This document shows, piece by piece, positions 1 through 64,000 of a DNA stretch of 64,000 nt. The translations under genes and the position numbers were made by a program. The notes beneath the pieces are model-generated. The model was not told the DNA's origin and did no database searches. It was given only the letters and a program-made list of their open reading frames with translations. This stretch comes from Opitutia bacterium. Lineage in GTDB: Bacteria > Verrucomicrobiota > Verrucomicrobiia > Opitutales > Opitutaceae. Location: positions 496,001 through 560,000 of the forward strand of contig JACRHT010000017.1 of the NCBI GenBank assembly GCA_016217545.1, read 5' to 3'. How positions within the stretch are numbered: the stretch's first letter is position 1; the number at the start of each line of letters is the position of its first letter.

Positions 1-94
1 ACAGCTTCGATTTGTTGCCGAAATAGCCCTTGGCGTATTTCAGCACTTTCTTGCGGCGCTTGCGCGACGCGGGGGAGTTGGTGACACGAGCCAT
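1..94 (-). CDS. rplT: 50S ribosomal protein L20, N-terminal part (cut by window edge)
   Basis: The first 31 codons read MARVTNSPASRKRRKKVLKY and continue with AKGYFGNKSKL, the typical basic N-terminus of ribosomal protein L20, a 23S rRNA-binding protein needed for assembly of the large subunit. The gene runs off the left edge, so only the N-terminal quarter is present. It lies 86 bases downstream of rpmI on the same strand, the usual rpmI-rplT order. In many bacteria L20 represses its own operon; no leader structure for this can be recognised here. Confidence 0.93.
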   Translation of the reverse strand, partial: MARVTNSPASRKRRKKVLKYAKGYFGNKSKL

Positions 95-180
95 GTTTAG
101 TTTTGGTTTTGGTCGCCGGCGGGTCGGTTCGTTAGACGTTCACCCGCCTGGCGAAGTTGTGGTTTTCGTTGCGGCTTAGT

Positions 181-375
181 TTAGAGGCCGAACGGGAGGC
201 AGCGCTTGAGCGGCTCCGCATGGCCGGCGGCCACAAGCTTGTCGCGGGAAGCACGGCGTTTGGACTTCGTGCTCTTCGCGGCCAGCAGGTGACGGAAGCC
301 GGGCGTGCGGCGGATCAGCTTGCCCTTGGCGGACAGCTTGAAGCGCTTGGCGACGGACTTTTTGGTCTTTTGCAT
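181..375 (-). CDS. rpmI: 50S ribosomal protein L35
   Basis: A 64-residue, strongly basic protein starting MQKTKKSVAKRFKLSAKGK, with the conserved H-L-L-x-x-K-S-x-K-x-K-R block of L35 in the middle. It is a structural protein of the large ribosomal subunit. It is followed by rplT on the same strand. The usual upstream partner infC is absent: upstream, the divergent nifJ gene begins about 240 bases away, so the rpmI-rplT promoter must lie in that gap. Confidence 0.95.
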   Translation of the reverse strand: MQKTKKSVAKRFKLSAKGKLIRRTPGFRHLLAAKSTKSKRRASRDKLVAAGHAEPLKRCLPFGL

Positions 376-617
376 GACGAGAGCGGACGAAAACAGAGAG
401 CCGCGCCCGCGTTGGCAAGGGGAAATTGGTCAAACAAGCGCCCGAACTTCCGGGCCAGCCCGGTTCGGCGGGTCCGCTGGCCGGCAGCGTTTTACGCAGC
501 GAAAATACGCTGCGCGCGCACCCGCGAAGACAGTGCGCACGAATGCGCAAGGGACGCGGAGAGAGCGCGCACCGGAGCGGATACAACTGAGGCGCGGCCG
601 AGCCGCAGCTTTCCACC

Positions 618-4217
<3,600 letters not shown>

Positions 4218-4237
4218 GCAACGCCGCCCCACCCCAA

Positions 4238-5230
4238 ATGAACCTCACGACCAAGTATCTCGGCCTCGAGCTCAAGAGCCCTCTGATGCCCGGCGCATCG
4301 CCCCTCGCGATGCGTCTGGACAACATCCGCAAGCTCGAGGATGCCGGCGCGTCCGCGATCGTGATGCACTCGCTGTTCGCCGAACAGATCGAGGGCAACG
4401 CCGTCGCCGTCTCGCGCCACATCGAGCGCTGGCAGGACAACTTCGCCGAAGCGACGTCGTTCTTCCCGCAAGGGCAGGACTACCTGCTCGGGCCGGACGA
4501 ATACCTCGACCGCCTCACCGCCATCAAGGCTGCCACCAACCTGCCCGTCATCGCGTCGCTCAACGGCACGCATCTCGGTTCCTGGACGGACTACGCGCGG
4601 CTGATGGAGAAGGCCGGTGCCGACGCGATCGAACTCAACACCTACTTCTTCGCCACTCGGCGCGACGAATCCTCCGCCGAAATCGAAGACCGGGTGCTCG
4701 AGATCGCCCGCACCGTTCGCGCCAACGTGCAGGTTCCGATCGCGATGAAGCTCTCGCCGTTCTTCACCTCGCCCGTCCACCTCGTGGCCGAGCTCGAGGC
4801 GGTCGGCGTGAACGGCGTCGTATTGTTCAACCGGATCTTCCAGCCCGAGATCGACATCGAGACCTTCGACGTCGTGCCGCGACTCGGCCTCTCCTCGCCC
4901 GAGGATCTGCGCCTGCGTCTCCGCGCGCTCGCGCTGCTCCGCGATCAGGTGAAGCTGAGCCTCGCGTGCTCCGGCGGCGTGCACAGCGCCGCCGAGGTCG
5001 TGAAGGCGCTCCTCGCGGGCGCTGATGCGGTCCAAGTCGTCGCCGCGCTCCTGCGCGACGGACCGGACACGCTCGGCAACATCCTCACGGAACTGAAGCT
5101 CTGGATGGACAAGTTCGAATACACCTCCGTCTCCGAAATGCGCGGCGCGCTCAGCCTGCGCAATTGCCCGGACCCCGAGGCCTACGAACGCGGCAACTAC
5201 CTTCGTTCGCTCCAGCTCTGGCGGGAGTGA
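4238..5230 (+). CDS. Dihydroorotate dehydrogenase-like FMN protein next to nifJ
   Basis: A 330-residue TIM-barrel flavoprotein of the dihydroorotate dehydrogenase superfamily. AMKLSP (residues 169-174), VLFNR (195-199) and the phosphate/FMN-binding C-S-G-G-V-H segment (244-249) followed by G-A-D-A-V-Q-V are visible. It starts 20 bases after nifJ and shares its terminator, so the two are probably one operon. This type of DHOD-like gene is often found beside PFOR and is usually annotated only as dihydroorotate dehydrogenase-like. Its true substrate is unknown; a role in pyrimidine synthesis is not assumed, although pyrE is present 14 kb away. Confidence 0.88.
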   Translation: MNLTTKYLGLELKSPLMPGASPLAMRLDNIRKLEDAGASAIVMHSLFAEQIEGNAVAVSRHIERWQDNFAEATSFFPQGQDYLLGPDEYLDRLTAIKAATNLPVIASLNGTHLGSWTDYARLMEKAGADAIELNTYFFATRRDESSAEIEDRVLEIARTVRANVQVPIAMKLSPFFTSPVHLVAELEAVGVNGVVLFNRIFQPEIDIETFDVVPRLGLSSPEDLRLRLRALALLRDQVKLSLACSGGVHSAAEVVKALLAGADAVQVVAALLRDGPDTLGNILTELKLWMDKFEYTSVSEMRGALSLRNCPDPEAYERGNYLRSLQLWRE

Positions 5231-5260
5231 ACCTGGGGCCATAGCCCAGACTGCAAACAC

Positions 5261-5294
5261 AACCCGCGCGGTGCAGCGCGGGTTGTTTCTTTTC
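5261..5294 (+). terminator. Intrinsic terminator of the nifJ operon
   Basis: AACCCGCGC pairs with GCGCGGGTT around a short loop, followed by GTTTCTTTT, 30 bases after the DHOD-like stop codon. Confidence 0.75.
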
Positions 5295-5322
5295 CGGCGC
5301 CGCGCCGGAAGGCGGCACGAAA

Positions 5323-5347
5323 AACCCGCGCCGTGCGGGCGCGGGTT
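5323..5347 (-). terminator. Intrinsic terminator of the M20 hydrolase gene
   Basis: A 10-bp GC-rich inverted repeat (AACCCGCGCC with GGCGCGGGTT). On the minus strand it is followed directly by TTTTTCG. It lies 35 bases beyond the stop codon of the hydrolase. Confidence 0.75.
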
Positions 5348-5381
5348 GCGAGGGGCGCGGCTGCGGAAACCGCGCCACGCG

Positions 5382-6821
5382 TCACTCGCGGTAGTTCAGC
5401 GGAGGCGCGCGGTCGCCGAGGAGCGGCGAATATTTGAAATCGGGCCCGCGGCGCTGCTGGAACTCCGCCTTGGCCTTCGCGATCAGCTCGGGCGTCGTGT
5501 AGAGATCGACGGCGGTGAGCGCGATGGTCTTGGCGGCGACCATCATGCCCTTGAGGCCGATCGTCATGCCGCCGGCGGCGACGGCCTGCCAGCTGTGCGC
5601 CGGCGTGCCGGGGACCCACGTGGCGGCGTTGAGGCCGACGGTGGGCGCGGCCCAGCTCACGTCGCCCACGTCGGTCGAGCCGCCGCCGGAGCTGGCGGAT
5701 TTCGGATCGAAGGGCAGCACCTGCGCGGCGGTTTCGACGGCGACCGGTTTGCCGTAGAGCGTGCGCGAGATCTTGGCGGCGAAATCCTTCTCGGCTTCGG
5801 TGTAGGCGACGCCGCCGACGGTGAGGAGATTGGCGTGCATGGCGCGGGCGAGCGCCTCGTTGGGGAGCAGCTCGTAAACGCCACCGATGACCTCCCAGTC
5901 GACCGTGGTGCCGGTGCCGAGCGCGGCGCCCTTGGCGGCGTTCTCGACGCGCGACCAGACGTCCTCGACGATTTCGCGGCTGGGACTGCGGACGTAGTAG
6001 TAGACCTCGGCGAACGCGGGCACTACGTTGGGCGCCTCGCCGCCGCGCGTGATCACGTAGTGGATGCGCGTGGAATCCGGCACGTGCTCGCGGAGCATGT
6101 TCACCATGTGGTCCATTGCCTCGACGCCATCGAGGGCCGAGCGGCCGCGCTCGGGCGCGGCGGCGGCGTGCGAGGCGACGCCGTGGAAACGAAACTTGCC
6201 GGACTTGTTGGCGAGCGAACTGGAGAGGCGCACGGCGTTGCGATCGCCGGCGTGCCAGTGGAGGACGATATCGACGTCCTTGAAGAGCCCGGCGCGGACG
6301 AAGTAGACCTTGCCCGAGCCGCCTTCCTCCGCCGGGGTGCCGTAGAAACGGACGGTGCCCGGGGTGCCAGTGGCCTTGAGCCAGTCCTTCACGGCGATGG
6401 CGGCGGCAACGGACGCGGTGCCGAAGAGATGGTGACCGCAGGCATGGCCGGCGCCGACGCCGGGACGCTCCTTGCGCTCGGGCACAGCGTCTTGGGAGAC
6501 ACCGGGCAACGCGTCGAACTCACCGAGGATGGCGACCACCGGGCCGCCGTTGCCGAAGCTGGCGGCGAACGCCGTGGGGATGCCGGCGACACCGGCCTCG
6601 ACGGCGAAGCCCTCTTTCTTCAACTGCTCCTGCAGGGCGGCGGAGCTCTTCACCTCCTGGTAGCCGACCTCGGCGAAGCTCCAGATCTTGAGCGCGAGTT
6701 CGTCGTAGGTGGCGTGGCGGGCGTCGATCGCGGCGGCAACCTCGGCCTTGGTGGTTTGGGCGGATAGGGGCAGCGCGAGCAGCGCAGCCGCGGCGAACGA
6801 AACAATGCGGGCGGATTTCAT
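5382..6821 (-). CDS. Secreted M20-family amidohydrolase (AbgB-like)
   Basis: 479 residues with an N-terminal signal peptide ending near A-Q-T (residues 20-23), so the product is exported. The zinc-peptidase motifs of the M20 family are present: GEFDALPG (100-107), HACGHH (126-131), PAEEGGSG (163-170) and the H-W-H of the dimerisation/metal region (188-190). The closest recognisable group is the aminobenzoyl-glutamate utilisation protein B type, which cleaves N-acyl amino acid or small amide bonds; the substrate cannot be read from sequence. It begins 72 bases downstream of the TonB-dependent receptor, suggesting coupled import and hydrolysis, but a terminator-like hairpin separates the two. 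Confidence 0.88.
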   Translation of the reverse strand: MKSARIVSFAAAALLALPLSAQTTKAEVAAAIDARHATYDELALKIWSFAEVGYQEVKSSAALQEQLKKEGFAVEAGVAGIPTAFAASFGNGGPVVAILGEFDALPGVSQDAVPERKERPGVGAGHACGHHLFGTASVAAAIAVKDWLKATGTPGTVRFYGTPAEEGGSGKVYFVRAGLFKDVDIVLHWHAGDRNAVRLSSSLANKSGKFRFHGVASHAAAAPERGRSALDGVEAMDHMVNMLREHVPDSTRIHYVITRGGEAPNVVPAFAEVYYYVRSPSREIVEDVWSRVENAAKGAALGTGTTVDWEVIGGVYELLPNEALARAMHANLLTVGGVAYTEAEKDFAAKISRTLYGKPVAVETAAQVLPFDPKSASSGGGSTDVGDVSWAAPTVGLNAATWVPGTPAHSWQAVAAGGMTIGLKGMMVAAKTIALTAVDLYTTPELIAKAKAEFQQRRGPDFKYSPLLGDRAPPLNYRE

Positions 6822-6849
6822 GGTGTGACCTTGGGGAACCGAAAGAAAC

Positions 6850-6878
6850 GCGCCCCACTCCGGGCGGGAGCGGGGCGC
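6850..6878 (-). terminator. Terminator-like hairpin between receptor and hydrolase genes
   Basis: GCGCCCC and GGGGCGC, with an inner CTCC/GGAG pairing, form a long stem 16 bases after the receptor stop. On the minus strand GTTTCTTTC follows. It may give partial termination before the hydrolase gene. Confidence 0.6.
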
Positions 6879-6893
6879 GAGGGAGAAGACGGC

Positions 6894-9800
6894 TTAGAAG
6901 CGCTTGGACACGTCGAAGGTCCAGGTGCGGCCGGGGAAGAGGTGGGCGTAGACCGACGACGAGAAGCCGAAGGCGCCCGAGGTCAGCGGCGGCTTCACGT
7001 CCGTGAAGTTGACGACGCCGAGACGGAGGCCGACATCGGACAGCCATTTCCGATTCGTCTTCGGGATGCGGTAGCTGACGAAGGTATTGAAGGAAGTGGA
7101 ATCCTCCACGACGTAGCGGTAGAGGTAGGAACCGCTGTCGAATTGCTTCGAGAGGTAGCCCGGCGCGCCGAGGTTGGTGTAGTTGGTCGCCGTGGTGGTC
7201 GCGCCGCTGTCGGCGTATTTGCCGATGTAGTAGCCGCTGACGCCCGCGCGCCACTGGCCGCGAGACCACGTGAGGTTGGCATTCCCGCGAAGGCGGGTGG
7301 TGCCGTCGACGTTGAGGCGTTCGATGTAGAGCGGAGCGGCGTTGGCGCCGACGTTGCGCTGCTGGTAACTCTCGATCAGATAGGTCCACTCGCTGGAGAG
7401 CGCGAAGCGCCCGTAGTCCGTCCACGGAATCTGGTAGGTGAAACCGAAGTCGACGCCCGAGGCGGTGCCCTTGGCGAGATTCTGGTAGGCGGCGGTGCGC
7501 GAGAGAATCTTGCCGACGACGGCGCGCTGCTGGGCGGCGGGCTTGCCGGCGTTAAAGGCGGCAAACGCGGCGATATCGGTCGCGGTGACGGCGAAGCGTG
7601 CGATGCCGGGGTCGCCCTTGTAGTTGGCCGTGCCCGAGCCGAGGTCGATCTGGTCGATCGTCTTGCCGGCGGCGAGCTGGGACTGGACGTAGGCGTTGAG
7701 CAGGGCGTCGTCGCTGTTGAGGATCTGCGACGCGGAGAACGAGCCGATGACGTTCGCCTGGTCGATCTTCCAGTAGTCGACGGTAAAGGACAGGCCCTTC
7801 ACGTAGGGCGCTTCGAAGACGAGACCGACACTCTTGCCCTTCGAGGTCACGGGCAGGAGGTTCGGGTTGCCGGTGGAGTAGTTGCGCTGGACGTAGCTGC
7901 CCTCGGCGGTGACCGGGTTGCGGTAGGGGTCAGGCTGTCCCGGCGGACTGTCGACGGTGAACTGATTCGGCGCGTAGAGCGTGGGGAGGTTCGGCGCAGT
8001 GAAGCCCTCGTTGTAGGAGGCGCGGACCATGACGGTGCGAAACGGTTTCCAGTTCAGGCCGAACTTGGGCTTAGTGGTGTTGCCGAAGTCCGAGTAGTGC
8101 TCGAAGCGCGCTGAGCTCGTCAGCTCGAGCGAGTAGAGCAGCGGGAGTTTCTTCTTGGGTGAGACGACCGGCAGCACGACCTCGGCGTAGGCGCTGGAGA
8201 CGGTGCGGTCGCCGCCTGAGTCGGGCTTGGGTGAGGCCTGGACGAAGTCGTTGTCGTTGACGTCGAGGCCGGAGTCGGCGGGGTTCACGCCGGCGTAGGG
8301 CGGACGATGGTCCTTGAACTCCTCCTTGCGGAATTCACCGCCGACGGCGAGCGAGGCGGTGTTGTCCCAATACGAGAACATCGGACCGGCCGCGCGAAAA
8401 TCTCCGCTGGCAATCGACGAGAAGCCATTGCGCCACCACTTGCGGATGAAGGTGTCCATGACGGACTGCGGGTTGGTGTAGGCTTTGTCGGCGACGACGG
8501 CTCCGCCCTCGACCTTGAAGGTGTAGCCGAAGGGATTGTAGGCCGTGGCGTCGGTGCGACCGAGCGCGGCGCGGAAAAGCGATTCGCGCACGGCGTTGTT
8601 GGAGAGGTCGGTGACGTAGGCGCGCGTGTAGAGGCCGGCGGTCTCCCAGTTCCAGTCGGTGAACATCTGGCCGCGCAGGCCGGCGACGATGCGGTAGAGC
8701 CCGGACGATACGTCGATCCGCTCGGGGCCGGCGTCTTGGATCGTGTGCGTGAGCAGAGTGATCGCAGTCGGCGTGCCGACGATGCGCGCGGTGCCGTCGG
8801 CGTTGGGCGCGCCGGTCGGGCTGCGGAAGCGCGAGCCGAACGGGTTGTAGGGATTGTCGGCGCTCATCGTCGCGATCTGGTCGGCGCTCGGAGCGTTGAA
8901 CGGCAACGGCTGGCGGAAGAGGCGCGTGTCGGCGTGGTAGAACGAGATGTCGGCGAAGGCGACAAGGCGGTCGGAGAGGTCGTATTCGAACGAGTTGAAC
9001 CAATTCACGCGCTCGCTCCAGGTCTGGCCGAGGTTCTGATACGTGTTCACGTTCAGGTAGTATTCCGGCGCCGTGGTGCGCGTGGGGGCGACGGTCGTGA
9101 GCGTCGGCGTGCCGTTGACCGGGCGGAAGTAGTTCGTCGTGCCGGAGGAGGCCGCCGCGCCGAGGCGGAAGCTCGGCCAGATGCTGGTCGTCGAGCGACC
9201 GTCGAACGCGGAGCCCGCGATGTTGAATGGCGCGGGGGCGTCGAGGTAGTGGTCGGCGCGCGCCGAGTAATCGCGTTCGCTCATAAAGAGCGACTCGCGC
9301 CAGAGGTAGTCGAAGGTGCTGACGAAACGCCCCTTGCCGCCTGCGAAATCGCCGCCGTGCGAGACGGAGAGCGAGTAGGTCTGGCCGCCCCCCTCCTCCG
9401 GCACGGTGGCGCGGAAGCGCGCCTCGGTGCCGTCGAACTGCTGACGCATGACGTAGTTGATGACGCCAGCCACGGCATCGGAGCCGTAGATGGAGGAGGC
9501 GCCGTCGCGGAGAACATCGATGCGATCGACGCCCTGCGTCGGCAGCTGGTTGACGTTGACCGAGAATGAAAGCGCGCCGGCATCCGGCGAAGTCGCGGGG
9601 TGCGGCGCGACGCGGCGGCCGTTAATGAGCACGAGGGTGTTGCCCGAGCCGATGCCGCGCAGGTTGACGTTCGCGTTGTCGCCGCGGGTGTTGGCGCCGC
9701 CCGAGGTGGACTCGTTCAGCGGAACGTTGGTGATCTGCGGCAGCGCGGTGAGGAGCTGCACGGGCGTGGTGGCATCGCGCGCTTCCATCGCCGCCTTGTC

Positions 9801-9998
9801 GATGACGGTGACCGGGAGAACGGCCTCCTGATCGACGCGTTTGATGTTGGAGCCCGTCACCGTGAAGGTGTCGAGTTTGACGGTATCGTGGCTGGGAGCC
9901 GCCGGGACGGCTTGAGCCCAGACGGCGGGGGTGCCGAGGGCGAACAACGCGGACAAAGCTCCGCGGCGTATGCTGTGACGCATCGTTTCGGTGTTCAT
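6894..9998 (-). CDS. Large TonB-dependent outer-membrane receptor
   Basis: 1034 residues from the chosen ATG (MNTETMRHS). The start is set by a signal peptide that follows at once (ending near AVWAQA) and a GGAGGT about 14 bases upstream. The open frame continues further upstream only because it reads a degenerate receptor fragment in a shifted frame. A plug domain spans roughly residues 45-165 (DTFTVTGSNIKR, then LRGIGSGNTLVLINGRRV and RIDVLRDGASSIYGSDAVAG). The rest is a long beta-barrel ending in FDVSKRF with the terminal aromatic residue expected for BAM recognition. The ligand is unknown; peptides or N-acyl amino acids are suggested by the neighbouring M20 hydrolase. Energy would come from the Ton operon at 11.4-16.2 kb. 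Confidence 0.93.
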   Translation of the reverse strand: MNTETMRHSIRRGALSALFALGTPAVWAQAVPAAPSHDTVKLDTFTVTGSNIKRVDQEAVLPVTVIDKAAMEARDATTPVQLLTALPQITNVPLNESTSGGANTRGDNANVNLRGIGSGNTLVLINGRRVAPHPATSPDAGALSFSVNVNQLPTQGVDRIDVLRDGASSIYGSDAVAGVINYVMRQQFDGTEARFRATVPEEGGGQTYSLSVSHGGDFAGGKGRFVSTFDYLWRESLFMSERDYSARADHYLDAPAPFNIAGSAFDGRSTTSIWPSFRLGAAASSGTTNYFRPVNGTPTLTTVAPTRTTAPEYYLNVNTYQNLGQTWSERVNWFNSFEYDLSDRLVAFADISFYHADTRLFRQPLPFNAPSADQIATMSADNPYNPFGSRFRSPTGAPNADGTARIVGTPTAITLLTHTIQDAGPERIDVSSGLYRIVAGLRGQMFTDWNWETAGLYTRAYVTDLSNNAVRESLFRAALGRTDATAYNPFGYTFKVEGGAVVADKAYTNPQSVMDTFIRKWWRNGFSSIASGDFRAAGPMFSYWDNTASLAVGGEFRKEEFKDHRPPYAGVNPADSGLDVNDNDFVQASPKPDSGGDRTVSSAYAEVVLPVVSPKKKLPLLYSLELTSSARFEHYSDFGNTTKPKFGLNWKPFRTVMVRASYNEGFTAPNLPTLYAPNQFTVDSPPGQPDPYRNPVTAEGSYVQRNYSTGNPNLLPVTSKGKSVGLVFEAPYVKGLSFTVDYWKIDQANVIGSFSASQILNSDDALLNAYVQSQLAAGKTIDQIDLGSGTANYKGDPGIARFAVTATDIAAFAAFNAGKPAAQQRAVVGKILSRTAAYQNLAKGTASGVDFGFTYQIPWTDYGRFALSSEWTYLIESYQQRNVGANAAPLYIERLNVDGTTRLRGNANLTWSRGQWRAGVSGYYIGKYADSGATTTATNYTNLGAPGYLSKQFDSGSYLYRYVVEDSTSFNTFVSYRIPKTNRKWLSDVGLRLGVVNFTDVKPPLTSGAFGFSSSVYAHLFPGRTWTFDVSKRF

Positions 9999-10009
9999 AG
10001 GTTGGCTAG

Positions 10010-10852
10010 TTACCTCCGGGCGAATTGCGCAGGGGAACGCAAAGGGGTTTCGCCCGTCGGCGTGGAAAGGCTTTGGTGCGCTTCGGCCCAATTCAAAGAA
10101 AATGAAGCAGGACGAATGCAAGGAACGTGCCACGGCGCCACCGCGTAGTCGCGAAACGACGTCCTGTCCTCGCAGCTGGCGGGGATGCGATAGAGCCACT
10201 GGCCGGCCCGGTCGATCGGGCCGGTGGAGCCGAAGGAAGTGGTAAGACTGTTGGCGTCGCCGACGCTGCTGGTATGGCCGGAGTAGGTGCTGGCGAAAAC
10301 CGAGAGCGTGGTCTGCGCGTGAGCGAGCGGGCTTTTCCAGACGGTGTTGAGCAAGCCGCCGGGATTTGGCTGACCGCATGGGATGGAGGTCGAGCCCTCG
10401 ATCACTTCGAGACGCTCGACGTTGACGGTCGGCGGTGAGGCAAAGCGCGACTGCGAGCCGGCGAGGCCGTCGACCTTGGTGCTCCGCAGACGGGAGCTTG
10501 CGGCGGAAAAGCCGCGCAGCGTGATGGCGTTGGTGTTCATGCCCTGCTCGTTCAAGCCGACGACGTAGCGGAAGGCATCCGCGAGGGGCGAGGAGCGCAT
10601 ATCGTCGGGGAAGGCACGGCTCCGCACCCGCACGCTGAACGGCAGGTCGACCTGCGCGACCGGCGTGGCGTCGTCGGTGTAGCGGCCGATCGTCGTGGTG
10701 ACCTTGTGGGCCTCGAAATGGACGATGTTTTCAGAATCACCGCCGGTTGCCGAGAAATGCCCCGCCGTCTGCGCGAGTAGGAGCGGCGGGCAAAGGTGAA
10801 GACCGGCAACGAGCGAGGCACGGCGCGTGGGGTGAGCGGCCGAAAAGTTCAA
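10010..10852 (-). pseudogene. Truncated siderophore-type TonB-dependent receptor (plug part only)
   Basis: A 280-codon frame that begins like a receptor and then stops. A signal-like N-terminus is followed by plug-domain signatures: ITLRGFSAASSRL, VDGLAGS, VERLEVIEGSTSIPCGQPNPGGLLNTV, then the first barrel strands (GQWLYRIPASCEDRTSFRDY). After that the similarity decays, and the frame ends 12 bases before the start of the intact receptor. A functional receptor needs about 400 more barrel residues, which are absent. The retained motifs are those of OMR/siderophore-type receptors, unlike the intact neighbour. It is called a pseudogene because of the missing barrel and the abrupt end. Confidence 0.75.
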
Positions 10853-10947
10853 GCGGGCTTGCGGTGATCGGGCGGAAAGGCCCGAAAGTGCGCCGCGAAG
10901 GTAGTCGCCGATTTTTAAGGGAAGCTGAAGCCCGTCTGAAAATAATT

Positions 10948-11217
10948 TCAGGTAAGGCCCGCGCGCAGGGAGTGAGCGTCACTCGAAACCGGAAGTTGCT
11001 CGCTCGAATCGACGCGGAACTCACCTTGTGAGTGCGCCACGCAACCGGGCCTATAGATGACTTTGATCGGCGGGAGCAGCGCAACGTTCAGGAGCGGGAT
11101 CGCGAAACCGTCGTCCGCGGGACGGTCCTCGCGGACGTATTCGATCCTTAAGACGGCGAACGTATCCTTGCTCCAACGGCAGGTGAGCGAGGAATAGAGG
11201 TATTTGTTGCGCTCCAA
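10948..11217 (-). pseudogene. Probable barrel fragment of a TonB-dependent receptor
   Basis: An 89-codon frame with no signal peptide. Its first half (KYLYSSLTCRWSKDTF, then RIEYVREDRPADDG) resembles the stretch that normally follows the 'SFRDY' region of siderophore-type receptors, that is, barrel strands just after the plug. The plug fragment that should precede it lies downstream (10010-10852), so the order is scrambled. The assignment rests on motif resemblance only; a meaningless ORF is possible. Confidence 0.4.
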
Positions 11218-11219
11218 CG

Positions 11220-11254
11220 AAAAAGCCGCCTCTCGGAGGAGAAAGCGGCTTTTT
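11220..11254 (-). terminator. Intrinsic terminator of tRNA-Pro
   Basis: AAAAAGCCGC and GCGGCTTTTT arms just downstream of tRNA-Pro. T-runs on both strands make it potentially bidirectional. Confidence 0.75.
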
Positions 11255-11260
11255 TCAGAA

Positions 11261-11337
<77 letters not shown>

Positions 11338-11429
11338 ACAGCGGAAGAGAGCGGTTAATCAGTCGCCTGCGTGAAGGCGAAGCAAGCAGAATCTTGTCGC
11401 GACACACGTCGTGCGCAGGAAAAGAAAAA

Positions 11430-11451
11430 AGCCGCGTCTCACGACGCGGCT
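11430..11451 (-). terminator. Intrinsic terminator of the Ton operon
   Basis: AGCCGCGTC and GACGCGGCT with a TCAC loop. On the minus strand TTTTTTCTTT follows, 24 bases after the last gene of the operon. Confidence 0.85.
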
Positions 11452-11474
11452 GAAAGGGATTCTCTCGAGGGAGA

Positions 11475-12008
11475 TCAGTTCTTCGGCGGAGCCGGCGGAG
11501 GCGGCATCGCCGCGAACGAGCTGGCACCGATCTTGGTCGCGACCATGTCGACCATGCGCTGGATTTCGAGCTCCGCGTTGCGGCGCGCGATCTTGGCGAG
11601 TTCGACCTGCTTCGCGAGTTCGAAGGCTTCGCGATTGGTCTTCTCTTTGAGAGAGCGAAGGTCGTTGAGCTGAAGCTCGAGGGCGTTGGCGTCCTTCTGG
11701 TTCTTGTCGGCTTCGGCGAGATACTTGTCGGCCTCGTCCTTCAGCTGACGCATCGCGTCCTCGTATTCCTTGATCTTCTTCTGCTCCTTCGCGCGATCCT
11801 CGGCGTCACGCTCGTCCTGACGCTTCTTGGCGTCAGCGGCGGCCTTCTTTTCGATATCGGCGCGGCGCGCGTCGTCGGCGGCCTTCACCTTGGCGATCTC
11901 TTCTTTTTTGACGGCTTCCTTCGCGTCCATTTCTTTCAGCGCCCCGTTATAGAAAAACAGGAACACGCCGAGCAGCACGACGGGAACGATGATGTAAAAC
12001 TTGTTCAT
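11475..12008 (-). CDS. Membrane-anchored coiled-coil protein, last gene of Ton operon
   Basis: 177 residues. An N-terminal hydrophobic segment (about residues 4-21, FYIIVPVVLLGVFLFFY) is followed by a long charged Lys/Glu/Ala/Arg coiled coil to about residue 155 and a short Pro-rich end (MPPPPAPPKN). No enzymatic motif is seen and no family is recognised. It has exactly the same length and architecture as the preceding gene, and both start MNK(F/I)YI(I/L)VP, so they are probably paralogues. The N-in topology with a periplasmic coiled coil is inferred. Its place after exbB-exbD-exbD-tonB-TPR suggests a structural or spacing role in the Ton complex. Confidence 0.8.
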   Translation of the reverse strand: MNKFYIIVPVVLLGVFLFFYNGALKEMDAKEAVKKEEIAKVKAADDARRADIEKKAAADAKKRQDERDAEDRAKEQKKIKEYEDAMRQLKDEADKYLAEADKNQKDANALELQLNDLRSLKEKTNREAFELAKQVELAKIARRNAELEIQRMVDMVATKIGASSFAAMPPPPAPPKN

Positions 12009-12031
12009 GGTGGGTGTGCGAACGAAGTGGG

Positions 12032-12565
12032 TTAGCTCTTCTGGGCTTTCGCGGCGGCTTCGGCGGCGGCCTTGGCGGCCTCGGCAGCGGCGAGTTTGTC
12101 GAGGAGGTCGTAGTAATACTTCACGTTGGCTTCGGCTTGCTTCACGTAGGTGCGAAGGAAGGCCTGCTCATCGGAGTTCTTCTTTTTCTCTTCCTCGAGT
12201 TTGGCGACCTCGGCCTTGACGCCTTCGACGTCCTTCTTGAGGCGCTCGAGTTGGTCGCGGGTGCGCTTACGGTCGTCGAACGCGCGCTGGCGGCGGTCTT
12301 CGGCCTCGAGACGGGCTTTCTTCTTGGCCTCGTCGACGCGCTCCTTCTCCTCGCGCTCCTTTTTGCGCTTCTCGGTCGCCTCGATGGCGGTCTTGATCGC
12401 GGCTTCGCGCGCGAGGATGTCCTTCTTGGCCTTTTCCTTTCGGTCCGCCTCGATCTTCTGCCTAACGGCGACCTGCTTCGCCTCGTATTCCTTGGTGAAG
12501 TTCCAGTAGATGCCGCCGAAGGCGAGCAATCCAAGCAGGGGGACCAGGATGTAGATCTTGTTCAT
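12032..12565 (-). CDS. Membrane-anchored coiled-coil protein, paralogue in Ton operon
   Basis: 177 residues, starting MNKIYILVPLLGLLAFGGIYW (a transmembrane anchor), then almost uninterrupted heptad-like Lys/Glu/Arg-rich coiled coil to about residue 155, ending in an Ala-rich helix. The function is not recognised. It starts 15 bases after the TPR gene, and the sister gene follows after 23 bases. The shared N-terminal motif with the sister protein supports duplication within the operon. The charge pattern recalls the helical domain of TolA, which spans the periplasm, but no TolA C-terminal domain is present. Confidence 0.8.
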   Translation of the reverse strand: MNKIYILVPLLGLLAFGGIYWNFTKEYEAKQVAVRQKIEADRKEKAKKDILAREAAIKTAIEATEKRKKEREEKERVDEAKKKARLEAEDRRQRAFDDRKRTRDQLERLKKDVEGVKAEVAKLEEEKKKNSDEQAFLRTYVKQAEANVKYYYDLLDKLAAAEAAKAAAEAAAKAQKS

Positions 12566-12580
12566 GTTTCGATTAAGGGG

Positions 12581-13927
12581 TTAGAGAGCTTTCGCGGCTT
12601 TGGCTTCGCGTTCCTTGATGAGGTCTTGGATCGCCTGTTTCATGCGGGTGCCTTCGGCTTTGCCTTCAGGCGTCGCGATCGCGCGCTCGGCTGCGTCGAG
12701 CGCGATGTCGAATTTCTTCAGCTCGTAGGCGATGAACGCGAGGAACAGGTAGGTGGAGTGCGGCTTGTTTCCGCCACCCTTCTTCACGGAGGCCTGGAGG
12801 AACGGGAGCGCATCATCCAGCTTCTCCATCGCGTAGTAGTTCTGGGCGATGAGGTATTCGAGCTGACCGTTGGCTTTCGGGAACGCCTTGGAGGCTTCCT
12901 TGAGCGTATCGATCGCCTTGAGGTCACGATTGAGCTGCTGGTAGGAATACGCGAGGAGCTCCCAGTTCTTCTGGTCGTTATCGATCGTGCCGCTGTGGAG
13001 TCCCTTTTCGAGGAGCTCGGCGGCGCGTTCGTATTGGCCGATATTGAAGTGAATGCCGACGAGATTGAAGTTGTCCTTCGGCGCATTCATGAAGCCGTTG
13101 GCCTGAGCGCGTTCGAACGAGAGGATGGCGCGAATGTCCTGCTGCTGCCCAAGATAGAGGGCGGCGAGCTGTTGCCAGTAATTGCGGTTGTCCGGGTGTT
13201 GCTTGACGAGCAGCTCTAGCAATTCGGTGGCTTCGGCGTTGCGATTGAGGTGCTGGAGGCAGACGAGCTTGAGCAGGTAGAGGTTGTCCTTCGGGCGGGT
13301 CGACATGCGCATGGCTTTGTCGACGATATCGAGAGCCTTCTTGACGGCCTCGATGTCGGGATGCTCGGTGTCCTGCGCGGCGCGATTGAAGAGCAGGGAC
13401 GCGTAGAAGAGCAGCGCGTCGGGATTCGGCTTCTTGTTCAGCTTCATCCAGCGGCCCATGTAAATGTCAGCCTTCTCGAAGTAGCCGCCGATAACCGCGG
13501 GGTTCTTGCTCGTCGTGGCTTCCTGGTAGTAGAGCTGCGCGAGGAAGTAGAGGAACTCGAGCGTCGTGCGCTCCTCGAAGTAATTCGGCGTGTGCGCCTC
13601 GGAGAGCTGGAGCGCCTGTTCGAGCGGCGGAATGGCGGCGCTGTAGTCCGTCTTTTGCAGGAGGGTTTGAGCCTTGATCTGCAGGAGCACCGCGGCGTCG
13701 AAACTGCCGGGATCCTTGAGCTTTGCCATCTGGGCATCGACGCCGGTCAGGACCGCATCGTAATTCTTGGCCTCCGCGGCGGTCTTGTAGGGTCCGCCTA
13801 GGAACTCGCTGACGGGCTCGGAAAGGTTGTAGGGCTTCTCAGCCTGGGCGAACGCGCTGCCGGTCAGCAGCGTCACGGCCAAGGCCGCGAGCGCGCGAGC
13901 GGAGAAGCGGGAAAGGAGGGAAGACAT
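12581..13927 (-). CDS. Secreted TPR-repeat protein of the Ton operon
   Basis: 448 residues with a signal peptide (ending near SAFAQA, residues 23-28), followed by repeated 34-residue helical units: examples around 'LLQKTDYSAAIPPLEQALQL', 'LLFNRAAQDTEHPDI', 'FNIGQYERAAELLEKGL' and 'ALPFLQASVKKGG'. TPR domains mediate protein contacts, so a periplasmic scaffold for the TonB complex is likely. It begins three bases after the tonB stop codon, indicating tight coupling. TPR proteins beside exbB/exbD/tonB are seen in several Gram-negative phyla. Confidence 0.85.
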   Translation of the reverse strand: MSSLLSRFSARALAALAVTLLTGSAFAQAEKPYNLSEPVSEFLGGPYKTAAEAKNYDAVLTGVDAQMAKLKDPGSFDAAVLLQIKAQTLLQKTDYSAAIPPLEQALQLSEAHTPNYFEERTTLEFLYFLAQLYYQEATTSKNPAVIGGYFEKADIYMGRWMKLNKKPNPDALLFYASLLFNRAAQDTEHPDIEAVKKALDIVDKAMRMSTRPKDNLYLLKLVCLQHLNRNAEATELLELLVKQHPDNRNYWQQLAALYLGQQQDIRAILSFERAQANGFMNAPKDNFNLVGIHFNIGQYERAAELLEKGLHSGTIDNDQKNWELLAYSYQQLNRDLKAIDTLKEASKAFPKANGQLEYLIAQNYYAMEKLDDALPFLQASVKKGGGNKPHSTYLFLAFIAYELKKFDIALDAAERAIATPEGKAEGTRMKQAIQDLIKEREAKAAKAL

Positions 13928-13930
13928 GGC

Positions 13931-14587
13931 TTAGGAGTCCTCGGAGAGAGTGAACGGAATATCGATTTGGCAACGCGTGTTGACCGCGCGGCCGCCCTTC
14001 TTGCCGGGCTTGAATTTCCACTTCGAGACGGCCTGCATGGCGGGTTGCTCGAACTCGCGCTGGCTGGATTTCACCACCTGGCAGGCGACGACGTCGCCGG
14101 ACGAGGAGACGATGAACTCCAGCGTGACCGTGCCAGTGATGCCGGCGCGGCGCATTTCGAACGGATAATTCGGCGCGACTTGCACGCGAGCGACCGGAAC
14201 TTGGTCGAGGTTGGCGACGTCGAACAGGTCCTTCATGCCGGCACCGAGCTTGGTGCCAGGCTTGACGACCGGGATCGAGATCGCGCCCTTCGCGGCGGTG
14301 AGGCCCGGAGGGGGCGGCGGCTGCAGGGGTTGAGTGAAGGCGGTCACGGACACGGAGGGAACATCCGCGAGGCTCGGCGGGGCGAGCTGGTTGGTGGGAG
14401 CCTCTTCGGAGAGTTCTTCCACCGTTTCCTCCTTCTCGGGTTCGATGACGGGCATCTCCATCTGAATGAGTTCGGTCTTCTCCTCAGCGGCTTTGGCCTT
14501 CGGTCTGGCCTTGGTGTTGAAGCCGTAGAGGAACGTCGCGTGGAGCGCGATCGAGACGACGAGGCCGATGATGAGATCTCTACGCAT
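13931..14587 (-). CDS. tonB: TonB energy-transducing protein
   Basis: 218 residues in the classical TonB layout: an N-terminal membrane helix (about 5-22), a Pro/Glu-rich periplasmic linker (about 45-100 with PPPPPG), and a C-terminal TonB domain (about 125-215) with Y-P-F-E-M-R-R-A-G-I-T-G-T-V and S-K-W-K-F-K-P. It transmits proton-motive force from ExbBD to outer-membrane receptors. It lies three bases downstream of the second exbD and three bases upstream of the TPR gene. Confidence 0.93.
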   Translation of the reverse strand: MRRDLIIGLVVSIALHATFLYGFNTKARPKAKAAEEKTELIQMEMPVIEPEKEETVEELSEEAPTNQLAPPSLADVPSVSVTAFTQPLQPPPPPGLTAAKGAISIPVVKPGTKLGAGMKDLFDVANLDQVPVARVQVAPNYPFEMRRAGITGTVTLEFIVSSSGDVVACQVVKSSQREFEQPAMQAVSKWKFKPGKKGGRAVNTRCQIDIPFTLSEDS

Positions 14588-14590
14588 GGA

Positions 14591-15016
14591 TTACTTGCCG
14601 GTGGGGCGGGTGCGGGTTTCGACCGAGAATTTTTGGATGCCGGCCTTGCGGATTTCGTCGAGCACCTGAACGGTCGCGCCGAAGCGGGCCTTCTCGTCGC
14701 CGGCGATGAGGATCTTCGGATCCTCCGTCTGCGACTTGTAGTGCGCGATACGCGCGGGCAGCTCCTGCATATCGATCAGCTCACGATTCCAGAAGATGTT
14801 GCCGGCTTCGGAGACCTGAATGGTCGTCGGCTCCTCCGACTTGGAGGTGTTCTGCGGAACACCGGCGGGCAAATCGACGGGGACGGAATTGATGCGGTTC
14901 AGCGAGAGCGTGAAGAGCACGAAGGTCGCGAGGAGAAAGAAGATGACGTCAATGAGAGGGATGATCTCAATGCGCGCCTTCTTGAGCTTCGCGACTTTGA
15001 TTTTGGTGCCTTGCAT
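14591..15016 (-). CDS. exbD: ExbD/TolR family biopolymer transporter, second copy
   Basis: 141 residues. A single membrane helix follows KKARIEIIPLIDVIFFLLAT, which contains the conserved proton-path Asp (I-D-V-I-F-F). A periplasmic domain follows (EEPTTIQVSE, ILIAGDEKARFG). It partners ExbB in the proton channel that energises TonB. The region encoding the transmembrane motif is identical over 48 bases to that of the first exbD, although the rest of the two genes has diverged. Confidence 0.93.
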   Translation of the reverse strand: MQGTKIKVAKLKKARIEIIPLIDVIFFLLATFVLFTLSLNRINSVPVDLPAGVPQNTSKSEEPTTIQVSEAGNIFWNRELIDMQELPARIAHYKSQTEDPKILIAGDEKARFGATVQVLDEIRKAGIQKFSVETRTRPTGK

Positions 15017-15063
15017 GAGTGAGGATGCTTAACGGATGACGCGCGACGCGTCGTTTTCTTAGA

Positions 15064-15480
15064 TCAACGGGCTCGAACTTCGACATACACCTTCGTGAAG
15101 CCGGCCTTGCGGGCTTCATCGAAGACGTAGATCGCCTGAGCGAAGAACGCGCGCTCGTCACCATTGATGAGGATGCGGCCTTCGGGGTCCGATGCCTTGA
15201 ATTGCTGGAGTCGTTGGAGAAACTCGTCGAGGGTGACGAGGTCCTTGTTCCACGCGAGCGTGCCTTCGTCGGTCACAGAGATCGTGACGGAGCCGGCGGG
15301 GTCGCGCGGATCGCCGTAAGCCACCGGCAGCTGAACGTTCAGGCCGTTGGATTTGTTGAGGGAAAGGGTGAACAGGACGAACGTCGCGAGCAGGAAGAAG
15401 ATGACGTCAATGAGAGGGATGATCTCAATGCGCGCCTTCTTGGTGCCGCCGGGGCCTGTGCCACCACCACCGCCGTGCAT
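15064..15480 (-). CDS. exbD: ExbD/TolR family biopolymer transporter, first copy
   Basis: 138 residues beginning with a Gly-rich stretch (MHGGGGGTGPGG), then KKARIEIIPLIDVIFFLLAT with the conserved Asp in the single membrane helix, then a periplasmic domain (ILINGDERAFFAQ). It lies 40 bases downstream of exbB. Two exbD genes in one Ton operon are known from several phyla and may form a mixed ExbD dimer in the ExbB pentamer. Confidence 0.93.
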   Translation of the reverse strand: MHGGGGGTGPGGTKKARIEIIPLIDVIFFLLATFVLFTLSLNKSNGLNVQLPVAYGDPRDPAGSVTISVTDEGTLAWNKDLVTLDEFLQRLQQFKASDPEGRILINGDERAFFAQAIYVFDEARKAGFTKVYVEVRAR

Positions 15481-15520
15481 GACTGGGTGAGTCGAGGGTT
15501 ACCGATGAGGTGACCCGCGG

Positions 15521-16180
15521 TTAGCGGTTCACACTCTCGGACTTGTTGATGATGATCTCGAGCGAGTTGGAGGCGTCTTCGACTTCGTGACGGGCTTCTT
15601 CCAGACGGGCGTTGAGATAGTTGTAGGGGAGCAGGCCCGTGATGGCGACCGCGAGACCGCAAGCTGTGGCGATGAGCGCCTCGGCCACACCACCGGTGAT
15701 CTGGCCGGCCGCCGAAGCGATGTCGCCGCCGGAGAGGGCGCCGAAGGTGTTCATCATGCCCGTCACCGTGCCGAGAAGACCGAGCAGCGGGGCGGCGGTG
15801 ATGCAGGTGTCGAGGGTCGGGAGACCTTGCGAGAAGCGCTGGAGCTCCTGGTTGGCGGCGCGGGTGAAGGCGTTGCCGAGGGAGTGCTCCTTGTGCGTCA
15901 GCGCGTAGACGAGAATGCGAGCGACGTAGTCCTGGCTCTTCTTGCCGAGCTCGACGGCGCCGTCGACATCACGGGTCTCCACCTTCTCGAGCATCTTCTC
16001 GACGACCTCGGGCTGGCGGCGGGTCGCTTCACGGATGATGAAGATGATGCGCTCGACGGCGACCGTGATGAGGAGGAACGACACGAGCAGAATGGGCCAC
16101 ATGATGGGGCCGCCGTGCTTGAACAGCTCCATCGGAGTCTGGTTCATCAGGAACGCCAAGGGCAGGTGTGCAGTGATCAT
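15521..16180 (-). CDS. exbB: ExbB/TolQ/MotA family proton channel protein
   Basis: 219 residues with three membrane helices: one near residues 26-48 (IMWPILLVSFLLITVAVERI) and two flanking the conserved T-A-P-L-L-G-L-L-G-T-V-T-G-M motif (about 127-141) and the G-G-V-A-E-A-L-I-A-T-A-C-G-L motif. It is the channel subunit that, with ExbD, couples proton flow to TonB. It is the first gene of the operon, and no clear Shine-Dalgarno precedes its ATG. Confidence 0.94.
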   Translation of the reverse strand: MITAHLPLAFLMNQTPMELFKHGGPIMWPILLVSFLLITVAVERIIFIIREATRRQPEVVEKMLEKVETRDVDGAVELGKKSQDYVARILVYALTHKEHSLGNAFTRAANQELQRFSQGLPTLDTCITAAPLLGLLGTVTGMMNTFGALSGGDIASAAGQITGGVAEALIATACGLAVAITGLLPYNYLNARLEEARHEVEDASNSLEIIINKSESVNR

Positions 16181-16444
16181 AGTGCGATTTAGGGATTAGA
16201 TTTTCCGGGATGAAGTTTGTCTGGGTGGAAATCTGGTGAGCGTCGTTACGCTACGCCCCGCGGGGTGGGGTTAGACGCCGAGCGACCGCCTTTGTTGCAG
16301 GCCGGGCGCGTATCGGGGAAAGGGTTGAAACTACGGGGCAAGAGGTGTGTGCGGGCGAGAGCCAAAAAGTTTGGGAATCACTTTACCCTGTCAATGCGCT
16401 TTCTTTTTCAGCGATTGCGAGGAGTCGCGCATCGGTTGTGTTGC

Positions 16445-16518
16445 TGGCTGCCCGGCTAGGACTCGAACCTAGACAAGCAGAGTCAGAATCTGCTGTGCTA
16501 CCATTACACCACCAGGCA
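16445..16518 (-). tRNA. tRNA-Gln (anticodon CTG)
   Basis: A 74-base cloverleaf with encoded CCA. Acceptor TGCCTGG pairs with CCGGGCA (one T-G pair). The anticodon loop TTCTGAC gives CTG. T-arm GGTTCGAGTCC. Confidence 0.95.
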
Positions 16519-16576
16519 GTGGCAAGTGATCGTGCGAGCGGCGTGGGGTGGGCTTGCCGGAGTCGAGATTCAAAAG

Positions 16577-16651
16577 TGGAGCCGGCGATGGGATTCGAAC
16601 CCGCAACCGCCTGTTTACAAAACAGGTGCTCTACCGTTGAGCTACGCCGGC
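16577..16651 (-). tRNA. tRNA-Thr (anticodon TGT)
   Basis: A 75-base cloverleaf with encoded CCA. Acceptor GCCGGCG/CGCCGGC. The anticodon stem CCTGT/ACAGG encloses TTTGTAA, giving TGT. T-arm GGTTCGAATCC. Confidence 0.97.
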
Positions 16652-16696
16652 AAGGCGCGCTGCGCACTGAGACTTAGGGACTTCAAACAACAAATT

Positions 16697-16771
16697 TGGT
16701 GGCTCCCCGGGGACTCGAACCCCGAACCTACTGATTAAGAGTCAGCTGCTCTACCATTGAGCTAGGAAGCC
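16697..16771 (-). tRNA. tRNA-Lys (anticodon CTT)
   Basis: A 75-base cloverleaf with encoded CCA. Acceptor GGCTTCC/GGGAGCC. The anticodon loop CTCTTAA gives CTT. It is the first of three tRNAs in a minus-strand cluster (Lys-Thr-Gln). Confidence 0.97.
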
Positions 16772-16881
16772 AGAAAATCAGAAGGGCAAACCTTGGGAAC
16801 GAGCATGTGGTGTCAACACCATTCCCCTATGAAACATGGGAAATTCCTACAGGATAACGCGGCTAATTTTCGCAACAAGTC

Positions 16882-17886
16882 TCACGAATTCCCCGCCCAC
16901 TTCGGCAACGCCAAATCTGTCGCCAGTCTCACACCCGGAGCCGCCGCCAGCAATCGCGGCACCGAGTTGACGAGCGCCGCCACGGTCGCGTCATCACCCG
17001 CGACTCCTCGTCGCACGATCACGTCGAGCGGCGGGCGTCCGTTCACCACGATGCGATCGTGGGGTTCGGGTGCGCCGAGAAACATCGCGATATCCAACAC
17101 CACACGCTCGACGCCTCCGCTCACACCCACAGCGCGCTGGCGGATGCCGCACACTTTGCCCGGCGGCACCTTGAAAAACGGCGTCACGATTTCCCGCTCG
17201 GCGATCACCGGCTCGCCCTCTTCCGCGAGACTGTCGAGCTCCCATCCCATCGCGTGCGCGACGAGGGCAGCGGACTCCAACAAGCCCGCGTGCCCTGCCC
17301 TGCCCGACTGAAGCTTGGCGCGAAATTCGTCCGCCTCCTGACCGCTGCCGATCTTCGCCTGCAACGGTTGCCGGCGCGTCGACGCATCGACCACGCGCTC
17401 CACGAAAATGCTCTCCACGCTCCGGCTCACGCCGGTCAGCGCGATCGGCAACACATCCATCACGAATCCCGGATTGACTCCCGTCGCGACCACGCGCGCT
17501 CCCGTGTGACGGCACAATGCGTCGAATTCCTTCGTCAAGTCGGGCGCCTTCAACGCCGGGAAAATCAGCTGCTCGCACGTCGATGCCACACTCACGCCGA
17601 ACTCCAGCGCCGGCCGCATCTGCGCGAGCGTCACGGCGGCGTTTGAGGAAGCCGTGTGCAGGATCACCTCCGGTGGCGTCTCGCGGAACAATTCGTCCAA
17701 GTCCCGCACGACGCGCAAACCATCCAGCTGGCCGAGCCCCGTCACCTCCGTGAGTGAGCGCCCGACCTTGGCGGGATCGATATCGACTGCGCCGACGATT
17801 TCGAGCCACGGCTGCTGCGCGGCGAGTTTCAACGACTCCAACCCGATCGGCCCGAGGCCGAACTGCGCGACCTTGATCTTTTTCAT
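16882..17886 (-). CDS. DapB-like NAD(P)-dependent dehydrogenase (diaminopentanoate dehydrogenase type)
   Basis: 334 residues with an N-terminal Rossmann fold: KVAQFGLGPIGLESLK (residues 5-20) is a G-x-G-x-x-G dinucleotide-binding motif, and VGAVDIDPAKVG supplies the acidic ribose-binding region. HTASSN and GVNPGFVMDVLPI follow at the expected sites. It resembles the dihydrodipicolinate-reductase-related group that includes 2,4-diaminopentanoate dehydrogenase of ornithine fermentation. The other genes of that pathway are not visible here, so the substrate stays open. It is a monocistronic gene beside the tRNA cluster. Confidence 0.72.
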   Translation of the reverse strand: MKKIKVAQFGLGPIGLESLKLAAQQPWLEIVGAVDIDPAKVGRSLTEVTGLGQLDGLRVVRDLDELFRETPPEVILHTASSNAAVTLAQMRPALEFGVSVASTCEQLIFPALKAPDLTKEFDALCRHTGARVVATGVNPGFVMDVLPIALTGVSRSVESIFVERVVDASTRRQPLQAKIGSGQEADEFRAKLQSGRAGHAGLLESAALVAHAMGWELDSLAEEGEPVIAEREIVTPFFKVPPGKVCGIRQRAVGVSGGVERVVLDIAMFLGAPEPHDRIVVNGRPPLDVIVRRGVAGDDATVAALVNSVPRLLAAAPGVRLATDLALPKWAGNS

Positions 17887-17944
17887 CGCGCCACGATTGG
17901 ACCGCGTCGTCCCCGCGCTGTCGAGCGCGCCGCGAGGCAGCCGC

Positions 17945-18835
17945 TCAACCGAGAAACGGATTGAACCGCCGCTCGTTCGCCACCGTCGAAATCGGACCGT
18001 GGCCCGGCGCGATCAACGCCTCCGCCGGCAGCGCCTCGAGCACGCGCCGCGCGTGTTTCAATTGCCGCTGGCAGCAGAAATACCCGCCGCCCAGCGACCC
18101 GGCGAAAATCAGATCGCCCGAAATCACCAACTCCTCGCGCGTCGGCCGCGCCGTGCATGCCACGACGTAGCAATTGTGCTCGGCGGCGTGTCCCGGCGTC
18201 AGCAGCGCGCGGATCGTGAAGCCGCCCACTTCCACCGTCTGCCCCTCCCCCAGCCCGAGGCACCGCGGCCAGCGTCCTGTCGGCGGACCGTAGAAATGAT
18301 TGAGCCCAAACTCCGCCATTACTTCCTCGAGCCCGCCGATGTGCTCGGCCTCGTAGTGCGTCACGAAAACCGCCGCGAGCTTCTTGATCCGAGCCGGCCA
18401 CGCGCGGCGCAGTTCGGGTCCGCTCGCGCCGGTGTCGAAAAGAATCCCCGTGTCGCCGCCCTGCGACAGGACGTAGGCGTTCGCCACGCCGACACCGAAC
18501 GGCATGCGCAGCGGGAACAGACAGAACGGCAACCCGCCGATCTCCGGACGCGGATACGCTCCCTGCGCGAGCGCGCAGAGACCGACTTCGTTCAAGTTCA
18601 GCACGCGGGCCAGCCGACCAATTTCTGCGGGCTTCAAGTCCGGCCGGTAATCGACCGCGTCGTGAATTCTCATCAGCTCGACGTTGGCCGCCTTTGCGAC
18701 CGCCTCATACGTCATCGCCGCGTGGCGGGCGGCCTTTTCCAGGACGTCACCCAGCTCGTCTTCCAGCGGAGGTGCGACGGTCGAGTCCATGCGAAGTTGA
18801 CCAGAAATGAATTCCATTTCGCCAACGATTGCCAC
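17945..18835 (-). CDS. Metallo-beta-lactamase-fold protein with altered metal motif and helical N-terminus
   Basis: 296 residues from the first ATG; starts at 18817 or 18790 are equally possible, because the upstream region overlaps the divergent pyrE leader and no clear RBS is seen. Residues about 25-95 form a small helical domain (YEAVAKAANVELMRIHDAVD, IGRLARVLNLNEVGLCALA) that looks like an XRE-type helix-turn-helix. Residues about 100-285 are an MBL fold with TPGHAAEH (213-220), SGD (239-241) and APGHG (276-280). The usual HxHxDH reads H160-Y-E-A-E-H165, so the second His is Glu and the Asp is Glu. The fold is clear; activity and ligand are unknown. Confidence 0.75.
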   Translation of the reverse strand: MAIVGEMEFISGQLRMDSTVAPPLEDELGDVLEKAARHAAMTYEAVAKAANVELMRIHDAVDYRPDLKPAEIGRLARVLNLNEVGLCALAQGAYPRPEIGGLPFCLFPLRMPFGVGVANAYVLSQGGDTGILFDTGASGPELRRAWPARIKKLAAVFVTHYEAEHIGGLEEVMAEFGLNHFYGPPTGRWPRCLGLGEGQTVEVGGFTIRALLTPGHAAEHNCYVVACTARPTREELVISGDLIFAGSLGGGYFCCQRQLKHARRVLEALPAEALIAPGHGPISTVANERRFNPFLG

Positions 18836-18849
18836 ACGTTTCCGGCCCC

Positions 18850-19416
18850 ATGGACGTCCAGGCTGAAGTCATCGACATCTTCAAACGCACCCGCGCGCTC
18901 CTCCAAGGCCACTTCGTGCTCCGCTCCGGTCTGCACAGCGGACACTTCTTCCAGTGCGCCCAAGTATGCCAATACATGCCCGAGGTCGAGCGGCTCGGCG
19001 CGTTGCTGAAGGACCGGCTCGCCGGCGTGCAGTTCACCACCGTGCTCGCGCCCGCGATGGGCGGACTCGTCATCGGTCAGGAAGTCGCGCGGCAGTTCAA
19101 GAGCCGCTTCATCTTCGCCGAGAAGGAAAACAACGTGCTCGTGATGCGCCGCGGCTTCACCCTCGCGCCGGGCGAGAAAATCCTCGTCGTCGAAGACGTC
19201 ATCACCCGCGGTGGTCGCGTGCAGGAGTGCCTCGACATCATCGCCAAGGCCGGCGGCCAGGCCGTCGCGGTCGCGGTGCTCGTCGACCGCAGCGAGGGCA
19301 AGGCGAAGTTCAGCGTGCCGACGATTTCGCTGCTCGAGTTGAGTTTCCCGACCTACGAAGCGGACAAGCTCCCGCCGGAGCTTGCGGCGATTCCTGCGAG
19401 CAAACCGGGGAGCTGA
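18850..19416 (+). CDS. pyrE: Orotate phosphoribosyltransferase
   Basis: 188 residues from the ATG at 18850 (MDVQAEVIDIFKR); the in-frame ATG at 18829 would add seven residues without similarity to the family. FVLRSGLHSGHFFQ near the N-terminus and the PRPP-binding motif ILVVEDVITRGG (about residues 113-124) identify the enzyme that transfers phosphoribose from PRPP to orotate in pyrimidine synthesis. prs, which makes PRPP, lies 2 kb away on the other strand. A hairpin plus T-run follows the gene. Confidence 0.93.
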   Translation: MDVQAEVIDIFKRTRALLQGHFVLRSGLHSGHFFQCAQVCQYMPEVERLGALLKDRLAGVQFTTVLAPAMGGLVIGQEVARQFKSRFIFAEKENNVLVMRRGFTLAPGEKILVVEDVITRGGRVQECLDIIAKAGGQAVAVAVLVDRSEGKAKFSVPTISLLELSFPTYEADKLPPELAAIPASKPGS

Positions 19417-19456
19417 GCCCCTCGGCTCGACGCCACGCCGCGCCAGTTTTGGAGGA

Positions 19457-19478
19457 CGCGGCTACTGCCGCGCTTTTT
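19457..19478 (+). terminator. Intrinsic terminator after pyrE
   Basis: CGCGGC-tact-GCCGCG followed by CTTTTT, 41 bases after the pyrE stop. The 90 bases that follow are GC-rich and palindrome-rich but show no gene. Confidence 0.65.
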
Positions 19479-19574
19479 CGCGTTCCGTCAGCAGGAAATG
19501 GTCGCGGCGCGCCGGGAAGCGCGCCCTCCACGGCAGAGACGTCGGCAGTGGGAACGCTGACGACCAACCGAAAA

Positions 19575-19598
19575 AAAGGCGCGCCGGTCGGCGCGCCT
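19575..19598 (-). terminator. Intrinsic terminator of the HtrA gene
   Basis: AAGGCGCGCC and GGCGCGCCTT, a perfect 10-bp stem with a 4-base loop. On the minus strand it is followed by a TTTTT run. Confidence 0.85.
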
Positions 19599-19628
19599 TC
19601 GTCTTTTTCGGTGCGGAAATTCGCGCGC

Positions 19629-21080
19629 TCAGCGCTGCACGAAGCCGACGTAGCGGTAGTTGCCGCGGTAGTAGATGAGCGCGAGGTTGCGGCCTTCGCG
19701 CAGAGCGCGCTTGGCGGACGCGACATCGGCGACGGGCACGCGGTTGATCTGCTCGATCACGGCGCCGACGGGGAAGACATCACCGAAGGGCGAGGTCGGA
19801 GCGATGTCGGTGATGACGAGGCCTTCGACTTCGTTGGGGATGCGGAGTTCGCTGCGAAGGTCATTGGTGATCTGCTGAACCACGACGCCGGTGAGAAATT
19901 CACCGTCGGCAGCGGCATCCTCGAGCTTGCCGAGCGTGACTTCGGCGTTTTGCGCTTTGCCGTCGCGGAGGTAATCGATGCGCACCTTAGTGCCAGGCAT
20001 CGTCTGCGCGATAGTAAGGCGCAAGTCGTCGCGCGAGGCGATGGCGCGGCCGTTGACGGCAGTGACAATATCCTCGCGCTTGAGGCCGGCCTTGGCGGCG
20101 GGGCCGTCCTTCGGGCTGAGGTCGGTGATGACGACGCCGCGCGTCTCGCGCGGGAGGCCGAGCGATTCGGCGACTTCGGCCGTGAGCGTTTCGCTCGAGA
20201 CGCCGAGGTAGCCGCGCACGACGGTGCCGGTTTCGATGAGGCTGGTCATGACCGAACGCGCGAGGTTGATCGGGATGGCGAAGCCGATGCCGATGTTGCC
20301 GCGGTTGTTGGTGGCGATGCCGGAGTTGACGCCGACGAGGCGGCCCTTGGCGTCGACGAGCGCGCCGCCGGAGTTGCCCATGTTGATGGCGGCGTCGGTC
20401 TGGATGAAATCCTCGTAGGCGTCGGGCTCGCGATCGGTGAGAAGGTTGACGTTCTTGCGGCCGGTCGCGGAAACGATGCCCATCGTGACCGTCTGGCCGA
20501 TGCCGAGCGGATTGCCGATGGCGAACACGACGTCACCGACGCGCAGGCGGTCGCTGTCGGCGATGGTGACGAAGGGGAGCTTGTCGGCGTCAACCTTGAT
20601 CACGGCAACGTCGGTCTTCGGGTCGGTGCCGATGAGCTTGGCGGGCAGCTCGCGGTCGTCGGAGAGTGCGACCTTCAACTCATCCGCGTCCTCGACGACG
20701 TGGTTGTTGGTGAGAATGTAGCCGTCGGGCGAAATGATGACGCCAGAGCCGAGGCCGCTGAGCTTCTGCTCGCGATCGGGGATGTTGCCGAAGAGCTGGC
20801 GATAAAACTCAGGCACGCGCTGGCGCACGATCTTGCTCGAATAGACGGAGACAACGGCCGGGCGAACATCGGTCAGCACGTCGGCATAGCTCGTCAGGAC
20901 GGGCGCCTTGCCTTCGCCGACCGGCGTGGCGTCGAGCTTGAGGTCGGGGTGCTTCAGCTCCGACTTCGCGGCGGACGCTTTGGCGCCTTTCGCCGTGGCG
21001 GGCTTGGTTTGAGCGTTAAGGGTGAGGAGGCCGGCCGCGAGGCCGACGCACAACGAAAGAACGAACACTTTGGCTTTCAT
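19629..21080 (-). CDS. HtrA/DegP-type periplasmic serine protease
   Basis: 483 residues with a signal peptide (to about residue 24, LNAQT). The trypsin-like protease domain spans about 100-275 with the full triad: H127 in TNNHVV, D157 in KTDVAV and S237 in GNSGGAL. Two PDZ domains follow (about 285-370 and 385-480), the second starting near GVVVQQI. This is the arrangement of DegP/DegQ, the periplasmic quality-control protease-chaperones. It is followed by its own terminator. Confidence 0.93.
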   Translation of the reverse strand: MKAKVFVLSLCVGLAAGLLTLNAQTKPATAKGAKASAAKSELKHPDLKLDATPVGEGKAPVLTSYADVLTDVRPAVVSVYSSKIVRQRVPEFYRQLFGNIPDREQKLSGLGSGVIISPDGYILTNNHVVEDADELKVALSDDRELPAKLIGTDPKTDVAVIKVDADKLPFVTIADSDRLRVGDVVFAIGNPLGIGQTVTMGIVSATGRKNVNLLTDREPDAYEDFIQTDAAINMGNSGGALVDAKGRLVGVNSGIATNNRGNIGIGFAIPINLARSVMTSLIETGTVVRGYLGVSSETLTAEVAESLGLPRETRGVVITDLSPKDGPAAKAGLKREDIVTAVNGRAIASRDDLRLTIAQTMPGTKVRIDYLRDGKAQNAEVTLGKLEDAAADGEFLTGVVVQQITNDLRSELRIPNEVEGLVITDIAPTSPFGDVFPVGAVIEQINRVPVADVASAKRALREGRNLALIYYRGNYRYVGFVQR

Positions 21081-21138
21081 GGAAAGTATGGGGAGCGGAG
21101 TCCGACACTAGCCGGCTCCGCCCGTTCCGCAACCGACC

Positions 21139-22086
21139 TCAGAAGCCCTTGATTTTGAAAAGGCTCGTGACGGATTCGTTGCTGTTGATGCGGACGATCG
21201 CCTCGCCCAGCAACGGCGCGACGCTGAGGACCGTGATGGGCAGGCCGCGCGGGTCGATCGGCACGGAGTTGGTCGTGATCAGTTCGTCGAGCAGGCCTTC
21301 GCCGAGGCGCTTGTAGGCCGTCTCGCCGAGGACGCAGTGGCTGATGGCGGCGCGCACGCTCTTGGCGCCGTGCTCGCGGAGGATTTTCGCCGCGGCGGTG
21401 ATGGTGCCGGCGGTTTCGGTGATGTCGTCAACGAGCAGAATGTCGCAGCCGGCGACTTCGCCGACGATGTTCGTCGCGGCGACGGTGGTGGCGTTAATGC
21501 GCTTCTTCGCGACGAGCGCGATGGAGGCGCCGAGCGCGTCGGCGTAGGCGGCGGCCATCTTCATGCCGCCAACGTCGGGCGAGCAGACGACGAGATTCGG
21601 GGTGCGTTTGGTCGCGAGGTATTGGAAGAAAACGGGAGACGCGAACAGGTGATCGACCGGCACGTCGAAGAAGCCCTGGATCTGCTGCGAATGCAGGTCC
21701 ATGGTGAGCGCGCGTGTGGCGCCGGCGGCGACGAGGAGATTGGCGACGAGCTTGGCGGTGATCGGGACGCGCGGCTGGTCTTTGCGGTCCTGGCGAGCGT
21801 AACCGTAGAACGGGATGACGGCCGTGATGCGCGCGGCGGAGGCGCGCTTCGCGGCGTCGATCATGATCAACAGCTCCATCAGGTGATGGTTCGTCGGCGG
21901 GCAGGTCGACTGGATGATGTAGACGTCCGCACCGCGGACGTTCTCGTTGATCTTCACGAAAGACTCGCCGTCGGGGAAGCAAGTCACGGTCGCCTCGCCG
22001 AGCGGGACGCCGATGGACTTGCAGATTTCCTCTGCAAGCGGGCGGTTGGATGAACCGGAGAAGATTTTCAGCCGCGTGTCCTTCAT
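21139..22086 (-). CDS. prs: Ribose-phosphate pyrophosphokinase
   Basis: 315 residues, the normal length. It carries FPDGESFVKINENVRG, DLHSQQIQGFFDVPVDH and the PRPP-binding loop ILLVDDITETAGT. It makes PRPP from ribose 5-phosphate and ATP for nucleotide, His and Trp synthesis. It lies 42 bases downstream of lpxD on the same strand and is probably co-transcribed. PRPP feeds PyrE, encoded nearby. Confidence 0.95.
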   Translation of the reverse strand: MKDTRLKIFSGSSNRPLAEEICKSIGVPLGEATVTCFPDGESFVKINENVRGADVYIIQSTCPPTNHHLMELLIMIDAAKRASAARITAVIPFYGYARQDRKDQPRVPITAKLVANLLVAAGATRALTMDLHSQQIQGFFDVPVDHLFASPVFFQYLATKRTPNLVVCSPDVGGMKMAAAYADALGASIALVAKKRINATTVAATNIVGEVAGCDILLVDDITETAGTITAAAKILREHGAKSVRAAISHCVLGETAYKRLGEGLLDELITTNSVPIDPRGLPITVLSVAPLLGEAIVRINSNESVTSLFKIKGF

Positions 22087-22128
22087 GTGTGCGCGGGAGC
22101 CAAGGGATTTCCTCCCGAGGGCGGAAGT

Positions 22129-23187
22129 CTATTTCGGTCGCTGCTCCAGATTTTCAACCCGCTTGAACAATTCGGGGAGTTTCTGATGCAAAACTTGGAG
22201 ACGGCGCTCCGTCATGTAGGGGATCGCCGGTGTGCCGTTGAGGTAACTGCCCGGCTCGGTGTCGAACGCAATGCCGGTCTGGCCACCGGCCTTGGTGCCT
22301 TTGCCGAGCGTGATGTGGCCACCGACGCCCGCCTGCCCGCCGAGCACGACGTAGTCCTCGAGCGTCGTGCTGCCGGAGATGCCGACCTGCGCGCAGAGGA
22401 TGCAGTGCTTGCCGATGATGACGTTGTGGCCGACCTGCACGAGGTTATCGATCTTCGTCCCCTCGCCCACCACGGTGCGGCTGAAACGCGCGCGATCGAG
22501 AGTGGAGTTAGCGCCGATCTCGACGTCGTCTTCGACGATCACGATGCCGATCTGCGGGACTTTTTCGTGACGACCGTTGACGAATTCGTAGCCGAAGCCG
22601 TCCGAGCCGATCACGACGCCGGGCTGAAGACGGACGCGGTTCTTGAGTTCGCAACCGCCCGAAATCATGCAGCCGGGCTGCACCCAGCAGTTCTCGCCGA
22701 CGCTCGCGTTACGTCCGACGAACACCGAGGCTTGGAGAAAGCTGCCTGCACCGACGGTGGCGCCGTCTTCGACGACGCAAAGGGGACCGATCGTCGCTTG
22801 CGGCGAAACCTTCGCGGTCGACGCGATCACGGCGCTTGGATGGATGCCCGGAGCCGGCTTGGGCCAGAGCGATTGCTCGATGCGGGCGCAGAGGCGCGCG
22901 AGGGCGACGGAAGGTTTCTCGACGAAGAAGAAAATCTGGTCGGCTTGGGGCTCGCCGGCGTAGTCGAGCGGCACGAGCACAAGTGAGGCGCGCGTGGCGG
23001 CGACTTCGGCGCGATACTTGGGATTGCCGAGAAAGGACAGATCGCCGGGCTGGGCGGATTTCAGCGAGGCGATGTCGCGGATTTGCTGGGAAGTTTGGCC
23101 GGAAGTGCGCTGGGGCGAGACGATCGCGGCGATTTCCTCCGGCGTGTAGGCGACCTGCATGCGAGCAAGGAAGTCCGGTTCTCGCAT
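22129..23187 (-). CDS. lpxD: UDP-3-O-acylglucosamine N-acyltransferase
   Basis: 352 residues. A uridine-binding N-terminal domain is followed from about residue 115 by left-handed beta-helix hexapeptide repeats (for example [53 protein letters not shown]). The catalytic His lies in [13 protein letters not shown]. It transfers the second 3-hydroxyacyl chain in lipid A synthesis, so the cell has an LPS-type outer membrane. The ATG at 23160 ([14 protein letters not shown]) gives a more typical N-terminus and may be the true start. Confidence 0.93.
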
Positions 23188-23267
23188 TCAGGGCAAGGAA
23201 GGAGGAGCCGCGCGGCTCGCGTGAACTTGGCCAGTTGGAATCCGTGGCAACTGTCCGCCAAAAGCAA

Positions 23268-23289
23268 AGGCCGGTCTTGCGACCGGCCT
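23268..23289 (-). terminator. Intrinsic terminator after skp/ompH
   Basis: AGGCCGGTC and GACCGGCCT arms, followed on the minus strand by TTTGCTTTT, between the ompH gene and lpxD. lpxD therefore probably has its own promoter or relies on read-through. Confidence 0.75.
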
Positions 23290-23325
23290 CGAGAATCCGA
23301 AGGGCGAGAAGCGACGCAGCCGTGC

Positions 23326-24027
23326 TTACGGCTTCTTCGGCTGCGGCGTGACGTTCGGGACGGTGAAGCCGCCGGCGTTGGTCGCGGCCGGAGTGGTCGC
23401 AGCGGGAGCAGCGGTGCCGGTGGTGGCGGGCGCGGCGGCGGCAGCGGGAGCCGGGCGGTCCTTGTTCACTTCCTTCACAACTTCGTCGGTGATGTCGTAG
23501 CTCGGATCGCTGTAGAGGACGACCGGAATGCCGAGGATGCTCGGGCCGGACTTGTCGAGGACGAGCGAGGCGCCCTTGGCGCGGGAGATGTCGTTCACGA
23601 CCTTCATGATTTCGTCCATGATGAGGTCGCGGTGATTCTTGGCGCGCTGCTGGAGGGAACGCTGGGTGTTGTTGCGGAAGTTCTGGGCTTCGTTCTGCAG
23701 GTTCTGGATGTCCTGCATCGCACGCTGCGCGTCCTCGTTGGCCTTGGCGCGGGCTTGGTCGTTGGCGAGCGGGCTCTTGCTCTGCTCGACGAGCGCCTTG
23801 TAGTCCTCGACCTTCTTCTGGAGGTCCTGGTTCAGCTTCTCGAGCTGTTCTTGGGCGCGCTGGGCAGCGTCGTTGAACTTGGCGTTGGCTTCCTCGGTCT
23901 TGTAGTGGGTGTCGTAGACCTTGGCCATGTCGACGACGACGACCTTGAGGAGCGCCTGCGCCTGCAGGGAGGCGACGCCGGCGAAGAGGCCGGCACAGGC
24001 GAGGAGGGAGCGGATAGCTTTGTGCAT
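23326..24027 (-). CDS. OmpH/Skp-family periplasmic chaperone
   Basis: 233 residues. A signal peptide (to about residue 24, ASLQAQA) is followed by VVDMAKVYDTHYKTEEA, the conserved OmpH start, then a long helical coiled coil (about 45-130, rich in Gln, Asn and Lys) that forms the tentacles of Skp, and a C-terminal Ala/Pro/Thr-rich tail longer than in the E. coli protein. It chaperones outer-membrane proteins to BamA. It lies 20 bases downstream of bamA, the usual bamA-skp-lpxD order. Confidence 0.9.
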   Translation of the reverse strand: MHKAIRSLLACAGLFAGVASLQAQALLKVVVVDMAKVYDTHYKTEEANAKFNDAAQRAQEQLEKLNQDLQKKVEDYKALVEQSKSPLANDQARAKANEDAQRAMQDIQNLQNEAQNFRNNTQRSLQQRAKNHRDLIMDEIMKVVNDISRAKGASLVLDKSGPSILGIPVVLYSDPSYDITDEVVKEVNKDRPAPAAAAAPATTGTAAPAATTPAATNAGGFTVPNVTPQPKKP

Positions 24028-24047
24028 TGGGATCAGACTAGGTGGGT

Positions 24048-26423
24048 TTAGAAGCGGGTGCCGAAGTTGAAATTAAACTGACTGCCCTTCTTGTTGTATT
24101 TGTCGCCGGTGAGCGGAATACCGAAGTCGAGGCTGAGCGGGGCGCCGGCCACGAAGAGGCGGAGACCGAAGCCGAAGTTGTCGTTCCAGTCGGCGGGCGA
24201 GAAGTCGTAGGCGTCGCGATTCACGAAGCCACCGTCGTAGAAGATGGCGAAGCGGATGGGCTTCACGACGTCGAAGGAGTATTCGGCCGAGACGAAGCCG
24301 TAGGACTTGCCGCCGAGCGGCTCACCGACGCTGTTCTTGGGGCCGACTTCGCGGTATTCGAAGCCGCGCAGTGTTTGCGGGCCGCCGAGGAAGTATTGGT
24401 CGAAGAACGGCACGCTGGTGCTGCGGCCGTAGTTTTCGACGATGCCGCCACGGGCGAGCAGGCCGAGGACCTGTTCCTGGAATTCGAAGACCGGGTAGAA
24501 CTGCGCGCCGCGGAACTCGAGGCGGTAGTAGTCAGTGTCGCCGCCGAAGGGTCCGCCCGCGACTTCGGTGATCAACTCCATGCGGTTGCCGCGCGTGGTG
24601 TTGATGATCTTGTCGCGGGTGTCGCGAAGGAGTGAGAAGCCGACCTTCGAGATCGTCGTCTTGCCGGCGAGCGCCTGGAAAATGGCCGGCGCACTCGGAT
24701 CGACGTTGGCGATGTCGACGATTTCGTAGCTGTAGGTGGCGGTGCCTTCGACGAGGCCGAAGAGGCGCTTGCGGAGGTAGAGTTGGCCGAAGGTGCGGAT
24801 TTCCTCGTAGTAGGCCGACTGGTAGTCGGAGGTCGTGCGCGCGAGCTGGAAGCCGAAGGCGAGTTCGCGCTCGAAGAGCCAGGGCTCTTCGAAGGCGAGG
24901 ACGATTTCCGACGACTGCGAGCCGAGCTGAAGGCGGAGGCGGAATTTCTGGCCGTCGCCTTGGAAGAAGCTCTTGCGGTTAAACAGGTCGAAGTTCGACT
25001 GCGTGACTTCGGCGAAGATGACGGCCTTCTCGAGCGAGCTGAAGCCGGCGCCGAAAGTCAGGTTGCCCGTGCGAGCCTCGTGGACGGCGACACGGAGGTT
25101 GCGGCGGCCGGGGATGTTCGTGGACTCGGGCGTGACGTTCACGTCCTCGAAGAAGCGCGTGTTCTCGAGGCGGATCTTCGAGATCTTCATGCGCACCGAG
25201 TCGAAGACGTCGCCGGGGCCGAGCACGAGTTCGCGGAGGATGACGATGCTCTTGGTCTTGGAGTTGCCCTCGATGTTGATCGACTCGACCTGGAACTTCT
25301 CGGACTCGGTGATCGCGTATTCGATGTCGATGTTGCCGGTCTGGAGGTTGGGCTTGCGGTTCAGGCGCACGCGGGTGTCGAGGTGGCCGGAACGGCCGTA
25401 GAAATCCTCGAGGTTCTCGACGTCCTTATCGAGCTTGGACGGGACGAAGAGCGTGCCTTTGCGCTGGCGGACGACGAGGCCGAGCAGGCGCGACGGGTGA
25501 ATCTTGTTTCCGGTAAAGGTGATGTCGCCGACGCGGTATTGGCGGCCCTCGTTCACGCGGATGGTGATGACGAGTTTGCTCGGGGTCGGGTAATCGAAGG
25601 TGACTTTGTCCTCGGCGATTTCGACGTCGAGGTAGCCTTGCTCGCGATAGTAGTCGCGGAGCTTGTTCAGGTCCTCGTCGAAGTCGTCGTCTTTGAAGCG
25701 GCCGCCGCCCGTGAGCCACGAGAACGGGTGCCACTTGGATGTCTCCATCTCTTTACGGAGGCGGCGGGCCTTGATGTGGTCGTTACCGACGAACTTGATG
25801 TCGGAAATTTTCACCTTGGCGCCTTCGCGGACCTTGAAGGTGACGGTGCCGAAGCCCGTGCTGCGGTTGCGATCGATGGTGTAGTTGATCTGGGCCTGGT
25901 TGAAACCGGCCTTCTGGTAGAATTCGTAGACCTTCTCGGAGTCGTCCTTCACCTGGCGCTCGTCGAGGGCGCCGTTCGGGACGGTTTTGATCTCCTTCTT
26001 GAGGCGGCGCTCCTTGTAGTAGGAGTTGCCCTCGAACTTCACGGCGAGGACGCGGAACTTCGGCGTCACTTCGACGACGAGGTTCACGATGTTGCCGGGG
26101 AGTTGCTCGCGCTTGACCTCGATGAACTCGAAGAGGCCAGTGCGGTAGAGCGAACGGATGTCGCGGTCGATGAGCGTCTCGTCGAGATCGCTCTGCTCGC
26201 GCAGGGACATGTTCGCGCGGACGATCTGCTCGGAGACGTTGGCAACGCCGACGAACTTCACGGAGATCGCTCCGATCTTGTAGACGGGGCCTTGCGGGGC
26301 CTGCTCCTGGGCGGACGCACCGCTGCGAGGCGCCGTTTGGGCGAACGCGCCGGTCACCCCGGCCAGAACCAAAACAAAGAGAGCAAGAACCCGCCGAAGC
26401 GGGTTACGGAGTGAAGTTTTCAA
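24048..26423 (-). CDS. bamA: Outer-membrane protein assembly factor BamA
   Basis: 791 residues with a signal peptide (to about 29, GAFAQTA). POTRA repeats cover about 45-420 (KISDIKFVGNDHI, YRVGDITFTGNKI, FQVESINIEGNSK), and a C-terminal barrel includes GGPQTLRGFEYREVGP, the variant of the conserved VRGF loop. It ends NFGTRF with the terminal Phe. It folds and inserts outer-membrane proteins. Its start codon lies inside the end of dnaB (20-base overlap), indicating translational coupling. Confidence 0.95.
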   Translation of the reverse strand: MKTSLRNPLRRVLALFVLVLAGVTGAFAQTAPRSGASAQEQAPQGPVYKIGAISVKFVGVANVSEQIVRANMSLREQSDLDETLIDRDIRSLYRTGLFEFIEVKREQLPGNIVNLVVEVTPKFRVLAVKFEGNSYYKERRLKKEIKTVPNGALDERQVKDDSEKVYEFYQKAGFNQAQINYTIDRNRSTGFGTVTFKVREGAKVKISDIKFVGNDHIKARRLRKEMETSKWHPFSWLTGGGRFKDDDFDEDLNKLRDYYREQGYLDVEIAEDKVTFDYPTPSKLVITIRVNEGRQYRVGDITFTGNKIHPSRLLGLVVRQRKGTLFVPSKLDKDVENLEDFYGRSGHLDTRVRLNRKPNLQTGNIDIEYAITESEKFQVESINIEGNSKTKSIVILRELVLGPGDVFDSVRMKISKIRLENTRFFEDVNVTPESTNIPGRRNLRVAVHEARTGNLTFGAGFSSLEKAVIFAEVTQSNFDLFNRKSFFQGDGQKFRLRLQLGSQSSEIVLAFEEPWLFERELAFGFQLARTTSDYQSAYYEEIRTFGQLYLRKRLFGLVEGTATYSYEIVDIANVDPSAPAIFQALAGKTTISKVGFSLLRDTRDKIINTTRGNRMELITEVAGGPFGGDTDYYRLEFRGAQFYPVFEFQEQVLGLLARGGIVENYGRSTSVPFFDQYFLGGPQTLRGFEYREVGPKNSVGEPLGGKSYGFVSAEYSFDVVKPIRFAIFYDGGFVNRDAYDFSPADWNDNFGFGLRLFVAGAPLSLDFGIPLTGDKYNKKGSQFNFNFGTRF

Positions 26424-27843
26424 AGCGCGTAATTTCTTGGAGGAAAGTTAATTTCAAATCACCTACCGGGCCGTTACGTTGCTTGGCAACGATTAAGTCT
26501 GCCGCGTTGGCGGCAGTCTGGAATTTCTCGTCGGCATCCTTGGGGCGGGACAACATGAGGACCACGTCGGCGTCTTGCTCAATCGAGCCGGATTCACGCA
26601 AGTCCGACAAGCGGGGCGTGCGATTCTCCTTCTCGGAAGCGCGGTTGAGCTGACTCAGGACAATTACCGGTAGGTCCAGTTCCTTCGCCATGGCCTTTAA
26701 ATTGCGGGAAACTTCGGCCACCTGCTGTTCGCGGGGTGCACGCGGATCGGTGCCGTTCACCAGCTGGAGGTAATCGACGATGATCATGCCGAGTTTCTTG
26801 CGGGCGTAGATGCGGCGGGCCTTCGCGCGCATCTCCATGACCGTGATACTGGAGGAATCGTCGATGAGGATGGGGGCCTTCTTGAACTCCTCGGCCGTGC
26901 GGCCGAGGGCGTTGACCTCGGCGCCGTCACGCGCGACGAGGCCGTCGCGCAGGAGCTTCAGGTTCACGCGAGCGCGGGCGCAGAGCATACGCAGCGCGAG
27001 CTGGGCCGCGCTCATTTCGAGCGAGAAGATCAACACCGGCGCCGGGTCGCCCTTCTTCGGCATGGCGGCGGCCTCGGCGATGTTCAGCGCGAACGACGTC
27101 TTACCCATCGAAGGGCGCGCCGCGATGATGATCATTTCCTGCTTCTGGAAGCCGAATGTCATCTGATCGAGGTCCTTGAATCCCGACGAGACGCCCGTCA
27201 GCTCGCCCTTCTTCATGAGGAGCTTCGCGATGACGGTGTTGGCGTCCTTCATCGCCTCCTTGATTTCCGCGGCGCTGTCGCTGACGCGGTCCTGCGTGAC
27301 CTTGAAAACCTCCTGCTCGACCTTGTCGATGAACTCCTCGAGTCCGCCGGTGAAGCTGTAGCACTGCTCGACCGCACCCGTGGCGGCCTTGATCAACTCG
27401 CGCAACAGGTGCTTCTCACGAACCTTCTCGATGAAGTAGCCGGCGTGCGCCGTCGTGGGGATCTTCCCCGTGATCTGCATGAGATACGGGAAACCGCCGA
27501 TGGCCTCGAGGTGGCGGCGGGTCTTCAACTCCTCCGCGAGCATCTCAAGCGTGACCGGCGGGCTCTTCTGATAGAGGTCGACGATGACCTCGAAGATCAG
27601 GCGATTCGCGGCGGAAAAGAAACACTCGGCCCCGACACGTGCCTCCATGCAGCGTGCGATCGTGTCGCTGCCATCGAGCAAGCAGCACGCGATGACGTGC
27701 TGTTCGGCTTCCTCGCTCCACGGCATTTCGCGCGAAACCGCCGACTGCGGCAGGCCGGTCGCATCCCCGCCATCGCGGAAGGCACGGCGGCGCGAAGCAG
27801 GGCGGTCGGGGTTGTCGGGAGTCGGCTGCACCATGGAACGCAT
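26404..27843 (-). CDS. dnaB: Replicative DNA helicase DnaB
   Basis: About 479 residues from the ATG at 27843 (MRSMVQPTP); the ATG at 27834 is equally likely. Further upstream codons are rejected because they give Arg/Cys-rich sequence without similarity. The N-terminal DnaB domain begins PWSEEAEQHVIACCLLDG. The RecA-like domain has Walker A ARPSMGKTSFALN, Walker B GMIIVDYLQLV, and LSQLNRASEKENRTPRLSDLRESGSIEQDADVV, cut here into its usual motifs H3-H4. It unwinds DNA at the replication fork. It overlaps bamA by 20 bases. Confidence 0.94.
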   Translation of the reverse strand: MRSMVQPTPDNPDRPASRRRAFRDGGDATGLPQSAVSREMPWSEEAEQHVIACCLLDGSDTIARCMEARVGAECFFSAANRLIFEVIVDLYQKSPPVTLEMLAEELKTRRHLEAIGGFPYLMQITGKIPTTAHAGYFIEKVREKHLLRELIKAATGAVEQCYSFTGGLEEFIDKVEQEVFKVTQDRVSDSAAEIKEAMKDANTVIAKLLMKKGELTGVSSGFKDLDQMTFGFQKQEMIIIAARPSMGKTSFALNIAEAAAMPKKGDPAPVLIFSLEMSAAQLALRMLCARARVNLKLLRDGLVARDGAEVNALGRTAEEFKKAPILIDDSSSITVMEMRAKARRIYARKKLGMIIVDYLQLVNGTDPRAPREQQVAEVSRNLKAMAKELDLPVIVLSQLNRASEKENRTPRLSDLRESGSIEQDADVVLMLSRPKDADEKFQTAANAADLIVAKQRNGPVGDLKLTFLQEITRFENFTP

Positions 27844-28026
27844 GGTTGTTGTGACGCAAAGGCATCCGAGCAATCCCCGAGTCAGAAATTTTGCCCACAA
27901 GTCATTCGCAAGCACGCCTTGCGGGCGCTCGGCTCTCGGTGGTGTGCGGCCAATCTGGCATTCGCCAATGTCGCAGCAACCGCGAGAGCGACGCCGCGGA
28001 GGCGACACCCACCTTCGCAAAGCAAG

Positions 28027-28050
28027 AAGCCGCGACTTGCGTCGCGGCTT
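28027..28050 (-). terminator. Intrinsic terminator after rplI
   Basis: AAGCCGCGAC and GTCGCGGCTT (10-bp stem, 4-base loop), then CTTGCTTTG on the minus strand, 44 bases after the rplI stop. Confidence 0.75.
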
Positions 28051-28094
28051 CGGCAGAATGGGAACGGACCTGACGGTCGTTTTGCGCGGTGCGC

Positions 28095-28631
28095 TTAGGC
28101 GCGCTCCTTGCGCTCGCGGCGGGGACGGTCGAACTTGTCGCCCGCGGGTGCGGCCTCGGTCGCGACCGGGATGATCGGGTTCTCGGAGACGACCTCGAAG
28201 GAGATTTCCACCGAGACTTCGGCGTGCAGCTTGATCGTGACCTCGTGCTTGCCGAGGGTCTTGACCGGCTGGCCGAGGTGGATGCGGCGCTTCTCGACCT
28301 CGATGCCGGCCGCCACGAGTTTGTCGTGGAGATCGTTACCGGTGACGGCGCCGAACAGCTTGCCGCCCTCGCCCGTCTTCACGGCGATGGCGATGTTGGC
28401 CTTCTTGAGTTTCTCGGCGAGTTCCTGCGCGCCGTTGAGTTCCTTGGCTTCGCGGATGCCGCGGGCCTTCTTGAGGGCTTCGATCTGCTTGCGGTTGGAA
28501 ACCGTGAGCGGAACCGCGATGCCCTGCGGCAGGAGGAAATTACGCGCATAGCCGGCGCGGACGCGGACCTGGTCGCCTTCGGCGCCAAGGCCGTCGACCG
28601 GTTTGAGGAGGAGCACTTCGTTGTGAGCCAT
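28095..28631 (-). CDS. rplI: 50S ribosomal protein L9
   Basis: 178 residues. The N-terminal L9 domain has VLLLKPVDGLGAEGDQVRV and R-A-G-Y-A-R-N-F-L-L-P-Q-G. A long connecting helix and a C-terminal domain (KLFGAVTGNDLHDKL, RIHLGQPVKTLGKHEV) follow. About 30 extra C-terminal residues (from PIIPVATEAAP) end in a basic RRERKERA tail that is not part of the canonical protein. Last gene of the rpsF-ssb-rplI cluster. Confidence 0.94.
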   Translation of the reverse strand: MAHNEVLLLKPVDGLGAEGDQVRVRAGYARNFLLPQGIAVPLTVSNRKQIEALKKARGIREAKELNGAQELAEKLKKANIAIAVKTGEGGKLFGAVTGNDLHDKLVAAGIEVEKRRIHLGQPVKTLGKHEVTIKLHAEVSVEISFEVVSENPIIPVATEAAPAGDKFDRPRRERKERA

Positions 28632-28680
28632 TGTCGGACTGAGTTATTTTGTTTTTGTGTAAGTTAACGCGCGCCGCGGA

Positions 28681-29148
28681 TCAGAACGGCACGTCTTCGT
28701 CGAGATTCTCCTGCGCGGCCGGAGCCGGGCGGCTCGGGGCGCTGGCGCGGGGAGCGGGGGCGCTGTAGGTGCGGCCTTCGCCGCCCTCACCGCCGCCGCC
28801 TTCGCCGCGACCGCCACCGGAACCGAGGAACTGGAAGTTTTCGCAGACGACCTTCATGCGGCTGCGTTTTTCCTTCGTGTTCTTGTCTTCCCACTGGTCG
28901 AGGCGCAGACGGCCTTCGACGAAGAGCGGGCGACCCTTGGTGCAGTATTTGGAGATGTTCTCGCCGGCCTTGCCCCAGGCTTCGATGTCAACGTAGGTCA
29001 CTTCCTCACGTTCGCCACCGCTCTCGTCCTTGAACTTGCGGTTCACGGCGAGCGAGAAGGTGCAGATGGCGGTGCCCTTCGGCGTGACTCGGAGTTCCGG
29101 GTCGCGCGTCAGGTTGCCGATGAGCATGACTTTGTTGAGATTGGCCAT
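28681..29148 (-). CDS. ssb: Single-stranded DNA-binding protein
   Basis: 155 residues. An OB fold (about 1-110) opens MANLNKVMLIGNLTRDPELR, with FVEGRLRLDQWED. A Gly/Glu-rich linker and the acidic C-terminal tip DEDVPF, which recruits repair and replication proteins, follow. It lies between rpsF and rplI, a widespread arrangement. Confidence 0.95.
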   Translation of the reverse strand: MANLNKVMLIGNLTRDPELRVTPKGTAICTFSLAVNRKFKDESGGEREEVTYVDIEAWGKAGENISKYCTKGRPLFVEGRLRLDQWEDKNTKEKRSRMKVVCENFQFLGSGGGRGEGGGGEGGEGRTYSAPAPRASAPSRPAPAAQENLDEDVPF

Positions 29149-29177
29149 GGGGCGGAGGCGCGGGGCGCGTTGGGCGT

Positions 29178-29468
29178 TTAGGCGTTCTGGACGAGCGTGC
29201 GATAGACGCTGTCGTTGAGGCGGAGGCGCTCCTGAAGCGCGGCGCTGGCGCCGGCGGGGGCCGAGAAGCTGATGGAGACGTAGACACCGGCGGGGAACTT
29301 CGCGTCGGTCTTGCGCGCGAAGTCGCGGCGGCCGAGCTGTTCGACGTTGGTGACGTCGCCCTGGACGGCGACGATTTCCTTCTTCACGCCTTCGATGATC
29401 TGGTCGACGGAGTCTTCCTTGCCGCGATTATCGAGGATGAAAGTGGCTTTGTAGTTACGCTTGTTCAT
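29178..29468 (-). CDS. rpsF: 30S ribosomal protein S6
   Basis: 96 residues: YKATFILDNRGKEDSVDQII, then GRRDFARKTDAKFPAGVYVSISF, matching the beta-alpha-beta fold of S6. Its start overlaps the end of pth by 14 bases. rpsR (S18), often in this cluster, is not present in the window. Confidence 0.92.
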   Translation of the reverse strand: MNKRNYKATFILDNRGKEDSVDQIIEGVKKEIVAVQGDVTNVEQLGRRDFARKTDAKFPAGVYVSISFSAPAGASAALQERLRLNDSVYRTLVQNA

Positions 29469-30051
29469 GGCGGGTTCTGCGATTGAGGCGGTTCATCGCT
29501 TCGGCGGGGCTGCTGGTGAAGAGCAGGCGGGCGCCTTCGACGAACGTTTTCAGGTTTTGATCGATGATTGTTTGTTCTGAGAGGGAGAATTTTCCGAGCA
29601 CGTAATCCGCGATGTCCATGCCGACCGGGCGCTCGCTGCTGCCGATGCCGAGGCGGTAACGGATGAATCCGTTGCCGACGTGCCCGAGCAGGCTGGCGAT
29701 GCCGTTGTGGCCGCCGGCGGAGCCGTCGACCGAGAGTTTCACGCGGCCGATCTCGATGTTGATTTCATCGTAGGCCACCGCGAGCGATTCGGCCGGGAGC
29801 TTATGAAAATCGAGCAGCTTGCGCAGGGCGCGGCCACTCTCGTTCATGAAGGTCTGCGGCTTGATCAGCCAGCGGGTCTCACCGGGTCGGACATTCCAGC
29901 GCGCGATATCGGCCTCGAAGCGTGCCTCGTGTTTCCACGAGAGCCCTTCGGCCGCGGCCAGCGCATCGACAACCATGAAACCAAGGTTGTGTCGCGTGGC
30001 GGCGTATTTCGCGCCGGGGTTGCCCAGTCCAGCGAGGAGCGTGACGGACAT
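29455..30051 (-). CDS. pth: Peptidyl-tRNA hydrolase
   Basis: 198 residues, with GLGNPGAKYAATRHNLGF containing catalytic H21, KPQTFMNESGRAL, and DEINIEIGRVKL with the family Asp, followed by GSAGGHNGIASL. It recycles peptidyl-tRNA dropped by ribosomes. It follows rplY by 60 bases and overlaps rpsF. Confidence 0.95.
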   Translation of the reverse strand: MSVTLLAGLGNPGAKYAATRHNLGFMVVDALAAAEGLSWKHEARFEADIARWNVRPGETRWLIKPQTFMNESGRALRKLLDFHKLPAESLAVAYDEINIEIGRVKLSVDGSAGGHNGIASLLGHVGNGFIRYRLGIGSSERPVGMDIADYVLGKFSLSEQTIIDQNLKTFVEGARLLFTSSPAEAMNRLNRRTRHEQA

Positions 30052-30111
30052 GGATCAAAGAACGTGCTGCAACGCGGTGCGCCGAGTTGGCGGCGCACCG
30101 CGGGAAAACGA

Positions 30112-30873
30112 TTACTTCTTGGCGGCAGGAGCGGCGGCCTTCGCGTCCTTGGCAGGAGCGGCGGCGGCGGCTTTGGCATCGCCGGGCTTGGCGGCAGCGG
30201 CGCCCGCAGCGGGAGCAGCGGCAGCATCGCCAGCGGCGGGAGCAGCGGCGCCAGCGGCCGGAGCGGCAGCACCCTCGGCGGGCGTGGCAGCGGCGACAGT
30301 GGCAGCGACTTCTTCCTGCGGCTCAACGCAGAGGACGACGGCTTGGTTCGGGTTGTCGAGGAACTCGACGCCGGCGACCGTCTTGATTTCGGAAACGTGG
30401 ATCGACTCGTTCAGCTTGAGCGGCGTGACGTCGACTTCGATGAACGACGGCAGATCCTTCGGGAGGCAGCGGATCTTCAGGCGCTTGGTGGCGACGTCGA
30501 GGAGGCCGCCTTCGTTCTTCACGCCCGAGGCTTCACCCACGACAACGACCGCGACGTTGATGACCATCTTCTCGTTTTCCTTCACTTCCTGAAGGTCGAC
30601 GTGGAGATACTTGTCGGTGATCGGGTCGCGCTGGACTTCCTGGAGGAAGGAGAGAGCGGCGGCGCCGGCATCGCGCTTCAATTCGATCAGCGCGGCGCGG
30701 CCGGCGATGTCCTTGAGGAGCTTGACGAACTCGGTCGAGCTAACCGACAGAGTCTCGGGTTTCGTGTGCTTGCCGTAGAGGATGGCCGGAATCTTCTCGG
30801 CCTTGCGGAGGCGGCGGGAGGCGCTGCGACCGGTGCCCTCGCGGGTCGTGACGGTGAGTTGGTATTTCTTCAT
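30112..30873 (-). CDS. rplY: 50S ribosomal protein L25/general stress protein Ctc
   Basis: About 253 residues from the ATG at 30873 (MKKYQLTVTTREGTGRSASR), which has a GGGGGAA sequence about 8 bases upstream; the open frame extends further but without similarity. The L25 domain binds 5S rRNA (R-L-R-K-A-E-K-I-P-A-I-L-Y-G), followed by the CTC-type beta domain (VDVTPLKLNESIHVSEI). The last 65 residues are a low-complexity Ala/Pro/Gly/Lys tail, longer than usual and probably disordered. Confidence 0.93.
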   Translation of the reverse strand: MKKYQLTVTTREGTGRSASRRLRKAEKIPAILYGKHTKPETLSVSSTEFVKLLKDIAGRAALIELKRDAGAAALSFLQEVQRDPITDKYLHVDLQEVKENEKMVINVAVVVVGEASGVKNEGGLLDVATKRLKIRCLPKDLPSFIEVDVTPLKLNESIHVSEIKTVAGVEFLDNPNQAVVLCVEPQEEVAATVAAATPAEGAAAPAAGAAAPAAGDAAAAPAAGAAAAKPGDAKAAAAAPAKDAKAAAPAAKK

Positions 30874-31193
30874 GGTTTTCGTTCCCCCTGATACTCCGGA
30901 ATTGGAGGCAGGCGTAGTGGAAAAGAGGTCAGAGTTGAGTGACCGCACCCCGGCGAAGCAAACAAAACTTTCGCGAGCGGCGCGAATCCTGTTTTACAAC
31001 TCCCCCACCCGTGCGAGCGGATCCGCGGCCGCGTCGACGTTCGCAGCGCTCATGGCGACGAGGTCGAAATTCGGCTCGGCTCTCTCCGCACCACACACAC
31101 GTCGTCTCGCTGAGCGTCGCGCCGCGAAGCCCGCGCGAAGGTTTTCTTGCGCACCGCAGACATTCTGCCGCATTACGCGCACGCCTGAAGCCC
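30874..31193. other. Intergenic region upstream of rplY and the 80-residue ORF
   Basis: About 320 bases between divergent genes. It must hold promoters for both; no convincing hairpin, repeat or further ORF is seen. Confidence 0.5.
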
Positions 31194-31436
31194 ATGAAGC
31201 GCCGCAACCTCACGCCCAAAGTCCGGGAAGCCCTCCGCCAGCTCGCGGCCGGCCCCCAAGACATGCGCGACGACGCCCTCCTCGAACTCATTAACGCCGA
31301 GATGCGCCCGCTATCCGTGGACGACATCGCCTACGTGCGCGACCGCGTGCGCTTCTCCTGCCCGCCCTGCCCGATGGTGCAGTCCGTCGTGCTGATGCTC
31401 GACGGCCTGATCGAGGTGAAGAGCCTGAAGCTCTGA
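31194..31436 (+). CDS. Small conserved-looking protein of unknown function
   Basis: 80 residues from the ATG at 31194 (MKRRNLTPKVREALRQL). Compact and amphipathic, it has CPPCPMVQSVVLMLDGLIEV near the C-terminus; the C-P-P-C pair could bind a metal or form a disulfide. No signal peptide or membrane helix. The family is not recognised. Gene-like composition and a good start support it as a real gene; it lies alone between rplY and tRNA-Asn. Confidence 0.6.
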   Translation: MKRRNLTPKVREALRQLAAGPQDMRDDALLELINAEMRPLSVDDIAYVRDRVRFSCPPCPMVQSVVLMLDGLIEVKSLKL

Positions 31437-31501
31437 GGCGATCGCGCCTTGATGGGCGCAAAAAACAAAGAAGCCAAACACCGGAAGTGTCTGGCTTAAA
31501 A

Positions 31502-31576
<75 letters not shown>

Positions 31577-31684
31577 ACGTGGCTCCTTCTTGCGAAGGAA
31601 CGGCCAAAAAGGGCCCCGGCTTTAGCGTTGTCAACACTCCACTTTGGCCGCGACGCGTCATGCGCGCGCCGCTCGCCCAAAACA

Positions 31685-31710
31685 AAAGCGCGTCCGATCG
31701 GACGCGCTTT
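31685..31710 (-). terminator. Intrinsic terminator of the PpiC gene
   Basis: AAAGCGCGTCC and GGACGCGCTTT, an 11-bp stem with a 4-base loop, followed on the minus strand by TGTTTTG. Confidence 0.8.
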
Positions 31711-31735
31711 GAAATCCCGAGCGTTAAACGGCGAC

Positions 31736-32644
31736 TTACTTGCCGAAATACGCTTCGTCGAAAGTCGGCTTGGCGTCTTCGAGCAGCTTCTTGCTCTCGG
31801 CCTGCAGCTTCGCGGTGCGCTCCGCGCGCTCGAGCGAGACCTTCGCCTCTTCGAACGGCGTCACGCCGCGCTCGTCGACCTTGAGGAAATGATAACCGTA
31901 TTGCGTGCGGATGACCGGGCTGAGCTTGCCGACTTCGGTCGTGAACGCCGCCTGCTCGAACTCGGGCACCATCTGGCCGCGGCCGAATTCGCCGAGCAGA
32001 CCGCCGGTCGCGCCGGAGCCGACATCGTCGGAGTCGGTCTTCGCGACGTCCTCGAACTTCGCTTCACCCTTCTCGATCTTCGCGCGGAGTTCCTCGGCCT
32101 TGGCCTTGGCCTGCTCCTCGGTGAGTTCCGGTTTGCCGGGTTGCGCTGCGGGGCTGCCCTTGAAAGCGATCAACACGTGGCGAGCCTTCGCCTTCTCGAA
32201 CTCGCCCTTGCGCGATTCGTAAGTCTTCCTGAGGTCCTCGTCGGAAACCTGCACGGCCTCCTGCATCTTCTTCAGCTGCGCGGACGCCACGATCTGGTCG
32301 CGGAGGCTGTTCAACTGGGCGACGACTTCCGGATCCTTGTCGAGGCCGGCCTTCAGGCCCGCGACCGAGAGCAGCTTCATGCGCAGGAAGTCCTCCGCGA
32401 ACTGCTTCTTGCCCGGCCCCAGCGCGTATTCCTGATACTGCTGCGGCAGACCCTTGACCGCCTCTTCGAACTCCGCGCGCTTCACGGCGATGCCGTTGGC
32501 CGAGATGACCACGGCGTCGGGCGCGACGACCGGTGACGGAGCGGCAGCGGGCGCGGCGGCGGGAGCCGGCGCGGCGTTATTCTGGGCGAAAACCGAACCC
32601 GCGGCGAGCGCGGCGGCCGAAACGAACACAGCGAATTTCTTCAT
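31736..32644 (-). CDS. Secreted PpiC-type (parvulin) peptidyl-prolyl isomerase
   Basis: 302 residues from the ATG at 32644, where a clear signal peptide begins (MKKFAVFVSAAALAAGSVFAQ). An Ala/Pro linker (22-42), a SurA-like helical N-domain (about 45-150) and a parvulin domain (about 155-255: KARHVLIAFKG, SDDVGSGATGGLLGEFGRGQMVPEF, YGYHFLKVDE) follow. It probably assists folding of exported or outer-membrane proteins. The open frame extends 37 codons further upstream, but that part shows no family features. Confidence 0.9.
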   Translation of the reverse strand: MKKFAVFVSAAALAAGSVFAQNNAAPAPAAAPAAAPSPVVAPDAVVISANGIAVKRAEFEEAVKGLPQQYQEYALGPGKKQFAEDFLRMKLLSVAGLKAGLDKDPEVVAQLNSLRDQIVASAQLKKMQEAVQVSDEDLRKTYESRKGEFEKAKARHVLIAFKGSPAAQPGKPELTEEQAKAKAEELRAKIEKGEAKFEDVAKTDSDDVGSGATGGLLGEFGRGQMVPEFEQAAFTTEVGKLSPVIRTQYGYHFLKVDERGVTPFEEAKVSLERAERTAKLQAESKKLLEDAKPTFDEAYFGK

Positions 32645-32799
32645 GGAAAGCGCCGGACCTTGCACGGATGCGCGCCCGGCGTCGAGCGCAGAGACAGCAC
32701 CGCAGCCGGGCGGTTGCACGGTTTCGTATCGCCCGCCCTCCACACCCATCGTCATCGTCGCCTCACATCTCCGAACTATGCGCGTCGCGCGGGAAATTT

Positions 32800-32841
32800 T
32801 GAAGGACTTCGGTGTGATGCGGTGTTATGGCTGGTGAGCGC
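32800..32841 (+). promoter_or_regulatory. Composite promoter-like element, copy A (ECF sigma cassette)
   Basis: TGAAGG (32800-32805), 14 bases, then CGGTGTTATGGCTGGTGA plus G and CGC (32820-32841), 17 bases before the ATG of the first cassette gene. The same parts with the same 14-base gap precede the TonB-domain gene at 34965 on the other strand. It is probably a promoter of the ECF sigma encoded between them. Confidence 0.65.
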
Positions 32842-32858
32842 GGTCTGCGCCCGTCGCC

Positions 32859-33176
32859 ATGTCCGATTCACCCCAAGATCCTCTCGATCCCCTGCTGGAA
32901 CGCTGGGGACGTCCGCCGCCCTTCGCGCCGCTCATGCCGGCGTTGCGCCAACGCCTCCACGGTCGCGCCGCCGAGACGGAAAGCCTCTTCGCCCACCCGG
33001 CGTTTGCCGCCGTGTTCGTCGCGGCCTGCGTGCTGCTCGGGCTGTTCCTCGCGGAGATCCGCGTGTCGCGCGTGCGGCACGATCGGGACACCCAACTATT
33101 GGAGAGCTACCGCCGCCTGATCGATCCGCTCGTGACCGCCACGCCACCGGCGGCACCGAAGGGAGACCGCACGTGA
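32859..33176 (+). CDS. Small single-span membrane protein of the ECF sigma cassette
   Basis: 105 residues. A cytoplasmic-looking N-terminal half (MSDSPQDPLDPLLERWGRPP) is followed by one membrane helix (about 48-66, AAVFVAACVLLGLFLAEIRV) and a short C-terminal tail. No family is recognised. Its stop codon overlaps the GTG start of the next gene (GTGA), so the two are translationally coupled. Size, topology and place beside an ECF sigma gene suggest an anti-sigma-like role; this is inference from context. Confidence 0.65.
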   Translation: MSDSPQDPLDPLLERWGRPPPFAPLMPALRQRLHGRAAETESLFAHPAFAAVFVAACVLLGLFLAEIRVSRVRHDRDTQLLESYRRLIDPLVTATPPAAPKGDRT

Positions 33177-33613
33177 AATCCACCTTCATTCTTCTGCTCG
33201 GGTTGCTCGCGGGAATCGCCGCCCATGTCGGCTGGTTTGCCTGGCGCAGCGCATCGGAAACACGCGCCAATGACGTCGTCGCGTGGATGAAGACCGACCT
33301 GCAGCTCACGGACGAGCAGTTCGCCCGCATTCAGGCGCTCCACGACCGTTCCGGACCGCAACTGCGCGAGCTCGCGACCCAGGCGGCGCAGATGCGCGCG
33401 GAGTTCGAGACGTTCGAGCGCGTCCGCCGCACGGAAGGCCGGGTCGATTTCATCGCCTTCGCGCGCTGCCTCGATATCTGGCGCCGCATCGACCGTGATT
33501 GGTCGACCGCGACCCGCCACCTTGTCGATTCCACGGCGGGGGAACTTACCCCCGAGCAACGCGCGCGCTACCTCACGCGCCTAACCCCGGCCCCGGTGCG
33601 CACCGTCAACTAG
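33173..33613 (+). CDS. CpxP/Spy-like periplasmic sensor protein
   Basis: 146 residues from a GTG start at 33173, preceded by AAGGGAG 7 bases upstream and overlapping the previous stop codon. An N-terminal anchor (about 3-19) is followed by a helical periplasmic domain with LQLTDEQFARIQALHDR and TPEQRARYL, the LTxxQ-type repeats of the CpxP/Spy/zinc-resistance-associated group. Such proteins often accompany ECF sigma factors and sense envelope or metal stress. The sigma gene starts about 12 bases downstream. Confidence 0.75.
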   Translation: MKSTFILLLGLLAGIAAHVGWFAWRSASETRANDVVAWMKTDLQLTDEQFARIQALHDRSGPQLRELATQAAQMRAEFETFERVRRTEGRVDFIAFARCLDIWRRIDRDWSTATRHLVDSTAGELTPEQRARYLTRLTPAPVRTVN

Positions 33614-33624
33614 CGCACGCCTGC

Positions 33625-34200
33625 GTGCCCGCCGACTCCGCCGCCGATCGCACCGATCTCATCGCCCTGCAACAAGGCGACGAAGCGGCGCTAGAGCGTC
33701 TGGTCGCGCGCTGGGAACGTCCGCTGACAGCCTTCGCTTGGCGCTACCTGCGCAACGCGACCGACGCGCGCGAACTCGCGCTCGAGACGTTCGTGCGCCT
33801 GCACGAGAAACGCGCGACGCTGCGACCGGACACCAATCTGAGCGCGTGACTGTTCACCACGTTGACGAATCTCTGCCACAACCGCCACCGCTGGTGGCGT
33901 CGTCATCCGTCCACTAGCCTCGAGGGCGGCGAGGTGATTCCGTTTGCGGACGATGCGCCGACGCCGGACGCCAATCTCGAACAAAGCGAGGCGCTCGCCG
34001 CGCTCGACGTCGCCATCGCCGGGCTGCCGCACGACCTGCGCACGACTCTTCTGCTGCACCACTTCGAGCGGCTCTCGTATCGCGAGATCGCCGGCATCGT
34101 CGGCTGCAGCGAGCGCGGCGTCGAAACCCGCCTCTATCGCGCGCGCCAAGCGTTGCGCGTCGCGCTGCGCGCCGGCGAGCCGTTCGCTTCCGCGCGCTGA
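33625..34200 (+). pseudogene. ECF (sigma-70 family) RNA polymerase sigma factor with in-frame TGA
   Basis: Starting at the GTG at 33625, the frame reads as an ECF sigma factor: region 2 (LIALQQGDEAALERLVARW, FAWRYLRNATDARELALETFVRLHE) and region 4 (ALAALDVAIAGLPHDLRTTLLLHHF, LSYREIAGIVGCSERGVETRLYRAR). A TGA at 33847-33849 interrupts it at the position of the conserved Trp in 'LSxWLFTTLTNLC'; TGG to TGA is a single change. The frame is otherwise intact on both sides. It could be a recent nonsense mutation, a sequencing error, or read-through; restart at the TTG at 33862 would give a region-4-containing fragment. Last gene of the cassette. Confidence 0.8.
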
Positions 34201-34228
34201 GCGCCAAGGCGTTTCGCCCCAAAAGAAA

Positions 34229-34250
34229 AGCCGGCCCTCGCGGGTCGGCT
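34229..34250 (-). terminator. Terminator of the tandem TonB-domain gene
   Basis: AGCCGGCCC and GGGTCGGCT (one G-T pair), then TTTTCTTTT on the minus strand. It lies between the convergent sigma and TonB-domain genes. Confidence 0.7.
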
Positions 34251-34272
34251 CGTGTGTAGCGCGGTGGCGCGC

Positions 34273-34965
34273 TCACGGACTGAAGTGGAACTCCTGGCTG
34301 GCGCGGACGAGCACCGGATCGCCGCGACGGAGCGGTGGAGCGAATTGCCACTGGCGCACCGCGTTCATGGCGGCGGCGGCGAGTTCGGCCGGCGCGTCGG
34401 GCTGCGCGAGCGGCACGCGGACGCGTCCGGTTTCGTCGATGAAGAAGTCGACCCGCACCTGGCCGCGGAGGCGCGCGGCGACCTCGGTCGGATAGAACGG
34501 CATCACCGTCTTTTGCGGCACCGGGATCGCATCGAGATCGCGCAGCGTGAACGGGTGGAACGCGTAAGTCGGGCCGAGCAACTGCTCGAAGCGCTGGTTG
34601 AGGTAGGTGTTGTTGTCGAGCGTCACGACGCAGCCGACGCCCTCGATGGTGAACTCGAGCGCCGTCTGCGCGGCGACCGGCTTGCCGTCGAGCAACGCGG
34701 GCTCGAAACGCCATTGGCGCACCGCCTCGCGCACCACGCGACCGAACGACCGGTGCGTGAAGGCGGTGATGAGCACGTCCTCGACCTTGCCGGTCGCGTC
34801 GATGTCGATGATGCAGTGCACCGTGCCGCGCGTGAGTCCCTCGAGCGTCACCTCGGCGGGGAAAACCGGATCGACGCGTTCCTTGATGCGCAAGCCCCGC
34901 ACATCGGCGAAGCCGGTGGTGAGCAGCGCGAGGAACGTGGCGAGAAATAGCGGGTGATTTTTCAT
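34273..34965 (-). CDS. Secreted protein with two TonB C-terminal domains
   Basis: 230 residues with a signal peptide (MKNHPLFLATFLALLTTGFA). Two TonB-type C-terminal domains follow in tandem: about 25-115 (DPVFPAEVTLEGLTRGTV, VRQWRFEPALLDGKP) and about 145-228 (MPFYPTEVAARLRGQVRV, VRQWQFAPPLRRGDP). There is no N-terminal membrane anchor or Pro-rich spacer, so it is not a classical TonB. It is preceded by copy B of the promoter-like element shared with the ECF cassette and is therefore a likely target of that sigma. Confidence 0.8.
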   Translation of the reverse strand: MKNHPLFLATFLALLTTGFADVRGLRIKERVDPVFPAEVTLEGLTRGTVHCIIDIDATGKVEDVLITAFTHRSFGRVVREAVRQWRFEPALLDGKPVAAQTALEFTIEGVGCVVTLDNNTYLNQRFEQLLGPTYAFHPFTLRDLDAIPVPQKTVMPFYPTEVAARLRGQVRVDFFIDETGRVRVPLAQPDAPAELAAAAMNAVRQWQFAPPLRRGDPVLVRASQEFHFSP

Positions 34966-34973
34966 GGGGAAAA

Positions 34974-35015
34974 GCGTTCACCAGCCATAACACCGGCGCG
35001 CGCCCCTACCCTTCA
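34974..35015 (-). promoter_or_regulatory. Composite promoter-like element, copy B (tandem TonB-domain gene)
   Basis: On the minus strand: TGAAGG, 14 bases, then CGGTGTTATGGCTGGTGA plus A and CGC, ending 8 bases before the ATG. The 22-base block differs from copy A at one position only, and the gap length is identical. Confidence 0.65.
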
Positions 35016-35079
35016 CGAACACGCGCCGGACGCGGCAGGTTTCGGTTTCAGTCGCCGCGCGCGGTGCCGATAAGAGGAC

Positions 35080-35274
35080 ATGGCCTCGCCCTACCCCAAC
35101 CTCCGTCACGCCCAATATGCCAGCGCGCTGGGCGTGGTCGGTCCGCGACGTGACGTGCGCTGGGGGAAGTTTCTGTTTTCACCGCCCGAGCTGGTGAACC
35201 CGAATGCGATCTTCGACCCGCAGCCGTTCCGCACGCAGCCGCCGACGGCCTCGATGAAGCGCGCGCGCGCCTGA
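35080..35274 (+). CDS. Possible small protein followed by a strong terminator
   Basis: 64 codons (MASPYPNLRHAQYASALG, later RWGKFLFSPPELVNPN and DPQPFRTQPPT). No signal peptide or membrane helix and no recognised family. Support comes from the good plus-strand terminator 26 bases after its stop, which no other plus-strand gene would need. A chance ORF in GC-rich DNA remains possible. Confidence 0.4.
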   Translation: MASPYPNLRHAQYASALGVVGPRRDVRWGKFLFSPPELVNPNAIFDPQPFRTQPPTASMKRARA

Positions 35275-35300
35275 CCCGCACCGAACTTTTTCCACCTACG

Positions 35301-35329
35301 CCAGCGGCACATTGTCCGCTGGTTTTTTT
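35301..35329 (+). terminator. Intrinsic terminator after the 64-codon ORF
   Basis: CCAGCGG and CCGCTGG around an 8-base loop, followed directly by seven T. Confidence 0.85.
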
Positions 35330-35380
35330 GCGCCCGCTGCCGGAGGCAGCCCGCCGGCCGGCCGATCCCGGAAAAGAAAA

Positions 35381-35404
35381 AGCGGAGACGCGCGCGTCTC
35401 CGCT
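35381..35404 (-). terminator. Intrinsic terminator of the chemotaxis receptor gene
   Basis: A perfect 24-base palindrome (AGCGGAGACGCG and its complement). On the minus strand TTTTCTTTTC follows, 22 bases after the stop. Confidence 0.8.
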
Positions 35405-35426
35405 CAGTGCAATCACGAAACGAAAA

Positions 35427-37388
35427 TCAGTCGATGAAGTGCGACTCGGAAACTTCGGCCTTCGCGGCCGGCGCGCCGCCGTGCAGGCGCGGGCTCACGA
35501 TCGCGGGGGCTTCGGTGGTCGCGGCCGCGGCGACCTTGGCCGCCGGCTTGCCTTTCGACTTCGCGGCGTGGACCGGGGCGGTCAACGACTGACGCTGGGC
35601 GTCGCCGTGCACCATGTGCATGAGTTCCTCGACGGCCGCGCGGACCTGCGCGGACTGGCCCTGGAGTTCCTCGGCAGAGCTGGCGGATTGCTGCGCGAGC
35701 GCGGCGTTGGCCTGCGTGATTTGATCCATGCCGGCGACGGCTTGGTTGAGCTGGCCGATGCCCTCGCTCTGCTCGTGCGAGGCTTGGGCGATGGAGCCGA
35801 CCATTTCGTCGAGCTGGCGGATCTTCTGGACGATCGAGTCGAGGCTGGCGGCAACCTGGCTGCTGATCTGCGCGCCTTGCTCGCTCTTGGAGGAGGCGTC
35901 CGCGATCTTGGCGGCGGTTTCCTTGGCGGCTTGCGCGGAGCGCTGGGCGAGGTTGCGGACTTCCTCGGCGACGACCGCAAAACCGGCGCCGGCCTCACCG
36001 GCACGGGCGGCTTCGACCGCGGCGTTGAGCGCGAGGATGTTCGTCTGGAAGGCGATCTCGTCGATCGTCTTGATGATCTTGGAAATTTCGGAGGACGACG
36101 ACTGGATGGCACCCATGGCGGAGCGCATGGCGGCCATGTCGCGAGCGCCGGCGTCGGCGGTGGCGCGCGCCTCGGCGGCGAGGCCCTTGGCGGATTGCGC
36201 GCCCTCGGAGTTGCGCTGCGTCATGCTCGCCATCTCGTGCAGCGAGGCGCTGCTTTCCTCAAGCGAGGCGGCCTGTCGGCTCGCGCCGTCGGACATCTGC
36301 GTGGAGACCTCTGCGACTTTCAGCGCTGCGGTGTGGGTCTGCGCGGACTCGGCGGCGAGCTGGTCGGCGATGACGGAAATCGGGCGGGTGATGCTGCGGA
36401 TGACGAACCACGCGGCGAGGATGCCGCCGATGCAGCCCGCGGCGGTGAAGGTGAGCACCTGGATTTCGTTGCGGCGCTGCTCGGTGCGCATGCGGCCTTC
36501 GAGCGAAGCCTGGAACTCGACGACCGAGTCCTTCACGCGAACGAGGGCGGCGGTGAATTGCGGGGCAATCTTGTTGAGCTGTTCGGTGATCAGCTTGTTG
36601 CGGTCCTGCTTGGCGGCGATGATCTCGTCGAGGGCGGAGGAGTAGGCGCCGGCGGCGATGGCGAGGGACTTCAGGAGTGCGTCCTTGTTCTCGTCCTTCA
36701 GGGAGGCGTCGAGTTTCACGAGTTCCTCCTGATCGTGCTGCATCTTCACGATGGAGTCGGCGACGGTGGCGATGCTCTTCTTGGCGGCCTGCGCGTAGTC
36801 GACGCGCGAGGTGAGCATGAAGGAATTCGCGAGGCTGGAGCTCTCGAAGTAGGCCTTGAGGGCGTTGGACACCTTGAAGGCGCCGTTCATGTCGCCGTTG
36901 TTCTTGGCGTCGCCGAGGACCTTCTGGAGGCCGGCGGCGATCTCGTCACCGCGCGGGGTGAACTGATCCGCGACGACCGCGTCGAGTTTGCCGGTGGTGG
37001 CGACGATCTTCTGGAAGGCCTCGTCGTATTTCACGAGCAAGCCGGAGGCCTCAGCCAGCTGGGCGGAGCGCGCCGGATCGTTGATGATCTTGGCGGCCGC
37101 GGCCATTTCCTGATCGAGCTTTTGCTTGGCGCCTTTGTAGGCCTGCGCGTGCGTGGCGTCGGAGACGGCGAGGTATTCGTTAACCTGCAGCTTGACCTCG
37201 ATCATCGCGGCGGCGAGGCCGGCGGCGGTGTTGGTCTCTCGCGCGCTGCCGGCGTATTCCGTGAGTTTGCGGCCGGAGGCCCCGAGGGCGATCCACGCCA
37301 CTACGGCGATCGCGCCCAGAAGCACGAACACGAGGGTGAAACCGAGCGCAATGCGGCGCCCGATGGTGAGAGTGCGGGAGGACGACAT
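35427..37388 (-). CDS. Methyl-accepting chemotaxis protein
   Basis: 653 residues. TM1 (about 13-34, [20 protein letters not shown]), a helical periplasmic ligand domain, TM2 near 340 ([19 protein letters not shown]) leading into a HAMP-like region, then a cytoplasmic signalling domain. The latter carries the conserved hairpin tip ([35 protein letters not shown]) that contacts CheA/CheW. It ends EVSESHFID. It senses an unknown ligand and steers chemotaxis. No che genes are nearby. Confidence 0.92.
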
Positions 37389-37444
37389 GACAGGATCAGG
37401 TAATTGTTCGGGGACGATCAGGGAGACGGACGGTAGACAGCCGC

Positions 37445-37792
37445 TCAGTCGTCGCTGATGCTAAATTGGATCGGGATGCTGACCTTGAGCGCGATGGGGG
37501 TGCCGGCCTTCTTGGCGGGCTTGAACTTCCATTTGCGCAAGGCGTCGAGCGCCGGCTGAACGAACGCGTCGTTCGAGGCCTTCTCGACCTGCGGCTCGGT
37601 AACGTTGCCCTTCTCGTCGATCACGCATTTGACGGTGACGACGCCGCCGGTGCCTTCACGGCGCATCTCGGGGGGGAACTTGGGTGGCACCATGCGAACG
37701 GGCACGGGGGCTTCGAGGCCTTCATCCGCCATCACCGGCAAAGAACCGAACACGAGGGCGGCCGACAAAAGAATCAGGGATTTGGCTTTCAT
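37445..37792 (-). CDS. Small secreted TonB C-terminal-domain protein
   Basis: 115 residues: a signal peptide (about 1-22, [10 protein letters not shown]) directly followed by one TonB-type domain ([37 protein letters not shown]). No membrane anchor or linker. It resembles the domains of the tandem protein at 34273-34965. The role is unknown; it may bind receptor TonB boxes or other periplasmic partners. A terminator-like hairpin lies in its leader. Confidence 0.8.
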
Positions 37793-37862
37793 GACTGCAT
37801 CGCGCTAAATCGGACAAGGGCGGGAAACCTTAACTGTGATTTAGCTGCTCGAGCCGAAAAAC

Positions 37863-37884
37863 CCCGCGAATGGGCACTCGCGGG
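37863..37884 (-). terminator. Orphan terminator-like hairpin upstream of the small TonB-domain gene
   Basis: CCCGCGA and TCGCGGG arms. On the minus strand the stem is followed by GTTTTTC. It points toward the small TonB-domain gene from a region with no minus-strand gene upstream, so it could act as an attenuator in that gene's leader. Confidence 0.45.
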
Positions 37885-37963
37885 CCGGATTCCGCCGAGG
37901 GACGGCGAGAGGCGCGCGCATAAATGTTGCCCGCATCCGGCCGAACCCCAACGGTGCAGGCCT

Positions 37964-41596
<3,633 letters not shown>

Positions 41597-41733
41597 GGGC
41601 GGGCGATCCCGCGCGAACGAACACGCCAGCAATATCTGCACGGCGTTGCACAACATGCGCGCCCACGCGCGCCCGCCGAGCGCCGATGAGTAGGATGCGT
41701 TGCCCCCCGAGACGCCCACCTACTCGCATCCCC

Positions 41734-43326
41734 ATGAAACAATGGACCATCGGCAAACGCATTGCCGTTCTCGCCGCGCTGCTTTGCAGCCTCACCCTCA
41801 TCATCACCGCATGGAGCGTGCTCGGCATGCGCTCCATCCAAACGCAAGGGCAAGCCGTCAGCGGCAAGAACCTGCCCGGCGTCATCCAGACGAGCACGAT
41901 GAACTACCTGCCCATGATCAACATGGTCCGGCTCTATCGCCTTCTCGACAACATCGACCCCAGCGAACGCAAGGCGATCGAAGACGCCACACTGGAGGAC
42001 ACCAAGAAATTCCGCGCCGCCGACAAGATCTACGCCGCGACGCTCCAGACCGACGCCGAACGCCGCGAATACGAGGCGCTCGGCCGCGTGCATGAAAAAT
42101 ACCTCGGACTCCGCGAAAAATACCTCTCGCTCGTGCAAAACGACCGCGAGCAGGCGCGCAAGATTCTGACCATCGACATGGTCGCCGCGTTGAACGAGTT
42201 CTCCACCGCGACGCTCACCATCCTCGGTGAAAACGCCCACGCCGGCGAAGTCGGCGGCCAGCAACTCGTCGACACCGTGCGGAGCACGTCGATTTCCCTG
42301 ATCGTTGCCGGATCCTTGAGCGTGCTGCTCGGCATCGGTTTTTCATGGTTCATCGCCCGCCAAACCAACGCCGCGCTCGGCACCGTCTCCACCTCGCTCA
42401 ACCTCGCGGCCGGCCACGTCGGCACCGCGGCGGGCCAAGTCTCCGCCGCCAGCCAATCCTTGGCGGAAGGTGCCAACACCCAAGCCGCCTCGCTCGAGGA
42501 GACCTCGGCGTCACTCGAAGAGATTTCCGGCCAGACCAAGCGCAACGCCGAGAACGCCGAGAACGCCCGCACCCTTTCCGACGACACTTTGCGCTCCACC
42601 GAACAAGGCTCCCAGCAAATGCAGGAGATGGTCGCCGCTATGGCGGACATTCGCACCGCATCGGACAACATCGCGAAAATCATCAAGGCGATCGATGAAA
42701 TCGCCTTCCAGACCAATATCCTCGCGCTGAATGCAGCGGTTGAAGCTGCGCGAGCCGGCGAGGCCGGTGCCGGATTCGCCGTCGTCGCCGACGAGGTGCG
42801 CAACCTCGCTCAACGCGCCGCGCAAGCAGCCCGCGAAACCGCCGAGAAAATCGACGACTCGATCGCCAAGAGCGCGCGCGGCGTCGAGATTTCCGGTCGG
42901 GTCGCCGATGGACTCCGCGAAATCACGGAGAAAACCCGCAAGGTCAACACGCTCGTCGTCGAGATTGCCTCGGCGTCCAAGGAGCAGCGCCAGGGACTGG
43001 GGCAAGTGAACGCGGCCGTCTCCCAGATGGACAAGATCACCCAGAGCAACGCGGCGCACGCCGAGGAAACCGCCGCCGCGTCGGTGGACCTCAAGTCGCA
43101 ATCGACCGCCATGCTCGAAAGCGTCCTGTCGTTGAACAGTCTTGTCGGTGGGGGCAGCGGAAATGCCGCTATCGACGCAGCCCAGAAGGCCCACGTTCCA
43201 GCTTCCACCGCTCGAACAATGAAGCGGTTGGCCACCGAGAAGAAACTCGCCTCCTCCCCTGCAAAACACGCAGAGCCAGCAATGGTTGCTGGCGACGCGA
43301 GCGATAGCTTCTTCCGAAATTCGTGA
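41734..43326 (+). CDS. Methyl-accepting chemotaxis protein
   Basis: 530 residues from the ATG at 41734 ([16 protein letters not shown]). TM1 (about 10-32), a four-helix-bundle-type periplasmic domain ([17 protein letters not shown]), TM2 (about 190-210, [18 protein letters not shown]), then the signalling domain with [20 protein letters not shown] and [17 protein letters not shown] clear HAMP is not evident. Different from the other receptor in its sensor part. It follows the hybrid kinase by 137 bases on the same strand and ends at a strong terminator. Confidence 0.92.
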
Positions 43327-43358
43327 CGCTCGTGCTGCGCCCTACCTCCTCTTGACGC

Positions 43359-43392
43359 AAAAGCCCGGCTTCCGTGAGGAAGCCGGGCTTTT
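43359..43392. terminator. Bidirectional terminator between chemotaxis gene and tRNA-Thr
   Basis: A 15-bp stem, AAAAGCCCGGCTTCC with its complement, and a GTGA loop. It serves the plus-strand receptor gene and the minus-strand tRNA. Confidence 0.85.
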
Positions 43393-43397
43393 CAAAG

Positions 43398-43473
43398 TGG
43401 AGCCAACAACTGGACTTGAACCAGCGACCCGCGCTTTACGAAAGCGCTGCTCTACCAACTGAGCTATGTTGGC
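43398..43473 (-). tRNA. tRNA-Thr (anticodon CGT)
   Basis: A 76-base cloverleaf with encoded CCA. Acceptor GCCAACA/TGTTGGC, anticodon stem GCGCT/AGCGC enclosing TTCGTAA, giving CGT. Confidence 0.96.
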
Positions 43474-43597
43474 GAAAGAACGAGGGGCCGATTTCGCGGG
43501 GCGGCCCCACCACTGGCAAGCACGTTTTTATTCCGAGCGACACCCAACGCCCATTTCGCCACCGCTCTCCGGGCAGGCCTCTTCCGGACACAAAAAA

Positions 43598-43617
43598 ACC
43601 GGGCCCTCCGCCCGGTT
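43598..43617 (-). terminator. Terminator at the end of the ilv-leu cluster
   Basis: AACCGGG and CCCGGTT arms with a 6-base loop. On the minus strand seven T follow. Confidence 0.75.
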
Positions 43618-43652
43618 GCGGTGATTGAGTAGGTGCGAAATTTCTCTGGCGG

Positions 43653-43682
43653 CGGCGCACCGCTTGCGGTGCGCCGGTTTTT
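43653..43682 (+). terminator. Plus-strand hairpin with T-run
   Basis: CGGCGCACCG and CGGTGCGCCG (10 bp), followed by GTTTTTA. It may act as a barrier to read-through into the minus-strand ilv-leu cluster; no plus-strand gene ends here. Confidence 0.55.
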
Positions 43683-43696
43683 ATCGGAGGCGCAGG

Positions 43697-44017
43697 TTAC
43701 AGACAGGCGCCGGCGCGGGCGAGAATCTCGTCGCGACGCTGGCGGGCGGTCTCGAGGTCTTTCGTCTCGAGCGACATCCGGACGCGCGACTTGGTGAGCG
43801 GCGTCGGGTGCACGGTGTAGTGCACATACCACGTTCCGTTGTTGTTCCAGAGGTGGTGGTTCGGGTTCGACTCGCGGACGCGCACCGAGGTGCGCGGGAA
43901 CGCGAGCGAGGGATCGACGGCGGCGACCGAGCGACGGATAGCGTCGCGCGGGGCTTCCATCGTGCCGCTGGGAGCGGCACCGGCCTCGGAGCTGTAGCGG
44001 TTGGTTGTAGCTATCAT
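43697..44017 (-). CDS. Small protein resembling an integrase arm-DNA-binding domain
   Basis: 106 residues. A variable first half is followed by HHLWNNNGTWYVHYTVHP, KSRVRMSLETKDLETARQ and RRDEILARAG. This three-strand-plus-helix pattern (W-Y-V-x-(Y/F)-T, R-x-S-L-x-T-K-D-x-x-x-A, then a basic helix) is like the N-terminal arm-binding domain of tyrosine recombinases, but no catalytic domain follows and the gene is complete. It lies 22 bases downstream of leuB. Function unknown; DNA binding is a guess from the fold pattern. Confidence 0.65.
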   Translation of the reverse strand: MIATTNRYSSEAGAAPSGTMEAPRDAIRRSVAAVDPSLAFPRTSVRVRESNPNHHLWNNNGTWYVHYTVHPTPLTKSRVRMSLETKDLETARQRRDEILARAGACL

Positions 44018-44039
44018 GGGAAATTGGGCGCGCGGGCGT

Positions 44040-45119
44040 TCAGTTGCGCGCGTCGGCGAGGCGGGCGCGGATGGCCGCGCCCATTTGCGCGGTCGTCAGC
44101 GGCTTGGCGGCGCCGAGGTCGCCGGTGAGCTGGCCGGCATCGATCGTGGCGGAGACGGCGGCCTCGACGGCCTTGGCCTCGGCTTCGAGGCCGAGCGAGT
44201 GGCGGAGCAGCATCGCGGCGGAAAGGATCGTGCCGGTGGGATTGGCGATGCCCTTGCCGGCAATGTCGGGCGCGGAACCGTGGATGGGCTCGTAGAGGCC
44301 GATGCGGCCTTCGCCGAGCGAGGCGCTGGGGCACATGCCGAGCGATCCGGCGAGCACAGCGGCCTCGTCGGTGAGGATGTCGCCGAACATGTTTTCGGTC
44401 ACGATGACGTCGAACGACGACGCATGCGTGATGAGGCGCATGGCGCAGGAGTCGACGAGCTGGTGCTCGAGTTTCACGTCGGGGAACTCCTTGCCGACCT
44501 CGATTGCCACCTTGCGCCAGAGCCGGGAGGACTCGAGCACGTTGGCCTTGTCGACCGAGGTGACGAGCTTCCGGCGCAGCTGCGCAAGTTGGAAGGCGAG
44601 TTTCACGATGCGTCGAATCTCGGCCTCGGTGTAGACCAGCGTGTCGACGGCGCGCTCGCCGTCGGGCGTCTGCTCGCGTCCCTTAGGAGTTCCGAAATAG
44701 AGTCCACCGGTGAGTTCGCGAACGACGATGAAGTCGACTCCGGCCACACGCTCGGGCTTGAGCGGAGAGAGCTTGGCGAGCGCGGGATGCGGGCTGATGG
44801 GCCGGAGATTGGCGTAAAGTCCGAGCGCCTTGCGGATCGCGAGGAGGCCCTGTTCGGGGCGGACTTTGGCCTGTGGGTCGTCCCACTTAGGTCCACCAAC
44901 GGCGCCGAGCAGAACAGCATCCGCGCGACGACAGCCCTGAAGCGTTTCGTCCGGAAGTGCAGTGCCGTGGCGATCGATCGCGCAGCCGCCCAGAAGGTGC
45001 TCGGTGAATTCGAATTGGTGACCATAGTGACTCGCCACATCGGAAAGCAGAAGTCGTGCCTCGTGGACGACTTCGGGGCCGATGCCGTCCCCGGGGGTGA
45101 GTGCGATGGTTGCCTTCAT
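44040..45119 (-). CDS. leuB: 3-isopropylmalate dehydrogenase
   Basis: 359 residues from the ATG at 45119 ([18 protein letters not shown]). It carries [49 protein letters not shown] and [18 protein letters not shown], the complete set of LeuB motifs. It oxidatively decarboxylates 3-isopropylmalate in leucine synthesis and, with CimA present, probably 3-methylmalate in the citramalate route to isoleucine. It lies 73 bases downstream of cimA. Confidence 0.96.
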
Positions 45120-45192
45120 TGATGCTGAGTATTTTGCACGGGAAATAACGGCCGTGCGCCGCGTGGATTGGGATTTGCTGACCAGCCGTTTT

Positions 45193-46794
45193 TTACACGG
45201 CGGCCGGCGTTTTCGTGGAAACAGGAGTGAGCCCGAACTCGTAACCATCGGCCAATGCGAGCCATGTGGCTTCGAGGATGTTGGGGCCGGCGCCGACCGT
45301 GCTCCAACGGGCGTCGCCGTTGTGCCAGTCGATCAGCACGCGCGTGATGGCGGCGGTGCCGGAGCCGGTGTTCAGGATGCGGACCTTGTAGTCCGCCAAG
45401 TGTATGCCGCGCACGACCGGGAAGTGCGGTTCGAGCGCCTTGCGGAGCGCACGGTCGAAGGCGTGCACCGGACCGTCGCCGCTGGCGGCGGTGTGCACCT
45501 CGTCGGCCTCGACCTGGAGCTTGATCGTCGCCTCGGCGAAACGCTTCTCGTCGTGGCGGCTGACCATCACGCGATAATTGATGAGCTTGAACGGCGCGGC
45601 GTATTCCGGCGCGCGACGACGCACGAGCAACGCGACGCTGGCCTCGGCGGCCTCGAACGAGAACCCCTCGTTCTCCAGCGCCTTGATGTCCTCCACGACC
45701 TTCGCGCCCGTCTGCGCGTCGAGGCCGGACACGCCGAAATGCTCGGCCTTGGAAACAAGATTGGCGCGGCCGGAGAGCTCGCTGACGACGACGCGCATCT
45801 CGTTGCCGACTTTCGTCGGCTCGATGTGCTGGTAGGCATCGGGATGACGCAGCATCGCCGAAACGTGCACGCCGGCCTTGTGGGCGAACGCGCTGTGACC
45901 GACGTAGGCCATGTGCTCGTTGAGGGAGAGATTCGCGACCTCGGCCACGAAATGCGCAACTTCGTAGAGGCGCGCCAAGGCGCCGGCGGGCAGCGCGCGC
46001 ACACCGAGTTTCAACTCCAAGTTCGGCACCACGATGCAGAGGTTGGCGTTGCCGCAGCGTTCGCCGAAGCCGTTGACCGTGCCCTGCACGTGCGCGGCGC
46101 CGGCGCGGACGCCCGCGACGGTGTTCGCCACGGCGCAACCGGTGTCGTCATGCGTGTGCATGCCGATGCGCTGCGCTGGACCGAAGAGCGCACGAACGGC
46201 GCGAACGGTGTCCTCGACCTGCCACGGCAGATGCCCGCCGTTGGTGTCGCAGAGCGTCAGTGTTTCCGCCCCACCCTTCTGCGCGGCGGCGAGCGTTTTG
46301 AGCGCGTAGTCGGGATTCGCGTCGAACGCGTCGAAGAAATGCTCGGCGTCGTAGATCACGCGCTTCCCCTGCGCGCGCAGGTAAGCGACGGTGTCCTCGA
46401 TCATGCGCAGGTTCTCGTCGAGCGTGGTGCGCAGCACTTCCTCGACCTGCATCACCGACGACTTGCCGAAGATGCAGCAAACCTCCGTGCCCGCCGCGAC
46501 GAGCGCCTGCACGCTTGGATCGTCGGCGGGCGCGATGTTGGCGCGACGCGTGGCGCCGAACGCGACGATTTTCGCGTGTTTCCACGTGCGCGTGCGCGCG
46601 GCGTCGAAGAACGCGGCGTCCTTCGGGTTCGAGCCCGGCCAGCCGCCTTCGATGAAGGTGACGCCGAGCTCGTCGAGTTTCTGGGCAATGCGAATCTTGT
46701 CCTCGAGCGAATACGAGATGCCCTCGGTCTGGGCACCGTCGCGCAGCGTGGTGTCGAAAACTTCGACAGAAGCGGGGAGGACGGAAGTGGACAT
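45193..46794 (-). CDS. cimA: Citramalate synthase
   Basis: 533 residues from the ATG at 46794 ([25 protein letters not shown]). An N-terminal TIM-barrel condensing domain carries the R-D-G-x-Q motif, TLCDTNGG and the metal-binding [20 protein letters not shown] and [13 protein letters not shown] are typical of the CimA branch rather than LeuA. The C-terminal LeuA dimer/allosteric domain (about 400-525) would bind isoleucine. It condenses pyruvate with acetyl-CoA to (R)-citramalate, giving 2-oxobutyrate for isoleucine without threonine deaminase. Confidence 0.9.
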
Positions 46795-46804
46795 GATGGA
46801 AAAA

Positions 46805-47542
46805 CTAGAGACCGGACGGGCGTCGACCGCCGAAGACGGCAAGTTCATGAATTTTGAAGAAGCAATCGACCTCTTCGAAGCCCGCGGCGCGCAGCCACGA
46901 ACACTGCGTCTCGACGGGCGCGAGGATGTTGGCCGCCTTGTCAGGCCGGCGGTGAAATTCATCCGCGATTTGCGCGCGAGAGCGACCGGTGCCGCGCGCG
47001 GATTCGACGGCAAAAGCATGATCGATGAAATGCCCCTCGAAGATCGCCGTCGTCAGCGATGCCGCCGGCGCCACGTGTTCGACGTTCACGAACCACCCAC
47101 CCGGCCGCAACAGCGCGAATATCTCCGCGTAGAGACTGCGTTTGCGAGAGTCCGGCTGATGGTGAATCGAATAGCCGGAAACCACGGCATCGAACGGCGC
47201 AAACATCTTCACCGAGGCCAGCCACGTGGACGTGGCGTAGTCGGCGAGCGCAAACTCCAGACCATCCTTCTCCGACGCGAGCATTTCCCGCGCACGTCGG
47301 AGCATGGGCTCCGAGAAATCCAGCAACACGCCACGACTCGCTGGAAAACGCGCCCGCATGGCGGCGCCAAGCACACCATCGCCGCATCCGAGATCGAGAA
47401 ACGTTCCCACGCTTTCGCAGCCCGCGGCGAGCACGTCGAGCATCACTCCGCTCTGCGCCTCACTGAATGGTATCGCTTGTCGCCGCGATAGATAGTCGGC
47501 GACAACCTGATTTTCTTTCCAAACTTCAGCGACGGCGCACAT
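46805..47542 (-). CDS. Class I SAM-dependent methyltransferase
   Basis: 245 residues with FLDLGCGDGVLGAAM (motif I, residues about 47-61), VLLDFSEPMLRRAREM (motif II) and DAVVSGYSIHHQPDSRKRSLYAEIF, followed by LRPGGWFVNVEHV. This is the Methyltransf_11/25 pattern for small-molecule methylation. It starts five bases after leuA and ends 10 bases before cimA, so it is embedded in the branched-chain operon. No link to that pathway is known; the substrate cannot be told. Confidence 0.85.
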   Translation of the reverse strand: MCAVAEVWKENQVVADYLSRRQAIPFSEAQSGVMLDVLAAGCESVGTFLDLGCGDGVLGAAMRARFPASRGVLLDFSEPMLRRAREMLASEKDGLEFALADYATSTWLASVKMFAPFDAVVSGYSIHHQPDSRKRSLYAEIFALLRPGGWFVNVEHVAPAASLTTAIFEGHFIDHAFAVESARGTGRSRAQIADEFHRRPDKAANILAPVETQCSWLRAAGFEEVDCFFKIHELAVFGGRRPSGL

Positions 47543-47547
47543 GGGAC

Positions 47548-49152
<1,605 letters not shown>

Positions 49153-49179
49153 GATGGGATCGGGTTGGAGAAACGAAAA

Positions 49180-49200
49180 ACGCAGCGGTTATCGCTGCGT
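49180..49200 (-). terminator. Terminator just upstream of leuA
   Basis: ACGCAGCG and CGCTGCGT arms with a 5-base loop. On the minus strand TTTTTCGTTTC follows. The stop codon of the 70-codon ORF lies inside the hairpin. It would separate or attenuate leuA from ilvC. Confidence 0.7.
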
Positions 49201-49401
49201 GTGGGGGCGCGGATCGCGCGGAGTGGAGAAGAGCGGGTTGACGAAGACGAAAGAGTCGGGAACGCCCGCGGCCGAGGGACGCGTAGCGGGTTCCGCGGCG
49301 GAGCGCTGGGAGCGCGGGTCCGCGTGGGCATCGTTCGGCGAGAACAAGTCCGTCACGCGGAAGGTGTCTTCACGGCGCGCGGACGAGGAGGCATTGTTCA
49401 T
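49189..49401 (-). CDS. Small ORF between ilvC and leuA
   Basis: 70 codons (MNNASSSARREDTFRVTDLF, later PDSFVFVNPLFSTPRD). Polar, Ser/Pro/Arg-rich, no membrane segment, family not recognised. It is on the operon strand and ends inside the terminator that precedes leuA. It has only two Leu codons and no cluster of branched-chain codons, so it is not an obvious attenuation leader. No clear RBS. Confidence 0.4.
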   Translation of the reverse strand: MNNASSSARREDTFRVTDLFSPNDAHADPRSQRSAAEPATRPSAAGVPDSFVFVNPLFSTPRDPRPHTQR

Positions 49402-49424
49402 GGTGATTTTGTAGGGAGAGAGGT

Positions 49425-49452
49425 GGCGGGCGGCCGCAAGCGACCGCCCGCC
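49425..49452 (-). other. Stem-loop after ilvC
   Basis: A 9-bp GC-rich inverted repeat (GGCGGGCGG with CCGCCCGCC) 23 bases after the ilvC stop, without a T-run. It could stabilise the ilvC mRNA 3' end or act as a processing site. Confidence 0.5.
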
Positions 49453-49475
49453 GGGGTAACACAACACCAAATCGG

Positions 49476-50486
<1,011 letters not shown>

Positions 50487-50497
50487 GGGTATTAAAA

Positions 50498-50525
50498 GTT
50501 GAGAGTTGAGAGATGAGGGTTGAGA
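50498..50525. repeat. Heptanucleotide tandem repeat before ilvC
   Basis: Four consecutive 7-base units on the plus strand: GTTGAGA, GTTGAGA, GATGAGG, GTTGAGA. The same unit recurs in the leuC-leuD spacer. Confidence 0.7.
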
Positions 50526-50537
50526 GAAACGGGAACG

Positions 50538-50705
50538 TTAGCGCGTGAGCTCCGGTGTGAAATGCGAGCCGCCGAAGAAATCGTAGTCCGCCGCGACGGG
50601 TGCAGCGTCGGCGGCGGGCGATTCCTCGAAGAACTCGTTCAGCGACGGCGCGGTGGTGTCCGAACGCTGAAAGCTGAGCGCTGAAAGCGGATTGCTCTGC
50701 TTCAT
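50538..50705 (-). CDS. 55-codon small ORF coupled to ilvN
   Basis: Starts with an ATG that overlaps the ilvN stop codon (ATGA) and encodes 55 residues, beginning MKQSNPLSALSFQRSD and ending YDFFGGSHFTPELTR, acidic in the middle. The overlap is typical of translational coupling. Part of the N-terminus comes from heptad repeats (50664-50691), so the frame may have arisen by repeat insertion. No known family; ilvC follows after 51 bases. Confidence 0.4.
   Translation of the reverse strand: MKQSNPLSALSFQRSDTTAPSLNEFFEESPAADAAPVAADYDFFGGSHFTPELTR
50664..50691. repeat. Heptanucleotide repeats inside the 55-codon ORF
   Basis: Plus-strand units ACGCTGA, AAGCTGA, GCGCTGA, AAGCGGA at 7-base spacing, similar to units in the leuC-leuD spacer. 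Confidence 0.6.
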
Positions 50706-51274
50706 ACGGACATTGAGACGCCGGCGTGGCTGTGGTCGTCGGCCGCGCTCGCGGCGACCTCCGCGCGCACGAGCGGCGGATTGGCGGAGAGCTTGTCGTG
50801 GCCGCGCGCCATCGAGACGGAGCCGGTGCGGACGAGCTCGAGGATGCCGTAGGGACGGAGCACCATCTCGAACTTACCGATTTTCTCCGGCGTGCCGGTG
50901 ACTTCGATGACGAGCGATTCCTCGTCCACGTCGACGACGCGGGCGCGGAACATGTCGACGAACTCAAGCACCTGCGAACGCGTGGCGGCGGTGACCTTGA
51001 CCTTCACGAGGCCGAGTTCGCGGTTGAGCGCCGGCTTGTGCGTGAGGTCGTCGACGCGGAGCACGTTGACGAGCTTGTAGAGGTTGGCCTCGACGATGCG
51101 CGCGCCGGCGTCGGTGGCGTCGACCACGACGGTGAGACGCGAGACGCCGGCCTGCTCGGTGCGGCCAACGGTGAGAGAGTCGATGTTGAAGTTGCGGCGG
51201 CGGAACAGCGAAGCGACGCGGTTCAGCACGCCGGGCACGTCCTCGACGTAGGCGATGAGAGTATGTTTCGGCAT
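50702..51274 (-). CDS. ilvN: Acetolactate synthase regulatory (small) subunit
   Basis: 190 residues, the length of the IlvH/IlvN long form. An N-terminal ACT domain reads HTLIAYVEDVPGVLNRVASLFRRRNFNIDSL, cut here at the G-V-L-N-R-V core, which binds valine for feedback inhibition. A second ACT-like domain follows (about 85-160, GTPEKIGKFEMVLRPYGI). It stimulates and regulates IlvB, encoded 18 bases upstream. Confidence 0.94.
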   Translation of the reverse strand: MPKHTLIAYVEDVPGVLNRVASLFRRRNFNIDSLTVGRTEQAGVSRLTVVVDATDAGARIVEANLYKLVNVLRVDDLTHKPALNRELGLVKVKVTAATRSQVLEFVDMFRARVVDVDEESLVIEVTGTPEKIGKFEMVLRPYGILELVRTGSVSMARGHDKLSANPPLVRAEVAASAADDHSHAGVSMSV

Positions 51275-51292
51275 GGCGGGATTCTCCTCGGG

Positions 51293-53206
51293 TTAGCGGC
51301 GCTTGCCCGCCTTCGTCGCTTTCGCGACCACGGGGCGGCTCGACTTCTTCGAAGTCTCGGCGGATTTTTTCTTCAGTGACGGCGCGGGCTTGCGCTTCGC
51401 GGCCGGGACGGAGGCGGCTTTTGACGGACCGCCGGTGAGCGTGAGTTCGGAGACGGCGGCGCTCTCGCCGTTGGGCATCTGCCACTCCTTGTCCGCGCCG
51501 GACTCGGCGAGGATTTCGCGCTTCGGGCGGCGGATCATCGCATCGAGGTCGGCGCCGGCGGGCACCATGGGGAACACGGCGTCCTCCTGCTCGACCACGA
51601 AGTCGACGACGGTCGTGCGTTTGTCGGCGAGCACGGCTTTGACCGTCGAGTTCACCTCGGCGCGCTTGTCGCAACGCAGGCCGTTGAGGCGGTAGGCTTC
51701 GGCGAGTTTGACGAAGTCAGGACCGGTCATCGGCGTGGCGGCGTAGCGCTTCTCGTAGAAAAACTCCTGCCACTGGCGCACCATGCCGAGGAAGGCGTTG
51801 TTGATGATCGCGACGTTGACCTTGATGCCTTCCTGCTCGGCGGTGGCCAGTTCGCACGAAGTCATCTGGAAGCCGCCGTCGCCGACGACCACCCACACGT
51901 CTTTTTCCGGGCAGGCGAATTTGGCACCGATGGCCGCGGGGAGCGCGAAGCCCATCGTGCCGAGGCCGCCGGAGGTGATGAGCGAACGCGGCTTCTCGTG
52001 GCGATAATACTGCGCTTCCCACATCTGGTGCTGGCCGACGTCGGTAACGACGATGGTGTCGCGATCCTTCGTGGCGCGCCAGAGGTCGTTGATCACGTGC
52101 GCGGCGTAGAGGTGGCCGTTGTCGGGGAGCGCCTGGATGTCGCGCACGGCGGAGTCGCCCTTCATCTCAGCGATCTTGGCCCACCATTCGCCGCGGTCCG
52201 AAGTGCGGACCTTCGGGAGCAATTCCTCGAGCACTTCGCGGAGATCGCCGATGAGCGGCACGTCGACGTGGACGTTCTTGTTCACTTCGGACGGGTCGAT
52301 CTCGACGTGAATCTTCTTCGCGTGCGGCGCGTAGGTCTTGAGGTTGCCGGTGACGCGATCGTCGAAGCGCATGCCGAGCGCGATGAGCAGGTCGGCTTGT
52401 TGGATGGCCTGATTGACCCACGCCTCGCCGTGCATGCCCATCATGCCGAGGTTGAACGGCGAGGAAGCCGGCACGACACCGAGGCCGAGCAACGTGACCG
52501 CGATCGGGATGCGCGCGGTGTCGGCGAGTTCGAGCACCTGCGCGGTGGCGCCGGAGAGCTTGATGCCTTGGCCGGCGAGGATCACCGGGCGCTTGGCGGA
52601 ATTGATCAACTCGAGCGCGCGCTCGTATTCGGTCGGCAACGCGCGGAGGTTCGGGCGATAGCCCGGAAGCTTCGGCGCGGCCGCTTCCCAGTCGAACTCG
52701 GCGGTGAGTTGCTGCGCATCCTTCGTGATGTCGACAAGCACCGGGCCCGGGCGACCGCTCTTGGCGATGTAGAATGCCTCGCGGATGACGCGCGCGATGT
52801 CGGCGGTTTTCGTCACGAGGTAGTTGTGCTTCGTGACCGGGAGCGTGACGCCGGTGACGTCGGTCTCCTGGAACGCGTCCGTGCCGAGCGCACGCGAGCC
52901 GACCTGGCCGGTGATGCACACGATCGGGGACGAGTCCATCATCGCGGTGGCGATGCCGGTGACCATGTTGGTGGCGCCGGGGCCCGACGTCGCGATGGCG
53001 ACACCGACCTTGCCGCTGGCGCGCGCATAGCCGTCGGCCATGTGCGTGGCGCCCTGTTCGTGGCGCGTGAGGACGTGATGAATCTGCGGATACTTCGTCA
53101 TCGCGTCGTAGGTCGGGAGGATCGCGCCGCCCGGGTAACCGAACACGACATCCACGCCTTCGCGGATGAGGCATTCCCAGATGATTTCTGCGCCAGTGAG
53201 TTTCAT
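51293..53206 (-). CDS. ilvB: Acetolactate synthase catalytic (large) subunit
   Basis: 637 residues from the ATG at 53206 (MKLTGAEIIWECLIREGVD); upstream frame rejected. TPP-enzyme motifs: VFGYPGGAILP, the catalytic Glu in RHEQGATHMADGYAR, and VGDGGFQMTSCELATA with INNAFLGMVRQWQEFFY. It condenses pyruvate with pyruvate or 2-oxobutyrate. After about residue 575 there is an unusual Lys/Ala/Ser-rich extension of roughly 60 residues (AAKRKPAPSLKKKSAETSKK region) that the usual enzyme lacks. Confidence 0.95.
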   Translation of the reverse strand: MKLTGAEIIWECLIREGVDVVFGYPGGAILPTYDAMTKYPQIHHVLTRHEQGATHMADGYARASGKVGVAIATSGPGATNMVTGIATAMMDSSPIVCITGQVGSRALGTDAFQETDVTGVTLPVTKHNYLVTKTADIARVIREAFYIAKSGRPGPVLVDITKDAQQLTAEFDWEAAAPKLPGYRPNLRALPTEYERALELINSAKRPVILAGQGIKLSGATAQVLELADTARIPIAVTLLGLGVVPASSPFNLGMMGMHGEAWVNQAIQQADLLIALGMRFDDRVTGNLKTYAPHAKKIHVEIDPSEVNKNVHVDVPLIGDLREVLEELLPKVRTSDRGEWWAKIAEMKGDSAVRDIQALPDNGHLYAAHVINDLWRATKDRDTIVVTDVGQHQMWEAQYYRHEKPRSLITSGGLGTMGFALPAAIGAKFACPEKDVWVVVGDGGFQMTSCELATAEQEGIKVNVAIINNAFLGMVRQWQEFFYEKRYAATPMTGPDFVKLAEAYRLNGLRCDKRAEVNSTVKAVLADKRTTVVDFVVEQEDAVFPMVPAGADLDAMIRRPKREILAESGADKEWQMPNGESAAVSELTLTGGPSKAASVPAAKRKPAPSLKKKSAETSKKSSRPVVAKATKAGKRR

Positions 53207-53238
53207 GCGTGAAAGAATTTTGGAGGTTGGAGAAAAGC

Positions 53239-54912
53239 TCAGGAAGTCACCGCGCCCTGCGCGGCGGACGAGACGGTGTTGGCGTATTTCGCCATCACGC
53301 CGCGCTGGTAACGCGGCACGGGCGGCGTCCAGCCCTGGCGGCGGTAGGTGAAGTCGACCGCCGCGACCTCGACGTGCAATTTGCGCGCGGCGACGTCGAT
53401 TTCGATGATGTCGCCTTCGCGCACGAACGCGATCGCGCCACCCACGAAGGCTTCGGGCGCAACGTGACCGATGGACATGCCGCGCGTCGCGCCGGAGAAG
53501 CGTCCGTCGGTGAGCAACGCCACCGAGTCGGCGAGGCCGGCGCCCGCGAGCGCGGCGGTGACGCCGAGCATCTCGCGCATGCCGGGGCCGCCCTTGGGCC
53601 CTTCGTAACGAATGACGACGACGTCGCCCGCCTTGATCTTCTGCGCGGTGGCCGCGGCCATGGCGTCCTCCTCGCAGTTGAACACACGCGCCGGGCCGCG
53701 ATGCTTTTGCACGCTGCTGCCGGCGACTTTGAGCACGCAGCCTTCCTCGGCGAGATTGCCGCGGAGGATGACGAGGCCGCCGTGCGGCTTGAAGGGCTTC
53801 TCGACCGAGCGGATGACCTGCTGGCCGGGCGTCTCGGGCGCGTTCTTCACTTCCTCGGCAAGCGAACGACCGGTGACCGTCGGGCAACCGCCGGTGAGCA
53901 ATCCGCCCTCGAGCAGACGGCGGAGCAGCAGCGTGATGCCGCCGGCGGCGTGCATCTCGGGCGCGGTGTAGAGACCGCCGGGCTTGAGCGTCGCGATGGT
54001 CGGCGTCTGGTCGCTGAGACGATCAAAATCCTCGAGCGAGAGCGGCACGCCGACCTCGTGAGCGAGAGCGATGAGGTGCAACACGGCGTTGGTCGAACCG
54101 CCCGAAGCGGCGACCGCGCGGATGGCGTTCTCGAACGCCGGCCGAATAAAGATCTGCGCCGGGCGCAGGTCGCGACGCACGAGTTCGACGGCGAGTTCAC
54201 CGCAGCGGCGCGCCGCGTCTTTCTTCGTCGGATCGACCGCGGGAATGCCGTTCAAGCCCGCGGGCGAGATGCCGACGGCCTCCATGACGGTGGCCATCGT
54301 GTTCGCGGTGAACTGGCCGCCGCACGAACCCGCGGTCGGGCACGCGGCGTTCTCGACGCACTTGAATTCCTTTTCGTCGATCTTGCCGGCGTTGAACGCG
54401 CCGACGGCTTCGAACACGTCCTGCACGGTCAGCGCCTTGCCGTGGTGATCGCCGTGGTTGATCGACCCGCCGTAGAGGGCGAGGCCCGGCACGTTGACGC
54501 GAGCGAGCGCCATCATGACGCCGGGGTTGGTCTTGTCGCAGCCGGAGAGGCAGACGAGGCCGTCGAGGTAATTGCCGCGCACGACGAGCTCGATGGAATC
54601 GGCGATGACTTCGCGCGAGATGAGCGAGGTCTTCATGCCCTCGGTGCCCATCGTGATGCCGTCGGAGATGGAGACGGTGTTGAATTCCATCGGCGTGCCG
54701 CCGGCCGCGCGGATGCCGGCTTTCACGGCCTCGGCGAGTTCGCGGAGGTGATAGTTGCATGGACCAATTTCGGTCCACGTGTTCGCGATGCCGATGAGCG
54801 GCTTCTTGAGGTCCTCGTCGGTGAATCCGACCGCCTTGAGCATGGCGCGCGCGGGCGCCCGGCTGACGCCCTCGGTGATCGCCCGGGAGTTCTTGCGCAG
54901 GTCTTCGCTCAT
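53239..54912 (-). CDS. ilvD: Dihydroxy-acid dehydratase
   Basis: 557 residues. Fe-S ligands C52 (GPCNYH), C125 ([11 protein letters not shown]) and C197 ([14 protein letters not shown]) are present, plus [10 protein letters not shown] near the C-terminus. It dehydrates the dihydroxy acids to 2-oxoisovalerate and 2-oxo-3-methylvalerate. It is the first enzyme gene of the cluster; its ATG overlaps the stop of a 19-codon ORF, and an attenuator-like leader precedes it. Confidence 0.96.
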
Positions 54913-54968
54913 GCGCGTGCAGCCCCCGTGGCGGGGCGGTTGAGGTGGTGGTTGAGGACAGTTTTCAT
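54909..54968 (-). CDS. 19-codon ORF coupled to ilvD
   Basis: ATG directly after the leader terminator T-run. It encodes [19 protein letters not shown], and its TGA stop overlaps the ilvD ATG (ATGA). It probably delivers ribosomes to ilvD rather than a functional protein. Confidence 0.4.
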
Positions 54969-54979
54969 TCGGAAAAAAG

Positions 54980-55006
54980 AAAGGCCACCCGGTTTGGGCG
55001 GCCTTT
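54980..55006 (-). terminator. Attenuator terminator upstream of ilvD
   Basis: AAAGGCC-G-CCC and GGG-T-GGCCTTT, an 11-bp stem (one G-T pair) with an AAACC loop, followed by CTTTTTT, 68 bases before the ilvD start. Confidence 0.85.
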
Positions 55007-55031
55007 TCGAAACTTGGAGAGTTGAGTCTCT

Positions 55032-55133
55032 TTAGTTGTGCGAAAGCCGCCCGTTGGAGGGGGTAAGCAGAATGACGACCGCAATAATAAGAGCGGTGAA
55101 GAGGTGAAGGGAGAGCTTGAGGCTCGACGTCAT
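55032..55133 (-). CDS. Probable ilv operon leader peptide
   Basis: 33 codons on the minus strand, beginning [12 protein letters not shown]. 13 residues are Leu, Ile or Val, nine of them in the block LIIAVVILL (15-23) with a single Ala, including paired ATT and GTC codons. Length, position before a terminator and composition match the ilv leader peptides of enterobacteria in design, though the sequence is not otherwise similar. It could also be read as a tiny membrane peptide; the matching antiterminator makes the regulatory reading stronger. Confidence 0.72.
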
Positions 55134-55154
55134 TCGAGAAAAGAGACGGGCGAA

Positions 55155-55183
55155 TTTCTGCGGGTCAGAGGAGAATCGGTCAA
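55155..55183 (-). promoter_or_regulatory. Weak candidate promoter of the ilv leader
   Basis: TTGACC, 17 bases, then CAGAAA on the minus strand. Transcription would start about 15 bases before the leader ATG. The -10 is poor, so this is tentative. Confidence 0.25.
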
Positions 55184-55208
55184 CGGCGGTCTTTCTTTAT
55201 GACAGCAC

Positions 55209-56144
55209 TTAGACCGCGCGACGGATCACGAGCAGCGAAACCACGCTAACTGCCAGCCACAGCGTGATTCCCATCGCAAATGGCCGCCAGCCGACGGAGC
55301 GGAGATTTTCCCGGGAGAGGCTGGCCCCAATGAGAAACAGCGTGACAGCGAGCCCCGCCTTGGCCGCGCTGACCCAGAATTGATACACTGGGGCCCCGGC
55401 GGGAAACGCCGATGCGAGCGCCGAAGCCGCGATGAACAGCAGCACAAACCACGGAATCACGGCCTTCGCACCGCGCTGCTTCTCCTTCCACGCCGCGACC
55501 GCCACCAGAGGCAGAATCCACAGCGCGCGCGCCAATTTCACCGGCACCGCGATGGCGAGCGAAGCCGCGGAGTATTTCGCCGCCGCACCCACGACCGAAC
55601 TCGTGTCGTGGATGGCGATGGCGGCCCAATAGCCGAACTGCTCCGGCGTCAGCCCAACCAGGTGACCGATCGCCGGAAAAAGGAAAAGCGCCACGGCGTT
55701 CAGCACGAACACGCAACCCAGCGCCACCGACATCACTCCCGCCTCCGCGCCGAGCACCGGCCCCATCGCCGCGATGGCACTGCCGCCGCAGATCGCCGTG
55801 CCCGTTGAAATGAGCTGCCCCGTCGTCCGCTCGACTGCGAACCACCGCGCGAGCAACACTCCGAATCCGATCGTCGCAGCCAGGGTGAGCGCGGTCGTGA
55901 CGACGCCAGTCGAACCGGCCTTCATCACCGCGCTGAATTGGATGCCGAAACCCAGTCCGACGACCGAAGCCTGCAACAGGTATTTCTGCACCTTCGCCGC
56001 GCGCTTCGCGTCGGTGTTGCCAATGAACACCGCAAACACCAGCCCCGCGAACAACGCCACGGGCGGCGTGACCCACGGCAGGCCGCACGCGACCGCGACG
56101 AGCCACAGCGCGGGTGTTTTCCAGGTTGGCGGCGCGGCGGACAT
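55209..56144 (-). CDS. YeiH-family membrane protein (putative sulfate exporter family)
   Basis: 311 residues from the ATG at 56144 (MSAAPPTWKTPALWL). About nine or ten membrane helices. GLGFGIQFSAVMKAG, STGTAICGGSAIAAMGPV and AIHDTSSVVGAAAKYS are the conserved motifs of the YeiH/UPF0324 family, some members of which are annotated as sulfate or sulfonate exporters. The function here is not established. It ends 76 bases before the ilv leader peptide on the same strand, so read-through into the attenuator is possible. Confidence 0.85.
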   Translation of the reverse strand: MSAAPPTWKTPALWLVAVACGLPWVTPPVALFAGLVFAVFIGNTDAKRAAKVQKYLLQASVVGLGFGIQFSAVMKAGSTGVVTTALTLAATIGFGVLLARWFAVERTTGQLISTGTAICGGSAIAAMGPVLGAEAGVMSVALGCVFVLNAVALFLFPAIGHLVGLTPEQFGYWAAIAIHDTSSVVGAAAKYSAASLAIAVPVKLARALWILPLVAVAAWKEKQRGAKAVIPWFVLLFIAASALASAFPAGAPVYQFWVSAAKAGLAVTLFLIGASLSRENLRSVGWRPFAMGITLWLAVSVVSLLVIRRAV

Positions 56145-56207
56145 CTCCGACGGTTGCCAGCACTTGACCGCCAACTCCAGCCGGGAAACAAAGACCGCTC
56201 GGACTTC

Positions 56208-57296
56208 GTGAAAACCGATCTCTTCGACTACCCGCTCCCCGAGCACCTCATCGCGCAAACGCCCGCCGTGCAACGCGACGCCTCGCGCCTGCTCGTCGTG
56301 CACCGCGCCGAGCGGCGCATCGAGCACCGGCATTTCCGCGAAATCGGCGACTACCTGCGCGCGGGCGACACGCTGTTCCGCAACAACGCCGCCGTCATCC
56401 CCGCGCGCCTGCACGCCCGCCGCCCGACCGGCGGCGCGGTCGAGTGCCTCCTGCTGCGTCCCGCCGTCAACGCACACGACGAGTGGTGGTGCCTGCTGCG
56501 TCCCGGCCGGAAGGTCCCTCCCGGCGAGACCTTCGGCCTCCCCGGCCAGTTCGCCGCCACTGTGCGCGAAAAGAATGCCGAGGGACTCTTCCGCGTCGCG
56601 TTCGTCGGCGACGGCGGCGCTGACATCCTCACGATCGCCAACCGCATCGGCGAGATGCCGCTGCCGCCTTACATCACCGAACGCGGCGACGATTCCGCGA
56701 AGGCCATCGATCGCGAGCGCTACCAAACCGTCTACGCCGACCGCGCGCACCAAGTCGCCGCCGCCGCGCCCACTGCCGGCCTGCATTTCACGCCGCAACT
56801 ACTCGGGCAACTTGCCGGCGCCGGCGTGCGCTTTGCCGACGTCACGTTGCACGTGGGCCTCGGCACGTTTCGCCCCATCGCCGCCGAGAACGTCGAGGAC
56901 CACGTCATCCACCGCGAGGTCTACGAGGTCCCCGCCGCCACCCAAGCCGCGCTCTTCGCTCCCACCGCTCCCGACAATGCCGCGCCACGCCGCATCGCCG
57001 TCGGCACGACGTCCCTGCGCACGCTTGAAGATTTCCGCCGCCGCCACGCGGCACCGCTCGGACGCGACTACCTCGGCGAGGCCGACATCTACATCCACCC
57101 GCCCGCGACGTTCGCCGCCGTCGACGCGCTGATCACGAACTTCCACCAGCCCCGCTCCACCCTGCTCTGCCTCGTCGCCGCTTTTCTCGCGCCCGGCAGC
57201 ACGGACGGCATCGCGTGGTTCCGCGAGATCTACGCCGAGGCCGCCGCGCGCGGCTACCGTTTCCTCAGCTACGGCGACGCGATGCTCATCCTCTAA
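56208..57296 (+). CDS. queA: S-adenosylmethionine:tRNA ribosyltransferase-isomerase
   Basis: 362 residues from a GTG at 56208 (VKTDLFDYPLPEHLIAQTPA), where the family similarity begins. GDTLFRNNAAVIPARL, MPLPPYI, AAAPTAGLHFTPQLL, VTLHVGLGTFRPI and NFHQPRSTLL are the QueA signatures. It makes epoxyqueuosine in tRNA from 7-aminomethyl-7-deazaguanine and SAM. Divergent from yeiH with 63 bases between. Confidence 0.94.
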   Translation: MKTDLFDYPLPEHLIAQTPAVQRDASRLLVVHRAERRIEHRHFREIGDYLRAGDTLFRNNAAVIPARLHARRPTGGAVECLLLRPAVNAHDEWWCLLRPGRKVPPGETFGLPGQFAATVREKNAEGLFRVAFVGDGGADILTIANRIGEMPLPPYITERGDDSAKAIDRERYQTVYADRAHQVAAAAPTAGLHFTPQLLGQLAGAGVRFADVTLHVGLGTFRPIAAENVEDHVIHREVYEVPAATQAALFAPTAPDNAAPRRIAVGTTSLRTLEDFRRRHAAPLGRDYLGEADIYIHPPATFAAVDALITNFHQPRSTLLCLVAAFLAPGSTDGIAWFREIYAEAAARGYRFLSYGDAMLIL

Positions 57297-57330
57297 AAAA
57301 CAGAGGCCGCATCGCCCTGCCTCGCCCCGG

Positions 57331-57355
57331 CAATTTGCCGTAATACGGCAAATTG
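57331..57355. promoter_or_regulatory. Perfect palindrome upstream of yceI
   Basis: CAATTTGCCGT and ACGGCAAATTG, 11-bp perfect arms with a 3-base centre, 35 bases after queA and 131 bases before the YceI gene. There is no T-run, and its AT-richer core stands out; it is more like an operator than a terminator. Confidence 0.5.
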
Positions 57356-57486
57356 GCCAGGGCTCACCCGCGCACACACTGGCGAGTGCAAACAGCCTCC
57401 AGGTGCGGCGAAGAACCCGCTCGAATAAATTAGTTGCAACCGCAACAAACCGGGCTACCCGTCTGCGTCCTCAACCTCTGAACCAA

Positions 57487-58071
57487 ATGAAACGTCTCCT
57501 TACCCTTGTTGCCACCCTCGCCCTCGTCGTCGCCGCGCGCGCCGACGCCGTCACCTACAAGATCGACGCGACGCACTCGTCCGTCGGCTTCAGCATCCGC
57601 CACCTCGTCTCGAAGTTCTCCGCGAGCTTCGCCAAGGTCGAAGGCTCCATCACCTTCGACGCCGCCGCGCCCGAATCGAGCAGCGTCGAGGCCACCGTCG
57701 CCGTCGGCTCCGTCAGCACCGCCAACGAGAAGCGCGAAGGCCACCTGAAGAGCCCCGACTTCTTCGACGAGGCCAAGTTCCCGACCGCCACCTTCAAGTC
57801 CACGTCGTGGAAAAAGACCGGCGAGAACACTTTCGACGTCGCCGGCGACCTCACGATCAAGGGCACGACCAAGCCCGTCACCCTCCAAGTCACGCTCCTC
57901 GGCACCGGCCCCGGCATGGGCGGCGCGACCGTTTCCGGTTGGGAAGCCACCGCGAAGATCAACCGCAATGACTTCGGCGTCTCCTACGGCCCGAAGATCC
58001 TCGGCGACGAAGTCACGCTGAACATCGCCATCGAAGCCGGCTACAAGCCCGCCGCCGCCGCGAAGAGCTGA
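57487..58071 (+). CDS. Secreted YceI-family lipocalin-like protein
   Basis: 194 residues. A signal peptide (about 1-20, ending VAARADA) is followed by YKIDATHSSVGFSIRHLV, the typical YceI opening, and then HLKSPDFFDEAKFPTATFKS, DLTIKGTTKPVTLQV and NRNDFGVSYGP. YceI proteins form a beta-barrel that binds isoprenoid or quinone-like lipids in the periplasm. Followed by a good terminator. Confidence 0.92.
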   Translation: MKRLLTLVATLALVVAARADAVTYKIDATHSSVGFSIRHLVSKFSASFAKVEGSITFDAAAPESSSVEATVAVGSVSTANEKREGHLKSPDFFDEAKFPTATFKSTSWKKTGENTFDVAGDLTIKGTTKPVTLQVTLLGTGPGMGGATVSGWEATAKINRNDFGVSYGPKILGDEVTLNIAIEAGYKPAAAAKS

Positions 58072-58100
58072 GTTCTCCCAACAATTTTCTCCACGCAAAC

Positions 58101-58131
58101 AGGACGGCCCGCGAGGCCGTCCTTTCTTTTT
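58101..58131 (+). terminator. Intrinsic terminator after the YceI gene
   Basis: AGGACGGCC and GGCCGTCCT (9 bp) with a 5-base loop, followed by TTCTTTTT. Confidence 0.85.
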
Positions 58132-58157
58132 GGCCGCACCTTGCTACGTTGCGCCGC

Positions 58158-58517
58158 GTGACCGCCGACGAGCTCCAACACCTGATCGAAGACGCCACCT
58201 TCGACTACACCATGGGCGCCAACGACGACGCCCTCGCCAAGCTCGCGCGCGCCACCGCCGCCGCGCCCGACTCGTTCGCGGCGTGGCACGCCGCCGCTGA
58301 GATCAATTTCGGCCTGCGCCGCTTCGACGACGCCCTCCACGCCGCCGAGCAAGCGCATCGCCTGCAGCCCGACGACCTCTTCATCAACACCACCCTGTCG
58401 CGCGTCTGGATGGAAAAAGGCGACAAGGCCAAAGCCGAGCACTTCGGAGCTCAGGCGAAAATCGCGAGCTGGAAGGACCAGCTGAAAAATCCCGCCGCCC
58501 ACCAAGGCGGCCTGTGA
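58158..58517 (+). CDS. Small TPR-repeat protein
   Basis: 119 residues from the GTG at 58158 (VTADELQHLIEDATF); a TTG nine bases earlier is an alternative. Two to three TPR units are visible: DDALAKLARATAAAPDSFAAW, FDDALHAAEQAHRLQPDD and KAKAEHF. No signal peptide, so probably cytoplasmic. Partner unknown. Confidence 0.78.
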   Translation: MTADELQHLIEDATFDYTMGANDDALAKLARATAAAPDSFAAWHAAAEINFGLRRFDDALHAAEQAHRLQPDDLFINTTLSRVWMEKGDKAKAEHFGAQAKIASWKDQLKNPAAHQGGL

Positions 58518-58566
58518 GCCATCGCGAACCTCGCGCCGAAGACGCCCCGCTGGGCGCGCGCCGCGC

Positions 58567-59733
58567 TCAGATCCGTCGTTCGATCACCGCGCCGGACGGC
58601 TCCTTGAAGCGGAGCGATCGCGTCTCGGCGTTGTAGCCGTCGAGCACGACGCCGAGATTGAGTTCGACGACGTCGCCAAAGGTATACGCGCTCGCGCCAA
58701 TCAGCACGCGCGGCTGGCCGGTGAGGCGGGTTCCACCGATCTTGGCCGCCTTCAACCAGCGAGCAAATCCCAGGCTCGGTTTCGGCGAACCGGCCGGCAC
58801 CACAAACTCGCCGTCGCTGCCGAGCAGCACCGCGACCGCATCGCGCTTCGGCTTGTTCGTCACCTCCGGCTCGGGCGTCGGCGTCACCGACGGAGCCACC
58901 ACGGGCTTCGGCGCGCCATCGACCGCGGCATTCGGATCATCGAGCATCTTTTCGACGAGGTCGTAGGCCGCCTTGTGCTTCTCACCGGCGTCCTTGATGG
59001 TCTCCTTCGCCTGCTTTAACGCGGTGAAAGGCGTCGCAACCGAGGTGGAGCTGGCGGCCGCGCCCCCGGCCTTGTCCTCCGCCGCACGCGGCGCCGCTGC
59101 GGGCGGCGGCGGAACCTCGAGCTTCGCCCGCTGCATCCGCTGATACTGAACGATGCCGGCCAGACAACCGATGAGCAGGATCACCGTCGAACCCGTCCAC
59201 CAACGCACCTGCGGCCGCTTCGGCAGATTGAACTCGAACGGCGGCGGCGTTCCGGAAAAAGGCGCGGTGCTCGTCGCGCTCGTGAACGGTGGCGTGGTCG
59301 CCATCGGCACCGGCATGGGCGGGATCGTCGCGTCCGCGCCCGTGAGCAGCACGCGGGTCTGAGCATTCAGCGCCGGATTCGCGACGACCGCCGGCCGCGG
59401 ACCGTTCGGCGGCGCCGTGGGGACGACCGCGCGCGGAGCCTCTTCCGGTTTTTCTTCCGCCGGCACGATGCGCACGCGCGCCTTCTTGGTCGGCGGATCA
59501 ACTACGCAGGAAAACGGCATCTGCGAAATCGCCGGTCGCTCGTCCGGCACGAACGGCGTCGCCGTCGCCGACGACACTAGCCGGTTCACCACGGACGGCG
59601 GCAACGGCGGCCAGCTGCCCCCCGCCGGAGGCGACGCATCCGCCGAACTCGCTTCTCGCGGTTGCGGAGGTGATTGATCGCCCGAGGGTTGGCTCACGCC
59701 CGAGACTGCACGGGAAAACACCCTAGCCATCAA
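58567..59733 (-). CDS. Proline-rich single-span membrane protein of unknown function
   Basis: 388 residues. The N-terminal 175 residues are Pro/Ala-rich and probably disordered, followed by one membrane helix (about 178-196, WWTGSTVILLIGCLAGIVQ), another Pro/Ala-rich stretch, and a folded-looking C-terminal part (about 290-388) with LLGSDGEFVVPAGSPKPSLG and LIGASAYTFGDVVELNLGVVLDGY. No family recognised. The C-terminal part may be a small periplasmic binding domain. Confidence 0.7.
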   Translation of the reverse strand: MMARVFSRAVSGVSQPSGDQSPPQPREASSADASPPAGGSWPPLPPSVVNRLVSSATATPFVPDERPAISQMPFSCVVDPPTKKARVRIVPAEEKPEEAPRAVVPTAPPNGPRPAVVANPALNAQTRVLLTGADATIPPMPVPMATTPPFTSATSTAPFSGTPPPFEFNLPKRPQVRWWTGSTVILLIGCLAGIVQYQRMQRAKLEVPPPPAAAPRAAEDKAGGAAASSTSVATPFTALKQAKETIKDAGEKHKAAYDLVEKMLDDPNAAVDGAPKPVVAPSVTPTPEPEVTNKPKRDAVAVLLGSDGEFVVPAGSPKPSLGFARWLKAAKIGGTRLTGQPRVLIGASAYTFGDVVELNLGVVLDGYNAETRSLRFKEPSGAVIERRI

Positions 59734-59816
59734 GGCAATTCTCGCTCAGTCCACCCCACGGCCGCTCGGGCCGCCCGTTGACACGCGCCCGCGCGCCTCC
59801 CTACGCTCCGCACCTT

Positions 59817-60791
59817 ATGGATCGTCCCGCCTACCTGCTCGAGTTCGAGAAGCCGCTCCGCGAACTGGAAAAACAGCTCGACGCGCTGCACCAGCAATCG
59901 CTGGAGAACAACATCGACATGTCGGCCGAACTCTCGGCCATCGAGCAGAAGATCGAGGTCACAAAACGCGAGATCTACTCCTCCCTCACGCCGTGGCAGC
60001 GCATCCAGGTCGCGCGTCATCCGAAGCGCCCCTACGCGCTCGACTACATCCAGGCGCTTTTCAGCGACTTTCAGGAACTCCACGGCGACCGCCAGTTCAA
60101 CGACGACCGCGCCCTCTTCGGCGGCACCGCCTTCTTCGAGGGCCGCGCCGTCATGGTCATTGCCCAGCAGAAGGGCCGCGACGCGAAGGAAAATGTCATC
60201 CGCAACTACGGCATGCCGCAGCCGGAGGGCTATCGCAAGGCCCTCCGCCTGATGAAACTCGCCGAGAAATTCGGCCTGCCCGTCATCACCTTCGTGGACA
60301 CGATGGGCGCCTACCCCGGCGTCGAGTCCGAGGCCCGCCACGTCTCCGAAGCCATCGCCGTCAACCTCCGCGAGATGGCCCTGCTCAAAGTCCCCTCGAT
60401 CGCCGTCGTCGTCGGCGAAGGCGGCTCCGGCGGCGCGCTCGGCATCGCTGTCACGGACCGCGTGCTGGTGTTCGAAAACGCCTACTACTCCGTCATCTCC
60501 CCCGAAGGCTGCGCCGCCATCCTCTGGAAGGACCGCGCCCAAGCACCCAAGGCCGCCGAGGCGTTGAAACTGAACGCCGCCAACCTCAAGGAACTCGGCG
60601 TCGTCGACGAAGTCATCCCCGAGCCGCTCGGCGGCGCGCACAACGACCCCGCCGCCGCCGCCACCGCGCTGAAGGCCGCCTTCAAGCGCCACTTGGACGA
60701 GTTGCTGGAAAAGTCCGAGGAGCAGCTCCTCGACGACCGCTACGAGCGCTACCGCGAACTCGGCCAATACCGCGAAACCGCGACGAAGTGA
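59817..60791 (+). CDS. accA: Acetyl-CoA carboxylase carboxyltransferase subunit alpha
   Basis: 324 residues from the ATG at 59817 (MDRPAYLLEFEKPLRELEKQ). QELHGDRQFNDDRA, GMPQPEGYRKALRLMKLAEKF, FVDTMGAYPGVESEARH and GEGGSGGALGIAVTDRVLV with YSVISPEGCAAILWKD are the AccA motifs. It transfers carboxyl from biotin to acetyl-CoA with AccD, which is not in the window. The stop codon overlaps the next gene. Confidence 0.96.
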   Translation: MDRPAYLLEFEKPLRELEKQLDALHQQSLENNIDMSAELSAIEQKIEVTKREIYSSLTPWQRIQVARHPKRPYALDYIQALFSDFQELHGDRQFNDDRALFGGTAFFEGRAVMVIAQQKGRDAKENVIRNYGMPQPEGYRKALRLMKLAEKFGLPVITFVDTMGAYPGVESEARHVSEAIAVNLREMALLKVPSIAVVVGEGGSGGALGIAVTDRVLVFENAYYSVISPEGCAAILWKDRAQAPKAAEALKLNAANLKELGVVDEVIPEPLGGAHNDPAAAATALKAAFKRHLDELLEKSEEQLLDDRYERYRELGQYRETATK

Positions 60792-61708
60792 GCGGCCGCG
60801 GAACACTCGCGGCTCCGTCCGCCGGACGCGCCATCGCCGGCGCGAGTTGGATGGTGCTCGCCGGCGTTGCCTTCGCGCTCCTCAACGTCGCGACGCAATG
60901 GCTGACGATGCGACTCTCGCTCGCGCCCGCCACCGTGGCGTTCTGGCAATACGCCTTCGCCTTGGTGCTCGCGCTGCCGCTGTTGCGCAAACTCGGGCTC
61001 GGCGCCATGCGCACGTCGCGTCCGGTTTATCACCTGATTCGCGTCGCACTCGCCGCGCTCGGCGTCCAGGCGTGGGTCGCCGGCCTCGCGCACGTTCCGA
61101 TCTGGCAGGCGATCGCCTTGGTCATGACTTCGCCGTTCTTCGTCATCGTGGGCGCGCGGCTGTTTCTCCACGAGAAGGTCGGCGCGATGCGCTGGCTGGC
61201 CACGAGCGTCGGCTTCGCCGGCGTGATGATCATCCTGCAGCCTTGGTCCGACGCCTTCACGGCTTACAGCCTGCTGCCAATCGCGGCCGCCCTGCTCTGG
61301 GGCGTGGCCTCGCTGATGATGAAACGGCTCACCCATCAGGAACGCCCCGAAACGATCACCGTCTGGCTGCTGCTCCTGCTCACGCCGCTCAACGGCCTGC
61401 TCGCGCTCGGCAGCGGCGCCGGACTCGGCCTGCCCACCGGCGCGGCGCTCGCGCTCCTCGTGGCCGCAGGAGTCCTGACGGCCGCCGCTCAACATTTCCT
61501 GACGCTCGCCTACTCCGTCGCCGACGCCGCCTACGTGCAACCCTTCGACGACCTGAAGCTGCCGTTGAACGTCGCGGCCGGCTGGCTATTCTTCGGCTAC
61601 GCACCGAGCGGCTACCTATGGCTCGGCGCCGCGATGATCCTCGGCGCCTCGCTCCTCATGCTCTCGCACGAGCTGAAGCAGGGCAAACGCGCCGCAGAGG
61701 AAAGGTAG
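60788..61708 (+). CDS. EamA/DMT-family transporter
   Basis: 306 residues from the GTG at 60788, which overlaps the accA stop (GTGA). Ten membrane helices in two EamA repeats: the first from GASWMVLAGVAFALLNVATQ, the second from LPIAAALLWGVASLMMKRL, with YVQPFDDLKLPLNVAAGWLFFGY typical of the second half. The family exports small metabolites such as amino acids; the substrate is unknown. Confidence 0.87.
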   Translation: MSGRGTLAAPSAGRAIAGASWMVLAGVAFALLNVATQWLTMRLSLAPATVAFWQYAFALVLALPLLRKLGLGAMRTSRPVYHLIRVALAALGVQAWVAGLAHVPIWQAIALVMTSPFFVIVGARLFLHEKVGAMRWLATSVGFAGVMIILQPWSDAFTAYSLLPIAAALLWGVASLMMKRLTHQERPETITVWLLLLLTPLNGLLALGSGAGLGLPTGAALALLVAAGVLTAAAQHFLTLAYSVADAAYVQPFDDLKLPLNVAAGWLFFGYAPSGYLWLGAAMILGASLLMLSHELKQGKRAAEER

Positions 61709-61753
61709 GGCGAGTCGTCCCCGACGAGCCGCCGCCCGAGACTGTTTTGATAG

Positions 61754-61774
61754 GGGCGCAGTCTTGCTGCGCCC
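61754..61774. repeat. Short inverted repeat
   Basis: GGGCGCAG and CTGCGCCC with a 5-base spacer, 45 bases after the EamA gene. It forms a hairpin without a T-run and sits beside the larger inverted repeat. Confidence 0.6.
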
Positions 61775-61794
61775 TTCGTCGGTGCAAAATAGTC

Positions 61795-61851
61795 GTAGCG
61801 CAGGCTTCCAGCCTGCTCTGACGTTCGCTGCAGGCTGGAAGCCTGCGCTAC
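61795..61851. repeat. 22-bp perfect inverted repeat (REP/MITE-like)
   Basis: Arms GTAGCGCAGGCTTCCAGC plus CTGC and their exact complement, separated by 13 bases, lying between the converging EamA and leuD genes. The last base is 4 bases before leuD's stop. It encodes nothing and resembles a dispersed repeat element. Confidence 0.8.
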
Positions 61852-61855
61852 TCGG

Positions 61856-62458
61856 TCACACCGCCAGATACGGCAGCTTCTTCGCGGTGTCCTTCACCGC
61901 CGGGATGCCGTCGAGGAGTTCGCCGATGGCGTCCCAGCGGCCGTTCACGAGCGCGTCGCGCGCGCTGTCGCGCTGCGTAATCGGCACGCTCGCGCCGCCG
62001 AAGCGCACTTCGAGCTTCGCGAGGTCGATCGTGATTTCAGCGGTCGGATTGGCCTCCACGAACGCGGCGAGCTTGGCGATGTCCTCGCGCTTCGCGCTGA
62101 CGCACGGCATGCCGAGCGTCGTGCTGTTGCCGAAAAAAATCTCGGCGAAATTTTCCGCGATGACGGCCTTGAAACCGTATTTCTGGATCGCCTGCGGCGC
62201 GTGCTCGCGGGAGGAGCCGCAGCCGAAATTGGCGCCGGAGAGCAGAATCGTCGCGCCGGCGAAGCGCTGCTCATTGAGCGGGTGCGCGGCCTTGGAGCCG
62301 TCCGGGTTGTGGCGGACGTCGTGGAAGAGGAACTCACCGAGACCGTCGAACGTGACGCACTTCATGAAGCGCGCCGGGATGATGCGGTCGGTGTCGATGT
62401 CGTTGCCGGGCACGGAAACCGCGCGGCCGGTGACGGAGGTGATTTTGGCGAGAGCCAT
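61856..62458 (-). CDS. leuD: 3-isopropylmalate dehydratase small subunit
   Basis: 200 residues. PGNDIDTDRIIPARFMK, GANFGCGSSREHAPQAI and FFGNSTTLGMPCV are the swivelling-domain motifs of LeuD. With LeuC it isomerises 2-isopropylmalate to 3-isopropylmalate and, in the CimA route, handles citramalate. It is 77 bases downstream of leuC, separated by heptad repeats. Confidence 0.95.
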   Translation of the reverse strand: MALAKITSVTGRAVSVPGNDIDTDRIIPARFMKCVTFDGLGEFLFHDVRHNPDGSKAAHPLNEQRFAGATILLSGANFGCGSSREHAPQAIQKYGFKAVIAENFAEIFFGNSTTLGMPCVSAKREDIAKLAAFVEANPTAEITIDLAKLEVRFGGASVPITQRDSARDALVNGRWDAIGELLDGIPAVKDTAKKLPYLAV

Positions 62459-62463
62459 GAAAA

Positions 62464-62540
62464 TTGAGAGTTGAGGGCTGAGAGTTGAGAGACAGCGGGC
62501 TTGGAGCTGATTGCTGAGCGCTGGGAGCTGATAGCTCAGT
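62464..62540. repeat. Heptanucleotide tandem repeats between leuC and leuD
   Basis: About eleven consecutive 7-base units on the plus strand, drifting from the GTTGAGA type (ATTGAGA, GTTGAGG, GCTGAGA, GTTGAGA) to the AGCTGAT/TGCTGAG type. They fill the entire leuC-leuD spacer and run into the end of leuC. Confidence 0.7.
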
Positions 62541-63954
62541 TAACCGCGAAGACTTCGCGCGCATCCGCCACGGTGCCGGTGACGGCGGCGGCGGCGACCA
62601 TGACGGGACTCATCAGGATCGTGCGGCCGGTGACGGAGCCTTGGCGGCCCTTGAAGTTGCGGTTCGACGAGCTGGCGCAGAGTTGGTCGCCGACGAGTTT
62701 GTCGGGATTCATCGCGAGGCACATCGAGCAACCGGCGCCGCGCCACTCGAAGCCGGCTTCGGCGAGGACCTTGTCGATGCCTTCCTTCTCGCACTGGAGC
62801 GCGACGATTTGCGAGCCGGGCACGGCGATGGCCTTCACGCCGGGCGCGACGCGCTTGCCTTTGACGTATTTGGCGACTTCGCGGAAGTCCGAGAGGCGGC
62901 CGTTGGTGCACGAGCCGAGAAACGCGACGTCGATCTTCGTGCCCTTGATGGGCGCGCCCGCGGGCAACTTCATGTAAGCGAGCGCCTCGATGATCCCGGC
63001 CTTGTCGTCGGCGGAAGTGGCGGTGTCCGGGCTCGGAATGTTCTCGGAGATCGAGATGCCCTGGCCGGGATTGATGCCCCAGGTGACGGTCGGCGCGATG
63101 TCGGCGGCGTCGATTTTCACGATGTCGTCGTAGCGGCAGCCGGCGTCGCTCGCGAAGGATTTCCAGCGCACCACCGCCTCGTCCCACGCGGCGCCGGTCG
63201 GCGAATACGGACGGCCCTTCAGGTAGGCGAACGTGGTCTCGTCGGGATTGACGTAGCCGACGCGCGCGCCGCCCTCGATGGACATGTTGCAGACGGTCAT
63301 GCGCTCTTCCATCGAGAAGCCGTCGAACACACTGCCGGCATACTCGTAAGCGAAACCGGTGCCTCCGTTCACGCCGAGCGTGCGGATGATGTGGAGGATG
63401 ACGTCCTTCGCGTAGACGCCGGCGCGGAGTTTGCCGTTCACCTCGATGCGGCGGACTTTCAACTGGCCGAGCGCCATCGTCTGCGTGGCGAGCACGTCGC
63501 GCACTTGCGAGGTGCCGATGCCGAACGCGATCGCGCCGAACGCGCCGTGCGTGCTCGTGTGCGAATCGCCGCACGCGATCGTGGTGCCGGGCTGGGTGAT
63601 GCCCTGCTCGGGACCGACGATGTGCACCACGCCCTGCTTGCCGCTCGCGCGGTCGAAGAAAGTGATGCCGAACTGCGCGCAGTTCTTCCGCAGCTCGTCC
63701 ATCATCGCCTGCGCCAGCGGATCGGCGTAGGGCTCGACGAGCTGGTCGGTCGGCACGATGTGGTCCACCGTGGCGAACGTGCGGTGCGGCATGAGCACCG
63801 GGAGCTTGAGGTCGCGCAACATGCCGAAGGCCTGCGGCGACGTGACCTCGTGGATGAGGTGCGTGCCGATGAGCAGCTGCGTCTGGCCGTTGGCCAGTTT
63901 CTTGACCGTGTGGGCGGCCCAGACTTTTTCGAAGAGGGATTGGGGAGCGGACAT
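62536..63954 (-). CDS. leuC: 3-isopropylmalate dehydratase large subunit
   Basis: 472 residues of the aconitase family. [36 protein letters not shown], cut here at the G-T-S-Q end, and the Fe-S cluster cysteines in [12 protein letters not shown] and [13 protein letters not shown] are present. It acts with LeuD. It lies 7-18 kb from the rest of the branched-chain cluster. Its promoter is probably in the last 46 bases of the window or beyond. Confidence 0.96.
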
Positions 63955-64000
63955 GGAAGGAAAAAACAGGAACGAGAAGTGGTTCGGGCGATTGACTACT

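Follow-up and report, generated by a model that had tools for sequence, protein, structure and literature searches.

Ribosome-mediated attenuation of branched-chain amino acid (BCAA) operons is familiar from the enterobacterial ilvGMEDA, ilvBN and leu attenuators, and Vitreschak reportedly surveyed proteobacterial attenuators in 2004. For the ilvBNC operon of Corynebacterium glutamicum, the available part of PMC11857589 describes a 15-residue BCAA leader, MTIIRLVVVTARRLP, that has no ribosome-binding site and whose RNA starts one nucleotide from the leader ATG, a terminator before the first ilv gene, a three-hairpin model, and a valine response that is lost on replacement of the valine codons. 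Short ORFs with runs of Ile, Val and Leu codons, together with terminators, were found by comparison before actinobacterial ilv operons, and in the excerpt of that study (PMC1262725) the candidate terminators overlap with the codon runs, and the Streptomyces coelicolor ilvB leader did not respond when its regulatory codons were mutated, a result that we count against the attenuator reading developed below. Among the titles and abstract openings of the matches listed in searches of the open-access literature, no report of an amino acid attenuator in Verrucomicrobiota was found; the attenuation-related text in the accessible portion of PMC11683593 concerns ErmB, and the corresponding portion of PMC8632094 describes an ilvD motif in Veillonella.

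The window analysed here is a 64-kb stretch, G000:C17:496001-560000, of a 5.09-Mb genome of an Opitutia bacterium (Opitutaceae), in which all of the elements described are read on the minus strand. The initial annotation of this DNA had proposed a complete ribosome-mediated attenuator upstream of ilvD, and re-reading of the coordinates bears out its 33-codon leader with LIIAVVILL at residues 15-23, its terminator (an 11-pair stem with CTTTTTT, the end of the stem lying 68 bases from the first base of ilvD at 54912), and its antiterminator segment GGGCGGCTTT at 55043-55052, which comes exactly 12 nt after the block's final Leu codon (CTT at 55065-55067). The gene names given to the downstream cluster are likewise right by NCBIfam, but the list was incomplete, lacking a methyltransferase gene and a DUF6538-like ORF. 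The window was compared with other loci carrying the same close type of ilvD, giving 31 in all with the window included: 11 from the window's genus (g1) and one from a neighbouring genus (g28), which together form a first group of 12, and 19 from a second genus (g38). The ilvD proteins of the set are 76-100% identical, and loci L002-L007, whose leaders are the same as some of the 31, were counted once. The features of the window are as follows.

55197..55204, minus strand: GTCATA-type element TGTCATAA upstream of the -35-like box (GTCATA counted across the 31 loci)
55179..55183, minus strand: TTGAC, probable -35 of the leader promoter (present in 31/31 loci)
55032..55133, minus strand: leader peptide ORF of 33 codons (equivalent ORF in 31/31 loci)
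55065..55091, minus strand: control codons CTT ATT ATT GCG GTC GTC ATT CTG CTT, encoding the LIIAVVILL block (from the sequence and codon counts)
55046..55052, minus strand: arm 2, GGGCGGC, antiterminator 5' arm, encoding Gly-Arg of the leader and extendable with TTT to 55043 (GGG in 31/31, CGG in 30/31)
54996..55006, minus strand: arm 3, AAAGGCCGCCC, common to terminator and antiterminator (pattern scan, pairing, covariation)
54980..54990, minus strand: arm 4, GGGTGGCCTTT, terminator 3' arm (98.8% of 330 terminator alignment cells paired over 30 rows, with both-side changes at two pairs)
54973..54979, minus strand: terminator U-tract CTTTTTT (sequence and pattern scan)
54909..54968, minus strand: second short ORF, 19 codons, in the terminator-ilvD interval, ending in an ATGA overlap with the ilvD start (position kept across loci)
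53239..54912, minus strand: ilvD, first structural gene of the cluster (NCBIfam NF002068 and TIGR00110 above cut-off)
44040..53206, minus strand: ilvB, ilvN, ilvC, leuA, methyltransferase, cimA and leuB (TIGR00118, TIGR00119, TIGR00465, TIGR00973, TIGR00977 and TIGR00169 each above cut-off; methyltransferase by Pfam)
46805-47542, minus strand: the methyltransferase gene within the cluster (Pfam)
43697-44017, minus strand: DUF6538-like small ORF of 106 amino acids directly downstream of leuB (Pfam, 25.0 bits against a cut-off of 27)

We infer that the ilvD-to-leuB cluster is one transcript, and we put at roughly 90% the probability that the ilvD leader is a classical ribosome-mediated transcription attenuator. 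The predicted leader ORF, arm 2, arm 3 with its two possible partners, arm 4 and the U-tract before ilvD are all conserved. When charged Leu-, Ile- or Val-tRNA is short, a ribosome would stall in the control codons with its leading edge ending just before arm 2 (12 nt), so that arm 2 would pair with arm 3 once arm 3 had been made, the terminator could not form, and RNA polymerase would continue through ilvD and also, provided that the cluster is one transcript, through ilvBNC-leuA-cimA-leuB. With an ample supply of the amino acids, the ribosome would cover arm 2 as it moved to the stop codon, arm 3 would pair with arm 4, and transcription would end.

The layout shares several traits with the enterobacterial ilvGMEDA, ilvBN and leu attenuators: the leader ORF is rich in BCAA codons, terminator and antiterminator exclude each other, arm 2 is near the end of the leader, and BCAA genes lie downstream. 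It differs from them in having no Rfam match at the gathering score, no Shine-Dalgarno-like sequence and no 1:2 pairing shared by all of the loci, and in having ilvD as the first gene. The unusual synonymous codons of the ilvD leader recall the leu leader discussed in the accessible text of PMC1183508. Like C. glutamicum ilvBNC, as far as the available part of PMC11857589 goes, the locus combines a BCAA leader that has no ribosome-binding site with a terminator before the first ilv gene, but the leader here has 33 codons and its RNA start is placed from the TTGAC spacing only. The resemblance to the actinobacterial ilvB leaders in the excerpt of PMC1262725 lies in short ORFs and terminators recognised by comparison; here, in contrast, the control codons, arm 2 and the terminator are distinct elements in the classical order.

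Each of the 31 close-type loci keeps a terminator preceded by a BCAA-rich leader ORF whose end contains a GGGCG arm. The arm reads GGGCGGC in 30 of them, the exception (L089) having GGGCGAG with a shorter pairing. Close-type ilvD was found in 11 of 13 g1 genomes and 19 of 21 g38 genomes. Both g1 genomes that lack ilvD are incomplete (73-74%); of the two g38 exceptions, one (G208) has the leader and the ilvD start at a contig end and the other is 69% complete; and g28 contributes one locus, a second g28 genome (76% complete) being without a match. The closest named ilvD records are metagenome-assembled genomes filed under Opitutia, 'Candidatus Didemnitutus', Lacunisphaera and Verrucomicrobia, which we take to be Opitutaceae. 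At E 1e-150, ilvB of the window's type is present in 21 of 200 family genomes, in the genera g1, g28, g38 and g10, and in g10 (G009) a leader, MNFVVVSLILGLVLVIIGTHDQLDGKEVRVTR, precedes ilvB.

For a second type of ilvD, about 50% identical, 40 upstream regions were scanned, each from a different genome, covering 33 genera of the family. In 39 of the 40 loci no BCAA leader with terminator was found; two of the 39 regions extend for only about 150 and 270 nt, and one (L161) has an ORF with four BCAA in eight residues near a terminator-like site. The remaining locus, L156, offers a doubtful case, with 113 nt between the end of an ORF that has five BCAA residues in eight and a terminator-like site near ilvD. 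The window ilvD is up to 63% identical to proteins of Bryobacteraceae (Acidobacteria) and about 45-51% identical to the other matched ilvD proteins of the family. Protein similarity of this kind suggests that the window-type ilvD came from transfer or from an old duplication. Among 74 ilvD loci of Acidobacteria, Chloroflexi and other groups (59-63% identity; 73 had at least 300 nt upstream), none has a BCAA leader with terminator, and thus there is no sign that the leader arrived with the gene from such a source.

The pattern scan reads the window terminator as AAAGGCCGCCC-AAACC-GGGTGGCCTTT-CTTTTTT (54973-55006), with 11 pairs, 7 of them G-C. Because 0.9 terminator-like sites are expected per shuffle of the region, the hairpin in the window alone is within chance; its conservation is beyond chance. 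An intrinsic terminator lies between the leader ORF and the first structural gene in 31/31 loci, and one of the two covarying pairs is mostly G-C in the first group and A-U in the second genus. It might be argued that the hairpin is simply the ordinary terminator of the upstream yeiH-like gene, that ilvD has its own promoter further downstream, and that the leader ORF is incidental, since the window hairpin does sit between the two genes and about one terminator-like site is expected by chance in the region scan. However, only 5 of the 31 loci have a YeiH homologue upstream, as judged from flanks of at most about 1.5 kb, and leader and terminator are present in all 31, so the terminator goes with ilvD; TTGAC is found just upstream of the leader in every locus, and codon bias and invariance of arm 2 would be left unexplained. 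We hold this explanation to be very improbable. A simple promoter scan of 54850-55400 found none downstream of the terminator, but the scan also missed the TTGAC-type site upstream.

Folding of 54960-55200 gives z = -3.8 against shuffles, and in the minimum-energy fold GGGCGGC is paired with sequence around the -35-like box, a region that is probably untranscribed. Folded separately, the arm 2-to-arm 3 antiterminator of the window has -23.7 kcal/mol and the terminator hairpin -20.4 kcal/mol. Across loci, pairing between each leader tail and the 5' arm of its own terminator averages -20.7 kcal/mol; with shuffled codon order the mean is -11.9 (sd 3.0). The antiterminator alignment (30 rows) has 98.3% of 240 cells paired, with no compensatory change at any pair, which we count against the attenuator; its arms are nearly invariant and its score is no better than that of shuffles. 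As the arms hardly vary, covariation cannot test this pairing. In the initial annotation's test of conservation in relatives, the leader ORF and the antiterminator arms are kept in all 31 loci, by invariance and without the compensatory changes that had been hoped for. The invariance of arm 2 is itself informative, because GGG (31/31) and CGG (30/31) are fixed at synonymous sites although these codons make up 10% of Gly and 12.7% of Arg codons, respectively, in ilvD of the same genomes. In arm 4, G-C to G-U exchanges occur with arms 2 and 3 fixed, as expected if arm 3 has two partners. One row, L119, was omitted from alignments A2 (18/19) and A3 (30/31), and a small hairpin after the stop codon was left unscored, alignment A1 misplacing it (GAGA..TCTC in most loci; AAATC..GATTT in L086, L100 and L112).

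In the first group the last Leu codon is 12 nt from arm 2 in 12/12 loci and the end of arm 2 is 11 nt from the stop codon in 10/12, the window included, and 5 and 14 nt in the other two. In this group the antiterminator is exclusive with the terminator and arm 2 can be covered by a ribosome finishing the leader, which upholds, at the 11 nt measured in the window, the earlier proposal that a ribosome at the stop codon would mask arm 2. The second genus has 20 nt from the end of arm 2 to the stop in 19/19 loci and 6-21 nt from the last BCAA codon to arm 2. A ribosome at the stop probably has arm 2 of these loci behind it, outside its footprint, and masking would then depend on timing or on an arm of greater length. 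A simple stalling model, in which all RNA up to A-site +13 (the assumed footprint) is hidden, predicts that arm 2 pairs with arm 3 in 31/31 loci when the ribosome is stalled and RNA has been made to arm 3, and that arm 3 pairs with arm 4 in 31/31 when the ribosome is at the stop. For the completed leader at equilibrium the model prefers the terminator in 30/31 even with a stalled ribosome; we count this against the attenuator, and it means that the switch must be decided during transcription. No 1:2 hairpin common to all 31 loci was found; when no ribosome is placed on the RNA, many loci, though not all, have arm 2 paired with upstream sequence.

The leader ORF is short and BCAA-rich in 31/31 loci, the enzymes of the operon being confirmed, and its choice of synonymous codons sets it apart. 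Across 30 distinct leader ORFs, Ile is ATT in 74/87 and Leu is CTT in 69/178, as compared with 19/167 Ile and 19/304 Leu codons in eight genes of the window, and 140/958 and 104/1434 in ilvD of the 31 loci; for ATT (74/87 versus 140/958) Fisher's test gives p ~1e-42, with sequences that are not independent. In the window leader alone, ATT accounts for 3/3 Ile (p ~1.5e-3) and CTT for 4/8 Leu (p ~9e-4; both Fisher). The accessible text of PMC1183508 makes the sensitivity of attenuation depend on the synonymous codon used and calls 'rare codons' an oversimplification; the codon choice of the leaders is far from that of the genes, and we claim nothing further about rarity.

As a peptide the leader is only moderately constrained, with dN/dS of 0.66 and 0.53 in the two groups. 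For frames 0, +1 and +2, pN/pS is 0.69, 0.75 and 1.1 in the first group (8 of 12 loci) and 0.49, 0.83 and 1.66 in the second genus (13 of 19 loci), so that the first group does hardly better in frame than in +1, a result that we also count against the attenuator. Could the ORF instead encode a real one-helix small membrane protein, co-regulated with ilvD, whose hydrophobic run serves the membrane and not the ribosome? A 13-residue hydrophobic stretch could form a membrane helix, and the ORF is conserved with dN/dS below 1; yet outside the hydrophobic run and GRL the peptides of the two genera have little in common, GGG CGG codons and not the residues alone keep the C-terminal Gly-Arg, and the sister leaders described below are Phe/Tyr-, Ile- or His-rich according to pathway, HHHHH being no membrane helix. 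A membrane protein is thus, in our judgement, a most unlikely account of the ORF.

A terminator with an alternative pairing would, judging from the pairing itself, suit any sensor, and a riboswitch, a T-box or an RNA-binding protein might act on the same terminator in place of the ribosome. However, no Rfam family was matched at its gathering score in the window region or in the 16 loci searched whole, the best weak match on the minus strand being Phe_leader (25 bits, E 0.05), and the conserved part is the leader ORF itself. Such a sensor we consider improbable, if marginally less so than a yeiH terminator or a membrane protein, and ribosome-mediated attenuation remains the preferred reading.

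Further support comes from other operons. The same predicted architecture, with codons matched to the pathway, is found in this family before DAHP synthase-pheA (Phe/Tyr), ilvA (Ile) and hisG (His), which makes the ilvD leader one of at least four operon types with putative leaders of this kind; the window's genome carries BCAA, Phe/Tyr and His versions. At E 0.01, a covariance model, R1, built on 30 of the ilvD leaders, has matches in 176/252 family genomes and 190/387 phylum genomes. Many of those listed span just the terminator (model positions 131-169) and were not counted as leaders; among 40 further matches that were read, L216, L231, L235, L236, L247 and L249 look like gene ends with a terminator, and L239 and, by its visible start, L233 are the end of a gene that we take to encode a membrane pyrophosphatase. 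Among the matches listed, full-length ones elsewhere in the family include Phe/Tyr-rich leaders such as MLQSFAYFFFAFAGFFAPRTMGG before DAHP synthase, and Ile-rich leaders such as MSIRAIIIAAMIMIRLESGRRRVTA before ilvA (L229, L246). In the window's genome (L214) the gene after DAHP synthase is a chorismate mutase/prephenate dehydratase. Attenuator-like leaders with terminators (MTQVRANVSLNSTPWFATTKKAISRTLPGAL and MMSRLTWLPINDTTSKHVVVILFAPIAGRLSHT types) also lie upstream of ORFs resembling the DUF6538-like one in L215, L217 and L220, and attenuator-like leaders of this sort occur in L219, L223, L243 and L245.

A phylum search for DAHP synthase gave 59/240 genomes at E 1e-60, and the upstream regions were read at 50 of the 59. 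Within the family, 9/16 have a leader of at least five Phe or Tyr in ten residues and a terminator. No such leader was found at eight loci from three other families of the order; at one of these loci, L271, an ORF reaches four in ten and a terminator-like site is present. Among six more distant loci, three have a Phe/Tyr-rich ORF, one of these with a terminator, and among 20 further distant loci, six have at least six Phe or Tyr in ten, as against 0.1% in base-shuffled copies, four of them (L395, L396, L405 and L408) with a hairpin and T-run after the ORF.

Before ilvA, an Ile-rich leader is followed in 11/32 loci by a terminator of other sequence (GCCCTGAGC in seven, GCCCCGGGC in four), and these leaders carry TCAGGGC or GCCCGGGC, the latter one base short of a full match. 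Three loci (L309, L311 and L313) have a similar terminator and no leader above threshold, four g1 loci that were read (L324, L326, L330 and L331) have neither leader nor terminator, and a match to ilvA is present in the window's genome.

Leaders with HHHHH (MVLNHHHHHSS, MVLNHHHHHVS, MSLHHHHHRR) and a terminator precede hisG in 4/30 family loci, those where HisG is 74-100% identical to that of the window's genome, the other 26 being at 28-33%. In the phylum sample, 2/27 further loci (L422 in g38, and L425) have at least four His in eight residues, against 0.4% when shuffled. Before hisG in L425 (G299, from another family of the class) there is a His-rich leader, MRYNAPAYMIWQVTIHHLHHHHVR, with a terminator. 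The hisG leader of the window's own genome (L366, on G000:C12) scores 45 bits (E 3.4e-5) with Rfam RF00514 His_leader, below the gathering score of 49, and this likeness concerns the sister hisG attenuator and not the ilvD leader. In the predicted fold of the same leader, MVLNHHHHHSS, the His codons pair with GTGGTGATG, which lies downstream, and this pairing encloses a GCCTTCCC/GGGAAGGC hairpin. For trpE, 30 family upstream regions (one of only 138 nt) gave five ORFs with two Trp in eight, and none of the five has a terminator-like site after it.

A cross-operon pairing test was restricted to loci with a codon-rich ORF and a terminator (28/28 preselected for DAHP synthase, 11/32 for ilvA), and gives no frequency. 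DAHP-synthase leaders pair with their own terminators at -17.7 and with ilvD terminators at -18.2 kcal/mol; ilvD leaders give -20.7 with their own, -20.5 with DAHP-synthase and -12.6 kcal/mol with ilvA terminators; and ilvA leaders give -18.1 with their own, and -15.1 and -14.4 kcal/mol when swapped. Because both use GGGCGGC, the test cannot separate ilvD from DAHP-synthase leaders, and only the comparison with ilvA is informative. The best evidence for the mechanism is that codon content tracks the pathway in four operon types and that the arm of the ilvA leaders changes together with its terminator. Together with the leader ORF, GGGCG arm and terminator present in 31/31 loci, the sister leaders sustain the attenuator proposed in the initial annotation.

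The probable -35, TTGAC, precedes the leader ATG by 39-51 nt in 31/31 ilv loci; among the 17 Phe leaders measured, 16 have it 36-38 nt upstream of the leader start (in the exception, L240, the script took another ORF, at 28 nt; L237, L241, L242, L248 and L253 are outside the 17). A -10-like hexamer (A2, T6; spacing 16-18) is present in 20/31 loci over a background of 15%, by a test chosen after the sequences had been viewed, and is split between 19/19 of the second genus (g38) and 1/12 of the first group. By the same hexamer test and spacing no convincing -10 was found in the window itself, and no SD-like 4-mer was found before the leader ATG in any of the 31 loci; both results we count against the attenuator. 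Given the TTGAC spacing and the usual geometry of promoters relative to the -35, the RNA would start at or a few nucleotides before the leader ATG, and the ilv leader start codon may lie at or near the RNA 5' end. A near-leaderless ilv leader would be a known variation, as the available parts of two reports have the C. glutamicum ilvL RNA starting next to its ATG and the Sinorhizobium meliloti trpL RNA starting at it (PMC11857589, PMC7298713). Upstream of TTGAC, GTCATA occurs in 21/31 loci at 19-29 nt (20-23 in most), with a further copy at 34 in one locus, and TGTCATAA occurs once in the 64-kb window, counting both strands; the element is a candidate regulator site or upstream promoter element. 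Similar strings, TATGACA or AGTCATAA, precede several of the Phe leaders.

The second short ORF, between terminator and ilvD, begins with ATG in 28/31 loci and stops within -25..+10 of the ilvD ATG in 29/31. Its pN/pS is 0.72 in frame as against 1.08 and 0.89 in the other frames, a weak signal (13/19 second-genus loci, 20 codons), and in g38 it often reads MTQT...SPCRKC.GSV. Its position would make it a possible translational coupler for ilvD, a gene that has no Shine-Dalgarno sequence.

What is new here is the phylum and the number of operons; the mechanism itself is already known. We give about even chances to the broader view that classical attenuation is a general mode of amino acid control in Verrucomicrobiota and not a one-operon import, with distinct leaders for BCAA, Ile, Phe/Tyr and His, arms of at least two unrelated sequences (GGGCGGC and TCAGGGC), leader RNAs that are often leaderless or nearly so, and a second short ORF that would pass ribosomes from the terminator to the ilvD start. 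The leaders form a testable set of ribosome-sensing switches in a phylum where searches of the open literature found none described, predict operon by operon which amino acid starvation would trigger a response, and supply natural variation in control codons, arm positions and start context. If the broader view is true, it would suggest that leader-peptide attenuation is older, or more mobile among bacteria, than the well-studied groups imply.
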